Assembly (NCBI GenBank): GCA_017744515.1
Contig: JAGIBF010000046.1
Span: 1-64,000, forward strand
DNA length: 64,000 bases
Direction: 5' to 3'
Source of the DNA: Niastella sp.
Lineage (GTDB): Bacteria > Bacteroidota > Bacteroidia > Chitinophagales > Chitinophagaceae
Shown here: one piece after another, positions 1 through 64,000 of the stretch
Layout of the letters: every line of letters starts with the position of its first letter
Numbering within the stretch: the first letter of the stretch is position 1
Position numbers and translations under genes: made by a program
Notes under the pieces: generated by a model
The model's input: the letters and a program-made list of their open reading frames with translations, nothing else
The model's database searches: none
What the model was told of the DNA's origin: nothing

Positions 1-11
1 GCATATGGGTA

Positions 12-506
12 TTGTTATTGATACTTAATACGCTTTTCAACAAAGAGGTTAGGGGCTTCGAAGGAGAATTCCGCCATATTCATACCCTCCTTTATCTGGG
101 CGAATATTTTGGGGGTGGAGTTGTATTCTATTTATACAGAGATAAGATACCGGTGCGGTGGTGGATATGGCTATTATTGTTGGGAACATGGCTGCTGGTA
201 TGGAAATTCAATCCGGCTTATCTGCAGCTCCCTGCAGCTTTCTTTTTCATTTATACCATTATAGGAATCGGCACAAGTAGCATTCGGGTTCCATTTCCCC
301 AGGCAGATATTTCCTATGGTTTCTATTTGTATGCTTACCCGGTTCAGGCCAGCGTACAATATGCCTGGGGTACGCAGCTCAATCTTTGGCAATACTTTTT
401 AATTACGCTTTCAATCACTACCGCACTTGCCACAGCATCCTGGTTCTTAGTAGAGAAAAAAGCGTTAGCATTAAAAGAACGTAAACGAATTCTTCCCGCG
501 AAATAA
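12..506 (+). CDS. Acyltransferase 3 (OafA/YrhL-like) family protein, C-terminal part; probably truncated by window start
   Basis: Multi-TM protein with a C-terminal pattern (ISYGFYLYAYPVQ, FLVEKKAL) typical of acyltransferase-3 membrane proteins. Confidence 0.6.
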   Translation: MLLILNTLFNKEVRGFEGEFRHIHTLLYLGEYFGGGVVFYLYRDKIPVRWWIWLLLLGTWLLVWKFNPAYLQLPAAFFFIYTIIGIGTSSIRVPFPQADISYGFYLYAYPVQASVQYAWGTQLNLWQYFLITLSITTALATASWFLVEKKALALKERKRILPAK

Positions 507-1091
507 CTTGTTACTCCCCCAGAAGATAAGACACACGAGTATAAACAGCAGACATAGTATAATAATAGAGAACTTGGCAGCGGCCATATCATAAGCAAGC
601 GTTACATTCCAACGGGAAACAACACTAAGAAGGCTTCTGGTCATAGCCACGTTTTCAATAACATCGCAAACAGCTGCAACGATTAGCAACCACGGAGCAA
701 CCTTACCTGTCCGGATAAGTATTTCATGCCCTGTAAGTCTTGACAAATAAACACATGCCACAGACAAGCCAGTAGTATATAGAATAATAAAAAGGTAATC
801 GATATAAATACTTTGAACCGCCTTATCAAATTTACCAGCATGCTTCCATTCCTGTATGATATGCTCCGCTACACTGGTTTCTTTTGCCACTTCAAAACGA
901 ACGATCTCACCCGAAGTAAGCGGATGAAAATAAAAGCGGGCACCAATAATAAACAGGATATTCACCAGCAATAACCACCAGAACAAGCGTTGCAAGGCAG
1001 GTGTAGGAGCTGCGTAAGTAATCTTCATGGTAAGATGAATTAATGGCAAGCAGTTACTACTGCAGGACATACCTTTGTTAAAAGTAATCAA
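471..1091 (-). CDS. Hypothetical multi-pass membrane protein (true start likely MKITYAAPTP near 1028)
   Basis: Intact ORF with several hydrophobic segments. Confidence 0.55.
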   Translation of the reverse strand: MITFNKGMSCSSNCLPLIHLTMKITYAAPTPALQRLFWWLLLVNILFIIGARFYFHPLTSGEIVRFEVAKETSVAEHIIQEWKHAGKFDKAVQSIYIDYLFIILYTTGLSVACVYLSRLTGHEILIRTGKVAPWLLIVAAVCDVIENVAMTRSLLSVVSRWNVTLAYDMAAAKFSIIILCLLFILVCLIFWGSNKLFRGKNSFTFF

Positions 1092-1096
1092 TTTTC

Positions 1097-2194
1097 ATGA
1101 AAAAGGTCCTCCAATGGCTGTTCAGAAAACCGGTTGCCTGGCTGGCAGAAAAGGTTTCTTCATCGCCGGATAAAAAGGCTGTATTCGACTCCCTTTCGAA
1201 GCTGCAACAGGACATCGTGAATAAAAAAGGCACCAATGGAGTTGTACTGCCCTTCGATATGGGAAGCGCCAGGTTTATTATATTTTCTGATCAGCACAAA
1301 GGCTGCAGGGACCACGCCGACGACTTTGCACCGGCGGAAGTAAACTACAGAAAGGCACTTCAATACTACTACGATCAGGAGTTCACCTTTATCAATATTG
1401 GCGACTGTGAAGAACTATGGGAAAATACACCCAAAGCTGTAATAGAAACGAACAGACTTACAATGCTGGAAGAAGCCAGATTCCTGCAAGAGAACCGCTA
1501 TTACCGCGTGTTCGGGAATCATGACCTGGAGTGGAACTATCTTATCCAGCAAAACCAATACTTAAAACCCATTTTTGGCGACCAACTCAAAGTATACGAA
1601 GGCGTTTTATTGAAAACAAAACACAATGAACAAGAGTATTCAATTTTCCTGACACATGGACACCAGGGTGATAAGAAAAGTGATGGCAACCCATTCAGCA
1701 AATGGGTAGTGGCAGCTATCTGGACTCCTATCCAACGCTTTCTCGAAATCAGTATTAACACAACTGCTGATTCTTTTGAGCTGGTAGATCGTCATAACAT
1801 TATGATGTATGAATGGAGTGCTACGCAAAACAATCTTATTTTCATTTCCGGGCATACACATAAACCTGTTTTTGCCTCCCTCGACCATATAGACCGGCTT
1901 ACCAAACAACTGGAAAAAGCTGTTGCAGCAGGAGATGAAGAGCAGGCAAAACGGATCTCAGCAGAAATAGAAAAAAGAAAACTGGAATACGCCGGTAAGA
2001 AGTTTGTCAAAACCATGGCGCATCCCAGTTATTTTAACAGCGGTTGCTGTTGCTTTAGTGATGGTGATATAACCGGCATCGAAATAGCAGAAGGATTTAT
2101 CCGCCTTATCAAATGGGAAACAGATGACAAAGGCCCGGTACGTAAAGTGTTGGAAGAATCACCGCTTTACTACATCTTTGATTCACTTGTGTAA
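1097..2194 (+). CDS. Metallophosphoesterase family protein
   Basis: Calcineurin-like motifs: FSDQHKG, NIGDCEELW, VFGNHDLEW, LTHGHQGD, FISGHTHKP. Confidence 0.85.
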   Translation: MKKVLQWLFRKPVAWLAEKVSSSPDKKAVFDSLSKLQQDIVNKKGTNGVVLPFDMGSARFIIFSDQHKGCRDHADDFAPAEVNYRKALQYYYDQEFTFINIGDCEELWENTPKAVIETNRLTMLEEARFLQENRYYRVFGNHDLEWNYLIQQNQYLKPIFGDQLKVYEGVLLKTKHNEQEYSIFLTHGHQGDKKSDGNPFSKWVVAAIWTPIQRFLEISINTTADSFELVDRHNIMMYEWSATQNNLIFISGHTHKPVFASLDHIDRLTKQLEKAVAAGDEEQAKRISAEIEKRKLEYAGKKFVKTMAHPSYFNSGCCCFSDGDITGIEIAEGFIRLIKWETDDKGPVRKVLEESPLYYIFDSLV

Positions 2195-3643
2195 TTATTC
2201 TCCCATTACTTCTCCGCCTTTTTTCATCCATGGCCTGGGTGCTGCACCATCCATTTTCACGATCTTAGGATAAAACAGACCTACAGTATCTACAAGATGT
2301 TGCTGGGCATTCATCACTGTATAGATATCCTTATAGGCATGTGGGGCCTCATCCAATCCACCTCCCAGCAGTTTCACGCCATGCTTTGTAAGCATTTCCT
2401 GTAAAGCGTTCTTTGTGATGGCATTCAAGGCAGCCGTTCTGCTCATTTTACGTCCCGCTCCATGCGAAGCGGAATTGATCGACGCCAGTTCACCCTTACC
2501 TTTTACGATAAAGCCAGGCGCCGTCATGGAACCAGGAATGATACCCAGCACATTCTTACCGGCAGGTGTAGCACCTTTTCTATGCACGATCACTTCCCGC
2601 CCTTCGTACATTTCCCGCCAGGCAAAGTTATGGTGGTTCTCTACCATTTTCAACGGCTGCCGACCCAATTGCTGCGCAATCTTGGCATGGATCACATGAT
2701 GACAGGCGCTTGCATAATCCCCCGCCAGGTTCATAGCCATCCAGTATTCTATTCCTTCATGTTCATCCATTGCCAGCCACGCCAGGTTATTGGCTTCACC
2801 CGGCAAACGCCTTTTCTGTTTAGCCACTTTGGTATAGTGATTGGCAATATTCGCACCCAATGCACGTGATCCTGAATGCGATAACAGTCCGAGGTAATTT
2901 CCCGGCGCCACACCCAACTGCTCATCCTTCTCTTTTACCTCAACAATCCCAAACTCTACAAAGTGGTTTCCTGAGCCGGAAGACCCCAATTGCCTGGCAG
3001 CCTTTCCCTGTAATCCTTTCAACAGAGGCAGCTGATCAAACTCCGGACGATCTATCACCGGATGCGCTGTGGATTGTTCAAACTGTCTTCCTCCACCAAA
3101 CAAAGTAGCCTCATTCAACTCACGGGTAAAATACTGCTCACGCTGTGTCAACTCTTTTGGATCTATATCGAATATGGATAAGCACATCCGGCATCCGATG
3201 TCAACGCCTACACCATATGGTATCACGGCGTTTTCTGTAGCCAATACTCCTCCGATCGGCAACCCATATCCTGCATGCGCATCCGGCATCAAAGCGCCTG
3301 CTATAGACACTGGCAGCTTAGCTGCCTGATACATCTGGTCCATAGCCCCGGGCTCGATGTACTCTCCTCCAAATACATTGAACTGGATACCAGTTGAATT
3401 CAGCGATATTTCCACACCTTCCGGTACCGGCTTAGGCAATAATTGTTGCGCCACGGGCGCCAGTATAGCATCCTCCACATACTCAGCCGGAGTAGCCAAT
3501 ACGTTCTTTAATATTTCTATTGCCTGTTCGGTAGTATGATGCTTGTAATTACGCTCCATCACATTCATGGCAATACTGATCACGGGTCCTTCCGGAAAAC
3601 CTATTGCCCTTAATTCTTTTCCTTTCAATTTTAACTTAGCCAT
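2195..3643 (-). CDS. rtcB: RtcB family RNA-splicing ligase
   Basis: PDAHAGYGLPIGGVLAT, GVDIGCRMC, GSSGSGNHFVEFG, SHSGSRALG, ENHHNFAW, SHGAGRKMSRTAA; the metal and GMP-His motifs of RtcB. Confidence 0.95.
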   Translation of the reverse strand: MAKLKLKGKELRAIGFPEGPVISIAMNVMERNYKHHTTEQAIEILKNVLATPAEYVEDAILAPVAQQLLPKPVPEGVEISLNSTGIQFNVFGGEYIEPGAMDQMYQAAKLPVSIAGALMPDAHAGYGLPIGGVLATENAVIPYGVGVDIGCRMCLSIFDIDPKELTQREQYFTRELNEATLFGGGRQFEQSTAHPVIDRPEFDQLPLLKGLQGKAARQLGSSGSGNHFVEFGIVEVKEKDEQLGVAPGNYLGLLSHSGSRALGANIANHYTKVAKQKRRLPGEANNLAWLAMDEHEGIEYWMAMNLAGDYASACHHVIHAKIAQQLGRQPLKMVENHHNFAWREMYEGREVIVHRKGATPAGKNVLGIIPGSMTAPGFIVKGKGELASINSASHGAGRKMSRTAALNAITKNALQEMLTKHGVKLLGGGLDEAPHAYKDIYTVMNAQQHLVDTVGLFYPKIVKMDGAAPRPWMKKGGEVMGE

Positions 3644-3648
3644 ATTAC

Positions 3649-4722
3649 TTAATTTTCAATAACAGCTCTCCTGAATCCAATTACCTGCACTTGTTGTTGC
3701 TGGCTTACCGGCTCACCCGGATTGGTGATCTCAGCAATGGTCATGGGCTGTTTTATTAATGTATCGAATCCCAGTTGATTGCTCAGTCTTTGCGCTTTTG
3801 GAATACTCAATTTACCAAATTCGTATCGTGCAATCAACCTGCCCTTCCGCATCAGCGCACTATCTATCATCGTCAATGAGCTATTAAATGTACAGATCAA
3901 TTGCACATTCAAAAAGTCAGCCAGTAGCCCATCAGAAATATTCAGCAGATTGGATACTGAGGAATGAGGATTGTTTCTCCTGTCCATGATCACATTTTCT
4001 GCATCTTCGATGATCACCACACTATTGGGGTTATCGATGAGCAAATCAATGAAATCAGGATCAGTGAGGCTTCCTGCGATATTGGGAGACAAAAACATTA
4101 CTTTCTTTTTGATCCGCCCAATTAAGTGACGCAGATAGGTAGTCTTACCCGATCCCGGCACTCCATGCAGTAATACGATCCCTTTATCATCCTTTTGGTT
4201 CAACCGTTTCCTGATATGTGCATCTACCTCTTGGAAATCATCTTCGTAGTAGAGGTCGAGGTCCAGTTTTGTACGCTTGATCTCCATTGCTTTCAATTCG
4301 AGATAGTTGCCACTCTTAACGATCAGGTTGATCTCCAACGGCTTTCTGCGCTGCCTTTCTTTGAATTGACGCAGGAAGCCAATCAGTTCTCCGATCAGCA
4401 GTTCGTTGGCGCTATCATGCAGAAGCTCACAATAGCCTTCAGAAAACTCCAGCACACAACGGTCTTTCAGGATCACGATCGTGTCGTTAAAATCAACTTT
4501 TTTATCGCCCCGTTTGAATTTACGGTACGTATGTACCGACTCAACGAGCGCTTTATATTTTTCCTGGAAAGCTGTATATGCCTTTTCACCCTCGATATCG
4601 TCTACAAAACTGATACAGGGAACAGCAGCAAAACAGTACATGTATAAAGCTTTGCTATCTATATAATAATTATCAAAAATGCTATTGGCATTAATGATAC
4701 GCTGGTCTAAAGTGTTGTCCAT
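3649..4722 (-). CDS. AAA family ATPase (BCS1-like)
   Basis: Walker A LLHGVPGSGKTTYLRHL, Walker B SVVIIEDAENVI, sensor-type segment LICTFNSSLTMIDSALMRKGRL; 5 bp upstream of rtcB on the same strand. Confidence 0.85.
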   Translation of the reverse strand: MDNTLDQRIINANSIFDNYYIDSKALYMYCFAAVPCISFVDDIEGEKAYTAFQEKYKALVESVHTYRKFKRGDKKVDFNDTIVILKDRCVLEFSEGYCELLHDSANELLIGELIGFLRQFKERQRRKPLEINLIVKSGNYLELKAMEIKRTKLDLDLYYEDDFQEVDAHIRKRLNQKDDKGIVLLHGVPGSGKTTYLRHLIGRIKKKVMFLSPNIAGSLTDPDFIDLLIDNPNSVVIIEDAENVIMDRRNNPHSSVSNLLNISDGLLADFLNVQLICTFNSSLTMIDSALMRKGRLIARYEFGKLSIPKAQRLSNQLGFDTLIKQPMTIAEITNPGEPVSQQQQVQVIGFRRAVIEN

Positions 4723-4756
4723 TGTTTTAATTTGAAATAGTTAAGAAGTCTTTACC

Positions 4757-4779
4757 CTGTCAGGCAGCTGAGCTGCTGA
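4757..4779 (-). promoter_or_regulatory. Small stem-loop (GCAGC-TCA-GCTGC core) between the RNA array and the AAA gene
   Basis: Inverted repeat tcag-gcagc-tga-gctgc-tga; no U-tract follows. Confidence 0.3.
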
Positions 4780-4836
4780 GTTTCAAAAACAGTTCGCTAT
4801 TTCATTACACGAGTGCGCATAAAATGTGGTTTTAAG

Positions 4837-4907
4837 CGGGAACAGGATGATTCGAACATCCGTCCATCCGTTAACAGCGGAGCGTTCTGCCATTGAACTA
4901 TATTCCC
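4837..4907 (-). tRNA. tRNA-Asn-like (anticodon GTT), compact, no encoded CCA
   Basis: Acceptor GGGAATA/TGTTCCC, D arm GTTC-AATGGCA-GAAC, anticodon loop CTGTTAA, T arm GGATG-TTCGAAT-CATCC, G73; 4-nt variable loop, 71 nt. Confidence 0.85.
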
Positions 4908-4910
4908 AAT

Positions 4911-5048
4911 AACAGGGTAATGAGTCGAAAAGTGCACATATGTCCATTGCTCTGCCAACTGAGCTACCGGCCCATTGCATGTTCCGGGCTGGACTCGAAC
5001 CAGCGACACATGGGTTATCCGAAGTAACACTTCTCTACGACACCTGTT
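4911..5048 (-). ncRNA. Y-RNA-like element 1: Ro-type stem plus tRNA module circularly permuted at the anticodon arm
   Basis: Outer stem AACAGG/CCTGTT, TGTCGTA internal loop, stem GAGAAGTG/CACTTTTC, TTACTTCGG; then CCAT, T arm GCTGG-TTCGAGT-CCAGC, CCGGAAC-ATGCAAT-GGGCCGG, TA, D arm GCTC-AGTTGGCA-GAGC, ATGG. Confidence 0.75.
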
Positions 5049-5049
5049 G

Positions 5050-5120
5050 ACGGCTTAAGAAGACTCGAACTTCTATCTGTACGTTCGTAGCGTACTATTC
5101 TTCCTTTAAACTATAAGCCG
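5050..5120 (-). tRNA. tRNA-Arg-like (anticodon ACG)
   Basis: Acceptor CGGCTTA/TAAGCCG, anticodon arm GTACG-CTACGAA-CGTAC, T arm AGAAG-TTCGAGT-CTTCT, 4-nt variable loop; T73 atypical. Confidence 0.85.
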
Positions 5121-5123
5121 ATG

Positions 5124-5195
5124 GTTGTCTTTGGGCCTCGAACCCTGTTCTCCTCATTCACAGTGAGGTATTTTACCTGTTAAACTAAAGACAAC
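5124..5195 (-). tRNA. tRNA-His-like (anticodon GTG) with G-1:C73
   Basis: Acceptor TTGTCTT/AAGACAA preceded by G-1 and followed by C73; anticodon arm CCTCA-CTGTGAA-TGAGG; T stem shortened. Confidence 0.85.
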
Positions 5196-5201
5196 ATACT
5201 G

Positions 5202-5274
5202 ATACCGGGCTCAGATTCGAACTGAGAACATCACAGTCAAAGTGTGATATGTTGGCCGGTTACACTACCCGGTA
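5202..5274 (-). tRNA. tRNA-Gln-like (anticodon TTG)
   Basis: Acceptor TACCGGG/CCCGGTA, anticodon arm TCACA-CTTTGAC-TGTGA, T arm CTCAG-TTCGAAT-CTGAG; T73 atypical. Confidence 0.85.
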
Positions 5275-5277
5275 TTG

Positions 5278-5351
5278 TTGGCCCGGTGAGAGTCGAACTC
5301 ACAACCCAGGGAGTAAAAGTCCCTTACTCTGCCTGCTTGAGCTACGAGCCA
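5278..5351 (-). tRNA. tRNA-Lys (anticodon TTT)
   Basis: Acceptor TGGCTCG/CGGGCCA, D arm GCTC...GAGT, anticodon arm AGGGA-CTTTTAC-TCCCT, T arm GTGAG-TTCGACT-CTCAC, A73. Confidence 0.9.
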
Positions 5352-5363
5352 ATGTTTATTCTG

Positions 5364-5436
5364 TTGACCTGCCGGGGCTCGAACCCGGAGCTTTCTGCGT
5401 ATAAGGCAGCTACTCTTACCATTGAGTTACAGGTCA
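5364..5436 (-). tRNA. tRNA-Ile-like with unusual anticodon TAT
   Basis: Acceptor TGACCTG/CAGGTCA, D arm ACTC...GAGT, anticodon arm GCTGC-CTTATAC-GCAGA, T arm CCGGG-TTCGAGC-CCCGG, A73. Confidence 0.8.
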
Positions 5437-5441
5437 GGCGT

Positions 5442-5510
5442 TGCGACCTTCAGATTCGAACTGAGATCTTCACCTTATGAGGGTGATATGCTACCCTTAC
5501 ACCAGGTCAC
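5442..5510 (-). tRNA. tRNA-Met/Ile2-like (anticodon CAT), short form
   Basis: Acceptor GTGACCT/AGGTCGC, anticodon arm TCACC-CTCATAA-GGTGA, T loop TTCGAAT with 4-bp T stem; about 69 nt. Confidence 0.8.
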
Positions 5511-5517
5511 AATAAGT

Positions 5518-5588
5518 ATAGCGGCAACAGGTTAACAGTGTTTAGCTTTGATCCTCAGTCGAAGTATCACTGTTTTACGACACGCTAT
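5518..5588 (-). ncRNA. Y-RNA-like element 2: minimal form without tRNA module
   Basis: Outer stem ATAGCG/CGCTAT, TGTCGTA internal-loop strand, stem AACAGTG/CACTGTT, ATACTTCGA; 71 nt. Confidence 0.65.
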
Positions 5589-5589
5589 G

Positions 5590-5662
5590 TATAGCAGGCA
5601 GGACTCGAACCTGCACCCTCTTCGTTCCAGGCGAAGTATCCAACCAATTGGAATGCTGCTAT
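5590..5662 (-). tRNA. tRNA-Pro-like (anticodon TGG)
   Basis: Acceptor ATAGCAG/CTGCTAT, anticodon arm CTTCG-CCTGGAA-CGAAG, T arm GCAGG-TTCGAGT-CCTGC, A73; position 8 is C. Confidence 0.85.
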
Positions 5663-5667
5663 AAGTT

Positions 5668-5808
5668 GAATGAGCTATAAGATGCACAGCGACTATGATC
5701 TCTGAGCTATCCTGCCCAAAAGACAGGAGCAGGAGTTGAACCCGCGACCTTTCCGACACAAGTACCGGAACGCTCTAACCGAAGTAACGCTATGCTACGG
5801 CATCATTC
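5668..5808 (-). ncRNA. Y-RNA-like element 3: Ro-type stem plus tRNA module circularly permuted in the D-loop
   Basis: Outer stem GAATGA/TCATTC, TGCCGTA, stem GCATAGCG/CGCTGTGC, TTACTTCGG; then TTAGAGC, TTCCG...CGGAA hairpin, T arm GCGGG-TTCAACT-CCTGC, TCCTGTC-TTTTG-GGCAGGA, TA, GCTC. Confidence 0.75.
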
Positions 5809-5814
5809 AATATG

Positions 5815-6348
5815 TTAGTCCATTACTGTTTTTTGTATCTGCACAAGATGTCTTTGCGCATGTTGCACCAGAAAATAGATATAATGATATACATCTATTT
5901 TACCAAGACTATTGACTGTCATCGTTGTTTTATACAACACCCCCTGCCCATCCTTCATTTGATCAAGCAGATCAAGGCACTCCTGCACCTGTAATTGCAT
6001 CGTTCTTTTAATGTCATTCATTGATACTGTCCCGGAAGGCTCCATATGATCAGGTCTATGCCATCTGAAAGCATCGGGCTGCCCGATCAATTCCAGTTTT
6101 GACCAGTCGAGGTCATAATCAGTTAGCATGTCCCGATAACTTTGAGTTCTTGAGCGCTCTAACGCCTTGATCGTTCCCTTCCGGATCAGTATCAACAGAT
6201 ACTTATTGGTCAGGGATATATGTTCCAGTATTTTAGCGACACTCCAACCACCATTTTCAGGCGCATGGTAGAGTTTATCATCATTCACATCGAACCACCT
6301 CAACACTTCATCAAAAGTGCCGGTGAGTTCTGTCCTTATCTTGCTCAT
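5815..6348 (-). CDS. DinB-superfamily (YfiT/DinB_2-like) protein
   Basis: MSKIRTELTGTFDEVLRWF, WSVAKILEHISLTNKY, HYIYFLVQHAQRHLVQI; start chosen after AAGGAGG; stop lies 6 nt before the RNA array. Confidence 0.75.
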   Translation of the reverse strand: MSKIRTELTGTFDEVLRWFDVNDDKLYHAPENGGWSVAKILEHISLTNKYLLILIRKGTIKALERSRTQSYRDMLTDYDLDWSKLELIGQPDAFRWHRPDHMEPSGTVSMNDIKRTMQLQVQECLDLLDQMKDGQGVLYKTTMTVNSLGKIDVYHYIYFLVQHAQRHLVQIQKTVMD

Positions 6349-6383
6349 AAAATCCTCCTTCATGCATTTAACTTTTTGGAAAA

Positions 6384-6414
6384 GTAGCCTCCCGCAGCAT
6401 CGCGGAAGAGCTAC
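6384..6414 (-). promoter_or_regulatory. Strong stem-loop between TROVE and DinB genes, followed by TTTT
   Basis: GTAGC-T-CTTCCGC-GATGCT-GCGGGAG-GCTAC on the minus strand. Confidence 0.5.
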
Positions 6415-6442
6415 TATATCCTCCTTTCTGCACCTAATATAT

Positions 6443-15038: not shown

Positions 15039-16313
15039 ATGAAAGCAATCGTCGACTGTAATAGCTTTTATTGTTCCTGCGAAAGACTCTTCAGGCCCGA
15101 CCTCATAAAGAAGCCGGTGATAGTGCTTAGCAATAATGATGGCTGCATCGTATCCCGGAGTGATGAAGCTAAAAACCTGGGCGTACAAATGGCAGGACCT
15201 TATTTCCAGGCACGTCCTATAATCCAACAACACAACATTGCCGTTTTTTCTTCCAACTATAATCTTTACGGCGACCTGAGCTGGCGGGTAATGGAAACAT
15301 TACGCACTCTTTCGCCCATGGTGGAAGTATATTCAGTAGATGAAGCTTTCCTGGACCTTAGCCAGGTACCAGCCGATGAACTGGAGGCAACAGCCCTCCA
15401 CATCCGCCAAACTGTTGAGCAATGGACAGGCATCTCCGTTTCCATTGGTGTAGCTCCTACAAAAACGCTGGCCAAGCTGGCCAATTACCTCGCCAAGAAA
15501 AACAAAGAGGCTACCAATTGTATTAAGGTACTCGCCACGCCCGAGCAGATAGCACCTGCACTTCAGAGCACGCGGGTAAACAATGTGTGGGGCGTTGGCC
15601 GCGCCTTTGCCAATAAGCTGATCAACCAGGGCATCACCAGTGCCTGGGAACTCAGTAACATGCCCGAAGAATGGGGCCACCGGCACATGGGCGGCATCAC
15701 CGGCGTACGTCTGTTAAGAGAGTTGAAAGGTATCCCGGCCATCGACCTCGAAGAACCCTTGAAGGTGAAAAAGATGATCGCCACTACCCGCATGTTTGGA
15801 GAACCGGTAGGTGATATCGAATCCATCAAAGAAGCAGTAGCCACTTATACTACCCGCGCAGCCGAGAAACTACGCCGCCAGCACAGCGCCGCCAAAGTAG
15901 TCAGCGTATTCATCGTAAGCAAGGAACAGGATCACCTGATCGATTTTAATTACGGCCCCTCCATCAGTTCACATACCACCCTGCCTTCCGCCACCTCTAT
16001 CACACAAGAGCTGATCAAACCCGCCGTAGGGCTCGTAGATCAATTGTACACGCGCGGCAAGGAATACAAAAAAGCAGGGGTGATGCTCAGTGGACTGGTT
16101 CCTGACAACTCCATACAAGGCAACTTGTTTGTTGCGCCGGAAAAGAACAACAACCGCTTCCTGATGGAAGTATTGGACAACGTAAACTTCAGTATGCGCA
16201 ACGATATTTTAAAGTTTGGCGCCGTAGGCAGCGACCGAAACTGGAAGATGCGCCAGGAGTTGCACAGCTCACGATATACTACCCGGTGGGATGAATTATT
16301 TGAAGTAAGGTAG
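15039..16313 (+). CDS. umuC: Y-family DNA polymerase V catalytic subunit
   Basis: ALVDCNSFYCSCERLFRP-type start (MKAIVDCNSFYCSCERLF), VLSNNDGCIVSRSDEAK, YSVDEAFLDL, GVAPTKTLAKLAN, NVWGVGRAFANKL. Confidence 0.95.
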   Translation: MKAIVDCNSFYCSCERLFRPDLIKKPVIVLSNNDGCIVSRSDEAKNLGVQMAGPYFQARPIIQQHNIAVFSSNYNLYGDLSWRVMETLRTLSPMVEVYSVDEAFLDLSQVPADELEATALHIRQTVEQWTGISVSIGVAPTKTLAKLANYLAKKNKEATNCIKVLATPEQIAPALQSTRVNNVWGVGRAFANKLINQGITSAWELSNMPEEWGHRHMGGITGVRLLRELKGIPAIDLEEPLKVKKMIATTRMFGEPVGDIESIKEAVATYTTRAAEKLRRQHSAAKVVSVFIVSKEQDHLIDFNYGPSISSHTTLPSATSITQELIKPAVGLVDQLYTRGKEYKKAGVMLSGLVPDNSIQGNLFVAPEKNNNRFLMEVLDNVNFSMRNDILKFGAVGSDRNWKMRQELHSSRYTTRWDELFEVR

Positions 16314-16316
16314 TTT

Positions 16317-17249
16317 TTAATCAAAGAAACTGATCTGTGTTCCACCAGCTGGTTTACCCGGTTGTATAAACTGTGGCTTTTGAAGATGCAGATCGCAAGC
16401 AGGGTTGAGCTTATCGATCAAATAAGCGATCAATTCAGGGCAATACATTTCATCAGGCATGTGTACAAACATATATAACTCCTCCAACCCATCATTGATC
16501 CAATGAGTGATACGTTCTACCCAGGCATCACTACGGGTATAATCGGTAGGATGTAACAAATTGCATACAAACCGTACAAATGTTTTGGGAACAGTCAGGT
16601 GCATATGAGCGCAATCTCTTCTGCCAGACGTATCAGTGATGACGGCCCCTATTTTCAACGTGCGCAGCGTATCAAACAATTCTTTCTTAATAACAGGATC
16701 GGAGAACCACTGCGGGTGCCTCACTTCGAGGAAGAAGGTGAGGTCAGTTGGCAAAGAGGCCAGGTATTTGAAGAGGGGCTCCCTACGGTTGGGTGCATAG
16801 CTTTCGCTCACCTGCAAAAAAATAGGCCCCAGATGCTCTTCGAACGCCAGCACGCCTTCAAGAAAAGCAGACGTTTGGTCAAAGACATTGGAAAAGTTGC
16901 TGTAGTGACTGATGAGTTGCGGCACTTTGGGGCAAAACTTAAATTCCCGGCCTTCGGCCCTCGCTGCCCATTTACCGATTTCCGCAGGGCTGTATATCTT
17001 ATAATGGGTAGCGTTGAGCTCGATGCAGTTGAAGTGCTTCACGTATTGTTCCATGAAGCCCGCTTCTTTGGTGCCTTTGGGATACACCCTTCCTATCCAG
17101 GATTTGTCGCCCGAACGGGGCACGCCCAGGTAAACTTGCGGCTTACCAGCTCTCTTGCCGGTCAACACGAGGCGGTTATCTACCGGTTCGGCGGGGAGAG
17201 TAAAATCAACGTTGTTCAACTGTTCCTGTGGTAACTTCCCAAAATCCAT
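16317..17249 (-). CDS. DUF72 domain (YecE-like) protein
   Basis: VGVP...WIGRVYPKGTK, FNCIELNATHYKIYSPAEIGKWA, LEVRHPQWF. Confidence 0.85.
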   Translation of the reverse strand: MDFGKLPQEQLNNVDFTLPAEPVDNRLVLTGKRAGKPQVYLGVPRSGDKSWIGRVYPKGTKEAGFMEQYVKHFNCIELNATHYKIYSPAEIGKWAARAEGREFKFCPKVPQLISHYSNFSNVFDQTSAFLEGVLAFEEHLGPIFLQVSESYAPNRREPLFKYLASLPTDLTFFLEVRHPQWFSDPVIKKELFDTLRTLKIGAVITDTSGRRDCAHMHLTVPKTFVRFVCNLLHPTDYTRSDAWVERITHWINDGLEELYMFVHMPDEMYCPELIAYLIDKLNPACDLHLQKPQFIQPGKPAGGTQISFFD

Positions 17250-17410
17250 GGCAATATTTTAAGGCTTCAAATCTAAATCATAATGTTTTAGCGTACAATT
17301 GTTTAGACAATGTTTCCGTGTGACAGACAATGTTCAAACAATCAATTCGTTAGCATTTTTTTCGCATCTTTAAAATATACAGGGCAGCTGCGCGTCTACC
17401 TACTTATACA

Positions 17411-17989
17411 ATGCAGAAGACCCTGACGATAACACCGGGCATGGCTGGAGAAACGAAACGTAATATCACCCAGGTCATCAATGACTACAGCAAAAGGCTG
17501 ATGGGCTTTATTCGTAAGCGGGTATCCAATGAAGCTGACGCAGAGGACGTGCTACAGGATGTGTTTTACCAGTTTATCGGTAATACGCAACCCATCGAGC
17601 AGATGAGTGCCTGGTTGTTTACAGTGGCCCGCAACAAGATCACCGACCGGCAGCGGAAGCACAAGCCGGAAGCACTGGAAGATGTATTCAAGGATGAAGA
17701 AGGCGAGGACTCGATCAACTGGAGCGAACTGCTGTTCGACGCCAGCAATAACCCCGAGAAAGAATACCTGCGGGCTTTATTCTGGGAAGAGTTGAACGCC
17801 GCGCTGGCAGAGTTGCCGGCCGAACAAAGAGAAGTATTCATTCGCCACGAACTGGAGGGCGTTTCCTTTAAAGAGATGGCAGAAAAAACCGGCGAAACGG
17901 TGAATACGTTGATCAGCCGCAAACGATATGCGGTACTGCATTTGCGCGAACGTCTTAGTGTATTGAAAGATGAATTATTAAATTATTAA
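17411..17989 (+). CDS. ECF RNA polymerase sigma factor
   Basis: DAEDVLQDVFYQF (region 2), AELPAEQREVFIRHELEGVSFKEMAEKTGETVNTLISRKRYAVLHLRERL (region 4). Confidence 0.9.
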   Translation: MQKTLTITPGMAGETKRNITQVINDYSKRLMGFIRKRVSNEADAEDVLQDVFYQFIGNTQPIEQMSAWLFTVARNKITDRQRKHKPEALEDVFKDEEGEDSINWSELLFDASNNPEKEYLRALFWEELNAALAELPAEQREVFIRHELEGVSFKEMAEKTGETVNTLISRKRYAVLHLRERLSVLKDELLNY

Positions 17990-17997
17990 CCCTATAA

Positions 17998-18408
17998 ATG
18001 AGTGTTATGAGAGGTAGAAGATCAAAACCGGCCAAGGCATTGATTATCCTTGTGTGTGTTTCAGGTTTCATTTCGTTGTTCAGCTTCATTGTGATGAAGT
18101 TGTGGAATGCTGTCTTACCAGATGTTTTGCATGTAAGTGTGATCAACTTCTGGCAGGCGATGGGCATCCTGGTACTGTCCAAAATATTGTTTGGCGGCTT
18201 TGGCCCCTGGGGAGGAAAGAAACATGAATGGAAGAAGCGGATGCAGGACAAATGGCAACACATGACACCTGAAGAAAGGAGCCGTTTTAAGGAGACACTC
18301 GAAAAGCGTTTTGAAGGCCGTTTTGGCCGCCGCTGGTGTGTACCGGATTTTGACAAGGAAGAGAAACGCAAAGATGAGGCCGCCAACAACCAGGCCGGCG
18401 CCGAGTAA
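17998..18408 (+). CDS. Small membrane protein encoded with the ECF sigma factor
   Basis: Two TM segments followed by a charged tail; 8 bp downstream of sigma gene. Confidence 0.6.
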   Translation: MSVMRGRRSKPAKALIILVCVSGFISLFSFIVMKLWNAVLPDVLHVSVINFWQAMGILVLSKILFGGFGPWGGKKHEWKKRMQDKWQHMTPEERSRFKETLEKRFEGRFGRRWCVPDFDKEEKRKDEAANNQAGAE

Positions 18409-18434
18409 TGCTATTCCTGATCCAACTGCTAAAT

Positions 18435-18647
18435 ATGGACATCCTCGTTTTTAAAACCAATTTGCGCTACCGGAAGAACATCAATCACATTGGTGCGCAC
18501 CTGGATAACCTGCAAGGTATTATACGATGGAATGTAGACCTGCACGACAAGGACAAGATATTACGCATTGAAGCTAAAGACCTGAGCCCGCGGGTGGTTG
18601 AAAACACCCTGAGCCATGCGGGCTACTCTTGTGAGGAACTGGAATAG
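18435..18647 (+). CDS. Small protein, HMA-like fold suspected
   Basis: MDILVFKTNLRYRKNINHIGAHLDNLQGIIRWNVDLHDKDKILRIEA; resembles heavy-metal-associated fold lacking CxxC. Confidence 0.45.
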   Translation: MDILVFKTNLRYRKNINHIGAHLDNLQGIIRWNVDLHDKDKILRIEAKDLSPRVVENTLSHAGYSCEELE

Positions 18648-18828
18648 CTTTTCCAACTCCGGCATCTTTAGCAACCGTGTTGCTTTCATTTTAACTGCAT
18701 AAGAAACGCCAGTTTGTCATTTATTTTGTACCTTTTGTTATGATCTTACGCTCCTTTCGTATATCTCTTTCTTTGTGCCGGGAGGCACTTTTACAAATGG
18801 CCTTAAGCCAGGGTTAATGCCCGTCCGC

Positions 18829-18883
18829 TTACTTGCGGTTTACTTTCAGTTTACTTGCGGTTTACTTGCGCTTTACTTCTGAC
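18829..18883. repeat. Tandem 11-bp repeat (TTACTTGCGGT consensus), five units
   Basis: ttacttgcggt ttactttcagt ttacttgcggt ttacttgcgct ttacttctgac. Confidence 0.75.
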
Positions 18884-19018
18884 CATCTTTATCCTTTCTT
18901 TAAACAGGGAGTATGTAGGGAGTATCCGAGGAATAAACTCCGCTGGCCGCTCATCCAACATGAGCTATTATCCCTGATAAGGGAAAAGCAAAAGCCGCCA
19001 AACTGACAGGCATCTTGT

Positions 19019-20404
19019 TTATCTGATCTGCGGGAAAGTGATACCCGTTACTTTGCGGAAAATATCTACCGCATAGAGATCCGTCATCCCGGCAATAAAA
19101 TCCACTACAGACTGCGTATCCTCGTAAAGCCTTTCCGGCTGGCCGGTGACAACGAATTGTTTGGAGATGAGCTGTAATAGCTTCTTCGACTTAGGTGAAC
19201 CAGGGGTTATAACGGCGGTGAAAAATTCCTTCAACAATTCTCCTATCACATTATAACCTGCGATCTCTATCTCCACTACCGAGCGGTGATTATAGATGTG
19301 CTGCACTGAAAAGTCGTCGATCTTTTTAATAAGTTCCAGCTCCCGCGCCGGCAGGTAATCGATCAATGATTTGTTGAGTGTACCAGCCAGCAATTCAGTC
19401 TCCTTTTCCATAAATACGGCGCACACGCGGTTGATCAGCAAATTGATCAATCTTGCGCGTAAAAATTCCACTTTTTTGTTGGCATCATTGATCTTATTGA
19501 ATGTTTCTTCCACACGCTGGCGGGAATCGTAATCTTTCCCATCATCAAAGAATGCCAGAAAAAGGTCTCTGATCGTATCGATAGAGATGATATTGAGCCG
19601 GTGAGCGTCTTCAAAATCTATTACCCGGTAGCAGATATCATCAGCCGCTTCCACGAGGTACACAAATGGATGGCGCACAAATACATTTCGCTGAGTATCC
19701 GGTTGCAGAATGCCCAGCTCTTTCGCAATGTGTTTGTAGGTATCTATCTCCGAGTCAAAGAATCCGGATTTTTTAGTAATGAGCTGCCCTTTAGTAAACC
19801 CGCTCAATGAATCTGCGGGGTATTTGACAATGGATGCCAGGGTGGAGTAGGTGAGCCTGAAACCACCGAGGGCATCTTCTCCGAACCTGTGAGTGAGTGT
19901 ACGAAAAGCATTGGCATTACCCTCGAAATACAGGAAATCCCGTTGTTGGTTAGGCGTAAGTTTTTCTTCAAACAACTTTTTGGCGTCACCTGTAAGCTCC
20001 CGGAAAAATGTACGGATAGCTTCTTCACCGGAATGGCCAAAGGGTGGGTTGCCAATGTCATGCGCCAAGCAACCAGCTGCTATGACAGCGGGCAATTCAT
20101 ATTTATAAAACTCTGTAAAGTCTTCCTTTTCATCCCTGTACTTTTCAACGATCTTGTCTCCCACAGCTTTCCCAAGGGAACGGCCAACAGAAGCTACTTC
20201 AAGACTATGCGTAAGCCGGTTGTGCACGAAAACGTGACCCGGCAGCGGGAAAACCTGTGTCTTATTCTGCAGCCTGCGAAACGCAGAAGAGAATATAATA
20301 CGGTCATAATCCCGTTGAAAGGAAGTCCGGATGGCATCCGTGTAAGTAGCCGATGAATTTTCGGAACCTGTGCGGCGGGCACTGTAAAGTTGTTGCCAGT
20401 TCAT
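19019..20404 (-). CDS. dgt: Deoxyguanosinetriphosphate triphosphohydrolase-like protein
   Basis: FRRLQNKTQVFPL, HNRLTHSLEVASVGRSLG, AGCLAHDIGNPPFGHSGEEAI. Confidence 0.92.
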   Translation of the reverse strand: MNWQQLYSARRTGSENSSATYTDAIRTSFQRDYDRIIFSSAFRRLQNKTQVFPLPGHVFVHNRLTHSLEVASVGRSLGKAVGDKIVEKYRDEKEDFTEFYKYELPAVIAAGCLAHDIGNPPFGHSGEEAIRTFFRELTGDAKKLFEEKLTPNQQRDFLYFEGNANAFRTLTHRFGEDALGGFRLTYSTLASIVKYPADSLSGFTKGQLITKKSGFFDSEIDTYKHIAKELGILQPDTQRNVFVRHPFVYLVEAADDICYRVIDFEDAHRLNIISIDTIRDLFLAFFDDGKDYDSRQRVEETFNKINDANKKVEFLRARLINLLINRVCAVFMEKETELLAGTLNKSLIDYLPARELELIKKIDDFSVQHIYNHRSVVEIEIAGYNVIGELLKEFFTAVITPGSPKSKKLLQLISKQFVVTGQPERLYEDTQSVVDFIAGMTDLYAVDIFRKVTGITFPQIR

Positions 20405-20469
20405 GCGCGTAAAGATAAGGGAGGTACAGACGTGAAAAGTGCAGTGTTAGCACCACGTTGATAACCGTC

Positions 20470-21306
20470 TTATTGATACTTTTTCATTAATTGGTACAAG
20501 ACCTTGTCATCAGGAGCGCTGAGGGTGCGGCCGAGGGTATCCTGCAGGAAATGCCTTCTGAATGCGCGGATGGCGGCCGTCGTATCGGCCATGTCGTACC
20601 CTACCAGGCGCAATGCGGTCAGGTGGTCAAAGGACGATGGCATGATCACATTAGTAGTATCGTCGTACCACATGCCAAAGCCTCGCTGCGCCAGGCGCTG
20701 CCAGGGGAAGAACACATTGGGGTCAACCTTGCGCTTGGGAGCAATATCACTGTGGCCGATAAAATTAGCCGCAGGGATGGTATATTTTCTTTTAAGCGTA
20801 TCCAGCAATTTGAGCAGGCTCGTGATCTGCGGTTCGGAAAAATATTCATACCCGTCATTATCGAGCTCTATACCGATAGATGAAGAATTGATGTCAGTAT
20901 TGTTGCCCCATTTACTTACACCTGCCTGCCACGCGCGCAGGTAATCGTTGAGCATGTGATGCACAGTGCCATCGTCACAAATCACATAATGCGCGCTCAC
21001 TTTGGAACGCTCAACAGTAAATGTCTTCAGCGTTTGCTCGCAAGACTTCTGTGCTGTATGGTGTATAATGACAAAGTTGGGCTTCCGCAGATCGAAGTTG
21101 ACGGTACCCACGGCATAAGGTGGTGATACAATGGAATCCAATGCCATAGGAGATGGCAGGGGCTGCAAACTTTTAGACAGGCTTTTGGATTGCTTTTTAT
21201 AATTCCTGTTAGTTGCTATGTAGGGATTACGTGAGCAGCTATGAATGGCTGCTGCAAGAGATAAGCAGATGGCGACAACCGGGATTAATCGGGTAAAGGC
21301 TTGCAT
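20470..21306 (-). CDS. N-acetylmuramoyl-L-alanine amidase (amidase_2), lipoprotein
   Basis: IIHHTAQKSCEQTLKTF, SAHYVICDDGTVHHML, SSIGIELDNDG, IGHSDIAPKRKVDPNVFFPW. Confidence 0.88.
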   Translation of the reverse strand: MQAFTRLIPVVAICLSLAAAIHSCSRNPYIATNRNYKKQSKSLSKSLQPLPSPMALDSIVSPPYAVGTVNFDLRKPNFVIIHHTAQKSCEQTLKTFTVERSKVSAHYVICDDGTVHHMLNDYLRAWQAGVSKWGNNTDINSSSIGIELDNDGYEYFSEPQITSLLKLLDTLKRKYTIPAANFIGHSDIAPKRKVDPNVFFPWQRLAQRGFGMWYDDTTNVIMPSSFDHLTALRLVGYDMADTTAAIRAFRRHFLQDTLGRTLSAPDDKVLYQLMKKYQ

Positions 21307-21324
21307 AGAACGATTTGATTGTAT

Positions 21325-21350
21325 GAGCCTTCGACGGGCTCAGGCTGACA
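21325..21350. repeat. Dispersed short repeat CTTCGAC(A/G)(A/G)GCTCAGGCTGACA, copy 1
   Basis: gagccttcgacgggctcaggctgaca. Confidence 0.6.
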
Positions 21351-21351
21351 A

Positions 21352-22569
21352 CTATTTCCTCCGTTGTTGCGGAGGCCCGTATCTTCTCTTTTTCTTTTGT
21401 GCCGATCTGCCCGGATGTTGAGCGCGATAATCGGGCACCGGTCCCAGCTCCTGGGGCACCATGGCCTTTTTAACCGGCTTACCCAGCAGCGCTTCGATAT
21501 CCGCAAAACGACGTTGTTCTTTTTCACTTACGAAGGTGATGGCCATTCCATCCGATTCGGCGCGTGCTGTACGGCCAATGCGGTGAATATAGTCGGCCCC
21601 GTCATGCGGCACGTCATAGTTGATCACCAGGTCGATATTGTCGATATCGATACCCCGTGAAAGAATGTCCGTAGCCACCAGGATAGGCACCTTGCCACTT
21701 TTAAAATTCAGCAGCACATCTTCACGCTCTGCCTGTTCAAGGTCAGAATGTATCTCTGCTATTTTGAAGCGCGCCCTTTGCAGCTCGCGGTTGAGTTGCT
21801 TTACGTTCTGCTTACGCGAGCAGAAGATGAGCACCATTTTGAAGTGGGTATTCTTCAGTATGTATTGTACCAGGGGCAGCTTCTGTGGCTCATATACGAC
21901 GAAGGCTTCCTGTACGATCTTTTCCGGTGGACGGGAGATAGCGATGTTTACTTCATCAGGTTCGTGCAGGATCTTCCTGGCCAATCCACGGATCTTCTCA
22001 GCCATGGTGGCGGAGAAAAGCAGGTTTTGACGTTTGGCCGGCAGGTGAGAGATGATCTTCATGATGTCGTCATGAAAACCCATGTCCAGCATGCGGTCAG
22101 CTTCGTCAAGCACCAGGAATTGCAGGCCTGATAGCTTTGCATAGCCCATATTGAGGTGGGCGATGAGACGGCCTGGAGTGGCAACCACAAAATCCACACC
22201 TTTGGAAAGAGCATTCTTTTCGGTGGCAAAGTTCATCCCGTCATTACCCCCATACACGGCAATCGAGCTGATGGAAGTAAAGTACGACAACCCTTCCAGG
22301 TTCTGGGAGATCTGGATGGCCAGCTCCCGGGTAGGAACGAGCACGATGCAGTTTACCTGTCCGTCATTACTATGTTGGAGAAGCCGGTGGATGATGGGGA
22401 GCAGAAAAGCGGCAGTTTTACCGGTTCCTGTCTGGGCACATGCGATGATATCCCGGCCCTGTAAGATCTTAGGGATTACCTGTTCCTGAATGGGGGTAGC
22501 AACCTCATACCCAGTCGATTCTATACTTTCCATCAAGGCAGGATCGAGTCCAAATTCTGTGAAATTCAT
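21352..22569 (-). CDS. rhlE: DEAD-box ATP-dependent RNA helicase (RhlE-type)
   Basis: AQTGTGKTAAFLLP, LVPTRELAIQI, LVLDEADRMLDMGF, LLFSATM, HRIGRTAR. Confidence 0.92.
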   Translation of the reverse strand: MNFTEFGLDPALMESIESTGYEVATPIQEQVIPKILQGRDIIACAQTGTGKTAAFLLPIIHRLLQHSNDGQVNCIVLVPTRELAIQISQNLEGLSYFTSISSIAVYGGNDGMNFATEKNALSKGVDFVVATPGRLIAHLNMGYAKLSGLQFLVLDEADRMLDMGFHDDIMKIISHLPAKRQNLLFSATMAEKIRGLARKILHEPDEVNIAISRPPEKIVQEAFVVYEPQKLPLVQYILKNTHFKMVLIFCSRKQNVKQLNRELQRARFKIAEIHSDLEQAEREDVLLNFKSGKVPILVATDILSRGIDIDNIDLVINYDVPHDGADYIHRIGRTARAESDGMAITFVSEKEQRRFADIEALLGKPVKKAMVPQELGPVPDYRAQHPGRSAQKKKRRYGPPQQRRK

Positions 22570-22616
22570 TGAATAATTACGATGTTATCTAAAAAGCCAA
22601 TTCCTGTAAAGATAAC

Positions 22617-22655
22617 ATAAAAAATCCCCCTTTGTGAAAAAGGGGGATTTAAGGT
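22617..22655. terminator. Intrinsic terminator (potentially bidirectional)
   Basis: AAATCCCCCTTtgtgaAAAAGGGGGATTT. Confidence 0.7.
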
Positions 22656-22683
22656 AAAATGCGACAGGTATTATGTCTTTGTC

Positions 22684-22709
22684 CGGGCTTCGACAAGCTC
22701 AGCCTGACA
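22684..22709. repeat. Dispersed short repeat, copy 2
   Basis: cgggcttcgacaagctcagcctgaca. Confidence 0.6.
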
Positions 22710-22728
22710 AAGCTTGCTAATTATCTGA

Positions 22729-25212
22729 TTAGTTACCGCCGAGGCCGCCGCCACCGCTGTTAACACGCTTATTCTCGTCTTCGAGACCAGTATTGCGCTG
22801 GCGGGCTGCTTTCACCTCATTGCTGCCAAAGCGGTACGTAAAGTTGATCTTGAACTGGCGGCTTTCCCAGTTTCCGTTTGCCCTGGTGTACTGAATACCA
22901 TAATCACTGGTACCTTTCCAACGCATGGTCTTGAAGATATCACTCACCGCCACTTTCACGGTTCCTTTGTTCTTCAACACGGTCTTCGACAAACCGCCAT
23001 CGATGCCACCCAGGCCGGCACTCTTGAAAGTACCCTGCCAGATGGAGGGGGCAGTATAGAATCCGCTGATCTCACCGATCCAGCCCTTGCCGAAGCGGAA
23101 AGTCTGCTGAGCATACACGTTGAAAGAGAATACGTCCAGGTCAATAGCTCCCAGCGGACCTTCATCCGATTGGTACTTGGAATAATAAGTATTGATGTTG
23201 GCAAACACCCCATACCATTTATACTGGAAAGGATAGCTGATGTTAAGGCTCACAATATCCTGTTTAGCCAGGTTTTCAGTTGTAATGTAGCCTTTAGACT
23301 TTTCGGTCACACCCAGCACCTGTGAAAAGATGTCCTGAACGTGGCTATAGTTCAAAGTAGTGGTCAGGGTATACTTCCACACGTGTGTCAACCCGAAGCT
23401 ATTGGTATATTGGGGAGTCAGCAAGGTATTACCCTTCTGGTAAGTGTACTCATCCAGTCTGAACTCAAAGGGGTTCAGGTTCTGGTAGGCCGGACGGTCG
23501 ATACGACGGCTGTAAGTCACTGTCCACTGGCTCATCGGGTTCTTGTTGAAAGTCACCGCTGCACTTGGGAAGAAGTCCGTGTAATTACGCTTGAAAGTAG
23601 AGTCGTAGTTTACATAGTTGTTGTTATTATCCAACTTGAGACCGGTAGAGTAACCCTTGGCATTTGTATTCTCGCTACGCACACCCACCTGGATCATAAA
23701 CCCTTTGAATCCCTTGCTATAATTTACATACAAGGCATTGATGTTTTCCTTGTAATCGAAATCATTACTGCGGTCTTTATCCAGTTCCTTGCCACTGTTC
23801 AACACGTTATAAGTTGCAAAGTCATTAGTAGTTTGGACGTAGGAGAACTTACCACCAACGCCAAGCTTACCACCTTTTAGGTTCTGCTCGTAATCTGCTT
23901 TGAACGAATAAATATCGATGTCAGTAGGAGCCACCATATTATACACGCGGTTGGCAATGATAGCCGTTTCAGTGGCATTGTAATAAGTGTTGGGCTGCAG
24001 TTGATCATTCTTGATCCTGTACAGGCCGTAATCACCATCCAGCGATAATGACCTGCCGGAGGTATCAGTATAGCGATAGTTCAGGTTGAAGTTGGCATTA
24101 TCTCTTTTGGAATCACTGGTATTGTTGGCCACCAGCACCCTGTCAATAGTCTTGGTAGGTATGTAGCTGATGGGCGTACGGCTGAAGTTGTCGAAACCAT
24201 TCTTGGAAAAGTTACCATTCACCATCGCACCGAGCGTACTTCTTTTAGAGAGCGTCATATCAGCACCTACTTTAAATACATGACTCTCGCTAAACATGTT
24301 CATTTTGGTAGCTCCGTCAAACAGCGTGTCCTTGATGCCGTCACCAGGCGCCACATCCACTTCACGATACAGCCACATGTTGTTCCTGTTGTCGCTGTGA
24401 TTGTAGTTGTAATTACCATACACGTTCAGCACCTTGTTGCGGTTGTTCAAAGAAATACCACCATTGTATTTAGGAAATACGCCGATGGCATAACCGCCAT
24501 TGATAGATCCATTGGTTCCGTACGACTTATTTTTCTTGAGCCTGATGTTGATGATACCACCATTACCTGCTGCTTCGTACTTGGCAGAAGGGTTGGTGAT
24601 GATCTCGATGGCTTCAATAGAAGAAGACTGCATGGTTTTGAGATAATCAGACAGGTCCTTACCAGATAAAGGAGTCGGACGACCGTCGATGAATACCTGT
24701 ACACCATTCTTACCGCTCAGACTGAGGTTGTCATCTTTGTCTACCAATACACCAGGAGATTTACGCAGCAGCTCCAGGGCATCCTGGCCTACCGCATTCA
24801 CACTACCTTCTACGTTGAGAATAGTTTTATCGGCTTTCACTTCGATCACTGGTTTGCGATAAGCAACAGTTACTTCTTTCAGGTTGCCGGTTGCTTTGAT
24901 CAAACCAAAATCGGGACCTTTCAGATCGCCGCTGCCGCTGTAATCGAACGAAGGAGAATTTTTACCCTCATGACCCACGAAGGAGGCATATACAAAATAC
25001 TGTCCTGCGGCAATACCTGTGAAACTGTATTGACCAGCAGTGTTTGTAACGCCCAATTTAACAGTGGAGGAATCTTTTACTTTTTTAAGTGCTACAGAAG
25101 CACCGGATAGGTTTTTACCCTGATCATCCTTTACGTTCCCCGTTATATTTTGTGCCTGGGTCACGGCAACACATACGGATAACAGTAAAGTCAATAGGCT
25201 CAACTTTCTCAT
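22729..25212 (-). CDS. Outer membrane beta-barrel TonB-dependent receptor-family protein with N-terminal carboxypeptidase-regulatory-like domain
   Basis: NITGNVKDDQGKNLSGASVAL, plug IEVKADKTILNVEGSVNAVGQDALELLRKSPGV, long barrel. Confidence 0.88.
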   Translation of the reverse strand: MRKLSLLTLLLSVCVAVTQAQNITGNVKDDQGKNLSGASVALKKVKDSSTVKLGVTNTAGQYSFTGIAAGQYFVYASFVGHEGKNSPSFDYSGSGDLKGPDFGLIKATGNLKEVTVAYRKPVIEVKADKTILNVEGSVNAVGQDALELLRKSPGVLVDKDDNLSLSGKNGVQVFIDGRPTPLSGKDLSDYLKTMQSSSIEAIEIITNPSAKYEAAGNGGIINIRLKKNKSYGTNGSINGGYAIGVFPKYNGGISLNNRNKVLNVYGNYNYNHSDNRNNMWLYREVDVAPGDGIKDTLFDGATKMNMFSESHVFKVGADMTLSKRSTLGAMVNGNFSKNGFDNFSRTPISYIPTKTIDRVLVANNTSDSKRDNANFNLNYRYTDTSGRSLSLDGDYGLYRIKNDQLQPNTYYNATETAIIANRVYNMVAPTDIDIYSFKADYEQNLKGGKLGVGGKFSYVQTTNDFATYNVLNSGKELDKDRSNDFDYKENINALYVNYSKGFKGFMIQVGVRSENTNAKGYSTGLKLDNNNNYVNYDSTFKRNYTDFFPSAAVTFNKNPMSQWTVTYSRRIDRPAYQNLNPFEFRLDEYTYQKGNTLLTPQYTNSFGLTHVWKYTLTTTLNYSHVQDIFSQVLGVTEKSKGYITTENLAKQDIVSLNISYPFQYKWYGVFANINTYYSKYQSDEGPLGAIDLDVFSFNVYAQQTFRFGKGWIGEISGFYTAPSIWQGTFKSAGLGGIDGGLSKTVLKNKGTVKVAVSDIFKTMRWKGTSDYGIQYTRANGNWESRQFKINFTYRFGSNEVKAARQRNTGLEDENKRVNSGGGGLGGN

Positions 25213-25462
25213 GGCTATTTTTATTTTAAAATTTGGTCGGCAAAACTATCAGGACGTTACAGTTTTATGACAATCTATACATCAGCGGCAAATAACGTCC
25301 ATCAACGGCAAAGGGTGTTTCACCATTGTTCGCTACTAACTGAATTTATTGACTATTAATGGGTTAAGCGGGCTAAATGCGACGTGGGAGACATCTGGTT
25401 CGATCGGGGTAAAATACATCAGCCAATCCATTGCGTGGATTGGCTGATATGAAAAGGTCTGA

Positions 25463-26488
25463 TTATGCAGGCTGGTTCAGTTGTTTTTCCAGTTGGTTCA
25501 CCCGTTGTACCAAGGTATCCAGGTTACGGAAGTGGATAAAGGCCTTTCGATACTTGTTGGCATCGAAGGCCGGAGAACCCATATAGGTTTCCCCTGCTTT
25601 TGTAATGCTTTTGGAAATACCGGATTGAGCCGTGATGATAGTATTATCAGCCACTTGCAGGTGACCAACGATGCCCACTTGTCCGCTAAACATACAGTTC
25701 TTACCGATCTTGGTAGAACCAGCTACCACACCGTGCGCAGCAAAGTAAGTATTCTCGCCTACTTCTACATTATGCGCAATATGGATCAGGTTATCAAACT
25801 TCACACCTTTGCGCAAAATGGTAGAGCCCAGGGTAGCACGATCGATGGCGCAGTTGGCGCCAATCTCCACATCATCCTCAATGATCACGTTACCGATCTG
25901 CGGCACTTTCTGGTGATCATTCTGCGGATTGAAACGGAAACCATCGCTTCCTATCACGGTGCCCGAGTGAATGATACAGTTTTGACCAATAACAGTCTCA
26001 GAATAGATCTTCACACCCGCAAACAAAGTGGTATTATCGCCGATCACGGCATTGTCACCTATATATACCTGTGGGTATATCTTTACATTGTTGCCTATTT
26101 TTGCGTTTTCTCCCACAAAGGAAAACTCACCGGCATAAATATCTTTCCCAACAGTGGCGCTTTCTGCAATAAAAGCCATTTTGGAAATACCTTTTTTATT
26201 CAGCTTTACCTGGTTGTACATTTCCAGCAGTTTGGTAAACGCAGCGCCGGGGTCAGCTACTCGTACCAGGGTAGTGGAGATGGGTGCCGTTGCCACAAAA
26301 TCCTTGCTAACGATTACCAGCGAAGCATTGGTTTTGTAAAGATGCGGCGTGTACAGCGGATTAGCCAGGAAGGAGATAGAACCGGGTTCGCCTTCTTCAA
26401 TTTTGGATAATTTACTGATCAGAACGTTCTCATCGCCTTCTATTTGCCCTTGTAGAAGGTCAGCTATTTGCCGGGCCGTAAATTTCAT
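25463..26488 (-). CDS. lpxD: UDP-3-O-(3-hydroxymyristoyl)glucosamine N-acyltransferase
   Basis: Hexapeptide repeats; [46 protein letters not shown]. Confidence 0.93.
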
Positions 26489-26641
26489 GTAATGTGTTTA
26501 GGTTGTTAAAGAAGTAGCATAAAAGGAGTATCCCGGCTAAAGATAACAGAATTAAATGGTGTGGAACACCTTTCCCGGTGGTACCGTTTTTGAAACACCT
26601 TTCTCAACAAACACGATTGTATCACTTTAAAATATTATTGT

Positions 26642-27220
26642 ATGGCAACGTTAACCGGAAAAAGAGTAGCCATTCTGACCGAAAACGGCTTCGAAGAAGT
26701 AGAGCTCACCAGCCCTAAGAAAGCGCTGGAAGAGGCAGGCGCAAAGGTAGATATCGTATCACCACAAGCGGAAAAAGTGAAAGCCTGGGACCACGACCAC
26801 TGGTCTATCGACGTGCCGGTAGATATACAAGTGGAGAAAGCGAAAGTGGAAGATTACGATGCATTGGTAATTCCGGGTGGGGTCATCAATCCTGACCAGA
26901 TGCGTATCAATAAACACTGTGTGGAGTTCGCACAACAATTCCTCGAAGCAGGCAAACCAGTCGCAGCCATCTGCCACGGACCTCAATTACTGATCGAAAC
27001 CGGCATGATCGATGGCCGTAATATGACATCCTATCCGTCCATTAAGTCGGACCTCCAAAATGCAGGTGTGATCTGGGTCGATAAGGAAGTCGTAACCGAC
27101 AATGGTCTCGTGACCAGCCGCAGCCCCAAAGACCTGCCGGCATTCAACAAAAAGATGATTGAAGAAATAAAAGAAGGAGTGCATTCACCTGCAGCCTATA
27201 CACCAGGCCCTGCACACTAA
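26642..27220 (+). CDS. DJ-1/PfpI family type 1 glutamine amidotransferase
   Basis: YDALVIPGGVINPDQMR, PVAAICHGPQLLIETG. Confidence 0.9.
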   Translation: MATLTGKRVAILTENGFEEVELTSPKKALEEAGAKVDIVSPQAEKVKAWDHDHWSIDVPVDIQVEKAKVEDYDALVIPGGVINPDQMRINKHCVEFAQQFLEAGKPVAAICHGPQLLIETGMIDGRNMTSYPSIKSDLQNAGVIWVDKEVVTDNGLVTSRSPKDLPAFNKKMIEEIKEGVHSPAAYTPGPAH

Positions 27221-27245
27221 GATCTTCGGCATGAACAGAAAGGAC

Positions 27246-27281
27246 AAGCCATGGTTAGCAATAACCGTGGCTTTCCTTTTT
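27246..27281. terminator. Intrinsic terminator between convergent genes
   Basis: 12-bp stem AAGCCATGGTTA/TAACCGTGGCTT followed by T-rich sequence. Confidence 0.7.
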
Positions 27282-27543
27282 ATAATTCAAGTCGAACATC
27301 ATCATAAAAAGGCTTTATCTGCCTGTTGACAAAAGTACCGGAAGAACCACCCGCCCTGATGGTCGTTCTGAGGTCTTCCCACACCTCTGGCTTAACGTGC
27401 AGGTAATGGTATACTTTACCACCTGTAAATTCTACCTCCAACACTTCTGAAACAGGAGAATAGTTGACATAAGTAGTCGTTTCTGAGGAAGGCGTATGTA
27501 TCCCATTCCTGTTGGTCAATCTTTTGCGTCTCATGTAAATCAT
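27280..27543 (-). CDS. KTSC domain-containing protein
   Basis: VNYSPVSEVLEVEFTGGKVYHYLHVKPEVWEDL. Confidence 0.75.
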   Translation of the reverse strand: MIYMRRKRLTNRNGIHTPSSETTTYVNYSPVSEVLEVEFTGGKVYHYLHVKPEVWEDLRTTIRAGGSSGTFVNRQIKPFYDDVRLEL

Positions 27544-27573
27544 GGCCTTGGCGTTTAATGCTTTTATAATAAT

Positions 27574-28908
27574 TCATTTTAGTATCCATCCCCGCGTATC
27601 ATCTGCACTTACATAGTAATAGTCGTTAAATACGCCCAATACCTGTAACGTTTTCTCTTTGGTAATAATGGCTTTGGAAGCAGCGAGCATATCAGGCTTA
27701 TCCAATAATCTTTGCGTTGAATCTGGCTTATAAGTGCGTAAAGGAGTTGTTATGGAGTTTACCGCATTGCCAACAACAAACCCCTCCCGTCCGTCGGGCA
27801 GTTTCACTTTATACCAGTCGCCGGTGGCAGATTGCAACTGCAATAAGGTGCCTGCCGGTGGACTTACCAGCCTGGCCGACTGTTTATCAGGCGAAGTATG
27901 TACTGCAGCATTGCGCTCACTGCGCCTGTATGTTTTCAGGTCATTGGCGGCCACCTGTACAGCAACGGGCTCAGAACGCTTAATATCGACAAAAGGCAGC
28001 GGATCGATAGCACCACCTGCTGCATAAATGCCAAAGTGCAGGTGCGGCGGCGTGGTACGTGCATTACCGGTATTCCCCATCAAACCAATAGTATCGCCCG
28101 GCAGCACACGCTGTCCTGCTGAAACCATTTGTGAATCGAGGTGAGCATAATACAGTACGAAGTCTTTTCCTTTCGGCCGCATGAACACTACTTTACCACC
28201 AAGGTTGTTGTTGGTAACCGACGTGATCGTTCCCTCTGCTGCTGCTAATAAAGGAGTGCGGAAAGCACTGAAGATATCGATGCCTTCATGACTGCGGGCC
28301 CCTCCATCGCGGGCAGCACCCCAAAAGCTGCTGATGCGTGGACGATCGATGGCTGCCACCGGAAAATCAAGGCTGGGACCAGTTCGAATCTCTAACGTAT
28401 ACTCACCACCAGCCAGCAATTCAGGTTGCAGACGCAGGAGATATTCTCCATCTTTTGTAACCTCATAATTCAGTCCTGCTGCTGCAGTGTCTGCTGCTGC
28501 CATCAATTTGGGTTGTTCATTCGCTACAGGTTGCCACAGGTCGAGAAAAAGCACAAAACCGGCAGTCGGTTTTTTTGTAAGTAATATGAGAATCTTATCA
28601 CCCCGTCGGGCAGTGAACCGGTAGCCTGCTGCTTCCGGCTCTGCCGCATCAAAATAGCCGACTTCCTTATAAGGTAGTTTGATAGCAAGTGGTTGAGTTA
28701 ATCCTTTGCCGGCAGCGGTAAACCAATTCTGTCCCAGGGAAGTTTCTTTGAGGCCGGCATTGCTGATCTTATCAGCATAACGTTCGTGGGCAGTTTTCCC
28801 CGCAAATAAACCGCGATTAGGCGCCGAACAAGCTATGAAAACAAGGCATGCCAGCATGGATACCAGTACGGTAGCGGGGAGCCAGCTTTTTATTGGATGG
28901 GATACCAT
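27574..28908 (-). CDS. M23 family metallopeptidase with SH3-like domain
   Basis: RSHEGIDIFSAFRTPLLAAAEGTI, GNTGNARTTPPHLHFGIY. Confidence 0.88.
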   Translation of the reverse strand: MVSHPIKSWLPATVLVSMLACLVFIACSAPNRGLFAGKTAHERYADKISNAGLKETSLGQNWFTAAGKGLTQPLAIKLPYKEVGYFDAAEPEAAGYRFTARRGDKILILLTKKPTAGFVLFLDLWQPVANEQPKLMAAADTAAAGLNYEVTKDGEYLLRLQPELLAGGEYTLEIRTGPSLDFPVAAIDRPRISSFWGAARDGGARSHEGIDIFSAFRTPLLAAAEGTITSVTNNNLGGKVVFMRPKGKDFVLYYAHLDSQMVSAGQRVLPGDTIGLMGNTGNARTTPPHLHFGIYAAGGAIDPLPFVDIKRSEPVAVQVAANDLKTYRRSERNAAVHTSPDKQSARLVSPPAGTLLQLQSATGDWYKVKLPDGREGFVVGNAVNSITTPLRTYKPDSTQRLLDKPDMLAASKAIITKEKTLQVLGVFNDYYYVSADDTRGWILK

Positions 28909-29093
28909 GTACGTTCTTTTACCTGATAATAGCTATAAAATTCCTGTGCCGCAGTGCCCAAAACATGATTTAGTAGATTTTTAAGAATTAAGAAGTATGA
29001 CTATCTCCCGCCCTGGTTCCTGTCCTCACGAACCCGATAGAAGCCATCAACCTGTGGCTGCTGTTTTGCAGTTACGTATTAAACATTCGAAAC

Positions 29094-29825
29094 ATGCCTG
29101 AAGGTCCCAGCATTGTGATCTTAAAAGAAGAGTTACAGGCTTTTAAAGGCAAAAAGATCCTCGACGCGGGCGGTTATGGCCGGATCGACGCAGAGAAACT
29201 GATCAACCAAACGGTGGTGGACCTTAAAACCTGGGGTAAGCATTTACTGATCTGTTTGCCCAAACTCACCCTGCGCGTGCACCTGCTGTTATTCGGCAAG
29301 TACACGATCGATAAGCCGAAGAAAGCCAACCCTACTTTATTCCTGAAGTTTAGAAATGGTACACTGTACTTCTATACCGTGGCGGTGAAAATGATTGAGG
29401 AAGATCTCGACGAAGTATACGACTGGTCTGCCGACGTGATGAACAAACATTGGGACGCCGCAGCCGCCCGCAAGAAGTTAAAAGCAAAGCCAGATATGCT
29501 GATCTGCGACGCCCTGCTGGATCAGGACATCTTTGCTGGTGCCGGCAATATTTTCAAAAATGAGGTCTTGTTCCGTACGCGCGTACATCCTAAAAGCAAA
29601 GTTGGAAAGATACCTCCGCGCAAGTTGAGCGCGATCATTAAAGAAATGCCTGTCTATGCTTTCGACTTCCTGAAATGGAAAAAAGCTTTTGTACTTCAAA
29701 AACATTGGGAAGCACATACGAAGAAGATATGCCCGCGCTGCGATATCCCGCTCGTTAAAGAATATACCGGCAAGACAAAGCGCAGGAGCTTTTATTGCAG
29801 GAACTGCCAGGTGCTGTATAAATGA
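29094..29825 (+). CDS. Fpg/Nei family DNA glycosylase / endonuclease VIII-like
   Basis: MPEGPSIVILKEEL, DALLDQDIFAGAGNIFKNEVLF, C-terminal zinc-finger CPRCDIPL...YCRNCQ. Confidence 0.88.
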   Translation: MPEGPSIVILKEELQAFKGKKILDAGGYGRIDAEKLINQTVVDLKTWGKHLLICLPKLTLRVHLLLFGKYTIDKPKKANPTLFLKFRNGTLYFYTVAVKMIEEDLDEVYDWSADVMNKHWDAAAARKKLKAKPDMLICDALLDQDIFAGAGNIFKNEVLFRTRVHPKSKVGKIPPRKLSAIIKEMPVYAFDFLKWKKAFVLQKHWEAHTKKICPRCDIPLVKEYTGKTKRRSFYCRNCQVLYK

Positions 29826-29886
29826 ACGCAGAAAATTGGATATCACAATTTGTGATATCCAATTACAAACTGGCACGACTTTTATG

Positions 29887-30411
29887 ACTTCTTTCCCAAA
29901 CCTTTTACTTATGGATGGGAAACAAATATGCGCCGCCTACGCAGAAGAAATGAAAGCAGAATCTGTAGCCACCCGGAAATGTCTTGAACGCATACCCGAA
30001 AGTGTATACAAATTCAAGCCACATGAAAAATCTATGGAAATGGGCTACCTCACCTTGCTGGTGGCCGAGATCCCCAAATGGATCAGGGATATGATCGAAG
30101 GAGGTGTTATCAACTTCCAGTCGTATAGCCACTTCCAGTTAAGCACCACGGAGCAACTGCTGGCCCATTACGATGAAAATATCGAAGGAGCCATCAAATC
30201 ACTGTCGAATATTACCGATGAAAAGTTAGCTAAACCTTTCGAGCTTAAGAATGGCGATCAACTGCTGTGGACTTCTCCCATGGCAGAAGCACTTGGCAAT
30301 ACCATCAACCATTGGGTTCACCACCGTGGACAGCTCACGGTATACATGCGCCTCAATGACATTGCAGTACCCTCTATTTATGGACCCTCAGCAGATGACA
30401 AGGGCTTTTAG
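29887..30411 (+). CDS. DinB family protein
   Basis: CLERIPESVYKFKPHEKSMEMGYLTLLVAEIPKWI, NHWVHHRGQLTVYMRL; ORF track start at 29689 lies inside the upstream gene. Confidence 0.8.
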   Translation, partial: TSFPNLLLMDGKQICAAYAEEMKAESVATRKCLERIPESVYKFKPHEKSMEMGYLTLLVAEIPKWIRDMIEGGVINFQSYSHFQLSTTEQLLAHYDENIEGAIKSLSNITDEKLAKPFELKNGDQLLWTSPMAEALGNTINHWVHHRGQLTVYMRLNDIAVPSIYGPSADDKGF

Positions 30412-30422
30412 GCGTCTGAACA

Positions 30423-33400
30423 CTACATATTCCTCCGGTACTGCCCTCCTACCTGGTAAAGCGCATTGGTAATCTGGCCAAGCGAGCAGTATTTCACGGT
30501 TTCCATTAATTCAGTAAAGAGATTACCGTTATTGATGGCCACATTTTTGAGCCTGTTCAACATCTCTGCACACTGTTGTTCATTCCGCTTCTGGAATGCT
30601 TGCAGATTTTGTATTTGTTGTTCTTTCTCTTCGGTAGTACTGCGTATTACTTCCTGTGGTATGATAGTAGGACTTCCTTTCTTATTGAGGAAGGTATTTA
30701 CGCCTACAATGGGCAACTCTCCACTATGCTTGAGACTTTCATAGTAGAGACTCTCCTCCTGTATCTTATTACGCTGGTACATTCGCTCCATAGCCCCCAA
30801 TACACCACCGCGGTCAGTCAGGCGATCGAACTCCGCCAGCACAGCCTCTTCCACCAGGTCAGTCAATTCCTCGATGAGGAAAGAGCCCTGTATGAAGTTC
30901 TCCGTTTTGGCAGTACCCAGCTCGCGGTTGATGATGAGCTGGATGGCCATCGCACGACGCACACTTTCTTCAGTAGGAGTAGTGATGGCCTCATCGTACG
31001 CGTTTGTGTGCAGGCTGTTGCAGTTGTCGTAAATAGCATACAGCGCCTGCAATGTGGTACGTATATCGTTGAAGTCGATTTCCTGAGCATGGAGGCTTCT
31101 GCCTGACGTCTGAATATGGTATTTCAGCTTCTGTGACCTGTCATTGCCTTTGTATTTATCCTTCATGGCCTTGGCCCAGATGCGGCGGGCCACCCGGCCA
31201 ATCACACTATACTCTGCATCCATACCGTTGCTGAAGAAGAAAGACAGGTTAGGCGCAAAGTCATCGATGTTCATACCCCGGCTCAGATAATACTCTACAT
31301 ACGTAAACCCATTGGCCAGCGTAAAGGCCAGCTGAGTAATCGGGTTGGCGCCGGCTTCGGCAATATGATAACCACTGATGCTCACACTATAAAAGTTACG
31401 CACCTTCTGATCAATGAAATACTCCTGCACATCGCCCATCAGCTTTAGCGCAAATTCGGTACTGAAGATGCAGGTGTTCTGCGCCTGGTCTTCTTTCAGA
31501 ATGTCCGCCTGCACAGTACCCCTCACTTGCGACAGTGCTTCAGCTTTCAGTTTTGCATACACATCAGCAGGCAGTACTTCATCACCACTCATGCCCAATA
31601 GCTTCAATCCAAGCCCACTATTGCCTTCAGGCAACCGTTCAGGAGCAGAAGGATTGTAATAAGCAGGCTTGGGCAGGTGTTTGAACTTATCGGCCATCTT
31701 TTTATTGATCGCATCCCATTGTCCATTCGCTTCTATCCATTTCTCACACAGCTGATCGATGGCAGCATTCATGAAAAAAGCCAGCAGGATAGGAGCAGGG
31801 CCATTGATGGTCATGCTTACCGATGTTTTAGGATCGCAGAGATCGAAACCACTATATAGTTTCTTGGCGTCATCAACAGTGGCAATGCTTACGCCGCTGT
31901 TGCCAACCTTGCCATAGATGTCCGGACGATGTGCCGGATCCTCCCCATACAGCGTTACACTATCGAAAGCGGTTGAGAGACGCTTGGCCGGCTGATCCAC
32001 CGACACATAGTGAAAGCGTTTGTTGGTACGCTCAGGACCACCTTCTCCCGCAAACATACGGGTAGGGTCTTCGCCCTGGCGCTTCAATTCAAATACACCA
32101 GCTGTGTAAGGAAATTCACCGGGCAGGTTTTCCTGCAATAGCCAGCGCAGGATATCACCCCAGTCTTTGAATTTGGGTAACACTACTTTTGGAATGCGGG
32201 TGCCGCTTAGCGTTTTAGTGGTAAGCGGTTGCCTGATCACTTTGTCCCGCACCTGGTATTCAAAAAAGTCAGCCTTGTATTTCTTTACGATGGCCGGCCA
32301 CTGATCGATCAGATGTTTACAGGCAGGATTGAGCTTTGCTTCAAAGTTCTTTTGCAATTGCTGAAGATCGGTGATGTAAGAAGCATTCGTACCGGCAGCT
32401 TCTATTACACCATTGAGTTGATACAGCTTTGAGGCGATGGTACATTGCTCCTGCACCCACGCATCATAACCACGGCTCGCTTCAGCAATCTCAGCAAGGT
32501 AGCGCACCCGCTTGGGCGGTATGATCTGGCTCTTGGTACTGGTATCTTTAGTATGAGGATGCAGGTCGATGGTTCCAAACTCAACGCCGGTCTTTTTCTT
32601 CAGCACGATCATGAGCTTTTCAAACAGCTCATTCACACCGGCATCGTTGAACTGTGCAGCGATGGTTCCTATTACGGGTATCTCTTCATCCTTTGCCATG
32701 AAGAGATTGTGGTTGCGCTTATATTGCTTGCGCACATCATGCAACGCATCAAGCGCTCCCGCTTTATCAAATTTGTTGATGCAGATAACATCTGCATAAT
32801 CGAGCATATTGATCTTCTCCAGCTGAGACGCGGCGCCATATTCCGGCGTCATCACATAGAGACTTACGTCACAATAATCGAGGATGCTCACATCACTTTG
32901 CCCCACACCGGCACTTTCAAGAATAATGAAATCGAACCCGGCAGCTTTGCAGATGTTAACAGCATCCTGTACATATTTACTCAGCGCCACATCACTTTCG
33001 CGGGTAGCAAGCGAACGCATATAAGCACGCGGCGAATGAATACTGTTCATGCGAATACGGTCGCCCAATAGCGCGCCGCCCGTCTTTTTCCGGGAAGGAT
33101 CTACCGAAACAACAGCAATGGTCTTATCGGCAAATGCATTGAGGTAGCGGCGCACGATCTCATCGGTAACAGATGATTTACCAGCGCCGCCGGTGCCGGT
33201 AATTCCTAATACAGGCGGCTGCGTAGTAGTCGTAGCGGTCGTTTCCTCATTACCATTCCTGTTATTCTCTGCATTGGAAATGCTACGCGCTATACGGCGG
33301 ATATCTTTCCACTCGCCGAGCTTCATGGCCGTTTTAAAATTGGCGGGATCACCATTCACGGGAAAGTCACACATCTTCACCACTTCTTCGATCATGCCTT

Positions 33401-33782
33401 CCAGACCAAGTTTACGGCCATCATCCGGACTATATATTTTGGTGATGCCATAACGGTGCAGCTCTTCTATTTCCTGCGGCAGGATGGTGCCGCCGCCACC
33501 GCCGAATATTTTTATATGCCCGCAGCCATTCTCGTCGAGCAGGTCCTTCATGTATTTGAAAAACTCGACGTGGCCGCCTTGATAGCTGGTAATAGCAATA
33601 CCCTGCGCATCCTCTTCAATAGCACATTCCACTATTTCAGCAACAGAACGGTTATGGCCAAGGTGGATGATCTCAGCACCTTTGGCCTGCATGATGCGGC
33701 GCATGATGTTGATAGCAGCATCATGCCCATCAAAGAGAGACGCCGCCGTTACAATGCGAACAGTATTATTAGTGAAACTCAT
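30423..33782 (-). CDS. icmF: Fused isobutyryl-CoA mutase (B12-binding, G-protein chaperone, mutase domains)
   Basis: B12 domain [30 protein letters not shown]-loop [16 protein letters not shown], mutase domain; 1119 aa. Confidence 0.92.
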
Positions 33783-33908
33783 ATCAAGTAGTAATTACGA
33801 TCCGGAAGCGAAGTTAGTTCAAAAAACTAATGAGTGTTAGCCATTTCGTAATTTGGTTCCCTAAACGATTAAAATGGAGTAGCTTAGACGTATAAAACGA
33901 TACGCTCC

Positions 33909-34733
33909 ATGGTCATTGATGCACACGTACACTTTTGGAAATTCGACAAGAAAAGAGATGCCTGGATCACGAACGATATGAAGATCCTGCAACAGGATTA
34001 CCTGCCCGAACACCTGGCGCCTACCCTCAAAAGAAATGGCGTGGATGGAGTGGTAGCGGTTCAGGCCAGCCAGGAAGAAGTAGAAACGAGATTCTTGTCC
34101 GAGTTGGCTGTTACTCACCCGATCATCAAAGGCGTGGTAGGTTGGATCGACCTCCAGGCAGATAACATTACTGAGCGACTGGAACATTTCACCCGGTACA
34201 GCAGCATCAGGGGTTACCGCCATGTGGTACAGGCCGAGCCAGACGATTTTTTATTACGCCCCAATTTTCAACGTGGTGTACGGGCGCTGAAACCTTACAA
34301 CTATACCTATGATGTGCTGATCTATCATAACCAGCTGAAGCCGGCCATTGAGTTTGTATCCCAATTCCCCGATCAAAAGCTGATCATCGACCATTGCGCC
34401 AAGCCAGATATCAGGCATAAGAAGATAGACGAGTGGAAAGTGTTGATGAAAGAGATCGCACAACAGCCGAACGTGTATTGTAAGCTGTCGGGCCTCTTTA
34501 CAGAAGCAGCCTGGAAAACCTGGAGCTCCGCCGAGTTCTACCCCTACCTCGATGTAGTGTTCGAAGCATTTGGAACCGACCGATTGGTATTTGGCAGCGA
34601 CTGGCCGGTGATGCTGTTAAGCGGCATCTATGTACAGTGGAAGAGCCTGCTGGAAAAGTACATGGAAAACTTCGAAGCGGAGGAAAAAGAGAAAGTGTTT
34701 GGACTGAATGCAAAGGCATTCTACAATTTGTAA
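33909..34733 (+). CDS. Amidohydrolase family protein (L-fuconolactonase-like)
   Basis: MVIDAHVHFWKFDKKRDAWI, LIIDHCAKP, RLVFGSDWPV. Confidence 0.88.
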   Translation: MVIDAHVHFWKFDKKRDAWITNDMKILQQDYLPEHLAPTLKRNGVDGVVAVQASQEEVETRFLSELAVTHPIIKGVVGWIDLQADNITERLEHFTRYSSIRGYRHVVQAEPDDFLLRPNFQRGVRALKPYNYTYDVLIYHNQLKPAIEFVSQFPDQKLIIDHCAKPDIRHKKIDEWKVLMKEIAQQPNVYCKLSGLFTEAAWKTWSSAEFYPYLDVVFEAFGTDRLVFGSDWPVMLLSGIYVQWKSLLEKYMENFEAEEKEKVFGLNAKAFYNL

Positions 34734-34829
34734 GCGAAGTGAGTTAGAAATGCAGGTAGCCGGCTCTGCGAGGCTTGCAGCCCTATTACAGGGCCTGGGC
34801 CCTAACAACGACAGGGAAAATCATTCAAC

Positions 34830-36872
34830 ATGTCGATACGATTGCTTTGTTGCCATTGCCTGCTATGTATTGTATTGATCCTTCCCAAATACACGCCAGC
34901 CCAGGCCCCCTGGAAAGTACGCGCCACTACCATCAACCCCGCAGACTATTATGGCATCACTGTTGCCAACGGCATGATCGGTGTGGTATCATCACCCGAA
35001 CCATTTAAAGTAAAAGATGTAGTGCTCGCCGGCGCCTACGACCTGTACGGTCGCGGCAGGGTAAGCAACTTCCTGCGCAGCTTCAACCTGCTGAACATGT
35101 ACCTCGATATCGATGGGCAGCGGATAAGCAGCAAAGGTGTCAGCAATATGCAGCAGGAGCTCGACTTGCGGCATGCGAGCTTTACCACCTCATTCGATTA
35201 TGGCGATAAAGCAACTGTCTCTTATTCTTATTATTCCTTAAGGCATTTGCCTTTTACCGTATTGATGGACATTACCATTACGGCGAAGAAGAACATCAAT
35301 ATAAGCGCCGCCAGCGTAATGGAAGCACCAGACGCTTTAAAAGAAGTACAAAACTATTACAATGAAATAGACAGGCCGCATGTTGTACTCAGCCTGCTCA
35401 CTTCCACAGCACTAAGTCCCACCGGCAAATTGCAGCTATGCGCCTCCAATACCTTCCTGTTTGCCGAGCCACACGGACAGGAGCCGCGCGTCATTCATGA
35501 GATGTGGGACAACAACATGCACCTCATGAAATTCAGTCGCACATTGCAGGCCGGGCAAACATACCGGTTCTCTATCGCGGGTAGTTCTATCACGTCCGCC
35601 CACCACGATGACCCGTTGAATGAAGCAGAACGTCTCACCATTTTTGCCCGCCTCGAAGGCAGGGACCGCCTGCTCCGGTTTCACAACAAAGCCTGGGATG
35701 AACTTTGGAAAAGCGACATCACCATCGAGGGCGATGCACAAAGCCAGCAGGATATTCATAGCATGTTATATCACCTGTACTCCTTTAGCCGCGAAGGCAC
35801 AGCACTCTCCCCTTCACCGATGGGGCTGAGTGGACTGGGATACAATGGTCACGTATTCTGGGATACGGAATTGTGGATGTATCCGGCCCTGCTGGTACTG
35901 CATCCGGAAATCGCGAAGTCGATGGTAGAATACCGGTTTCAACGGTTGGAAGCAGCCAAACGTAATGCTTTTGCCCATGGCTACAAAGGCGCCATGTTTC
36001 CCTGGGAAAGCGCGGGTACAGGTGTCGAAGAAACACCGGTATGGGCATTGAGCGGTCCCTTCGAACACCACATTACTGCCGACGTTGCCTTTGCCGCCTG
36101 GAATTACTACGCAGTAACACAGGATAAGAATTGGCTGCGTACTACAGGCTGGCCATTACTCTCAGCCACTGCCGACTTCTGGGCCAGCCGGGTAGAACGC
36201 AATGGCCCCGGCAAATACGATATTAAGAATGTAGTAGCAGCTGATGAATGGGCCGAAAATGTAGACAACAACGCTTTCACCAACGCCGCTGCCAAAGCCA
36301 ATCTGCAATACGCTACCGAAGCAGCCAAACTGCTGGGTATAACACCCGATCCGGATTGGATTCACGTAGCCAATAACATTCCCATTCTCAAAATGGAAGA
36401 TGGTGTCACCCGCGAACACGCCAGCTACAACGGTGAAGGCATCAAGCAAGCCGATGTAAACCTGCTGGCCTATCCCCTTAAAGAGATCACCGATCCCAAA
36501 CAAATACGCAAAGACCTCAACTATTATGAGACCCGCGTGCCCAACGAAGGTACACCGGCCATGACACACGCTGTTTTTGCACTATTGTATGCACGCCTGG
36601 GTGAAGGAGAAAAAGCCTACCAGGTATTTAAAGAAGCCTACCAGCCCAACCTCAATCCACCTTTCCGGGTAATCGCAGAAACCAAAGGCGGCACCAACCC
36701 CTATTTTACCACCGGCGCCGGAGGCATGATACAAAGCATCCTGATGGGCTTCGGCGGATTGGACATTACCCCCAAAGGCATTGTACAGGTAAAGTCAAAA
36801 TTACCAGCTCTATGGAAGAGCCTTACTATCACCGGAATAGGCGTGGAAAAGAAAACCGTTGTGGTGAAATAA
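34830..36872 (+). CDS. Glycoside hydrolase family 65-like protein
   Basis: GHVFWDTELWMYPALLVLHPE, KGAMFPWESAGTG, VVAADEWAENVDNNAFTN. Confidence 0.82.
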   Translation: MSIRLLCCHCLLCIVLILPKYTPAQAPWKVRATTINPADYYGITVANGMIGVVSSPEPFKVKDVVLAGAYDLYGRGRVSNFLRSFNLLNMYLDIDGQRISSKGVSNMQQELDLRHASFTTSFDYGDKATVSYSYYSLRHLPFTVLMDITITAKKNINISAASVMEAPDALKEVQNYYNEIDRPHVVLSLLTSTALSPTGKLQLCASNTFLFAEPHGQEPRVIHEMWDNNMHLMKFSRTLQAGQTYRFSIAGSSITSAHHDDPLNEAERLTIFARLEGRDRLLRFHNKAWDELWKSDITIEGDAQSQQDIHSMLYHLYSFSREGTALSPSPMGLSGLGYNGHVFWDTELWMYPALLVLHPEIAKSMVEYRFQRLEAAKRNAFAHGYKGAMFPWESAGTGVEETPVWALSGPFEHHITADVAFAAWNYYAVTQDKNWLRTTGWPLLSATADFWASRVERNGPGKYDIKNVVAADEWAENVDNNAFTNAAAKANLQYATEAAKLLGITPDPDWIHVANNIPILKMEDGVTREHASYNGEGIKQADVNLLAYPLKEITDPKQIRKDLNYYETRVPNEGTPAMTHAVFALLYARLGEGEKAYQVFKEAYQPNLNPPFRVIAETKGGTNPYFTTGAGGMIQSILMGFGGLDITPKGIVQVKSKLPALWKSLTITGIGVEKKTVVVK

Positions 36873-36991
36873 GAAGCACCCGGAAGTAAGCATTGTGCCA
36901 AACGGTGCTCCAAATGCAGGTCCAGCCTTTAAAATATTTATACTTTTAATATAATTTCTTATATTGTGTATGGTTCACACTAACGACTGCT

Positions 36992-37546
36992 TTGAAAAAA
37001 CTTGCTGCCATACTACTAATGGGAATGCTATTCTTCAACTGGTTCGGCTACCGCATCCTCGCAGATATTCTACAACAACAAGCAGATACACAACTGGAAG
37101 CACGTCTCGATCAAAATGATTACGACGAATCGCAACTGATCGAATTACGCGTAACACTTGATTTACCCTATCAGACCAATTGGACCGGTTTCGAACGCGT
37201 AGATGGCGAAATAGAGATCAACGGTATTCACTATAAATATGTAAAACGCAAAGTGCAGGACGGACAACTCGTATTGATGTGCCTGCCCAATGAAGAAAAG
37301 ATGCGTCTGCAAACAGCCCGCGACGATTTCTTCAAGCTGGTCAATGACCTGCAACACCCCTCACAAAGTAAAAAGTCAGACAACCATTCGCTATCCTTTA
37401 ATAGTTTCTCTACGGAGTATTGGTCGCAAAAGAACGATTGGCAACTTGCCAGCTTTTCGGCAGAACCATTGCAATACCGCAATGCCAATGCCATCCTGAA
37501 AACAAACAACTACACCTCCACACCGGAACAGCCCCCGGAAGCCTGA
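36992..37546 (+). CDS. Hypothetical protein, 184 aa, N-terminal TM/signal
   Basis: Intact ORF with hydrophobic N-terminus. Confidence 0.5.
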   Translation: MKKLAAILLMGMLFFNWFGYRILADILQQQADTQLEARLDQNDYDESQLIELRVTLDLPYQTNWTGFERVDGEIEINGIHYKYVKRKVQDGQLVLMCLPNEEKMRLQTARDDFFKLVNDLQHPSQSKKSDNHSLSFNSFSTEYWSQKNDWQLASFSAEPLQYRNANAILKTNNYTSTPEQPPEA

Positions 37547-37674
37547 GTCATTGCCTTTTCCCTTGCAACACGCCCGGCATTTATCAGCCCGGTCACTATC
37601 TGTTATCATTTAACTGACGTTATTATCGACACGCTGGTATATCCCCAGCCATTCACCAACATCCGTTTCTATTC

Positions 37675-39024
37675 ATGCGCAAGATTGTTCATGCCATTAT
37701 AGTATTGGCTATAGCCACATCCTGTAACCGTGCCAGTGATTATGAAAAGGTCATTCACGATCCCACTCTCTACAGCCATCTCACCGGGCAGCTGACAGAG
37801 GTGATGACCTTCAACATCTTTACGCCGCCGGTAGCCAGCCGGGTATATGCTTACTCACACCTCGCCGCCTACGAAGTAATGGCGAAAGGCGATAGCAATT
37901 ATATATCACTGGCTGGTCAGCTGAAAGGTTTTGACGAAATCCCTGCACCGGCAGCCGGCGCACAGATCGACTATCCCTATGCATCTATGATCGCTTTCAT
38001 GGAAGTAGGTAAAACACTCACTTTTTCCAATGCCACGATGGACAGCATTGTCAACTCCCTTCAACTGCTGGCAGAAGATCATGGCATGTCCGATTCGATG
38101 CAAGCACATTCCAAAGCATATGGCCTTAGCGTAGCCAAAGCCATATTGGCCTGGAGCAAAAAAGACAATTACGCACAAACCCGTTCTGCGGCTAAATACA
38201 CGGTACCCGAAGAAGAAGGCAAATGGATACCTACGCCACCTGCTTATATACAGGCTGTGGAGCCGCACTGGCGTACGATCCGGACCATTGCGATGGACAG
38301 TGCCAACCAGTTTGCCCCACCGCCACCCCCGCTATTTAAAAAAGATTCTACCAGTGAATTTTATCACTGGGCAAAACAGGTATGTGATACCGTAAACAAC
38401 CTTACCGATGAACAAAAAGCCATTGCAAGCTTTTGGGATTGCAATGGATTCAAAGTAAATGTTGTTGGCCATGCCATGTTTGCCACCAAGGCCATGACGC
38501 CCGGTGGCCATTGGATGGGCATCGTAGGCATCATCTGCAAAGACAAAAAAGTTGATTTCTCTAAAACCATACATACCTACGCCAATGTATCCTTCGCATT
38601 GATGGATGCATTCATTTCCTGCTGGGATGCTAAATACACCTGGAACCTGATACGGCCCGAATCAGCCATCAACCAATACATCGATCCCAACTGGAAACCT
38701 TTCCTGCAAACACCACCCTTTCCTGAATATACCAGTGGCCACTCCGAAATATCCAGCGCTGTTGCTACTGTGCTGGAACACCTATACGGCACAGAAGTAG
38801 CTTTCCGGGATTCTACCGAACGAGGCTGGGGCTGGCCCGATCGTAATTTTCAATCCGTACGCCAGGCCGCCGACGAAGCAGGCATCAGCCGGTTTTATGG
38901 AGGCATCCATTACAGACAATCCATAGTCGTTGCCAAAGACCAGGGCATTCGCCTCGGCAATCACGTAATGACCAAACTGCAAACTACCAGGCAGCAAACA
39001 AAACTGGCTGCCACTAACCAATAA
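37675..39024 (+). CDS. Vanadium-dependent haloperoxidase / PAP2-superfamily lipoprotein 1
   Basis: LIRPESAINQYI, FPEYTSGHSEISSAVATVLEHLYG, FYGGIHYRQS; lipobox ATSCNR. Confidence 0.82.
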   Translation: MRKIVHAIIVLAIATSCNRASDYEKVIHDPTLYSHLTGQLTEVMTFNIFTPPVASRVYAYSHLAAYEVMAKGDSNYISLAGQLKGFDEIPAPAAGAQIDYPYASMIAFMEVGKTLTFSNATMDSIVNSLQLLAEDHGMSDSMQAHSKAYGLSVAKAILAWSKKDNYAQTRSAAKYTVPEEEGKWIPTPPAYIQAVEPHWRTIRTIAMDSANQFAPPPPPLFKKDSTSEFYHWAKQVCDTVNNLTDEQKAIASFWDCNGFKVNVVGHAMFATKAMTPGGHWMGIVGIICKDKKVDFSKTIHTYANVSFALMDAFISCWDAKYTWNLIRPESAINQYIDPNWKPFLQTPPFPEYTSGHSEISSAVATVLEHLYGTEVAFRDSTERGWGWPDRNFQSVRQAADEAGISRFYGGIHYRQSIVVAKDQGIRLGNHVMTKLQTTRQQTKLAATNQ

Positions 39025-39043
39025 CTAAACCAATACTGCCAAA

Positions 39044-39994
39044 ATGAGAAAACGTCTTTTCATCGCCGCAAGCTGTCTGGCACTACTGCATGCCACTGCC
39101 AGTGCCCAAACTGATATTGACGGCATCATGATGACGAAAAACAATTTCTGCTCCGGGGTAATGTACAGTCACAGCAGCTGGACCAACTACTGGGAAGGAA
39201 AATTAAAACGCAACAATGAAAACCTTGGCCGCGTATCTACCCGGATGATAGGGGTAATGGGCAACTATGGCATTACCGACAAGCTGAACGTCCTGTTTAG
39301 CGCCCCTTATGTATCCACCAAAGCATCCGCTGGCACGCTGCATGGAATGAAAGGCGTGCAGGACCTGAGCCTCTTTGTAAAGTGGATGCCCATCGAAGTG
39401 AAAGTAGGCAAGGGCGACTTCTCAGCCTACGCTATCGGCGGTTATTCATTTCCCTTAACGAATTACGCCGCAGATTTCCTGCCCTTGTCCATTGGCCTGC
39501 GCAGTCGCAATATTTCCTTGCGCGCCATGGCCGATTATCAACTGGGCCGCGTATTTGTAACCGGCTCCGGCACCTGGGTGCAGCGCAGCAACATCACCAT
39601 CGACCGCACTTCCTACTACACCACCGAAATGCACATCACCAATAAAGTCGACATGCCCGATGCCGCATCATTCAACGTGCGGGCTGGCTACCGGTATGGC
39701 GGCATCATCGCCGAAGCAGTGCTGGACAATTGGACTACGCTGGGCGGTTTTGATATAACACGCAACAACATGCCCTTTCCCAGCAATGAAATGAACGCCA
39801 CCCGGCTCGGCGCCAATTTCAAATATGAAATGAATAAAGCCATACCCGGCTTGTCACTCATTGGCGGCGGCAACTACGCCATCGCCGGCAGGAACATGGG
39901 ACAAGCCACTACCGTATATGGCGGCATTTTCTATATCGTCAACTTCAAGGGTAAAAAATCATCTGTTCAACCATCATCCTCCAAAACAAACTGA
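39044..39994 (+). CDS. Outer-membrane transporter-like beta-barrel protein
   Basis: Signal peptide; alternating hydrophobic pattern; MTKNNFCSGVMYSHSSWTNYWEG. Confidence 0.6.
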   Translation: MRKRLFIAASCLALLHATASAQTDIDGIMMTKNNFCSGVMYSHSSWTNYWEGKLKRNNENLGRVSTRMIGVMGNYGITDKLNVLFSAPYVSTKASAGTLHGMKGVQDLSLFVKWMPIEVKVGKGDFSAYAIGGYSFPLTNYAADFLPLSIGLRSRNISLRAMADYQLGRVFVTGSGTWVQRSNITIDRTSYYTTEMHITNKVDMPDAASFNVRAGYRYGGIIAEAVLDNWTTLGGFDITRNNMPFPSNEMNATRLGANFKYEMNKAIPGLSLIGGGNYAIAGRNMGQATTVYGGIFYIVNFKGKKSSVQPSSSKTN

Positions 39995-39995
39995 C

Positions 39996-41549
39996 ATGAA
40001 AAAGCTATTGATCATCTCCGCTGTTGTAGTAGCTGCAGTTATCGCCCTGCCCATTGCCTGTTCCAAGGATGTAAAAGGCAGAACAGATGACCTGGCGCCA
40101 TTACAACCAGCCAAAACAGATATCGACGGCGGCACCTGGAAACCGGTGTTGCTGACATCCCCAACCGAGTTTGCAGTACCAGCTCCCGCAGCCACCAATA
40201 CACCAGACTATATCGCACAGATCAATGAGATCAAGACCTGGCAGGCCGACCTGACAGCACAGGAAAAAGCCATTGTGAAATACTGGAGCGCAGGCGCGAT
40301 ATTACGCTGGAATGAGATCCTGCGTGAACTGGTGGCCAAACACAACCTGCCGCCCTACCAGAATCCGGACAACACTTATCCGATACCCAATGCCAATAAT
40401 CCATTGGCCTATCCACAATTTCCTTTTGCCAATCCGCCATACGCATCCCGCGCCTATGCATATGTGAGCGCCGCACAATACGATGCACTGGTAGCCGCCT
40501 GGCATTATAAAAAATTGTACAACCGCGCGGCGCCTTATAAAGCCGATGCTACATTACAGGTATTGGTTCCACAAACCGACCTGCCATCCTATCCATCAGA
40601 AGATGCGGTAGTAGCAGGCGCAGCGGCGGAAATGATGAAACTGTTGTTTCCCGGTGACCAGGATTTTATACAACAAAAAGTAGAAGAACATAAGCGCGCC
40701 CGCATCATTGCAGGCGCCAATGTACGCAGTGATATAGAAGCAGGCGAAGCACTCGGCAAAGCCGTAGCACAGAAATTTGTGACACGCGCCCGGGGCGACA
40801 GGGCCGGCGCTGCGGTAGGCACTCCTGCACAATGGGCACAGCTGGAAACAGATTGCAAAGCCCGTGGTGAAGACCCCTGGTCCAGCCTCGAATCACCCAA
40901 ACGCCCCCCGATGCTGCCCATTTTCGGAAAAGTGAGAGCCTTCCTCTTCGATTCACTTACAGCCATCTCTTTGCGCCCTGGTCCACCACCATTAACTGCC
41001 AGCCCCAAGATGAAACAGGAAACCAATGAGATCTATGAATATGTAAACAATCCTACCCGCGAACGTTTGCGCATCGTGCATTTCTGGGCCGACGGGGTAG
41101 GCACCTACACACCACCCGGCCACTGGGATGCCATCGCTGCAGAAGATTTCATCACCAAAAACTACAGCGAAATACGTTGGGCCCGCAATATGGCCTTGCT
41201 GAACATGGCGTTGATGGATGCCGCTATCGTATGCTGGGATACCAAGTACTTCTATTTTAATCCACGTCCCACGCAAATGGACCCACGTATTAAAACACTT
41301 ACTGGTATTCCCAACTTCCCGGCCTACATATCCGGCCACTCCACTTTCAGCGGAGCAGCCGCGGCTGTTTTGTCGCACATCATTCCGGAGAAAGCAACCG
41401 TTTACAATGCCATGGCAAGCGAAGCATCACTCTCCCGCATGTATGGCGGTATACATTTCCGGGCCGATTGTGAAATAGGATTACAGGTAGGGAAAAACGT
41501 AGGTAATTATGCAGTAGAACGCGCCAAAACAGACGGTGCAGGCAATTAA
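39996..41549 (+). CDS. Vanadium-dependent haloperoxidase / PAP2-superfamily protein 2
   Basis: FNPRPTQMDPRIKT, FPAYISGHSTFSGAAAAVLSH, RMYGGIHFRADCEIGL; start set at MKKLLIISAVVV with lipobox PIACSK. Confidence 0.82.
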   Translation: MKKLLIISAVVVAAVIALPIACSKDVKGRTDDLAPLQPAKTDIDGGTWKPVLLTSPTEFAVPAPAATNTPDYIAQINEIKTWQADLTAQEKAIVKYWSAGAILRWNEILRELVAKHNLPPYQNPDNTYPIPNANNPLAYPQFPFANPPYASRAYAYVSAAQYDALVAAWHYKKLYNRAAPYKADATLQVLVPQTDLPSYPSEDAVVAGAAAEMMKLLFPGDQDFIQQKVEEHKRARIIAGANVRSDIEAGEALGKAVAQKFVTRARGDRAGAAVGTPAQWAQLETDCKARGEDPWSSLESPKRPPMLPIFGKVRAFLFDSLTAISLRPGPPPLTASPKMKQETNEIYEYVNNPTRERLRIVHFWADGVGTYTPPGHWDAIAAEDFITKNYSEIRWARNMALLNMALMDAAIVCWDTKYFYFNPRPTQMDPRIKTLTGIPNFPAYISGHSTFSGAAAAVLSHIIPEKATVYNAMASEASLSRMYGGIHFRADCEIGLQVGKNVGNYAVERAKTDGAGN

Positions 41550-41566
41550 TCTTTTAAAGATTCACC

Positions 41567-43795
41567 TTGAAACGTTCCATTAACCATAGCGCCATTAAGC
41601 ACCTGCTGGCAACAGCAGGCTGCTTATTTGGTCTTACCCTATCCGCCCAGCAAACACAACCCAACTCGCTGAAAGCAAAAATGCTGGATAGTATTACCAT
41701 CATCGCCAACCTGAAGCAGGTGGTGATGCAATCCATGTCCTCCATCAGGGGCACTTACATGTATGCCGCTAAGAAAACAGAAGTAGTGCAATTGGATAAA
41801 CTGGATGCTAATCGTACCGACAACAACCCACGGCAGATATTTGCCAAAGTACCCGGTGTATTTGTATATGAGAACGACGGCACCGGCAACCAGGTCAACA
41901 TCGCCACCCGTGGCTTGACAGCACACCGCTCCTGGGAAATGAATGTGCGGCACAATGATATCATGACCAACTCCGATCTGTATGGTTATCCCGCCAGCCA
42001 TTTCAATGCCCCCACAGAATCTATCGAACGCATCGAGATCGTACGCGGCAGCGGCGCCCTGCAATACGGCGCTCAGTTTGGCGGCATGATCAACTACATC
42101 ACCAAAGAAGCAGACAGCAGCAAAAAGATTTCCTTCGAAACACAGAATGCTGCCGGCTCTTATGGACTGCTCAGCACCTATAATGCAGTAGGCGGCAAAA
42201 CCGGCAAGCTGCAGTATTACGCCTACATCAACTACCGCAAGTCAGATGGATACCGGGAGAACAGCGAATACCGTTACCTCGCTACCCATGCCCATCTTTC
42301 TTACCAGCTCAGCAAACAATTAAAGCTCCGTGCAGAATACAACTACATGGATTACCGCAACCATGTGAATGGCGGCCTCACAGATGCACAGTTCTATGAA
42401 AACCCGCGGCAATCGACCCGCAAACGCAATTTCTACAGCCCTGCCATTCATGTGCCCTCTGTTCAACTGGATTATGCGATCGGTAAAAACACCAGCCTTA
42501 ATTTTGCCAGTTCTGCCATCCTTGGTTCCCGCAACAGTGTACAGTTCATTGCATTGAGCACAGTAAAAGACACTTTCAATACCACACTGGGATCTTACAA
42601 CCCACGCCAGGTAGACATTGACAAATACAACAGCTACTCCAATGAGGTCAGGCTGCGCCATCATTATAGCTTCCTGGGCAAGCCCGGTACGCTGGTAACT
42701 GGCGTACGATACATCAACAATGATCTGCACCGCATGCAATTGGGTAAAGGCACTACAGGTAGTGATTATGACCTCACCCTCACCGATCAGGAATGGGGCC
42801 GCAACCTGCACCTTAAAACGCAGAATGTATCTGTATTTGCAGAAAACCTGCTGCAACTCTCTTCTAAACTTTTGCTGACTGCTGGTATCCGCTATGAGAA
42901 TGGAGAAACGAAAATGAGCGGCACCATCAAAAATTATACAGCAGGAGAAATACCACTCAACATCCCACACCGCTTCGCTTTACTGGGTGCGGGACTCCAA
43001 TACAACCTGCAGGAAAACATTTCCCTGTTTGCCAACTGGGCACAGGCATACCGCCCGGTGATCTTTGCAGACATTATCCCTACTACCAACCTCAATAAGA
43101 TCGATCACAATATAGAAGATGCCAAAGGCAGCAATGCAGAACTGGGCATCCGCGGCAGGGTAAATCAATACCTGCACTTCGATATCACGGTCTTCAACAT
43201 GATCTATCGCAACCGTACCGGCAGTATTGCACTGGTAGAGAATAACCAGACCTACCTATACAGAACAAATGTTGGTGATGCAAGTACACAAGGCGCAGAA
43301 GTATACCTGGAGTTCCAGCCACTACAATGGCTCACGCATTACCGGTCACCCTTCCTGCTCTCCGTATTTACATCTACCGCCTATATCCATGCCACTTATT
43401 CAAAAGGCCGCATAGGAGTGAATGGCTCCAATATCGACGTGAAAGGCAACTGGATTGAAACCACCCCACGGTGGATCAGCCGCAACGGCGTGCAAATGGC
43501 CTGGAAAGGATTGTCCTCTACAATTCAGTACAGCATTACCGGCAAATCATACGCCGATGCACTGAACACGGCAACACCCAATGCGAGCGGTACGATCGGG
43601 CTGGTACCTGGCTATCAATTGGTAGACTGGAACTTTACCTTTCGCTTTGCAAAACATTACAATGTAAAACTGGCAATGAACAACCTGTTCAACAAACAAT
43701 ATTTCACGGAGCGTCCGCCATTCTTCCCCGGCCCCGGAGGTTTATACCCTTCCGATGGCAGGTCGGTGATCTTCTCCATCGGCGCAACGCTTTAA
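41567..43795 (+). CDS. TonB-dependent receptor (FecA-like)
   Basis: Plug NPRQIFAKVPGVFVYENDGTGNQVNIATRGL, ERIEIVRGSGALQYG, C-terminal NNLFNKQYFTERPPFFPGPGGLYPSDGR. Confidence 0.9.
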   Translation: MKRSINHSAIKHLLATAGCLFGLTLSAQQTQPNSLKAKMLDSITIIANLKQVVMQSMSSIRGTYMYAAKKTEVVQLDKLDANRTDNNPRQIFAKVPGVFVYENDGTGNQVNIATRGLTAHRSWEMNVRHNDIMTNSDLYGYPASHFNAPTESIERIEIVRGSGALQYGAQFGGMINYITKEADSSKKISFETQNAAGSYGLLSTYNAVGGKTGKLQYYAYINYRKSDGYRENSEYRYLATHAHLSYQLSKQLKLRAEYNYMDYRNHVNGGLTDAQFYENPRQSTRKRNFYSPAIHVPSVQLDYAIGKNTSLNFASSAILGSRNSVQFIALSTVKDTFNTTLGSYNPRQVDIDKYNSYSNEVRLRHHYSFLGKPGTLVTGVRYINNDLHRMQLGKGTTGSDYDLTLTDQEWGRNLHLKTQNVSVFAENLLQLSSKLLLTAGIRYENGETKMSGTIKNYTAGEIPLNIPHRFALLGAGLQYNLQENISLFANWAQAYRPVIFADIIPTTNLNKIDHNIEDAKGSNAELGIRGRVNQYLHFDITVFNMIYRNRTGSIALVENNQTYLYRTNVGDASTQGAEVYLEFQPLQWLTHYRSPFLLSVFTSTAYIHATYSKGRIGVNGSNIDVKGNWIETTPRWISRNGVQMAWKGLSSTIQYSITGKSYADALNTATPNASGTIGLVPGYQLVDWNFTFRFAKHYNVKLAMNNLFNKQYFTERPPFFPGPGGLYPSDGRSVIFSIGATL

Positions 43796-43831
43796 AAGAT
43801 AGTTATTTCTTTAGTCTATTAGTTAGTTATA

Positions 43832-43871
43832 AATGGCGCCACCCCCGTTTCCACGGGGGTGCATTTTTATG
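43832..43871 (+). terminator. Intrinsic terminator
   Basis: GCACCCCCGTggaaACGGGGGTG-type stem (caccCCCGTttccACGGGggtg) then catttttat. Confidence 0.75.
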
Positions 43872-43917
43872 TGGCAGATATAATGCTTAATTTAGAAGAA
43901 TCCAAACCGGTCGGCGT

Positions 43918-45522
43918 ATGAAAAAAACGATATGGCTTTTTTCGTTGATAGGGTATGTCCTTACGGCAGCAGCCCAATTGCCCGCAACTCCCGATAAGAT
44001 ATATGGCGAGCTGTTTCACCAGGTGCAGATGAGCAAAATATTCCCGGATGGAAAAACATTTGTGGACTGCACACCCAGGCGCGCCCCCAAAGACATAATG
44101 TACGATTATGGCCTGCGCAAAGGGCCACAATTCGACCTGAAGAAATTCGTAGAAGAGAACTTCGACCTGCCCCATACACCCCAGATCAATTACATAACCC
44201 GCGAGAAAGATGTAGTAGCCCACATCAAAAATCTGTGGGGAGTATTACGCCGCGAACCGGATATCACACCTAACTCATCCACTACGGGCGTCACCATAAA
44301 AGAAGGCACCTCTTTATTGCCGCTGCCCTATCCCTATATCGTACCAGGCGGCCGCTTCCGCGAAATATACTATTGGGATTCTTATTTCACCATGCTGGGA
44401 CTAAAAGAGAGTGGCGAAACAGCCATGATCGAAAACATGGTGAAGAATTTTGCTTACCTCATCGACACCTATGGCCATATTCCCAATGGCAACAGGACCT
44501 ATTACCTCAGCCGCTCACAACCACCCTTCTTTGCATTGATGGTAGAGCTGTTGGCAGAGATAAAAGGAGATTCCATTTATGCCAACTTCCTCCCCGCATT
44601 GGAAAAAGAACATCGCTACTGGATGGAAGGAGCAGATAAGCTGGCGCCGGGACAGTTTACTAAACGCGTGGTAAAGCTGCGCGATGGCACGGTGATGAAC
44701 CGCTACTGGGACGACAATGCAGCACCCCGTCAGGAAAGCTACCGCGAAGACATAGAGACAGCCGAAAAGTCAAAACGCAATAAAGCAGAGATGTACGTAC
44801 ACCTGCGTGCAGGCGCAGAAAGCGGTATCGATTTCAGCAGCCGTTGGTTTGCCGATGGAAAAAAGATTACCTCCATTCAAACAACTCATTACATTCCTGT
44901 TGACCTGAATGCCCTGCTATACAAACTGGAAATGGTGATCGTAAAAGGCAATATGGTAAAACACCAGGATAGCATAGCCGCCCTGTTTCGCAAGAAAGCA
45001 GAGAAACGCGTATTGGCCATCGACAAATATTGCTGGAGCAAGACCCTCAATTTTTATACAGATTACAACTACCGCACCCGTAAGCAATCAGACATTGTAT
45101 CACCGGCAGGCATGTACCCCTTCTGTTTCTTTTTAGGTAAGCCAGATTATATGAGCCTGCTGGCGCGCAGGGTAGGAGAAGTGGTGCGTGAAAAACTCCT
45201 GAAAGATGGCGGCATACAAACTACGGCCAATGCCACCGGCGAACAATGGGATGCACCCAACGGATGGGCCCCATTGAATTGGATGGTGATCTGGGGCCTC
45301 GACCGCTGCGGCCAGCGTGAACTGGCACGCGACATTGCCGACCGCTGGATGAAGCTCAACATAGAAGTATTTCAACGCACCGGCAAGCTGATGGAAAAAT
45401 ACAATGTGGCAGATACCAAACTGGAAGCCGGTGGAGGTGAGTATGCCGGACAGGACGGTTTTGGCTGGACCAACGGGGTACTGCTGAAACTCATTGGCAA
45501 ATATGGCATGCCGAAACAGTAA
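43918..45522 (+). CDS. treA: Alpha,alpha-trehalase (GH37)
   Basis: GGRFREIYYWDSYFTMLGL, PNGNRTYYLSRSQPPFF, EQWDAPNGWAPLNW. Confidence 0.93.
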   Translation: MKKTIWLFSLIGYVLTAAAQLPATPDKIYGELFHQVQMSKIFPDGKTFVDCTPRRAPKDIMYDYGLRKGPQFDLKKFVEENFDLPHTPQINYITREKDVVAHIKNLWGVLRREPDITPNSSTTGVTIKEGTSLLPLPYPYIVPGGRFREIYYWDSYFTMLGLKESGETAMIENMVKNFAYLIDTYGHIPNGNRTYYLSRSQPPFFALMVELLAEIKGDSIYANFLPALEKEHRYWMEGADKLAPGQFTKRVVKLRDGTVMNRYWDDNAAPRQESYREDIETAEKSKRNKAEMYVHLRAGAESGIDFSSRWFADGKKITSIQTTHYIPVDLNALLYKLEMVIVKGNMVKHQDSIAALFRKKAEKRVLAIDKYCWSKTLNFYTDYNYRTRKQSDIVSPAGMYPFCFFLGKPDYMSLLARRVGEVVREKLLKDGGIQTTANATGEQWDAPNGWAPLNWMVIWGLDRCGQRELARDIADRWMKLNIEVFQRTGKLMEKYNVADTKLEAGGGEYAGQDGFGWTNGVLLKLIGKYGMPKQ

Positions 45523-45593
45523 TTGTCACCGTTCAACCGAAACAGCTTGCATCATCCTTCTTTAAACAGTAGGTTGCCATTTAAAACGGCAAC

Positions 45594-46124
45594 ATGAAGC
45601 AACTTTTGGTGATCATTGGCATTTTGCTCACCGGCACTACAACGATAGCGCAGGACTCCGCTAAATTCCCCGCCAGCTTTATCGGCCATTGGCAGGGCAC
45701 CCTCAACTGGTACACAGAAGGAACTGACGAGCCCAAACTCATCAATATGGAATTGCACATACAGCCTTCCAAAGACACTTCAGGCCAATACACCTGGCAC
45801 ATCATCTACGGCAAAGCCACCGAAGACAACCGGCCCTACCTGCTCAAAGCGATCGATAGCGCCAAAGGACATTGGATCATCGATGAAGTAAACGGCATTC
45901 TACTCAATCAATACTGGAAAGGAGGAAAATTTGCCGGCGCCTTCACCGTAGGCGGCACCACCATCATCAATAGTTACTGGCTGGAAAAAGGGCAACTCCA
46001 CCTGGAGTTCTTTTCCCATCCAGCAAAACCCCTCGCCACCACTGGTCTGGGCACAGAAGATTCACCCAAAGTAGACAGCTACCATATCCGCTCGTACCAG
46101 AAGGCAGTCCTCAACAAAAAATAA
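45594..46124 (+). CDS. Hypothetical secreted protein
   Basis: Signal peptide then SFIGHWQGTLNWYTEGTDEPKLINMELHI. Confidence 0.55.
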   Translation: MKQLLVIIGILLTGTTTIAQDSAKFPASFIGHWQGTLNWYTEGTDEPKLINMELHIQPSKDTSGQYTWHIIYGKATEDNRPYLLKAIDSAKGHWIIDEVNGILLNQYWKGGKFAGAFTVGGTTIINSYWLEKGQLHLEFFSHPAKPLATTGLGTEDSPKVDSYHIRSYQKAVLNKK

Positions 46125-46161
46125 TAGCAACAATTGAGATACCTTCGCACAAATTTTTACC

Positions 46162-46983
46162 ATGACCCGTTGGATAGCCGGAGCCCTGTTGCCCCTCCTC
46201 TTTGTTGCCTGTTCGCCCAATAATGTAACTGTAGACAATGACCTGAAGAAGTATTTCGACCAGCATAAAGTAGATGGCACATTCGGACTATTCGATAACG
46301 GTCAGGGGCACTTTAGCGTTTACAACCTGTCCCGCTTTACAGATAGCGCGTATTCCCCTGCCTCTACCTTCAAGATCGTCAACTCCCTCATCGGACTGGA
46401 AACAGGCGCCGTACTCGACAGCAGCACAGTCATCACCTGGGACAGCGTTAACCGCGGCCGCACCGAGTGCAATAGAAGCATGAGCATGCAGGAAGCTTTC
46501 CGCCTCAGCTGCCCACCATGGTACCAGCAAATGGCCCGCCGCATAGGCAAACCTGCCATGCAGAAATGGCTCGACACCCTTGGATATGCACAACGCTATG
46601 GCAAGTTTACCATCGGCGACAACATCGATACCTTCTGGCTCGACAATTCAGCCAAAGTAACAGCCGACGAAGAACTGGGCATCGTGAAGAAACTCTACTT
46701 CGATCAGCTGCCCTTTCAAAAACGCTCCCAGCGCATCGTACGCGATATGATGCAGTGGGAAAAGAATGATAAATATTCCCTGTACTACAAAACCGGCTGG
46801 GGTTTCACAGAGAAAAACCACGCATTGGGTTGGATCGTAGGCTGGATTGAAGAAAATAACCACCCTTACTTCTTCGTATTACAATTGGAATCAGCCGACC
46901 ACAATTACGACATGAAACCCGCACGCATTGCAATATTGAAAGATATATTGAAGCAATACGGATTCATGGAAGGGAAGAGATAA
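46162..46983 (+). CDS. Class D beta-lactamase-like / PBP transpeptidase-fold protein
   Basis: STFKIVNSLIGLETG, FRLSCPPWYQQMARRIG, DNIDTFWLDN, YKTGWGF. Confidence 0.82.
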   Translation: MTRWIAGALLPLLFVACSPNNVTVDNDLKKYFDQHKVDGTFGLFDNGQGHFSVYNLSRFTDSAYSPASTFKIVNSLIGLETGAVLDSSTVITWDSVNRGRTECNRSMSMQEAFRLSCPPWYQQMARRIGKPAMQKWLDTLGYAQRYGKFTIGDNIDTFWLDNSAKVTADEELGIVKKLYFDQLPFQKRSQRIVRDMMQWEKNDKYSLYYKTGWGFTEKNHALGWIVGWIEENNHPYFFVLQLESADHNYDMKPARIAILKDILKQYGFMEGKR

Positions 46984-47149
46984 TTTGAAAATGTGCTGAT
47001 GTGAAGATTTGATAGTGGCCGATGTCTTAAATTGTTGATAAATAGCACATTTGCATTACCTCAAATGGGGAAATAGTATTATTTTACCAGTCTGGTTTGA
47101 TTATTGATCTGACTCAAAGGTCTCATTCTCAAATCAGCACATCATCAAA

Positions 47150-48151
47150 TTGGATTTGCGTTTTCAATACATAGAATACCTCATTGGGCTGGCGGCCATT
47201 CCGCTGGTCGTTTTTTTGTTTTGGTGGACGCTCCGCTGGAAAAAGAAGACCATCAAAAAAATTGGCGATGAAAAGCTGGTACGCCAGCTGATCAGCAACT
47301 ATTCACCCTTCCATTTCCAGCTCAAATTCCTGCTCCTGGCCGTAGGCCTGGCAGCCATCATTGTGGCCGCCGCCAATCTGCAAAAGCCGGGCGAAATGGA
47401 ACAGGTACAACGCAAAGGAGTGGATGTGGTAATTGCCATGGATGTGAGCAAGAGCATGCTGGCAGATGACATCAAACCCAACCGCCTCGAAAGAGCCCGC
47501 CAGATGGTGTACAAACTGATGGACCAGTTGCCCGATGACCGCATTGCCCTCGTATTGTTTGCCGGCAGAGCCTACATGCAAATGCCACTCACTACCGACC
47601 ACAGCGCCGCCCGCATGTTTGTACAGCAGGCCGGTCCGGATGTAGTGCCTGCACAAGGCACGGTGATCACCGACGCACTGCGCATGAGCAATACCGCCTT
47701 CAACAGCAAAGAAAGAAAGTTCAAATCCATTATACTTATTACCGATGGTGAAGACCATGATCCCAATGCTGTGCAATTGGCCCAACAACTGGCCGAGGAT
47801 GGCGTCATGATCAACGCGGTGGGCATAGGCTCTCCCGATGGAGCGCCCATCATGGACCCGGTGACCAATGACTATAAAAAAGACCAGGCCGGAAATACCG
47901 TAATTTCAAAGCTGAACGAACAGGAGCTGCAACAGCTGGCCGCAGCTACCAAAGGCGTATATATAAGGCTGGCTGACACAGAAGCCGCCGTTACCGCCAT
48001 GAAAAAGCAACTGGGCACCATCGAACAAACGTCTATGGAAGACAGCGCCTTCAAGAACTTTAAGAATTACTTCCCCTGGTTCCTTGGTCTGGCTATCTTT
48101 CTTTTAGTGTTGGAATTCTTTTTTCCTGAACGCAACTGGAAAACCAAATGA
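47150..48151 (+). CDS. BatA/BatB-like vWA membrane protein (TTG start)
   Basis: VVIAMDVSKSMLADDIKPNRLERA, ILITDGEDHD, N- and C-terminal TM segments. Confidence 0.85.
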   Translation: MDLRFQYIEYLIGLAAIPLVVFLFWWTLRWKKKTIKKIGDEKLVRQLISNYSPFHFQLKFLLLAVGLAAIIVAAANLQKPGEMEQVQRKGVDVVIAMDVSKSMLADDIKPNRLERARQMVYKLMDQLPDDRIALVLFAGRAYMQMPLTTDHSAARMFVQQAGPDVVPAQGTVITDALRMSNTAFNSKERKFKSIILITDGEDHDPNAVQLAQQLAEDGVMINAVGIGSPDGAPIMDPVTNDYKKDQAGNTVISKLNEQELQQLAAATKGVYIRLADTEAAVTAMKKQLGTIEQTSMEDSAFKNFKNYFPWFLGLAIFLLVLEFFFPERNWKTK

Positions 48152-48798
48152 TCAGGCAATTTATCATAGCAACATGTATAAGTACCCTTGCGGTTGCAGC
48201 ACAGGCGCAAACGGAAAACAAGTCCATCCGTAGTGGCAATAAATTATACAAAGAAGGAAAGTACGACCAGGCCCAACCCGAATACGAAAAAGCCATAACC
48301 CAGAACCCCAACAATCCCGTTGGCCGCTTCAACCTTGGCAATGCACAGTTCCGGAAAGAAGACTTTGCAGCATCCGAAAAGAACTACGACGAAGCAGCCA
48401 CTGCATCCAAAACCGACGACATCAAACAAAAGTCGCTCTACAATAAAGGCGTGTCCCTCTCCAAACAAAAGAAACTCCAGGAAAGCATCGACACCTACAA
48501 AAAATCATTGCGCCTGAATCCCCAGGATCAGGATACCCGCTACAACCTGGAAAAGGCATTGGCAGAACTGAAAAAGCAAAACGAAGCCGAAGACAAGAAG
48601 AAACAGCAACAACAGCAACAGCAGGACCAGAAAAAGCAGCAGCAAAAACAGCCGCCCAAGCCACAACCCAGGAACAACCTCGACAAGAAAAAAATAGAGC
48701 AATTCCTCAAATCCCTCGAACAAAAAGAGCAGGAAGTACAGCGCAAAATGCAGCAAAGCCGCACTCCCGCCGCCGGCCAGCAGGAAAAAGACTGGTAA
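48148..48798 (+). CDS. BatC-like TPR protein with Q/K-rich tail
   Basis: TPR repeats (GNKLYKEGKYDQAQPEYEKAI) overlapping preceding Bat gene by 4 bp. Confidence 0.8.
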   Translation: MIRQFIIATCISTLAVAAQAQTENKSIRSGNKLYKEGKYDQAQPEYEKAITQNPNNPVGRFNLGNAQFRKEDFAASEKNYDEAATASKTDDIKQKSLYNKGVSLSKQKKLQESIDTYKKSLRLNPQDQDTRYNLEKALAELKKQNEAEDKKKQQQQQQQDQKKQQQKQPPKPQPRNNLDKKKIEQFLKSLEQKEQEVQRKMQQSRTPAAGQQEKDW

Positions 48799-48982
48799 GA
48801 AAAACAGCCGCAAGCGATGAGCTGCGAGCCACGAGCTTACTAAATACAGAATTAGCTTTAAGTATTGATTTTCAACCTTTCACTCGGCAATTGCAGGTCA
48901 GGCCTGCAACTGTTTTCTCTCGCAGCTCGTAGTTCGAAGCTCGCAGCTAATAACTACCTTTGCCCCTCAATCAAACAAGAAC

Positions 48983-50983
48983 ATGCAGCTTTACTGCGAA
49001 TCACTGACCGAATATAAGCGCCTCCCGACCCGTGAAGTAAAGATTGGAAACCTGCTCCTGGGCAATTTCCACCCTATCCGGACGCAGACGATGACGACTA
49101 CCGACACGATGAACACCATCGCTACCGTGGAACAGTCCATCCGTTGTATCGAGGCCGGTGCAGAGTTGGTACGCATCACAGCCCCCAGTAAAAAAGAAGC
49201 AGAGAACCTGCTCGTCATAAAAAACGAACTACACAAAAGAGGATATCATACACCACTGGTAGCCGACATTCACTTTACCCCCAACGCAGCTGAGATAGCA
49301 GCCCGCATCGTGGAAAAAGTACGCGTGAATCCCGGAAACTATGTAGACAAGAAGAAATTTGAACAGATCGACTATACCGACGCAGAATATGCCGAAGAAA
49401 TAGAACGCATCCGCGAAAGGTTTACCCCCCTCGTAAAGATCTGTAAGGAATACGGCACGGCCATGCGCATTGGCACCAACCACGGTTCACTGAGCGATCG
49501 CATCATGAGCCGCTATGGCGATTCACCCATCGGTATGGTAGAAAGCGCGATGGAATTCCTCCGTATTGCACGCGACGAGAACTATCACCAGATCATCCTC
49601 AGCATGAAAGCCAGCAACCCACAGGTAATGGTACAAGCCTACCGCCTGCTGGTACAAAGCATGACAACCGAGTTCAACGAATGCTATCCCCTGCACCTCG
49701 GCGTTACAGAAGCCGGAGATGGAGAAGATGGTCGTATCAAATCGGCCATCGGCATTGGCACCCTGCTGGAAGACGGTATTGGCGATACGATCCGCGTATC
49801 ATTGACCGAAGATCCGGAGTTTGAAATACCGGTGTGCCAGGACCTGTTGAAAAGATACAGCCTTGGATACACAAGCAGCACAACACCCAAAGTGCCTGCC
49901 ATGGAAAAGATCACTTATAGTCCGTTTGAATACCAAAGAAGAGAAACCTTTGCAGTAGACAACGTTGGCGGTAAGCAGGTACCGGTAGTCATTGCCGACC
50001 TGAGCAAGCAGGATACCATCACTCCGGAAAGTTTGCAGAGCGTAGGCTACGCATACGATGAACCCTCCGATAAATGGAACATCAGCGATGCAGCAGCCGA
50101 CTACATCTTCACTGGCAATAAGATTGTTCCCTTCGCTTTACCCGGCACCCTGAAAGTGATCACGTATCCCGCTGCCTGGGAAGAAGCCGAAGACAAAACA
50201 AAGTACTTCCCCATCTTTGGCGATAGCGGATATGTAGAAGCAGCAACGAAAAGCAATCACCTGAACTTTGTAATGATAGATTGCTTCAACGACGAAACCC
50301 CGATCAACAACTATACCCACCTCGATACACTGGCCAACGATCCAACAGTAGTACTTTGCCTCAGCAGCACCAACCAAAATGCGATGCAATCCGTTCGTCG
50401 CATGATCGTGGAACTGCAAAGCAGGAAGATCAAAAACCCGGTTGTATTGATCACCGATAGCAACTGGCAAACACCCGATGAACACCTCATCCATTTTGCT
50501 ACCGAAACCGGTGCACTATTACTCGAAGGATTCGGCGATGGCATCTGCCTCGGCTATGGCAGCAAAGCCCAAATGGAAAACATACAGGTCACAGGTCGCA
50601 CGTATTTGCCACTGAAAGACATTTACCAGTTTACCAATAACACGGCCTTCTCTATACTGCAGGCCACCCGTACCCGCATCTCAAAAACAGAATACATATC
50701 CTGCCCCTCCTGCGGCCGCACCCTGTTCGACCTGCAGGAAACCACCGCTAAGATCCGCTCCGTTACCAACCACCTCAAAGGCGTCAAGATCGCTATCATG
50801 GGATGTATCGTAAATGGCCCCGGCGAAATGGCCGATGCCGACTTTGGTTACGTAGGCAGCGGCCCCGGAAAGATCACCCTGTACAAAGGAAAAGAAGTGG
50901 TGAAGCGGAATGTAGACAGTAATATTGCTGTAGAAGAACTGATCAACCTGCTCAAAGACAACGAAGCCTGGATAGAACCGTAA
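48983..50983 (+). CDS. ispG: (E)-4-hydroxy-3-methylbut-2-enyl-diphosphate synthase, long form
   Basis: PIRTQTMTTTDTMN, RITAPSKKEAENL, CPSCGRTLFDLQ, IMGCIVNGPGEMADADFGYVG. Confidence 0.95.
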   Translation: MQLYCESLTEYKRLPTREVKIGNLLLGNFHPIRTQTMTTTDTMNTIATVEQSIRCIEAGAELVRITAPSKKEAENLLVIKNELHKRGYHTPLVADIHFTPNAAEIAARIVEKVRVNPGNYVDKKKFEQIDYTDAEYAEEIERIRERFTPLVKICKEYGTAMRIGTNHGSLSDRIMSRYGDSPIGMVESAMEFLRIARDENYHQIILSMKASNPQVMVQAYRLLVQSMTTEFNECYPLHLGVTEAGDGEDGRIKSAIGIGTLLEDGIGDTIRVSLTEDPEFEIPVCQDLLKRYSLGYTSSTTPKVPAMEKITYSPFEYQRRETFAVDNVGGKQVPVVIADLSKQDTITPESLQSVGYAYDEPSDKWNISDAAADYIFTGNKIVPFALPGTLKVITYPAAWEEAEDKTKYFPIFGDSGYVEAATKSNHLNFVMIDCFNDETPINNYTHLDTLANDPTVVLCLSSTNQNAMQSVRRMIVELQSRKIKNPVVLITDSNWQTPDEHLIHFATETGALLLEGFGDGICLGYGSKAQMENIQVTGRTYLPLKDIYQFTNNTAFSILQATRTRISKTEYISCPSCGRTLFDLQETTAKIRSVTNHLKGVKIAIMGCIVNGPGEMADADFGYVGSGPGKITLYKGKEVVKRNVDSNIAVEELINLLKDNEAWIEP

Positions 50984-51153
50984 GAAGAAGTTAAGAGTCG
51001 GGAGTACAGAGTTCAGCGCCATAATTTAGAAGTGCAGTGTAAGCAGGAAGTATGATTAGGCTATTAATACAATAGAGAAACGAAATAGTACTCAGACTCC
51101 AAAACTCAGCCACAACACGAAACTCAAAACACGAAACACGAAACTTTATCGCT

Positions 51154-52101
51154 TTGAACCGCATAGACCGATTGCACGCAATCCTTACGCACCTGCAAAG
51201 TAAAAAGCTGGTGACAGCACAGGAAATTGCCGACCGCTTCAACATCAGCCTGCGCACCGTATACCGCGATGTAAAAGCCCTGGACGAAAGCGGGGTACCG
51301 GTGATCGGTGAAGCCGGCAACGGCTATACCATTATGGAAGGGTACCGCCTTCCACCTGTCATGTTTACCCAGGAAGAAGCAGCCGCCCTGTTACTCGGTG
51401 GCAAGCTGGCCGCCCACATGACAGACGACTCCGTTAAAAAACACTTCGAAACAGCCCTCTTCAAGATCAAGGCAGTACTCCGTAGCACTGATAAAGAACA
51501 GATGGACATACTGGCCGATCACATCGAAATATTGCGCTCCCGTGTACCCGAAGAAGACGCTCCCAGCCAGCACCTCACCGCTTTGCAAAAAGCCATTGCC
51601 GGTAAACGCGCCATCTTCATGCTGTACTATTCCAGCTACAATGAACAGGTAAGCGAACGCATCATCGAACCCATTGGCCTTTGCCACTACAGTGGCAACT
51701 GGCATCTTATCGGTTGGTGCCGCCTCCGCAATGGCTACCGCGATTTCAGGGTCAACCGCATCAAACGCCTGCAGGTAAAAGACGAACAATTCGATATTTC
51801 AGTCCACCCCTCCCTGAAAGATTATATCGATACCATGACCAAGGGTCACGAACTGCAGGAAGTGGTGCTGCGCTTCGATAAAGACGTAGTGAGGTACCTC
51901 GAAAACCAGAAATACTGGTACGGCTTTGTCCGGGAAGAAGAAGACGGCGATCATGTACGCATGTACTTCGTGACCGGCTCCCTGAGCGGCTTTGGCCGCT
52001 GGCTCCTGACCTATACCAACGGCGTTCATGTAGAGTCGCCCGCCACCCTCAAAACCCAGATGCAGCAATTCGCCGCCGAAATAAAAGACCATTACCAGTA
52101 G
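51154..52101 (+). CDS. WYL-domain transcriptional regulator (YafY-like; TTG start)
   Basis: HTH QEIADRFNISLRTVYRDVKALDESGVPVIGEAGNGY, WYL region PIGLCHYSGNWHLIGWCRLRNGYRDFRVNRI. Confidence 0.9.
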   Translation: MNRIDRLHAILTHLQSKKLVTAQEIADRFNISLRTVYRDVKALDESGVPVIGEAGNGYTIMEGYRLPPVMFTQEEAAALLLGGKLAAHMTDDSVKKHFETALFKIKAVLRSTDKEQMDILADHIEILRSRVPEEDAPSQHLTALQKAIAGKRAIFMLYYSSYNEQVSERIIEPIGLCHYSGNWHLIGWCRLRNGYRDFRVNRIKRLQVKDEQFDISVHPSLKDYIDTMTKGHELQEVVLRFDKDVVRYLENQKYWYGFVREEEDGDHVRMYFVTGSLSGFGRWLLTYTNGVHVESPATLKTQMQQFAAEIKDHYQ

Positions 52102-52108
52102 CATCCTT

Positions 52109-52131
52109 GTCAACCTGAGCCTGTCGAAGGC
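52109..52131. repeat. Dispersed short repeat, copy 3 (inverted orientation)
   Basis: tgtcaacctgagcctgtcgaagg. Confidence 0.6.
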
Positions 52132-52227
52132 CACTTAAAAACTCAATCTTACAATATTTTTTGCCCCCTGCTGACATAGGGCTGTCACTACCCGGTAGTT
52201 GCTTTGTGCAAACAAAACGATACCGAT

Positions 52228-52677
52228 ATGCACATTAAAACACATCCCCCGGTCACCGTACTGTACAGCACGCACCAGACCACCATACCACAACTCAGTC
52301 AGTTTGTGGGAGTTGTAGTGAAAGACCTGTATGCGGAAGCAGTGCAGAACAATGTCCTGATCAGTGGCGCGCCCATATGGATCTACCATGGTGCCGATGG
52401 CAAACCAGATACGGTTTTCACCCTCGATATTGCCATCCCGATCCAGGGCCATGTAGAATCCTCCCGCTTTGCTGTCAAAGAGTTGCCAGCCTTCAAAGCC
52501 CTTACCACCACCCACGAAGGAGCCTGGAATACCCTGTCGAGGACTTATCAGGACATCATGCAACACATCGATAAGAACAAAATACCCATGAACGAAGAAT
52601 GCCGGGAAGTATACCTCAATATCGACTTTGAAGAACCCGAATACAATGTGACCCAGGTACAAATGGGTGTGATCTAA
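52228..52677 (+). CDS. GyrI-like / AraC effector-binding domain protein
   Basis: GAPIWIYHGADGKPDTVFTLDIAIPI, TTHEGAWNTLSRTYQDIMQHI, CREVYLN. Confidence 0.72.
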   Translation: MHIKTHPPVTVLYSTHQTTIPQLSQFVGVVVKDLYAEAVQNNVLISGAPIWIYHGADGKPDTVFTLDIAIPIQGHVESSRFAVKELPAFKALTTTHEGAWNTLSRTYQDIMQHIDKNKIPMNEECREVYLNIDFEEPEYNVTQVQMGVI

Positions 52678-52688
52678 ATTAAAGAGCC

Positions 52689-53201
52689 ATGAAAAAACAA
52701 TTCTATAAGTGGTCAGGCATAGCATTGGTGATCGTACTCTTCGGCACACAGTGCAAACAAGACGAGTCAAAAACACAACCGCCCGCCACCACATCAAAAA
52801 CCGACACTATTAAAAAACATCGTATGAAACTGAATGCAGGAGTGATCACTACCAAACTCGCCGAAAGTAAAGAATTCTATCAACGCGTACTCAACTTCGG
52901 CGTCACCTTCGAAAACGACTTCTACCTGTTGATGCACACACCCGATCAACAAACCTCCTTTGCATTCCTCTTGCCGGACCATCCATCCCAACAGCCTATA
53001 TTTCAAACAGCCTTTAACGGAAAAGGGATGTTCCTCACCATTGAAGTAGACGATGCAGACGCCGAATACAAGCGCATCAAAGACCTGGGCGTAACCATTG
53101 CGGTTCCTATCCGCGATGAGCCCTGGGGCGATCGCCACTTCGCCTTCTACGACCCCAATGGAATTGGGATCGATATCGTGAAATACTCAGCGCCACAATA
53201 A
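52689..53201 (+). CDS. VOC (glyoxalase/bleomycin resistance) family protein with possible lipoprotein signal
   Basis: KLNAGVITTKLAESKEFYQRVLNFGV, RHFAFYDPNGIGIDIVKY; N-terminal LFGTQCKQ. Confidence 0.78.
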   Translation: MKKQFYKWSGIALVIVLFGTQCKQDESKTQPPATTSKTDTIKKHRMKLNAGVITTKLAESKEFYQRVLNFGVTFENDFYLLMHTPDQQTSFAFLLPDHPSQQPIFQTAFNGKGMFLTIEVDDADAEYKRIKDLGVTIAVPIRDEPWGDRHFAFYDPNGIGIDIVKYSAPQ

Positions 53202-53242
53202 CTCAGAACCAACTGCGAAAGCAGTAAAACTATAGCCATGAA

Positions 53243-53270
53243 AAAAGGGAGCGGTTACGCTCCCTTTCCC
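53243..53270. terminator. Intrinsic terminator between convergent genes
   Basis: GGGAGCG-GTTA-CGCTCCC flanked by A- and T-runs. Confidence 0.7.
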
Positions 53271-53338
53271 TATATCCTGTAAAGAAGATCGAAAATCTAC
53301 GTTGCCTTCATTCTGAATTCTGTCTCCTTTATTCTTTT

Positions 53339-54484
53339 CTAAATCGCCTTCGCCCCGTCCTCGATCTGCGTCACATACACATGCGGCACCACCTTGAACA
53401 GCTGGTTGAAAGACGCCTGGATCTTATTCGTGAAATTCTCTACAGCTTCCTTCTTCACGATATTGATGGTACAGCCACCAAAACCACCACCCATCATACG
53501 TGAGCCAACCACACCCTCGATAAAACCGGCACGTTCAGCCAGGAAATCCAATTCCGTACAGCTCACACTATATTGCTTGCTGAGACCCTGATGTGTGGCA
53601 TTCATCATCAGCCCAAAAGTAGCAAGGTCACCTTGCTGCAGCGCTGCACAACCTTTGGTAAGACGCTCTTTCTCACTCACTACATACCAGCAGCGGTCAT
53701 ACACGATGGCAGACAACTCCTGTTGATGCAGGTTCAACACGTCCAGGTTCACATCACGCAGCGAGTTGATATCGGGGTAATGCTTTTTTAGAATAGCTAC
53801 GCCCTCTTCACATTGCTGCCTGCGTACATTGTACTCAGACCCTGCCAGCGAATGACTCACCATACTATTCACCAACACAATATTGTAATCAGGAAAATCG
53901 AAAGGAATGTATTCATACTCCAGGCTTCGACAGTCCAGCTTCATCACATGGCCGTTCTTACCATGCAAGCTGGCAAACTGGTCCATGATCCCACACATCA
54001 CCCCCACGAAAGTATGTTCCGTTTTCTGGCCAATGAACGCCAGGTCCATCCGGCTGAAACCAAGCTTGAAAATTTCATTGAGCGCAAAACCATAGGCAGA
54101 AGTAAGTGCAGCAGAAGAACTCATACCAGCACCTACCGGCACATCACCATCGATGATCACATTCACACCACGGATCGTTTTACCACGGTCCTGAACATGA
54201 TACGTTACCCCCAACAGGTAATTCATCCAGCCATCCACCGGCTGAATACCAGTGAGCCCAAAAGAATAAGTTTCCTTAAACTGGTTGGCATATACGTTGA
54301 TCGTATCCGTATTATTTTCAGCCATGGCCACATACATCTTCTTATCAACAGCACCCGGCAACACAAAACCCTCATTATAATCCGTATGCTCACCTATCAG
54401 GTTCACGCGGCCAGGAGCGGCAATGATCACGGGGTCACTATGGTACATTTCCCGGAACTGCCGGCGTAATTGTTCTGCGATCAT
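53339..54484 (-). CDS. galK: Galactokinase
   Basis: APGRVNLIGEHTDYNEGFVLP, GDVPVGAGMSSSAAL, GSRMMGGGFGGCTINIV. Confidence 0.96.
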   Translation of the reverse strand: MIAEQLRRQFREMYHSDPVIIAAPGRVNLIGEHTDYNEGFVLPGAVDKKMYVAMAENNTDTINVYANQFKETYSFGLTGIQPVDGWMNYLLGVTYHVQDRGKTIRGVNVIIDGDVPVGAGMSSSAALTSAYGFALNEIFKLGFSRMDLAFIGQKTEHTFVGVMCGIMDQFASLHGKNGHVMKLDCRSLEYEYIPFDFPDYNIVLVNSMVSHSLAGSEYNVRRQQCEEGVAILKKHYPDINSLRDVNLDVLNLHQQELSAIVYDRCWYVVSEKERLTKGCAALQQGDLATFGLMMNATHQGLSKQYSVSCTELDFLAERAGFIEGVVGSRMMGGGFGGCTINIVKKEAVENFTNKIQASFNQLFKVVPHVYVTQIEDGAKAI

Positions 54485-54525
54485 AACTTCAAAAAAATTA
54501 ATTTTAATCCCCTATAAACAACAGT

Positions 54526-55479
54526 ATGAGTTTTGCAATTGACAGGTACCAGATTAACGGCTTATCGTTATTGCGGCTGCAAGATAATGCAACAGGAGCA
54601 ATGGTAGCCATTTTACCCGATTATGGAGCATTATTACATGCCTTCGAAATTCCCCTGGCGGGAAAAAGTTTCAACATCATCGACAGCTACGCCAGCAAAG
54701 AAGAAGCAGACCAATATATCACGACCTGGTACAAAAGCGCCAAACTGTCGCCCTTCGTGTGCCGTATCGCCGGAGGCAGGTACGAGTTTGAAGAACAGGA
54801 ATATACCTTCAACCATAAATTTATGGACGGCACCGCCATACATGGGTTGCTGGCCAATAAGCCCTTCAGACTATTAAGTCGATTTGCCGACGATAAACTG
54901 GCCTCGGTCACATTGCGCTACCACTACGACCGCGACGACCCGGGCTATCCCTTTGAATACAATTGCGAAGTACGCTATACCCTGCACCCCAACGCCGTAT
55001 TGCAGGTAGAGACGATCCTGCTGAACCTCGACGACCGCACCATACCAATTGCCGATGGCTGGCACCCGTATTTCACACTCGGCGGCACCATCGATGACTG
55101 CGAACTACAATTTACTTCCCGCACCATGCTGGAGTTCAGTGAACAGCTGATCCCTACAGGCCAGCTCCTCCACAACGACACATTCGTGGAGCCCGCCAGC
55201 TTGAAAGGACACACACTCGACAACTGCTTTGCACTGGAAATACAGGAAGGCTCACCCTGCTGTCAGCTACACAACCCGCAAAATGGACTCACACTCACCA
55301 TCTATACCAACTCACAGTACCCTTACCTCCAGGTCTACACCCCAGATCATCGTAAAAGCATTGCCATCGAAAACCTGAGCAGTGCGCCCGACTGCTTCAA
55401 CAACGGCATGGGACTCACGCTGCTGGAGCCGCGCCAGACAACCAGTTTTAACGTATGGTACCAGTTGAGTGTGGAATAA
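54526..55479 (+). CDS. galM: Aldose 1-epimerase
   Basis: DGTAIHGLLANKPF, ADGWHPYFTLG; divergent from galK. Confidence 0.88.
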   Translation: MSFAIDRYQINGLSLLRLQDNATGAMVAILPDYGALLHAFEIPLAGKSFNIIDSYASKEEADQYITTWYKSAKLSPFVCRIAGGRYEFEEQEYTFNHKFMDGTAIHGLLANKPFRLLSRFADDKLASVTLRYHYDRDDPGYPFEYNCEVRYTLHPNAVLQVETILLNLDDRTIPIADGWHPYFTLGGTIDDCELQFTSRTMLEFSEQLIPTGQLLHNDTFVEPASLKGHTLDNCFALEIQEGSPCCQLHNPQNGLTLTIYTNSQYPYLQVYTPDHRKSIAIENLSSAPDCFNNGMGLTLLEPRQTTSFNVWYQLSVE

Positions 55480-55509
55480 AACGACTATTTTGCCCCTCAA
55501 ATACCGAGT

Positions 55510-56301
55510 ATGAAGATCCTGAGATATGCCCTTGTCCTTGTGTTTTTAGGGTTCCTGGCCAGTTGCTACGAAGTCAACGAAGAGATCACGATCAACGAAG
55601 ACGGTACCGGCACCTTTGTTACCAAAATGGACATGGGCCAGCTCATCGAGATGATGCAATCGTTTGCGGGAGAAGAAGAGCTGAGCAAAGAAGGACTCGA
55701 CAGAGCCATCGATACCACCATACAAATGGTCGACATGCTCGACCCGTCCAAAGGCTCCACACAAGAACAAAAAGCATTACTGGAAAAAGGAACCCTGAAG
55801 ATGCAAATGAACATCAAGGACAGGCTGTTCAAGATGGACATGAATATCCCCTATACCGGATACAACAACCTGCAAAAGCTGATGGAAGGAAAAGGCAATA
55901 GCGGAGCAGGACTTACCGATGCATTCAAAGGGATCTTCGGCGATAATAAAACACCCGAACGCGATACCACTAAGATCATCGATGAAGCAAGAGAACCCGA
56001 CATGCAGGACATTGCCGGCATTTATGATGTAACAGTGAAGAACGGCCTCATCAGCAAAAAGACCAACACCGAAAAATACAAAGCCCTCCTGGCCCGGCCG
56101 GAAATGGACCAGGTAAAAAAACTGGCCAGCTCAGGCATGGAAATACAATACACCACTACGATCAAACTACCACGCCCGGTTAAGAAATCCGACAACACCA
56201 TCATTAAACTCTCAGAAGACAAGAAAACCGTTACCATGCGCTACAACCTCCTCGAACTCCTCGAGAACCCGGAGAAATTTGCTTACACTCTCGAATATTA
56301 G
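55510..56301 (+). CDS. Hypothetical lipoprotein
   Basis: Lipobox FLASCYEVNEEITINEDGTGTF. Confidence 0.65.
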   Translation: MKILRYALVLVFLGFLASCYEVNEEITINEDGTGTFVTKMDMGQLIEMMQSFAGEEELSKEGLDRAIDTTIQMVDMLDPSKGSTQEQKALLEKGTLKMQMNIKDRLFKMDMNIPYTGYNNLQKLMEGKGNSGAGLTDAFKGIFGDNKTPERDTTKIIDEAREPDMQDIAGIYDVTVKNGLISKKTNTEKYKALLARPEMDQVKKLASSGMEIQYTTTIKLPRPVKKSDNTIIKLSEDKKTVTMRYNLLELLENPEKFAYTLEY

Positions 56302-56513
56302 AAAACCCGGTTTGTCATTTAACACCCTCTTTGTTGTCATTCCGAACGAAGCCATTCGGGACTTAAAAGTACGTAAAGCTGCGGCGTAGAGAGAAATCTG
56401 CTATCGAAGCAAAAGGCTGCCAAGGCAAAAGGCTGTCAAAGCAAACGCCCCCCTCACTTTTCACGTCTCACTTCTCACGTTTTCCATAATTTTGGCGATT
56501 CTAACCGCACAAT

Positions 56514-58121
56514 ATGCAAACAGACTTCTTAGTAATAGGCTCTGGCATTGCCGGACTCACTTTTGCGCTGAAAGCAGCCCAGCAGTTTCCGGATAAAAAA
56601 GTATTGATCGTCACCAAAACACAGGCCGACGAAACCAATACCAAATATGCACAGGGAGGCATTGCCGGCGTTACGGATTTTGAAAAAGACAGTTTCGACA
56701 AACATATTGAAGACACCCTCATTGCAGGCGACGGATTGTGCAACAAAGCTGTAGTAGAGATCGTGGTCAAAGAAGGTGTCGACCGCATCCGCGAGATCAT
56801 AGAGTGGGGCGCCCGTTTCGACAAAGAAGCCGATGGAGATTACAAACTCGGTAAAGAAGGCGGCCACAGTGAGTTTCGCATCCTGCACCACAAAGACGTT
56901 ACCGGCCGCGAAATGGAGCGCGCTCTATTAGACGCACTCAATACCTACAAGAACATCGAGATCATAAAACATTGCTTCGTTGTAGACCTCATCACCCAGC
57001 ACCACCTTGGATTCCTCGTTACCAAATCTACCCCCGACATTGAATGCTATGGTGTGTATGTGCTGAACCGCGAAACGAACCAGATCGAAAAGATACTGGC
57101 CAACATTACCCTGCTGGCGACAGGTGGCAATGGACAGGTTTACCGCTCTACCACCAACCCTTATATAGCTACGGGCGACGGCGTGGCGATGGTATACCGC
57201 GCCAAAGGCCGCATCGAGAACATGGAATTTATTCAGTTCCACCCCACAGCATTATATGAACCTGGCGTACGCGGACAGTCGTTCCTGATCACCGAAGCAG
57301 TGCGTGGCGACGGCGGTATCCTCCGCAACAAGAATGGCGAAGCCTTCATGGAACGGTACGACAGCCGGAAAGACCTGGCCCCCCGCGACATCGTAGCACG
57401 CGCCATCGATAGCGAAATGAAGATCACAGGTACCGAACATGTGTACCTCGATGTTCGGCATATACCACTCGAAAAGTTCACAGAACACTTCCCCAACATC
57501 TATGATAAATGCAGGTCCATTGGCATAGATGTTACCAAACACCTGATACCGGTAGCACCTGCAGCCCATTACAGCTGCGGCGGTATCAAGACCGATGAGT
57601 GGGGCCGTACCTCCATCAACAACCTCTACGCAGCCGGCGAGTGCGCCAGCACAGGCTTGCACGGCGCCAACCGCCTCGCCAGCAACTCCCTGCTCGAAGC
57701 AATGGTATTTTCCCATCGCAGCTTCATGGATGCCACACAGAAAATACAGACCAGGAGCCTGTCCCCTGTCACGCCAACCATTCCCGACTGGAATGCCACC
57801 GGCACCACCCAGCCCAAAGAAATGATCCTCATCACCCAAAGCCTCAAAGAAGTACAGCAGATCATGAGCGACTACGTGGGTATCGTGCGCACCAATACCC
57901 GTTTGGCCCGCGCCCTCAAAAGATTGGATCTCCTGTGGGAAGAAACAGAATCACTGTACCAAACCACCACCTTATCACCACAGCTTTGTGAGCTGCGCAA
58001 TATGATCACCACGAGCTACCTCATCGTAAAATGCGCCAACTTCCGCGAGGAAAGCCGGGGTCTGCACTTTAACACCGATTACCCCCAAAAGAGCGAGCTG
58101 GTACAAAATATTGTGCTATAG
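56514..58121 (+). CDS. nadB: L-aspartate oxidase
   Basis: FLVIGSGIAGLTFALKAAQ, YAQGGIAGV, LATGGNGQVYRSTTNP, HYSCGGIKTDEWGRTSINNLYAAGECASTGLHGANRLASNSLLEAMVF. Confidence 0.95.
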   Translation: MQTDFLVIGSGIAGLTFALKAAQQFPDKKVLIVTKTQADETNTKYAQGGIAGVTDFEKDSFDKHIEDTLIAGDGLCNKAVVEIVVKEGVDRIREIIEWGARFDKEADGDYKLGKEGGHSEFRILHHKDVTGREMERALLDALNTYKNIEIIKHCFVVDLITQHHLGFLVTKSTPDIECYGVYVLNRETNQIEKILANITLLATGGNGQVYRSTTNPYIATGDGVAMVYRAKGRIENMEFIQFHPTALYEPGVRGQSFLITEAVRGDGGILRNKNGEAFMERYDSRKDLAPRDIVARAIDSEMKITGTEHVYLDVRHIPLEKFTEHFPNIYDKCRSIGIDVTKHLIPVAPAAHYSCGGIKTDEWGRTSINNLYAAGECASTGLHGANRLASNSLLEAMVFSHRSFMDATQKIQTRSLSPVTPTIPDWNATGTTQPKEMILITQSLKEVQQIMSDYVGIVRTNTRLARALKRLDLLWEETESLYQTTTLSPQLCELRNMITTSYLIVKCANFREESRGLHFNTDYPQKSELVQNIVL

Positions 58122-58155
58122 AAATACGTATTAGTACAAACCATTTAAGAACAAG

Positions 58156-58180
58156 TGTCAGGCTGAGCTTGTCGAAGCCG
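58156..58180. repeat. Dispersed short repeat, copy 4 (inverted orientation)
   Basis: tgtcaggctgagcttgtcgaagccg. Confidence 0.6.
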
Positions 58181-58199
58181 TCGAAAACGATAATACCGA

Positions 58200-58928
58200 A
58201 TGAGTACCATCAAGCAAGCTATGATCTTCGCGGCAGGATTGGGCACGCGGTTCAAACCATGGACCGACAAGCATCCAAAAGCCCTGGCCGTCATCCATGG
58301 CAAAAGCCTCCTGCAACGCAACATCGAATACTTACAACAATACGGCATCTACCAGGTGGTAGTGAACGTCCACCACTTTGCAGAGCAGATCACCGACGCC
58401 CTCCACCACAACAAAGGCTGGGGTAGCGAGATCACGATCAGCGATGAAACAGACGTTGTACTGGAAACCGGTGGCGGCCTCAAAAAAGCAGCCCCCTTAT
58501 TCGAGCCATCACCCATCGTGATCATCAACGTAGATATCCTTACCGACCTCGACCTGGGCGCCATGATGCGCTTCCACCAACTGGAAACACCGCTGGCCAC
58601 ATTAGCCATCACCAACCGCGTTACCTCCCGCTATTTCTTATTCGATGAGAACAATACCCTTTGCGGATGGCAGAATACCAAAACCGGGGAGCAAAAGATC
58701 AGCCGTACAGTAACACCCATGATACCCAAAGCCTTTAGTGGAGTACACATTGTGGAACCTGCCTTGTTCCCCCTGATCACACAAGAGGGAAAATTTTCTA
58801 TGGTAGACGTTTACCTGCAACTGGCAAAACAACACACCATCAAGGGATACGACCATAGCTATTCCAAATTCATTGACGTTGGAAAACCCGAAGCAGTAGC
58901 AACAGCCGAAAGCATGTTTCCACAGTGA
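58200..58928 (+). CDS. Nucleotidyltransferase, MurNAc-1-phosphate uridylyltransferase (MurU)-like
   Basis: MIFAAGLGTRFKPWTDKHPKALAVIHGKSLLQRNIEYL, VVNVHHFAEQI. Confidence 0.85.
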   Translation: MSTIKQAMIFAAGLGTRFKPWTDKHPKALAVIHGKSLLQRNIEYLQQYGIYQVVVNVHHFAEQITDALHHNKGWGSEITISDETDVVLETGGGLKKAAPLFEPSPIVIINVDILTDLDLGAMMRFHQLETPLATLAITNRVTSRYFLFDENNTLCGWQNTKTGEQKISRTVTPMIPKAFSGVHIVEPALFPLITQEGKFSMVDVYLQLAKQHTIKGYDHSYSKFIDVGKPEAVATAESMFPQ

Positions 58929-58982
58929 CCATATTTTTGATATCGCCCTGCTTCCATTATATTTACTGACTATACCATCCAC

Positions 58983-64000: not shown

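Follow-up and report, generated by a model that had tools for sequence, protein, structure and literature searches.

A surplus tRNA array in an rsr–rtcB operon of Chitinophagaceae, preceded by candidate attenuators whose leader codons match the array tRNAs

The window analyzed here is a stretch of 64,000 nucleotides from a contig (JAGIBF010000046.1) of the draft genome of a soil-type bacterium, Niastella sp. (Chitinophagaceae; 7.6 Mb, 93% complete). It carries a run of minus-strand genes in the order rsr (Ro60)–DinB_2–array–AAA–rtcB, in which the array consists of eight tRNA genes interleaved with three Y RNA elements. As in operons of the rsr/rtcBA type, rsr, the Y RNAs and rtcB share a common strand. 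Upstream of rsr are two leader ORFs in tandem, and behind each of them lies an intrinsic terminator with which an antiterminator can compete. The preliminary description of this DNA located the RNA elements but overlooked their operon context (rsr and rtcB), their strand and the upstream leaders. The features are:

8597–8630 (-): promoter-like element GTTGG...TAATTACACCTTTGCA, -33/-7, conserved in five congeneric genomes
8467–8568 (-): leader ORF 1, MLRIQMHIETAKWFNPGEDFTSYAGHVMLPGNL, the "roll-call" peptide (ORF and conservation)
8493–8499 (-): segment 1 of attenuator 1, GCGGGGC, the antiterminator 5' arm within leader ORF 1
8413–8440 (-): terminator 1, AAGCCCCGCTCCACGCGGGGTTTTTTGT; its 5' arm GCCCCGC is segment 2, the alternative partner of segment 1
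8242–8403 (-): leader ORF 2, MQKNTTTIRFMVLGDHCELTNRPCYAITIPGSIGKRNDQQEIRKRPESIPIQE
8265–8270: GACCGG, inside leader ORF 2, the competing segment for terminator 2
8189–8221 (-): terminator 2, AAACCCGGTCAATACACTGACCGGGTTTTTTGT
6443–7960 (-): rsr, Ro60 orthologue (domain match, TROVE and vWA_Ro60)
5815–6363 (-): DinB_2 family protein (domain match)
about 5670–5803 (-): Y3, Y RNA carrying a tRNA-like module in permuted order (alignment)
5590–5662 (-): tRNA-Pro(TGG), C33 and A37 (Rfam)
5519–5583 (-): Y2, short Y RNA that lacks the tRNA-like module (motif search)
5441–5511 (-): tRNA-Met(CAT) (ARAGORN/Rfam)
5364–5436 (-): tRNA-Ile(TAT), sole copy detected in the genome (ARAGORN/Rfam)
5278–5351 (-): tRNA-Lys(TTT) (ARAGORN/Rfam)
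5202–5274 (-): tRNA-Gln(TTG), A37 (ARAGORN/Rfam)
5124–5195, end approximate (-): tRNA-His(GTG), A37, shortened T stem (ARAGORN/Rfam)
5050–5120 (-): tRNA-Arg(ACG), A37 (ARAGORN/Rfam)
4912–5044 (-): Y1, YrlA-like Y RNA, tRNA-like module permuted (Rfam YrlA match and alignment)
4837–4907 (-): tRNA-Asn(GTT) (ARAGORN/Rfam)
3649–4722 (-): AAA ATPase (domain match), also in 8 of 31 array loci
2195–3643 (-): rtcB, 3'-phosphate RNA ligase (domain match), kept in five of five congeners

All eight tRNA genes are matched by Rfam RF00005 with 47.9–65.6 bits (gathering score 29), and ARAGORN calls seven tRNAs in the array. The eleven RNA elements first described are borne out, all on the minus strand. A chance origin of the array is excluded because all eight tRNAs score far above threshold and their neighbors are coherent. 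Like functional tRNAs, the array genes combine good covariance-model scores with an intact anticodon and U33, with the exception of Pro (C33), and the T stem of the His gene has 3 bp on inspection of the ARAGORN structure. None of the eight encodes CCA, as had been pointed out, but this absence is not distinctive, because just 3 of the 30 housekeeping tRNA genes examined encode it. Adjacent array tRNAs are spaced by 3–12 nt, and this tight spacing fits the proposal, plausible from the sequence, that the array RNAs are cut from one shared precursor.

The host genome contains 41 Rfam tRNA matches, eight of which are in the array. A second genomic copy is present for Asn, Arg-ACG, His, Gln, Lys, Met and Pro-TGG, so that for seven of the eight isoacceptors the array does not hold the sole copy; the exception is Ile-UAU, as no copy of Ile-TAT besides the array gene was found in the 93% complete draft. 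The array genes are 48–64% identical to the host's own housekeeping isoacceptors and 76–97% identical to the array genes of a sister species. Although the good covariance-model scores would suit an ordinary housekeeping tRNA cluster, such divergent copies elsewhere for all but Ile-UAU make this reading so improbable as to be nearly negligible. The array had been described as specialized or phage-type. The first term stands, given the separate copies, their low identity and the recurrence of arrays beside rsr/rtcB in Bacteroidota, whereas the second lacks support, as the flanks are chromosomal and syntenic and the phage matches isolated. A remnant phage or mobile tRNA cluster could explain both the density of the array and its patchy spread (of 249 genomes from the family, 19 carry rsr). 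It is nevertheless very improbable, as congeners are syntenic and share the flanking two-component genes, the flanking proteins scanned include no phage genes and, among the matches listed, phage matches are single tRNAs with ~74–80% identity over at most 9% of the array. Membership in the phage tRNA clusters was likewise rejected, since the phage gene neighborhood that it requires is missing. The array Arg, Gln, His and Pro tRNAs have A37 where their housekeeping counterparts have G37 (four of four G36 tRNAs in the window). This replacement holds in many other Chitinophagaceae arrays; as a universal array rule it was dropped, the G36 array tRNAs elsewhere being mixed (43 A vs 28 G), and it was kept only as a lead.

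Y1 aligns end to end with the Rfam YrlA family (RF02553) at 40.4 bits (E = 4e-7) without reaching the gathering score of 69. Full-length YrlA matches score 34–41 bits, also under the 69-bit gathering score, and the Y elements are therefore called a divergent YrlA-like group and are not filed in RF02553. They are encoded beside rsr, as is characteristic of YrlA. In an alignment of 31 module-bearing Y RNAs, the Ro-type stem encloses a T arm, an acceptor helix and a D arm, which amounts to a circularly permuted tRNA, and compensatory changes are found at 20 of the 24 pairs of this fold. Across the fetched loci the Y-RNA motif was matched 163 times, a figure that includes double counts from overlapping loci. 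At L187 (G002), Y-RNA motifs remain although the genome had no Rsr match. The T half of Ile together with the D half of Lys (window 5292–5429, adjacent tandem tRNAs) has a weak YrlA score of 23.7 bits, which suggests that permuted Y RNAs could derive from tandem tRNA arrays.

The trp, his and ilv attenuators consist of a promoter-proximal leader ORF with regulatory codons and a mutually exclusive antiterminator and terminator. The region upstream of rsr resembles them in leader ORF anatomy and alternative hairpins: its terminator and mutually exclusive antiterminator overlap the leader ORF and are conserved in relatives, and many codons of the short leader ORF relate to the genes under its control. 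The element GTTGG...TAATTACACCTTTGCA resembles the Bacteroidota-type promoter consensus, and would place the transcription start directly upstream of leader ORF 1. Leader 1 and the GCGGGGC/GCCCCGC pairing are kept in five congeneric genomes. In the minimum-energy folds of all five, segment 1 and segment 2 pair prior to synthesis of the terminator arm, and covering segment 1 allows the terminator to form in the predicted fold. Variable sites in leader 1 among four species fall mostly in third codon positions (7/6/14 at positions 1/2/3). Within a stretch of 19 codons, leader 1 (MLRIQMHIETAKWFNPGED...) spans all 12 isotypes seen across the arrays of the genus (P = 1.9e-5, 321,274 random coding windows); Glu, Asp, Phe and Trp, which leader 1 also polls, have no genes in the window array and are present in sister species. 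In leader ORF 2, ATA makes up six of the seven Ile codons. A small ORF with a good Shine-Dalgarno (8018–8155, minus strand, MKLILIVLAIKFIMELV...QHPAEYALR) lies between terminator 2 and rsr; its C-terminal QHPA is conserved in Paraflavitalea sp. CAU 1676 (L028, genome G003), the nearest named relative found and of the same genus.

Codon content and tRNA content also agree at other arrays. A second array in the host genome holds Cys, Ser-TGA, Ser-GCT and Tyr genes and lies behind the leader MIRNNSYSLSLSLSCYSSSLKG... and a perfect 10-nt attenuator. This satellite cluster (L108 8809–9434, minus strand, G000 contig C119), whose leader is rich in Ser/Cys/Tyr/Leu, is kept in two congeners, in which it also includes Leu and has the leaders NTYLLSLSLSCYSS and NTYLSSLSLSCYCS; Ser/Cys/Tyr(/Leu) genes thus lie downstream of SYSLSLSLSCYSS or close variants in three species. 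The Pro/Ile-TAT/Cys arrays of Mucilaginibacter have the leader ICIPCPSPI (ATA TGT ATA CCA TGT CCA TCA CCC ATA), and in Chryseosolibacter, which has two arrays, the leader RHLHSSYRQLQ precedes Tyr, Gln, His, Arg, Leu and Ser genes. Pooled amino-acid enrichment of the leaders was dropped as evidence, as spurious ORFs are similarly biased and the normalized correlation has a common denominator, and frame and swap controls were adopted because of this confounding. In 15 systems, with leaders partly chosen by eye, the downstream array reads 130 of 323 sensing codons in frame and 126 of 616 off frame (p = 1.5e-10). Swapping leaders and arrays with fully automatic ORF choice, free of manual selection, gave p = 6e-5 in frame against 0.64 and 0.88 off frame. 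Leaders and arrays of related species are not independent samples; an exact swap test on nine dissimilar systems gave p = 3.4e-4 in frame and 0.68 and 0.87 off frame. Where Ile-TAT is present, 13 of 19 Ile codons are ATA against 4.1 expected (p = 1.6e-5). Anatomy, conservation and codon-to-tRNA correspondence are directly observed, and the frame, swap and background controls all point to an in-frame match that is specific. Attenuator-like leaders were detected at 11 of 28 array heads, 11 of 89 rsr genes and 17 of 982 control genes; for most of the 89 rsr genes no leader was detected within 700 nt. One counterexample is the array G003 C19 (L183), whose leaders mismatch its own tRNAs; like the leaderless rsr genes and the four polled isotypes missing from the window array, it counts against the attenuation reading.

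A scan of named genomes for rsr returned 80 loci, all or nearly all labeled Bacteroidota and one labeled Williamsia, and tRNA arrays lie beside rsr, AAA and rtcB at many of them, across Bacteroidota. Among 230 array tRNAs at 31 loci, Ile, Arg, Lys, Pro, Gln, Met and Asn number 15–20 apiece (UAU in 16 of the 20 Ile tRNAs), whereas Ala, Gly, Val and Thr total just 13, a scarcity that would fit selective anticodon-nuclease cleavage. Other recurring neighbors are WYL regulators, RNase H-like proteins, SPFH proteins, RlaP nucleotidyltransferases and an RNA ligase, a set that fits RNA repair. Near the operon in the window are two neighboring 2'-5' RNA ligase-like (LigT) genes (13058–14359, minus strand), also conserved in L028. 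No rsr was found in the congeners G001, G002 and G004, and no Y-RNA motif near the array in G001 and G004; at the equivalent chromosomal position, however, all three still have leader 1, followed by its terminator, as well as rtcB and the tRNA array. The constant part is therefore leader, tRNAs and RtcB, with Rsr and Y RNA as an addition. In G001, both the Lys and Met genes of the array and the Lys and Met codons of leader 1 are gone. The rtcB of one congener (G004:C1:860755-862197) contains one in-frame TAG.

Some relatives have array tRNAs with inserts. Between His and Arg, L029 (6149–6260) and L031 (1392–1494) have tRNA-like genes with a hairpin insert in the anticodon arm (CTCTCTTTCTGAGAG and CTTTCTTTCTGAAAG, respectively), perhaps a decoy or something akin to an intron. 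Elsewhere the variable or T loops of array tRNAs hold palindromic or repetitive inserts (L034 7772–7914, L031 1818–2009, L085 2454–2553), and these genes are possibly decaying. Such inserts, and the interleaving of array tRNAs with tRNA-mimicking Y RNAs, would agree with array tRNAs that act as decoys or sponges for anticodon nucleases, or as Rsr ligands, and are not translation-competent; Hughes et al. suggest a possible role of YrlA as competitive inhibitor of a nuclease (PMC7790460). We regard this as quite unlikely, as anticodon triplets are intact, U33 is retained in 222 of 229 array tRNAs, and leader codons matched to decoding specificity would be senseless unless the products decode.

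The best explanation of the array from its sequence context is that it is the output of a tRNA-damage response. Probably, a ribosome-mediated attenuator detects when any one of the polled tRNAs is lost and then turns on divergent replacement tRNAs together with RtcB repair. When all polled tRNAs are present, the ribosome would traverse the leader and cover segment 1, leaving segment 2 to form the terminator with segment 3. Conversely, when a polled tRNA is missing or uncharged, an early stall would allow segment 1 to pair with segment 2, and RNA polymerase would read on; the second leader and terminator would repeat this check in series. The read-through RNA would supply Rsr and Y RNAs (RNA quality control), the AAA ATPase, sequence-divergent replacement tRNAs of the polled specificities, and RtcB, which seals broken tRNAs. 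We infer the stalling, the antitermination, the translational use of the replacement tRNAs and tRNA cleavage as the natural trigger. Because leader codons match array tRNAs, the spare tRNAs are probably induced only on loss of a matching tRNA, and amino-acid starvation would also trip the switch, because a stalled ribosome is blind to whether a tRNA is missing or uncharged. Alternatively, the leaders could be general sensors of amino-acid starvation or translation stress (e.g., ribosome-targeting antibiotics), with the tRNAs boosting translation afterwards as in the Anabaena trn operon. Attenuators do respond to charging, and in Anabaena TrcR represses a 26-tRNA operon as well as rtcB, with translation inhibitors inducing the two (PMC10272220). 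This alternative is unlikely, as codon identity follows the tRNAs of the particular downstream array, and in frame only, which a general sensor does not need, and the output consists of tRNA genes and an RNA ligase, not biosynthesis genes. A broader form of the tRNA-loss reading, which we hold tentatively and with some doubt, is a self-auditing backup translation system, in which a roll call of the tRNA pool would induce, upon loss, nuclease-resistant replacements (altered anticodon loops, e.g., A37) along with RtcB and Ro/Y RNA, as a widespread Bacteroidota defense against tRNA-cleaving toxins and abortive infection.

Each ingredient of the system has precedents, be it ribosome-mediated attenuators, RNA-repair operons or surplus tRNA arrays (PMC7790460; PMC10272220; PMC5966550; PMC10264068). 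The Salmonella rsr-yrlBA-rtcBA operon, which is induced by tRNA damage, likewise unites a Ro60 orthologue, YrlA-type Y RNAs and RtcB (PMC7790460). It differs in that it is controlled by the sigma54 activator RtcR and includes RtcA, whereas the operon described here contains tRNA genes and has leader-peptide attenuators ahead of it. Neither the RtcA cyclase nor RtcR was matched in the 93% complete host genome, and some other regulator is therefore needed. In Anabaena PCC 7120, the trn operon also holds surplus tRNAs, normally silent there and co-induced with rtcB under translational stress, but it has a ribbon-helix-helix repressor, is plasmid-borne with rtcB elsewhere, and is not described with a roll-call leader in the portion of the report available (PMC10272220). 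Phage-encoded tRNAs evade anticodon nucleases and have been proposed to replace depleted host tRNAs (PMC10264068); they too are surplus with altered anticodon loops, whereas the host array, with its putative nuclease resistance, is chromosomal and coupled to RtcB/Rsr and an attenuator. Dense surplus tRNA genes also form the array units of mycobacteria and others (PMC5966550), compared with which the host array is smaller (eight genes) and embedded in an RNA-repair operon. The trp, his and ilv attenuators, for their part, respond to a single amino acid or a small number of them and regulate biosynthesis genes, whereas up to 12 tRNA species would be polled here, with tRNAs and RNA repair as output. 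No precedent for a leader polling many tRNAs with those tRNAs as output was found in the literature searched, which covered few subscription papers, and none emerged for tRNA genes or rtcB under attenuation of any kind. As far as that literature goes, these would be the first known tRNA genes attenuated by their own products. The system suggests how bacteria without RtcR may sense tRNA damage, with the ribosome counting tRNAs, and would explain spare tRNA arrays adjoining RNA-repair genes; the trigger and function of bacterial Ro60/Y RNA systems become directly testable with a simple reporter.

Roll-call-type leaders (e.g., MHSYLNCTLCQPQDKRLDSREGKWCDR) are also present at rsr/rtcB loci of Hymenobacter (L053, L081, L084, L101 and others). 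Because these loci are mostly without arrays, the sensor may in Hymenobacter also govern RNA repair by itself.

Follow-up and report, generated by a model that had tools for sequence, protein, structure and literature searches.

Does the RNA encoded between a tRNA-Asn and a tRNA-Arg gene in a 64,000-nucleotide stretch of Niastella DNA (hereafter the window) represent a tRNA gene whose halves stand in reversed order, a decayed piece of the surrounding tRNA array, or a dedicated RNA of the Ro60 system, and what might such an RNA do in a cluster that also encodes Ro60 and the RNA ligase RtcB? An initial annotation had described this RNA (Y1; Table 1) as a Y-type RNA containing a tRNA permuted at the anticodon arm. 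Every string that it quoted is found on the minus strand in the order given (4910-5049), and the description itself is borne out by an end-to-end match to a known Y RNA family and by pairing among homologues.

Table 1. Features of the Ro60-RtcB cluster, in window coordinates and listed in the direction of transcription
Feature	Position	Strand	Evidence
Ro60/Rsr-like protein (TROVE + vWA_Ro60)	6443-7960	-	Pfam TROVE E 2.9e-26
DinB_2-like protein, between Ro60 and RNA array	5815-6363	-	
Y3: type B Y RNA, tRNA cut in D loop, anticodon hairpin kept	5667-5809	-	Ro motif, pairing, R2
tRNA-like, anticodon loop CCUGGAA (C33 for U33, A37)	5590-5662	-	Rfam 51.9 bits; ARAGORN no call
Y2: Y RNA, same Ro stem, no tRNA module	5517-5589	-	Ro motif
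tRNA-Met(CAU), array copy	5440-5511	-	
tRNA-Ile(UAU), array copy	5363-5436	-	
tRNA-Lys(UUU), array copy	5277-5351	-	
tRNA-Gln(UUG), array copy	5201-5274	-	
tRNA-His(GUG), array copy	5123-5195	-	
tRNA-Arg(ACG), array copy	5049-5120	-	
Y1: type A Y RNA (YrlA-type), tRNA opened at anticodon arm	4910-5049	-	YrlA match, descriptor, pairing, fold
Y1 predicted Ro-site motif TGTCGTA-N9-TACTTCG	5020-5042	-	
Y1 anticodon-stem 3' strand CCAT	5010-5013	-	
Y1 variable GTGTC	5005-5009	-	
Y1 T arm, then closed acceptor helix, then D arm	4949-5004	-	Descriptor and pairing statistics
Y1 T arm GCTGG-TTCGAGT-CCAGC	4988-5004	-	
Y1 acceptor 3' strand CCGGAAC	4981-4987	-	
Y1 linker ATGCAAT	4974-4980	-	
Y1 acceptor 5' strand GGGCCGG	4967-4973	-	
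Y1 D arm	4949-4964	-	
Y1 anticodon-stem 5' strand ATGG	4944-4947	-	
Y1 Ro stem 3' strand (CACTTTTC ... CCTGTT)	4911-4934	-	
tRNA-Asn(GUU), array copy	4836-4907	-	
AAA ATPase adjoining RNA array	3649-4722	-	
RtcB RNA ligase	2195-3643	-	

Y1 as a Y RNA of the YrlA type

Y1 starts with a lower stem (AACAGG/CCTGTT), the motif TGTCGTA-N9-TACTTCG and a second stem, and the other strands of both stems close its 3' end. The tRNA part enclosed by them runs CCAT-GTGTC-T arm-CCGGAAC-ATGCAAT-GGGCCGG-TA-D arm-A-ATGG; direct pairing within its acceptor is confined to CCGG/CCGG, beyond which an AA/GG internal loop leads to a CAT/ATG extension. A descriptor of this permuted order found no match in base-neighbour (Markov) shuffles amounting to 1.65 Mb, and Y1 folds with a z score of -2.6, none of 200 shuffles being equally stable. 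The Rfam YrlA model (RF02553) aligns to Y1 from end to end (model positions 1-114; 40.4 bits, E 3.4e-7), its only match in the source genome; the score lies below the Rfam gathering score of 69, which is a database convention and no biological feature, and one Y1 homologue reaches 54.4 bits.

Y1 is almost certainly a YrlA-type Y RNA, and its 'permuted tRNA' design is the known YrlA fold and no novelty. The tRNA mimicry of YrlA has been solved structurally (PDB 6CU1), and its circular permutation of tRNA has been described (PMC11472068; PMC8394870). Like YrlA, Y1 is linked to Ro60 and combines a permuted T arm, a closed acceptor and a D arm with an anticodon stem that runs into the Ro stem. Apart from its score, it differs from YrlA in its place beside Y2 and Y3 within a tRNA array, and in that most of its Bacteroidota homologues keep an anticodon-loop heptamer. 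The outer stem of Y1 carries the conserved Ro-site motif, and Ro60 is predicted to bind there.

For comparison, 80 Ro60 loci were retrieved, nearly all of them labelled Bacteroidota. RNAs of Y1's kind (type A) were selected by the Ro motif and by the T-loop and D-arm consensus, with no requirement for pairing in the acceptor or anticodon stem, which left 74 unique sequences, contributed by 58 Bacteroidota loci with Ro60. Pairing occupies 91% of acceptor cells in these homologues as against 48% (sd 2%) when the strands are dealt anew, which agrees with the earlier claim that the acceptor end is closed. The anticodon stem is paired in 76% of cells as against 37% (sd 3%) in shuffles, a signal confined to a variable loop of 5 nt, lengths of 3, 4 and 6 nt giving background or nearly so. 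In the minimum-energy fold of Y1, CATGTGTC pairs with GACATATG and replaces the 4-bp ATGG/CCAT stem; because only the 5-nt variable loop exceeds background, the homologues support the tRNA-like register. Compensatory change in ATGG/CCAT and in the acceptor helix, on which the initial annotation had staked its case, is present among the 74 homologues, and the closest relative (locus L002, Paraflavitalea sp. CAU 1676) has TTGT/GCAA in place of the window's ATGG/CCAT. These shuffles do not keep relatedness, yet the margins are wide and several kinds of base pair occur at most positions, so the permuted-tRNA interpretation of type A is upheld. The outer stems served to find the homologues, so their pairing is a selection criterion and not independent evidence.

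It had also been claimed that a long stem replaces the anticodon loop. The long stem is there, but the loop is not wholly lost: in the 7 nt before the 39-43 strand, type A RNAs have U33 in 70 of 79 cases and a purine at position 37 in 75 of 79, although Y1 itself lacks U33. With the module start as the point of alignment, T reaches at most 59% at any position, and the comparison of the two alignments indicates that an anticodon-loop-like strand is kept in type A, while the retention of U33 and purine 37 places the opening at about position 31/32. Examples of this heptamer at the junction with the Ro stem, with varied anticodons that fail to match the tRNA body, are found at L072 11946, L041 12274 and L031 13189. 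A descent of the Y modules from particular tRNAs was considered and rejected: with the modules rotated back, the anticodon remnant agreed with the best host tRNA in 4 of 79 cases (5.2 by chance).

If Y1 were a circularly permuted tRNA gene, its precursor halves would be cut and joined, perhaps by RtcB, into a working tRNA, as the permuted genes of algae and archaea are processed to working tRNAs (reviewed in PMC3978253). Y1 shares with such genes a 3' half encoded ahead of the 5' half, RtcB is encoded close by, and most homologues keep the anticodon-loop heptamer. However, Y1 forms only 4 of the 7 acceptor pairs, its acceptor is closed, and the RNA bears a Ro stem, which is conserved in all types, tRNA-less ones included. 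In many type A homologues the acceptor helix is closed by a linker of only 0-4 nt beyond the 7-nt strands, which therefore leaves no room for separate mature tRNA ends. Judged indirectly, from sequence, Y1 does not appear to be processed, as such a gene would be, to a mature tRNA with paired acceptor and free ends, and we regard this explanation as very improbable.

One Ro stem carrying several modules

The modules follow the Ro motif TGYCGTA-N9-TACTTCG or a near variant of it, which the Y RNAs of nearly all loci have in common. Nearly every locus has several RNAs behind this motif (about 350 candidates in 80 loci, a few of which are false, e.g., the rRNA-like L021:16557), and a T arm is present among the candidates in 78 of the 80 loci. 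Bacteroidota Ro60 loci encode several Y RNAs that differ in their modules but share one near-invariant Ro stem. A pattern scan of 120 Bacteroidota genomes found the motif in few, and the system is therefore patchy.

Y3 represents a second arrangement, type B: here the opening of the tRNA lies in the D loop rather than at the anticodon arm, and the anticodon hairpin is kept. Rfam yields no more than a partial match to Y3 (15.8 bits), and type B is not recognized by Rfam models. Its elements follow in the order GAGC (D-stem 3' strand), base 26, complete anticodon hairpin, variable loop and T arm, and then closed acceptor, TA and GCTC (D-stem 5' strand). TACTTCG is followed by G in 11 of 11 sequences of the first type B alignment, a base that would provide the GG of a D loop. 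In a pairing test on 14 hand-segmented members (in the L081 row, the D-stem segmentation is shifted by one base), all 5000 shuffles fell below the values for the anticodon-arm, T and acceptor helices, and all but 29 fell below that for the D stem, the weaker excess arising partly because the D stem varies little (GAGC/GCTC, GAAC/GTTC). Y3 folds with a z score of -3.9; Y2 taken alone is not more stable than its shuffles (z -0.9).

A covariance model of type B (R2), whose building set includes the Y3 sequence, matches Y3 at 5704-5775 and recovers three members from outside that set (42-49 bits, E 6.5e-8 to 3.3e-6; next match, 31 bits), each directly behind a Ro motif. The matches of R2 in other genomes, as far as they were inspected, are all ordinary tRNA genes except for the window and L124. 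Another model, R1 (type B with its Ro-side flank), retained the T arm only and was dropped. Type B is very probably a real family.

That intact tandem tRNAs in other genomes match the type B model would be expected if Y1 and Y3 were decayed tandem tRNA genes, their permuted look arising at the joint between the 3' end of one gene and the 5' end of its neighbour. But both modules are enclosed by a complete Ro stem that carries the near-invariant motif, their covariation is strong, and the comparative pairing data already contradict a degenerate array; moreover, the loops of type B anticodon hairpins are mostly of lengths other than 7 nt, unlike those of tandem genes. We give this explanation next to no credence.

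In a third arrangement, type C, relatives of the window have an acceptor-less tRNA in normal order tied into the Ro stem by its acceptor end; in L006, the Rfam tRNA model matches positions 7-64 inside the Ro stem. Loci L006 (Pseudoflavitalea sp. G-6-1-2) and L009 each contain exactly one A, one B and one C. Types were assigned from sequence sets segmented by hand, from a consensus rule and from model R2, which leaves counts beyond A and B approximate. About 16 of the 81 loci have type B and 5 have type C, and the three-way set is therefore recurrent, not general. No Y RNA tied by its T arm was seen among the Ro-motif candidates of these loci.

Searches of open papers yielded no description of D-loop-cut (B) or acceptor-tied (C) Y RNAs or of sets with mixed modules, and we know of no earlier description of either type. 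What appears new relative to YrlA is the set of types A, B and C beside spare tRNA genes and RtcB, which we did not find described in open papers.

Further modules recur among the Y RNAs. One consists of GGGG...CCCC closing a long hairpin plus a T arm, with no D arm (L024 2604, L025 7588, L060 12876, L079 4230 and about 30 others), and another of a short hairpin plus T arm (L012 9112, L073 12344).

A distant case is L134, a GC-rich genome of the same phylum and another family that has relatives of Ro60 and RtcB (tblastn E 6e-23, 1e-18). These flank at least five YrlA-like RNAs, two of which score above the Rfam cut-off, and neighbouring reading frames resemble RtcR and RtcA by eye. One of these five, at about 6798-6927, has its elements in type B order on a Ro stem of different sequence, a case that we take as suggestive because the free fold of this RNA prefers another pairing of the D strands. 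At about 6500-6575, between Ro60 and RtcB, lies a Y-like RNA with a lone anticodon-arm-like hairpin (CATCG-CTGTTAA-CGATG).

The tRNA array and its neighbours

All genes of the cluster lie on the minus strand in the order Ro60, DinB-like protein, RNA array (4836-5809), AAA ATPase and RtcB, and Y3 starts at most 6 bases from the DinB stop codon. The closest solved chains to Ro60 are 9l5y and 9kop, and PADLOC gave nothing convincing for the cluster proteins. Ro60 and RtcB adjoin in many of the 80 relatives, and the AAA gene accompanies a tRNA array in six loci (the window, L002-L005 and L009).

The array comprises eight tRNA-model matches and three Y RNAs, the latter transcribed in the order Y3, Y2, Y1, and similar tRNA arrays occur in several other Ro60 loci. 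The array tRNAs for Asn, Arg, His, Gln, Lys and Met are 51-64% identical to their ordinary host counterparts, and no host tRNA-Ile(UAU) was found elsewhere in the genome. Compared with the L002 array, the tRNAs for Asn, Arg, His and Gln are 92-97% identical, that for Ile 80% and that for Met 74%. Low identity to the host together with high identity to L002 indicates that the array tRNAs are maintained, separate copies.

The tRNA-like sequence between Y3 and Y2 has a near-identical copy in L002, at about 12166-12238. In L003 (6145-6262) and L005 (1390-1495), array tRNAs have an anticodon arm lengthened by a nested hairpin (CTTCCTCTCTTTCTGAGAGGTAAATAGAAG, CTTCCTTTCTTTCTGAAAGGTAAACATAAG) and no normal anticodon loop. 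The genome of the window has a second tRNA cluster (G000:C119:24949-25218; L121 about 6950-7219), mostly low-scoring (Cys, Ser and Tyr calls; 36-62 bits) and with ordinary-looking neighbours.

What the cluster might do

Two known systems resemble the cluster. Cut tRNAs induce the rsr-yrlBA-rtcBA operon of Salmonella, where YrlA itself remains uncut and has been proposed to be a competitive inhibitor of the nuclease (PMC7790460). The window likewise has Ro60, Y RNAs and RtcB in one cluster, to which eight tRNA genes and the genes for an AAA ATPase and a DinB-like protein are added. Neither RtcA nor RtcR was seen next to the locus, and control by tRNA fragments as in Salmonella is therefore unsupported for it. 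In Anabaena, a spare tRNA (trn) operon and rtcB are co-repressed until translation stress (PMC10272220), and a second tRNA set is thus tied to RtcB by expression; unlike the array in the window, the operon lies on a megaplasmid away from rtcB, and PMC10272220 mentions no Ro60 or Y RNA.

Sequence comparison shows the folds, the module order, the covariation, the shared Ro-stem motif, the linkage to Ro60 and often also to RtcB, and the conservation of a divergent tRNA array. The best explanation, and probably the right one, its functional part being drawn by analogy from other bacteria, is that Y1 is a YrlA-type Y RNA among variously tied tRNA bodies that would serve a Ro60/RtcB response to tRNA damage; the damage-response role of the cluster, taken by itself, is a possibility that we hold more tentatively. 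The lower stem of Y1 is predicted to bind the neighbouring Ro60 ring and would present a tRNA body that is open at the anticodon arm and has its D arm, T arm and closed acceptor intact. Ro60 RNPs might present different tRNA faces to tRNA-binding proteins, candidate partners being a nuclease such as PNPase, modification enzymes and tRNA-cleaving toxins, and the Y RNAs might act as recruiters or decoys; RtcB may rejoin cut RNAs, and the array may provide second tRNA copies that replace damaged ones. A more specific proposal, that the RNAs form a permutation series tied by anticodon arm, D loop or acceptor with the T arm always free, which would let each RNP offer its own tRNA face to tRNA-cleaving toxins or other tRNA-binding proteins and, with RtcB and the spare tRNAs, would make up a defence unit against tRNA damage, we consider rather unlikely.

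Alternatively, the Y RNAs could serve only to tether Ro60 to PNPase for the decay of structured RNA, with the tRNA array an unrelated neighbour. This is the known function of such a Y RNA in Deinococcus (reviewed in PMC8394870), and many Ro60 loci have no tRNA array. However, tethering at such varied points would be unexpected for one effector bound in one way, and Y RNAs lie among the array tRNAs in the window, L002 and L004; that tethering is the whole role seems to us doubtful.

One tRNA fold thus stands in several circular permutations on a single carrier stem, a natural set for finding which tRNA face proteins read. Because a divergent second set of tRNAs is joined in this locus with Ro60, Y RNAs and RtcB, the role of the bacterial Ro60-Y RNA particle becomes directly testable in environmental bacteria, candidate roles being RNA decay, tRNA repair and decoys against tRNA nucleases.

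Two observations concern the surrounding genes. A metallophosphatase-like gene (1097-2194, plus strand) converges on RtcB, and L002 has the same order (83% identity). Two adjacent frames on the minus strand (13058-13720 and 13745-14359), which lie a few kilobases away from the cluster of Ro60 and RtcB, resemble 2H phosphoesterases (LigT-like) by eye.

Follow-up and report, generated by a model that had tools for sequence, protein, structure and literature searches.

On the minus strand of the window, by which we mean the whole stretch of 64,000 nucleotides of Niastella sp. DNA analyzed here, the gene of a Ro60 ortholog is followed by a gene for a DinB-superfamily protein, by an array in which three elements, named E3, E2 and E1, are interspersed with eight tRNA genes, and by the genes of an AAA ATPase and of the RNA ligase RtcB (Table 1). 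Along this strand, the array reads E3, tRNA-Pro, E2, tRNA-Met, tRNA-Ile, tRNA-Lys, tRNA-Gln, tRNA-His, tRNA-Arg, E1 and tRNA-Asn.

Table 1. Genes, tRNAs and elements of the cassette, with the evidence for each.
Feature	Position	Strand	Evidence
Ro60 ortholog (TROVE + vWA), 505 aa	6443..7960	-	Pfam PF05731 (2.9e-26) and PF25045
DinB-superfamily protein, between Ro60 and the array	5815..6363	-	Pfam PF12867
E3, putative Y RNA whose tRNA head is opened in the D-loop	5668..5808	-	Perfect handle, folds
tRNA, probable Pro(UGG), C at position 33	5590..5662	-	Rfam tRNA, 51.9 bits; not called by ARAGORN
E2, putative short Y RNA: handle and 20-nt closing loop, without tRNA domain	5518..5588	-	Handle comparison
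tRNA-Met(CAU)	5440..5511	-	Rfam and ARAGORN
tRNA-Ile(UAU)	5363..5436	-	Rfam and ARAGORN
tRNA-Lys(UUU)	5277..5351	-	Rfam and ARAGORN
tRNA-Gln(UUG)	5201..5274	-	Rfam and ARAGORN
tRNA-His(GUG)	5123..5195	-	Rfam and ARAGORN
tRNA-Arg(ACG), 3' end abutting E1 (gap 0)	5049..5120	-	Rfam and ARAGORN
E1, YrlA-type Y RNA whose tRNA head is permuted at the anticodon loop	4911..5048	-	Rfam, covariation, remnant frame
Segment of E1 covered by the Rfam YrlA model	4925..5034	-	RF02553 alignment
tRNA-Asn(GUU), starting 3 nt past E1	4836..4907	-	Rfam and ARAGORN
AAA ATPase, downstream of the array	3649..4722	-	Pfam PF00004 (1.2e-9)
RtcB RNA ligase	2195..3643	-	Pfam PF01139 (2.2e-78)

The identity of the Ro60 protein is firm. 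Its AlphaFold2 model (pLDDT 86) has the TROVE ring and vWA fold and resembles known Ro60 structures with TM scores of about 0.6-0.7. A fold search of the PDB gave 13 matches at E<=0.001, every one of them a Ro60/TROVE protein, and the closest PDB sequences are likewise TROVE proteins. Over the first 50 nt, the tRNAs of the array share no more than 70% identity with the other tRNAs of the genome, among which most of the same anticodons (Asn, Arg-ACG, His, Gln, Lys, Met and Pro) are found as well. At gathering thresholds, Rfam returned only tRNAs.

A conserved handle beside Ro60 genes

A sequence-only reading of this region had described E1, E2 and E3 as Y-like elements built on a shared, covarying scaffold of Ro type, in which an outer stem, an internal loop of 7-8/10 nt and an inner stem follow each other. 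These stems are indeed present in the three elements, perfectly or nearly perfectly paired. In E1, the outer stem AACAGG/CCUGUU precedes UGUCGUA, the inner stem GAGAAGUG/CACUUUUC and UUACUUCGG; in E2, AUAGCG/CGCUAU precedes UGUCGUA, AACAGUG/CACUGUU and AUACUUCGA; in E3, GAAUGA/UCAUUC precedes UGCCGUA, GCAUAGCG/CGCUGUGC and, as in E1, UUACUUCGG. The elements have two features of bacterial Y RNAs, a terminal stem formed by the 5' and 3' ends and interrupted by a conserved internal loop, and a position beside a Ro60/Rsr gene.

This structure, hereafter the handle, was sought in 80 Ro60 loci of Bacteroidota and in the window's own locus by scanning for UGYCGUA and, at a nearly constant spacing downstream, UACUUCG, one mismatch being tolerated over both motifs together. 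The scan gave 407 matches, of which 396 lie on the plus strand when the loci are oriented by Ro60. With further loci added, 463 nonredundant handles with partners were collected in 111 loci (one to nine per locus), and the handle adjoins Ro60 in nearly every Ro60-bearing Bacteroidota locus fetched. Perfect 6-bp outer and 7-bp inner partners exist for 170 of 338 nonredundant handles. Because the partners had been found by complementarity, stems were also swapped between elements, which left 2-7 such cases, and shuffled downstream DNA gave 3-4; chance complementarity of the stems is ruled out by these two controls.

The two strands of 336 handles with equal geometry were then joined, and every column pair was scored for covariation with an APC-corrected G statistic. 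The 15 proposed pairs occupy ranks 1-15, the weakest scoring 135 and the next best column pair 29.5. They hold the same ranks in each of five one-per-locus samples of 108, although the statistic is not tree-aware and such sampling only lowers relatedness. Two of these pairs, 9-46 and 21-31, covary though they were not used in finding the elements. The former joins the Y of UGYCGUA to the second-last base before the 3' outer stem and is C:G in 250, U:A in 150 and U:G in 23 of the 463 handles; within the 61 loci that hold both states, it is Watson-Crick in 205 of 224 elements. In the window, this Y:R pair is U:A in E1, U:G in E2 and C:G in E3.

The handle is an RNA structure conserved in association with Ro60, and the covarying scaffold proposed from the window is borne out across hundreds of homologues, in the G-test ranking as in the one-per-locus samples. 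These data also weigh on another explanation, namely that the elements came about by decay or rearrangement of tRNA genes in the array and that their stems arose by chance. The elements do sit among tRNAs and contain tRNA pieces, but the 15 covarying handle pairs, the occurrence of the same handle on non-tRNA heads and its linkage to Ro60 leave this explanation a vanishingly small chance, and we regard it as ruled out by the handle covariation.

The consensus comprises a 6-bp stem, a bulged U, a nearly invariant G:C pair, the Y:R pair, a CGUA/GNYUKUU loop, an 8-bp stem and UACUUCG. As the bulged U and the two pairs extend the outer stem, the internal loop of the sequence-only reading was drawn too large and shrinks to CGUA opposite GNYUKUU. 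The Ro-binding motif of bacterial Y RNAs is close to GNCGAAN(0-1)G, from which the Bacteroidota form GYCGUA departs by one change, a U in place of the first A. This U is found in a fraction of 1.00 of 216 handles, in a search that tolerated up to one mismatch over the two motifs.

Among the 299 genomes of the host's family, 21 encode Ro60 and all 21 carry the exact motif beside it, with 70 matches in total, an association which supports the Ro-type reading. The 278 genomes without Ro60 hold 26 exact matches in 21 genomes, scattered except for three in a single congener, G087. The Ro60 of the locus is the likely partner of the handle and, judging from these sequence data, presumably binds it.

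The strongest point against a strict dependence on Ro60 comes from G087 (L102:8286-13000), a one-contig genome with DinB, three Y elements, a tRNA array, AAA ATPase (81% to that of the window) and RtcB (91%). Its elements have the same outer stems as E3, E2 and E1 (GAAUGA, AUAGCG and AACAGG), and its E3 ortholog has one mismatch in UACUUCG. The Ro60 gene is absent between the response regulator and DinB, and a genome-wide search found no TROVE protein. Since G087 keeps the elements without Ro60, either the elements may act without it or Ro60 was lost recently. A phage origin of the elements was also considered and rejected, the motif being mostly background in IMG/VR contigs, where 9 of 241 exact matches in the contigs fetched passed a loose stem test. 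By eye, handle-plus-head elements look real on three of these contigs, L142 (two), L297 and L309; the two candidate Y RNAs of the viral contig L142 have motif sites at 3160-3182 and 5700-5722.

Heads carried by the handle

The shared scaffold proposed for the three elements holds for the handle. Beyond it they are unlike, E1 and E3 carrying tRNA heads of two different topologies and E2 none.

The head of E1 matches the Rfam YrlA family (RF02553) with 40.4 bits (E 3.9e-7, search over 1.3 kb), short of the 69 bits set as gathering score; in the same search, E3 scored 15.8 bits and E2 had no match. The match begins within the inner stem, and the Ro handle is consequently not part of RF02553. From 5' to 3', the E1 head consists of an anticodon-loop remnant (GAU AA), the T arm, the acceptor 3' strand, a linker, the acceptor 5' strand and the D arm. 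It has been shown that Salmonella YrlA is a permuted tRNA (6CU1) (PMC11472068, PMC8394870). E1 is a diverged YrlA-type Y RNA, that is, a circularly permuted tRNA cut at the anticodon, with a closed acceptor; E2 and E3 do not have the anticodon-permuted tRNA-like head of YrlA. Relatives of E1 in 14 further loci score 32-54 bits with RF02553. When the frame of YrlA-type heads is counted back from the T arm, an anticodon loop emerges: among 148 heads, U33 is found in 104 and R37 in 115, and the anticodons are many.

In E3, the head runs GGUUAGAGC, anticodon arm, AGGUC, T arm, acceptor 3' strand, UUUU, acceptor 5' strand and UAGCUCAG. Its D stem forms between the two head ends, which places the handle in the D-loop. 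The unconstrained minimum free energy fold gives this permuted cloverleaf (z -3.8), and the signature is common to about 20 relatives. In an RNAalifold analysis of 18 sequences of the E3 class, the head ends pair as a D stem in 18 of 18. The third D-stem pair, 11-82, is G:C in 12 and A:U in six, the acceptor also varying; as five of the six A:U cases come from Mucilaginibacter, the independent events may be only two. On class-B heads, the anticodon arm was missing from the RNAalifold consensus, probably through misalignment by MAFFT. We know of no Y RNA, or any other RNA, described with a tRNA topology opened in the D-loop.

Taken alone, E2 folds no better than shuffled sequences (z -0.31), and the case for it hence rests on comparison with its relatives. 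A congener has an E2 ortholog with the identical outer stem AUAGCG, and short handles with a head of less than 40 nt number 94, E2 included, in 80 loci; a T arm is present in 7 of these 94. In heads of at least 40 nt, a strict T arm was found in 292 of 369, against 0.65 in shuffles.

A further tRNA topology is seen at L003:8843, L014:4816 and L113:8472, where an unpermuted tRNA runs from D arm to T arm and the handle replaces the acceptor. Automatic calls of such acceptor-less heads (class C) amounted to 13 against 4.8 in shuffles, an excess of only about threefold, for which reason individual cases need inspection. This automatic classing is crude, leaving 108 T-arm heads unclassified, and among the class-C calls true acceptor-less tRNAs stand beside heads of a GGGG..CCCC type. 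A recurrent head of the order GGGGAGGAAUAGC, hairpin, T arm and CCCC was noticed at L010:9403, L011:6720, L017:8643 and L019:8661; it is tRNA-like without a D arm and is conserved between distant loci.

At L022:13006-13300, L039:11827-12260 and L020:13556-13770, the Ro handle is followed by a long non-tRNA head. These heads are mutually alike (75-77% over 70-100 nt). Those of L022 and L039 open with a 33-nt stretch beginning GUAACUAUAACGGUCCUAAGGUAGCG that is 94-97% identical to 23S rRNA and that we take to belong to domain IV. In the L020 head, 19 nt match 23S rRNA at 89%, and an Rfam search of this head gave no meaningful match. The three heads may possibly represent an rRNA-mimic Y RNA.

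Possible roles of the heads

Collectively, E1, E2 and E3 are very probably Y RNAs of the cassette's own Ro60. The best explanation of the whole, which we consider likely, is that these RNAs combine a Ro60-binding handle with a head serving as the effector part. The head would recruit or titrate a partner. Since the T arm is kept in most tRNA-like heads whatever the cut site, the most economical guess is a partner that recognizes the tRNA elbow and not the anticodon or the CCA end, a proposal to which we give even chances.

In Salmonella, damaged tRNAs induce a single operon that holds rsr, the Y RNAs and rtcBA (PMC7790460), and in Anabaena a tRNA operon and rtcB have a common repressor, relieved under translation stress (PMC10272220). 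In the mechanism that we propose, RNA damage would lead to expression of the Ro60-DinB-Y/tRNA-AAA-RtcB cassette, from which tRNA processing enzymes would free the Y RNAs. The gap between a tRNA 3' end and the following Y 5' start is 0 in 12 of 35 close pairs and lies between -2 and 4 in 28 of 35, and such near-zero gaps between tRNA and handle suggest release by tRNA processing. Long runs of tRNA genes with interspersed Y elements were observed in L022, L039 and L121; L022 has repeated tRNAs, with five Met in a row and with alternating Val/Ser and alternating Glu/Gly. Once freed, tRNA-headed Y RNAs may bring tRNA-handling enzymes to Ro60, or tRNA-cutting enzymes for titration, and the short Y RNAs would only occupy or gate the Ro60 ring. 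RtcB would rejoin damaged tRNAs, and the divergent array tRNAs would replace those that are lost.

The anticodon loops of the heads bear on a decoy role, in which tRNA heads (and elsewhere 23S-like heads) would titrate tRNA- or rRNA-cutting toxins or phage enzymes. The decoys would be stabilized by Ro60 and the handle, RtcB would repair cuts and the divergent array tRNAs would resist cutting. Such a role was suggested earlier for YrlA (PMC7790460), and it would fit the many different anticodon loops kept by the heads, the divergence of the array tRNAs from the others of the genome and the presence of RtcB. The isotype predicted from the body also equals the anticodon more often than by chance (top-1 in 19 of 84, against 9.4 permuted), but this match is weak and inflated by related sequences, as the test ignores relatedness. 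Moreover, E3-type anticodon arms often have short loops and the YrlA-type loop is broken, so that many heads would be poor substrates of an anticodon nuclease, and YrlA was not a substrate of such a nuclease in the study cited. On balance, we regard the decoy role as rather unlikely.

The diversity of the heads tells in turn against a RYPER-like tether, in which they would dock a nuclease such as PNPase on Ro60 for the degradation of structured RNA, as described for Deinococcus Rsr and its Y RNA (PMC7790460, PMC8394870). The match of the Ro60 fold to Deinococcus Rsr (2nvo) agrees with a tether; however, three tRNA topologies, headless elements and 23S-like heads exceed what one docking site needs, and the cassette genes examined included no PNPase gene. 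We consider the tether improbable to a similar degree. A more far-reaching view can be advanced only tentatively: the Y RNAs of Bacteroidota may be a repertoire in which one Ro60 handle has been grafted at the anticodon loop, the D-loop and the acceptor of many tRNAs and onto a 23S-like domain, giving Ro60 mimics of the translation machinery for defence against RNA damage or toxins.

Relation to known Ro60 and Y RNA systems

Y RNAs, YrlA and the tRNA mimicry of YrlA are already known. To our knowledge, attachment of the handle in the D-loop or at the acceptor, the Bacteroidota handle consensus with its Y:R pair and the mixing of multi-copy Y RNAs with tRNA arrays have not been described. The question that these elements address is the role of bacterial Y RNAs and Ro60 beside RtcB. 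The handle is now defined well enough for finding Y RNAs by sequence, including headless ones outside any Rfam family, and its natural head variants allow one to ask which tRNA surface matters and what the heads recruit. The natural loss of Ro60 in G087, with the elements kept, offers a ready-made test of Ro60-independent function.

E1 resembles YrlA in its paired ends, its tRNA-like head with a closed acceptor and the stem leaving at the anticodon side, and it is likewise encoded with Ro60 and RtcB. In contrast to YrlA, the handle reads GYCGUA and lies outside RF02553, the cut of E3 lies in the D-loop, E2 lacks a tRNA part, and several copies per locus are interleaved with tRNA genes. The T and D loops of YrlA are modified by TruB and Dus; the heads described here keep T-loop sequences. 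Similarly, the Salmonella rsr-yrlBA-rtcBA operon also encodes Ro60, Y RNAs and RtcB together, but the present cassette has an AAA ATPase, a DinB-family protein and an eight-tRNA array instead of RtcA and RtcR, neither of which was seen among the cassette genes examined. The protein shares the Ro60 fold of Deinococcus radiodurans Rsr, 2nvo being among its fold matches, yet it scores 36 bits with the Rsr equivalog model, whose cut-off is 900. Vertebrate Y RNAs bind Ro60 and have a long terminal helix interrupted near a CGA-like element. The Bacteroidota handle likewise has a long terminal helix that is interrupted, here by a bulged U followed by the G:C and Y:R pairs.

Follow-up and report, generated by a model that had tools for sequence, protein, structure and literature searches.

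An array of tRNAs and Y-type RNAs lies between the genes for Ro60 and the RNA ligase RtcB in a 64,000-nucleotide stretch of a Niastella sp. genome (contig JAGIBF010000046.1; the whole stretch is referred to as the window). The question raised by this locus was whether one of these RNAs, Y RNA 3, carries a tRNA fold that is opened in the D-loop, and what role an RNA of that shape would have. YrlA, the known bacterial Y RNA of this general kind, is a circularly permuted tRNA mimic (PMC11472068; PDB 6CU1). It is a substrate of tRNA-modifying enzymes, and a Ro-Y RNA particle can tether PNPase (PMC8394870). The ro-Y RNA-rtcBA operon of Salmonella responds to damaged tRNAs (PMC7790460). Y RNA 3 is a bacterial Y RNA with a tRNA-like domain, and its break point differs from that of YrlA. 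Its fold, break point, conservation and position between ro and rtcB are established computationally, with near certainty, by the analyses below.

Gene neighbourhood and RNA array

The following features were located, all on the minus strand.

2195 to 3643, minus strand: RtcB RNA ligase (Pfam)
3649 to 4722, minus strand: AAA ATPase (Pfam)
4836 to 5511, minus strand: seven tRNA genes, Met, Ile(TAT), Lys, Gln, His, Arg and Asn (ARAGORN), with Y RNA 1 between Arg and Asn
4925 to 5050, minus strand: Y RNA 1, YrlA-type, opened in the anticodon arm (RF02553, whole model)
5520 to 5590, minus strand: Y RNA 2, minimal, with the Ro motif as in Y RNA 3 and without a T arm; fold not better than shuffles
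5590 to 5662, minus strand: degenerate tRNA resembling tRNA-Pro (TGG), with C at position 33, immediately 3' of Y RNA 3 (Rfam tRNA model, 51.9 bits; no ARAGORN call)
5662 to 5810, minus strand: Y RNA 3, whole element, a D-loop-opened tRNA-like Y RNA (RNAfold minimum free energy (MFE) fold; covariance model R1, 127.8 bits; covariation)
5815 to 6363, minus strand: DinB_2 protein, upstream of Y RNA 3, with 4 nt between its stop codon and the RNA (Pfam)
6443 to 7960, minus strand: Ro60 ortholog (TROVE and Ro vWA domains), upstream of the array on the same strand (Pfam)

The minus-strand order is therefore Ro, DinB_2, RNA array, AAA ATPase and RtcB. Read from 5810 to 4836, the array comprises Y RNA 3, the degenerate tRNA, Y RNA 2, the Met, Ile(TAT), Lys, Gln, His and Arg tRNAs, Y RNA 1 and tRNA-Asn. 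The extent of Y RNA 3 (approximately 5662-5810) is slightly larger than that of the initial annotation (5668-5808). Four nucleotides separate the DinB stop codon from the start of Y RNA 3, and the following tRNA begins at the 3' end of the RNA; this spacing suggests that Y RNA 3 is released from a common transcript. The source genome comprises 7.6 Mb in 172 contigs, and the nearest named relative of its Ro protein is from Paraflavitalea sp. CAU 1676 (Chitinophagaceae).

As in the Salmonella rsr-yrlBA-rtcBA operon (PMC7790460), Ro, Y RNAs and RtcB share one cluster; the present cluster differs in its tRNA array, AAA ATPase, DinB-like protein and Y RNAs of several topologies. Neither rtcA nor rtcR was seen among the neighbouring genes examined. 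The tRNA array resembles a spare set, six of its seven isoacceptors being encoded again at other places in the genome. Arrays of about ten tRNAs were also observed a few kb upstream of ro in other Bacteroidota (L136, 5515-6727; L061, 3920-4845; L108, 5551-6560). The tRNA-Ile at 5363-5436 (minus strand) has the anticodon UAU; in bacteria AUA is usually read by a CAU tRNA with a lysidine modification. The degenerate TGG tRNA has close relatives in L040, L041, L043 and L059, where it is well conserved beside Y RNAs.

Fold of Y RNA 3

The segments of Y RNA 3 are listed 5' to 3' on the minus strand. Helix numbers and conservation refer to A3, an alignment of 28 D-loop-opened RNAs. Every segment named in the initial annotation was located on this strand at the place given for it.

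5803 to 5810, minus strand: outer Ro stem, 5' strand, TTGAATGA, including GAATGA at 5808-5803 (helix 1, 99.4% paired)
5788 to 5795, minus strand: inner Ro stem, 5' strand, GCATAGCG (helix 2, 93.7% paired, both-side changes at 7/7 pairs)
5781 to 5787, minus strand: TTACTTC motif, directly 5' of the tRNA module and common to the Y RNAs of these arrays (CTTC in 28/28)
5779 to 5780, minus strand: G18 and G19 of the D-loop, with the break directly 5' of GG (G at each position in 27/28); in Y RNA 3, TTA (minus strand) separates GG from the D stem
5772 to 5775, minus strand: D stem, 3' strand, GAGC (helix 3, compensatory changes)
5751 to 5770, minus strand: anticodon-like hairpin TTCCG-GTACTTGTGT-CGGAA, with a 10-nt loop
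5746 to 5750, minus strand: variable region AGGTC (position 48 a pyrimidine in 25/27)
5729 to 5745, minus strand: T arm GCGGG-TTCAACT-CCTGC
5710 to 5728, minus strand: closed acceptor stem, TCCTGTC at 5728-5722, TTTTG linker, GGCAGGA at 5716-5710, then TA (MFE fold; helix 6)
5704 to 5707, minus strand: D stem, 5' strand, GCTC (covariation)
5692 to 5703, minus strand: opened D-loop, 5' half, AGAGATCATAGT
5684 to 5691, minus strand: inner Ro stem, 3' strand, CGCTGTGC (covariation)
5666 to 5673, minus strand: outer Ro stem, 3' strand, TCATTCAA, including TCATTC at 5673-5668 (helix 1)

RNAfold of 5662-5810 gave an MFE structure identical to the centroid and to the drawn fold, at -54.1 kcal/mol. 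Shuffled sequences averaged -40.6 kcal/mol (z = -3.7), and 0/200 shuffles were as stable. In this structure a Ro-type stem leads into a cloverleaf cut in the D-loop, with a closed acceptor and an anticodon-like hairpin. The proposed opening of the D-loop is thereby confirmed, and the comparative test described below is far stronger than the single-sequence fold. The acceptor strands had been described as fully complementary. The helix is indeed closed, but it consists of six Watson-Crick pairs and one G-U wobble. Within the 10-nt anticodon-like loop, G-U and A-U pairs may form and leave a CUUG tetraloop.

Neither ARAGORN nor Rfam at the gathering threshold gave a match inside 5663-5810, as expected of a permuted tRNA. 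At the gathering score, Rfam returned only tRNAs in the window and in the relatives.

Relatives and covariation

The survey of Ro loci covered 20 genomes sampled from the same family and 80 named genome records. Arrays in these loci contain RNAs that share a G-Y-CGTA motif, a stem of approximately 7 bp and TTACTTCG. Y RNA 3 carries the GYCGTA motif in its terminal stem, of which helices 1 and 2 covary; this stem is a putative Ro-binding site. The assignment of Y RNA 3 as a Y-type, Ro-associated RNA is borne out by the Ro gene beside the array and by a Ro stem motif common to all topologies.

Fourteen D-loop-opened RNAs were gathered first. RNAalifold on a MAFFT alignment of these 14 gave, unguided, the D-loop-opened fold as consensus, with double changes at 25/31 pairs. 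In the 28-sequence alignment A3, 94.8% of paired cells held standard pairs, compared with 40-45% in slid controls. The covariation score was 0.771 versus 0.09-0.16 when slid, no shuffle reached the observed values, and both-side changes occurred at 29/31 pairs. A3 was fitted to the model and leans towards the structure; the 14-sequence RNAalifold consensus and a partner shuffle of hand-assigned strands are independent of that fit. In the latter, pairing was 98% versus 50% for the anticodon-like stem, 94% versus 51% for the acceptor and 99% versus 82% for the T stem. The D stem varied little in this set (95% versus 90%; 19/2000 shuffles as good), and in the wider set its variants are GAGC/GCTC, GCGC/GCGC, GAAC/GTTC and GAGT/ACTC. 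MFE folds of two relatives, L065 and L034, miss the D stem.

tRNA character of the module

Modules rotated to the normal order were called as tRNA by ARAGORN in 23/28 cases, compared with 5/28 for unrotated sequences and 0/560 for shuffles. The T-loop residues T54, T55, C56 and A58 are present in all 28 members. Of the other tertiary residues, U8 is kept in 28/28, A14 in 27/28, R15 in 26/28, Y48 in 25/27, and G18 and G19 in 27/28 each. Since core and elbow residues are nearly invariant, the contact between D-loop and T-loop can form despite the cut before G18. A57 was tried as a marker of the D-loop form and rejected (16/16 at first, then 24/28, against 19/97 in anticodon-opened RNAs); its enrichment may be explained by shared descent.

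The anticodon-like loop ranges from 3 to 14 nt across relatives, with 7 nt in 3/16, and the pairing of its stem is conserved. At 10 nt, the loop of Y RNA 3 is not a decodable 7-nt anticodon loop. The loop of one member, from genome G187 (L018/L034), is that of a normal tRNA-Asn, CTGTTAA. The acceptor spacers of many relatives are short GNRA-type loops.

Forty tRNAs of the genome were set against the rotated module in search of a host parent, and the best match, tRNA-Asp, is not close. A further D-loop-opened RNA, L210, is tRNA-Leu-like, with an GGCGGAATT D-arm half and a long variable arm, so that more than one tRNA parent is likely.

Distribution of the D-loop-opened form

Covariance model R1 was built after the first 14 members had been gathered, and its E-values are rough. 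Two members outside the training set were found in the same family (G087 and G063). R1 also matched eight more genomes in two other families of the order, two in another family of the class and one in another class. Bacterial D-loop-opened RNAs scored at least 68 bits and other Y RNAs of the same loci at most 61 bits. A ninth match, G556 at 61 bits, reads as anticodon-opened and was rejected. The search for the same break point in other genomes, suggested by the initial annotation, thus found it kept in several Bacteroidota families, in more than one class and on one phage contig.

In the family sample the D-loop form was present in 9/299 genomes, and Ro was found in 21 by protein search; these samples were even draws and not full surveys. 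Most relatives sit in Ro loci, as does Y RNA 3. The D-loop form is also present in a cultured relative, Pseudoflavitalea sp. G-6-1-2 (L064). One of the nine genomes, G087, has the D-loop form without Ro. In this same-genus genome, L059 (approximately 3628-5123) holds DinB, the RNA array, AAA and RtcB and no ro gene, and a search for a Ro remnant in G087 found none. Its Y RNA 3 has TTTCTTC in place of TTACTTC and a mismatched anticodon-like hairpin. Relaxed constraint after ro loss would fit these changes, and a Ro-independent role of the RNA is also compatible with them. In G091 a D-loop-opened RNA lies beside rtcB on a contig with no ro nearby. D-loop-opened Y RNAs were also observed immediately downstream of rtcB, and not of ro, at 1493-1623 in L035 and 11593-11725 in L115.

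On the phage contig IMGVR_UViG_3300020021_000008, two RNAs precede a TROVE-vWA gene, one YrlA-type (42.1 bits) and one D-loop-opened; the MFE fold of the latter has the same junction. No second clear D-loop-opened RNA was found in 94 further viral Ro loci. Viral L357, at 58 bits, reads as anticodon-opened. Viral matches to the pattern TACTTCGGTN{0,1}AGAGC were mostly chance, with the full structure in L212 alone. A blastn search against phage and plasmid sequences returned ordinary phage tRNA-Ile and otherwise nothing.

Proposed role and alternatives

Y RNA 3 is probably a Ro-associated Y RNA with a complete tRNA fold entered via the D-loop, acting as a shape mimic or tether held at the elbow. 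Its outer part would be the Ro-binding stem. The inner part would be the complete tRNA fold, entered between approximately residue 17 and G18, in which a short loop seals the acceptor stem and the anticodon arm is a free hairpin. Y RNA 3 would be cut from a polycistronic Ro-DinB-RNA-AAA-RtcB transcript, and the flanking tRNAs may provide RNase P cuts. Ro would then grip the stem, and the tRNA-shaped part would recruit or tether a tRNA-binding protein during tRNA damage and repair. For this combination of excision, Ro grip and recruitment, the case for and against appears evenly balanced. D-loop entry would place Ro at the tRNA elbow and leave the acceptor and anticodon arms free, and the YrlA form would place Ro at the anticodon end; the array would thereby offer tRNA shapes in different orientations. 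Recognition is more likely to be by shape than by anticodon, since conservation extends to the stems, core and elbow but does not include the anticodon loop.

The strongest competing explanation, which we nevertheless consider unlikely, is that the RNA works as a decoy or competitive inhibitor, with its free anticodon-like arm as bait for tRNA-cutting toxins. RtcB would meanwhile repair the genuine tRNAs, and lost ones would be replaced from the spare array. A competitive-inhibitor role has been proposed for YrlA (PMC7790460), and the location between ro and rtcB, with seven tRNAs of which six are second copies of isoacceptors, agrees with it. So does the anticodon arm, which is present in the D-loop form and absent in YrlA, as does the normal Asn loop of the G187 member. 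A loop-specific nuclease would however find little to read in loops of such variable length with no anticodon conserved.

It is far less probable that the locus is a permuted tRNA gene giving rise to a working tRNA, with the stem excised, the halves joined by RtcB and the acceptor loop opened by RNase P and tRNase Z. The order of 3' half, short spacer and 5' half is that of permuted tRNA genes in algae and Thermofilum pendens, and rtcB is in the same cluster. A D-loop junction (20/21) is known from the permuted tRNA-Leu gene of C. merolae (PMC3978253). Those genes encode working-tRNA precursors with a BHB splicing motif, whereas Y RNA 3 has a Ro stem in its place and an unconserved anticodon loop. 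The Ro stem is itself conserved by covariation (helices 1 and 2), most relatives' loops, like the 10-nt loop here, could not decode, and many acceptor spacers are short GNRA-type loops. The tRNA-splicing endonuclease that serves permuted tRNA genes is known from archaea and eukaryotes.

Topologies of Ro-associated RNAs

The YrlA model of Rfam runs in the order T arm, acceptor and whole D arm and is therefore opened in the anticodon arm. Y RNA 1 fits RF02553 at full length (E = 4.6e-8 on 156 bases, 40.4 bits, below the gathering score of 69). The fit of Y RNA 3 is partial, covering the T arm and acceptor (15.8 bits, E = 0.7), and does not reach 69. Despite this partial fit, a wrongly parsed ordinary YrlA, or a decayed tRNA remnant with chance pairings, can be set aside as highly improbable, since the model expects an unbroken D arm to follow the acceptor, the D strands of Y RNA 3 stand at opposite module ends and covary, and R1 separates D-loop-opened from other Y RNAs. 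The comparison with YrlA that the initial annotation had called for thus upholds its claim of two topologically different permutations in one array, Y RNA 3 opened in the D-loop and Y RNA 1 in the anticodon arm.

Like YrlA (RF02553, PDB 6CU1), Y RNA 3 is encoded beside ro and has a Ro-type stem and a circularly permuted tRNA with a sealed acceptor and an intact T loop. In YrlA the opening lies in the anticodon arm, the D arm is whole and there is no anticodon hairpin, whereas Y RNA 3 has a split D arm and an anticodon-like hairpin. Topologies were assigned by covariance model and hand-assigned strands; an automatic sorter mislabelled some D-loop forms, Y RNA 3 included, as anticodon-opened. 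The anticodon-opened form occurs in 78/96 Ro loci by an approximate descriptor, and both forms are found together in 11 of the 13 arrays that have the D-loop form.

A third form was found in L062 (9870), L063 (7896) and L067 (9927), in which the acceptor is replaced and tRNA positions approximately 8 to 65 are joined straight to the Ro stem. These acceptor-opened RNAs carry the D, anticodon and T arms in the normal order, and in L067 the Rfam tRNA model aligns positions 7 to 64 to the module. Some RNAs bear a D-loop-opened module on the outer stem TTGAATGATGCCGT.../...GTTGCTCATTCAA, and others have an acceptor-opened module on it; this common outer stem with different modules is the best support for module exchange on one Ro stem.

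Repeated grafting of tRNA modules onto the same stem, as suggested initially, is supported in part. One outer stem does carry different modules, and L210 is tRNA-Leu-like. Against repetition, all members are opened at nearly the same point, and no single host tRNA is close to the module of Y RNA 3. On a FastTree tree of Ro the D-loop label needs at least nine changes, and this patchy distribution is as compatible with an old origin followed by losses, or with transfer, as it is with repeated invention.

Tentatively, the Ro arrays of Bacteroidota may constitute a kit in which one Ro stem is combined with tRNA modules opened at the acceptor, the D-loop or the anticodon arm. If so, the Ro ring would hold baits or tethers of tRNA shape in several defined orientations and offer each to its own tRNA-binding partner when tRNAs are damaged and repaired. 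Mimicry by the known YrlA RNAs is limited to the T, D and acceptor arms, whereas the D-loop class mimics the whole tRNA, anticodon arm included. This class, presumably held at the elbow, implies that the site at which the Ro stem joins the tRNA can vary. The arrays provide a natural matched set of RNAs for asking which tRNA face is displayed by the Ro-Y RNA particle and which enzymes it is displayed to. Since the D-loop class is absent from Rfam, it is missed by current annotation; earlier mention in the YrlA or RNA-repair literature is possible.

Two further kinds of RNA were observed in the Ro arrays. A module, GGGGAGGAATAGCG...T arm...GCCCC, is present as one RNA in many arrays, for example in Flavobacterium (L076, 9775; L077, 9781), Chryseobacterium (L139, 11830) and Bacteroides (L119, 7616); it is conserved, fits none of the three topologies and has a fold of another kind. 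Mini forms in Chryseobacterium (e.g. L087, 11910; L134, 11122) carry a T arm followed by an acceptor-like hairpin alone on the Ro stem.
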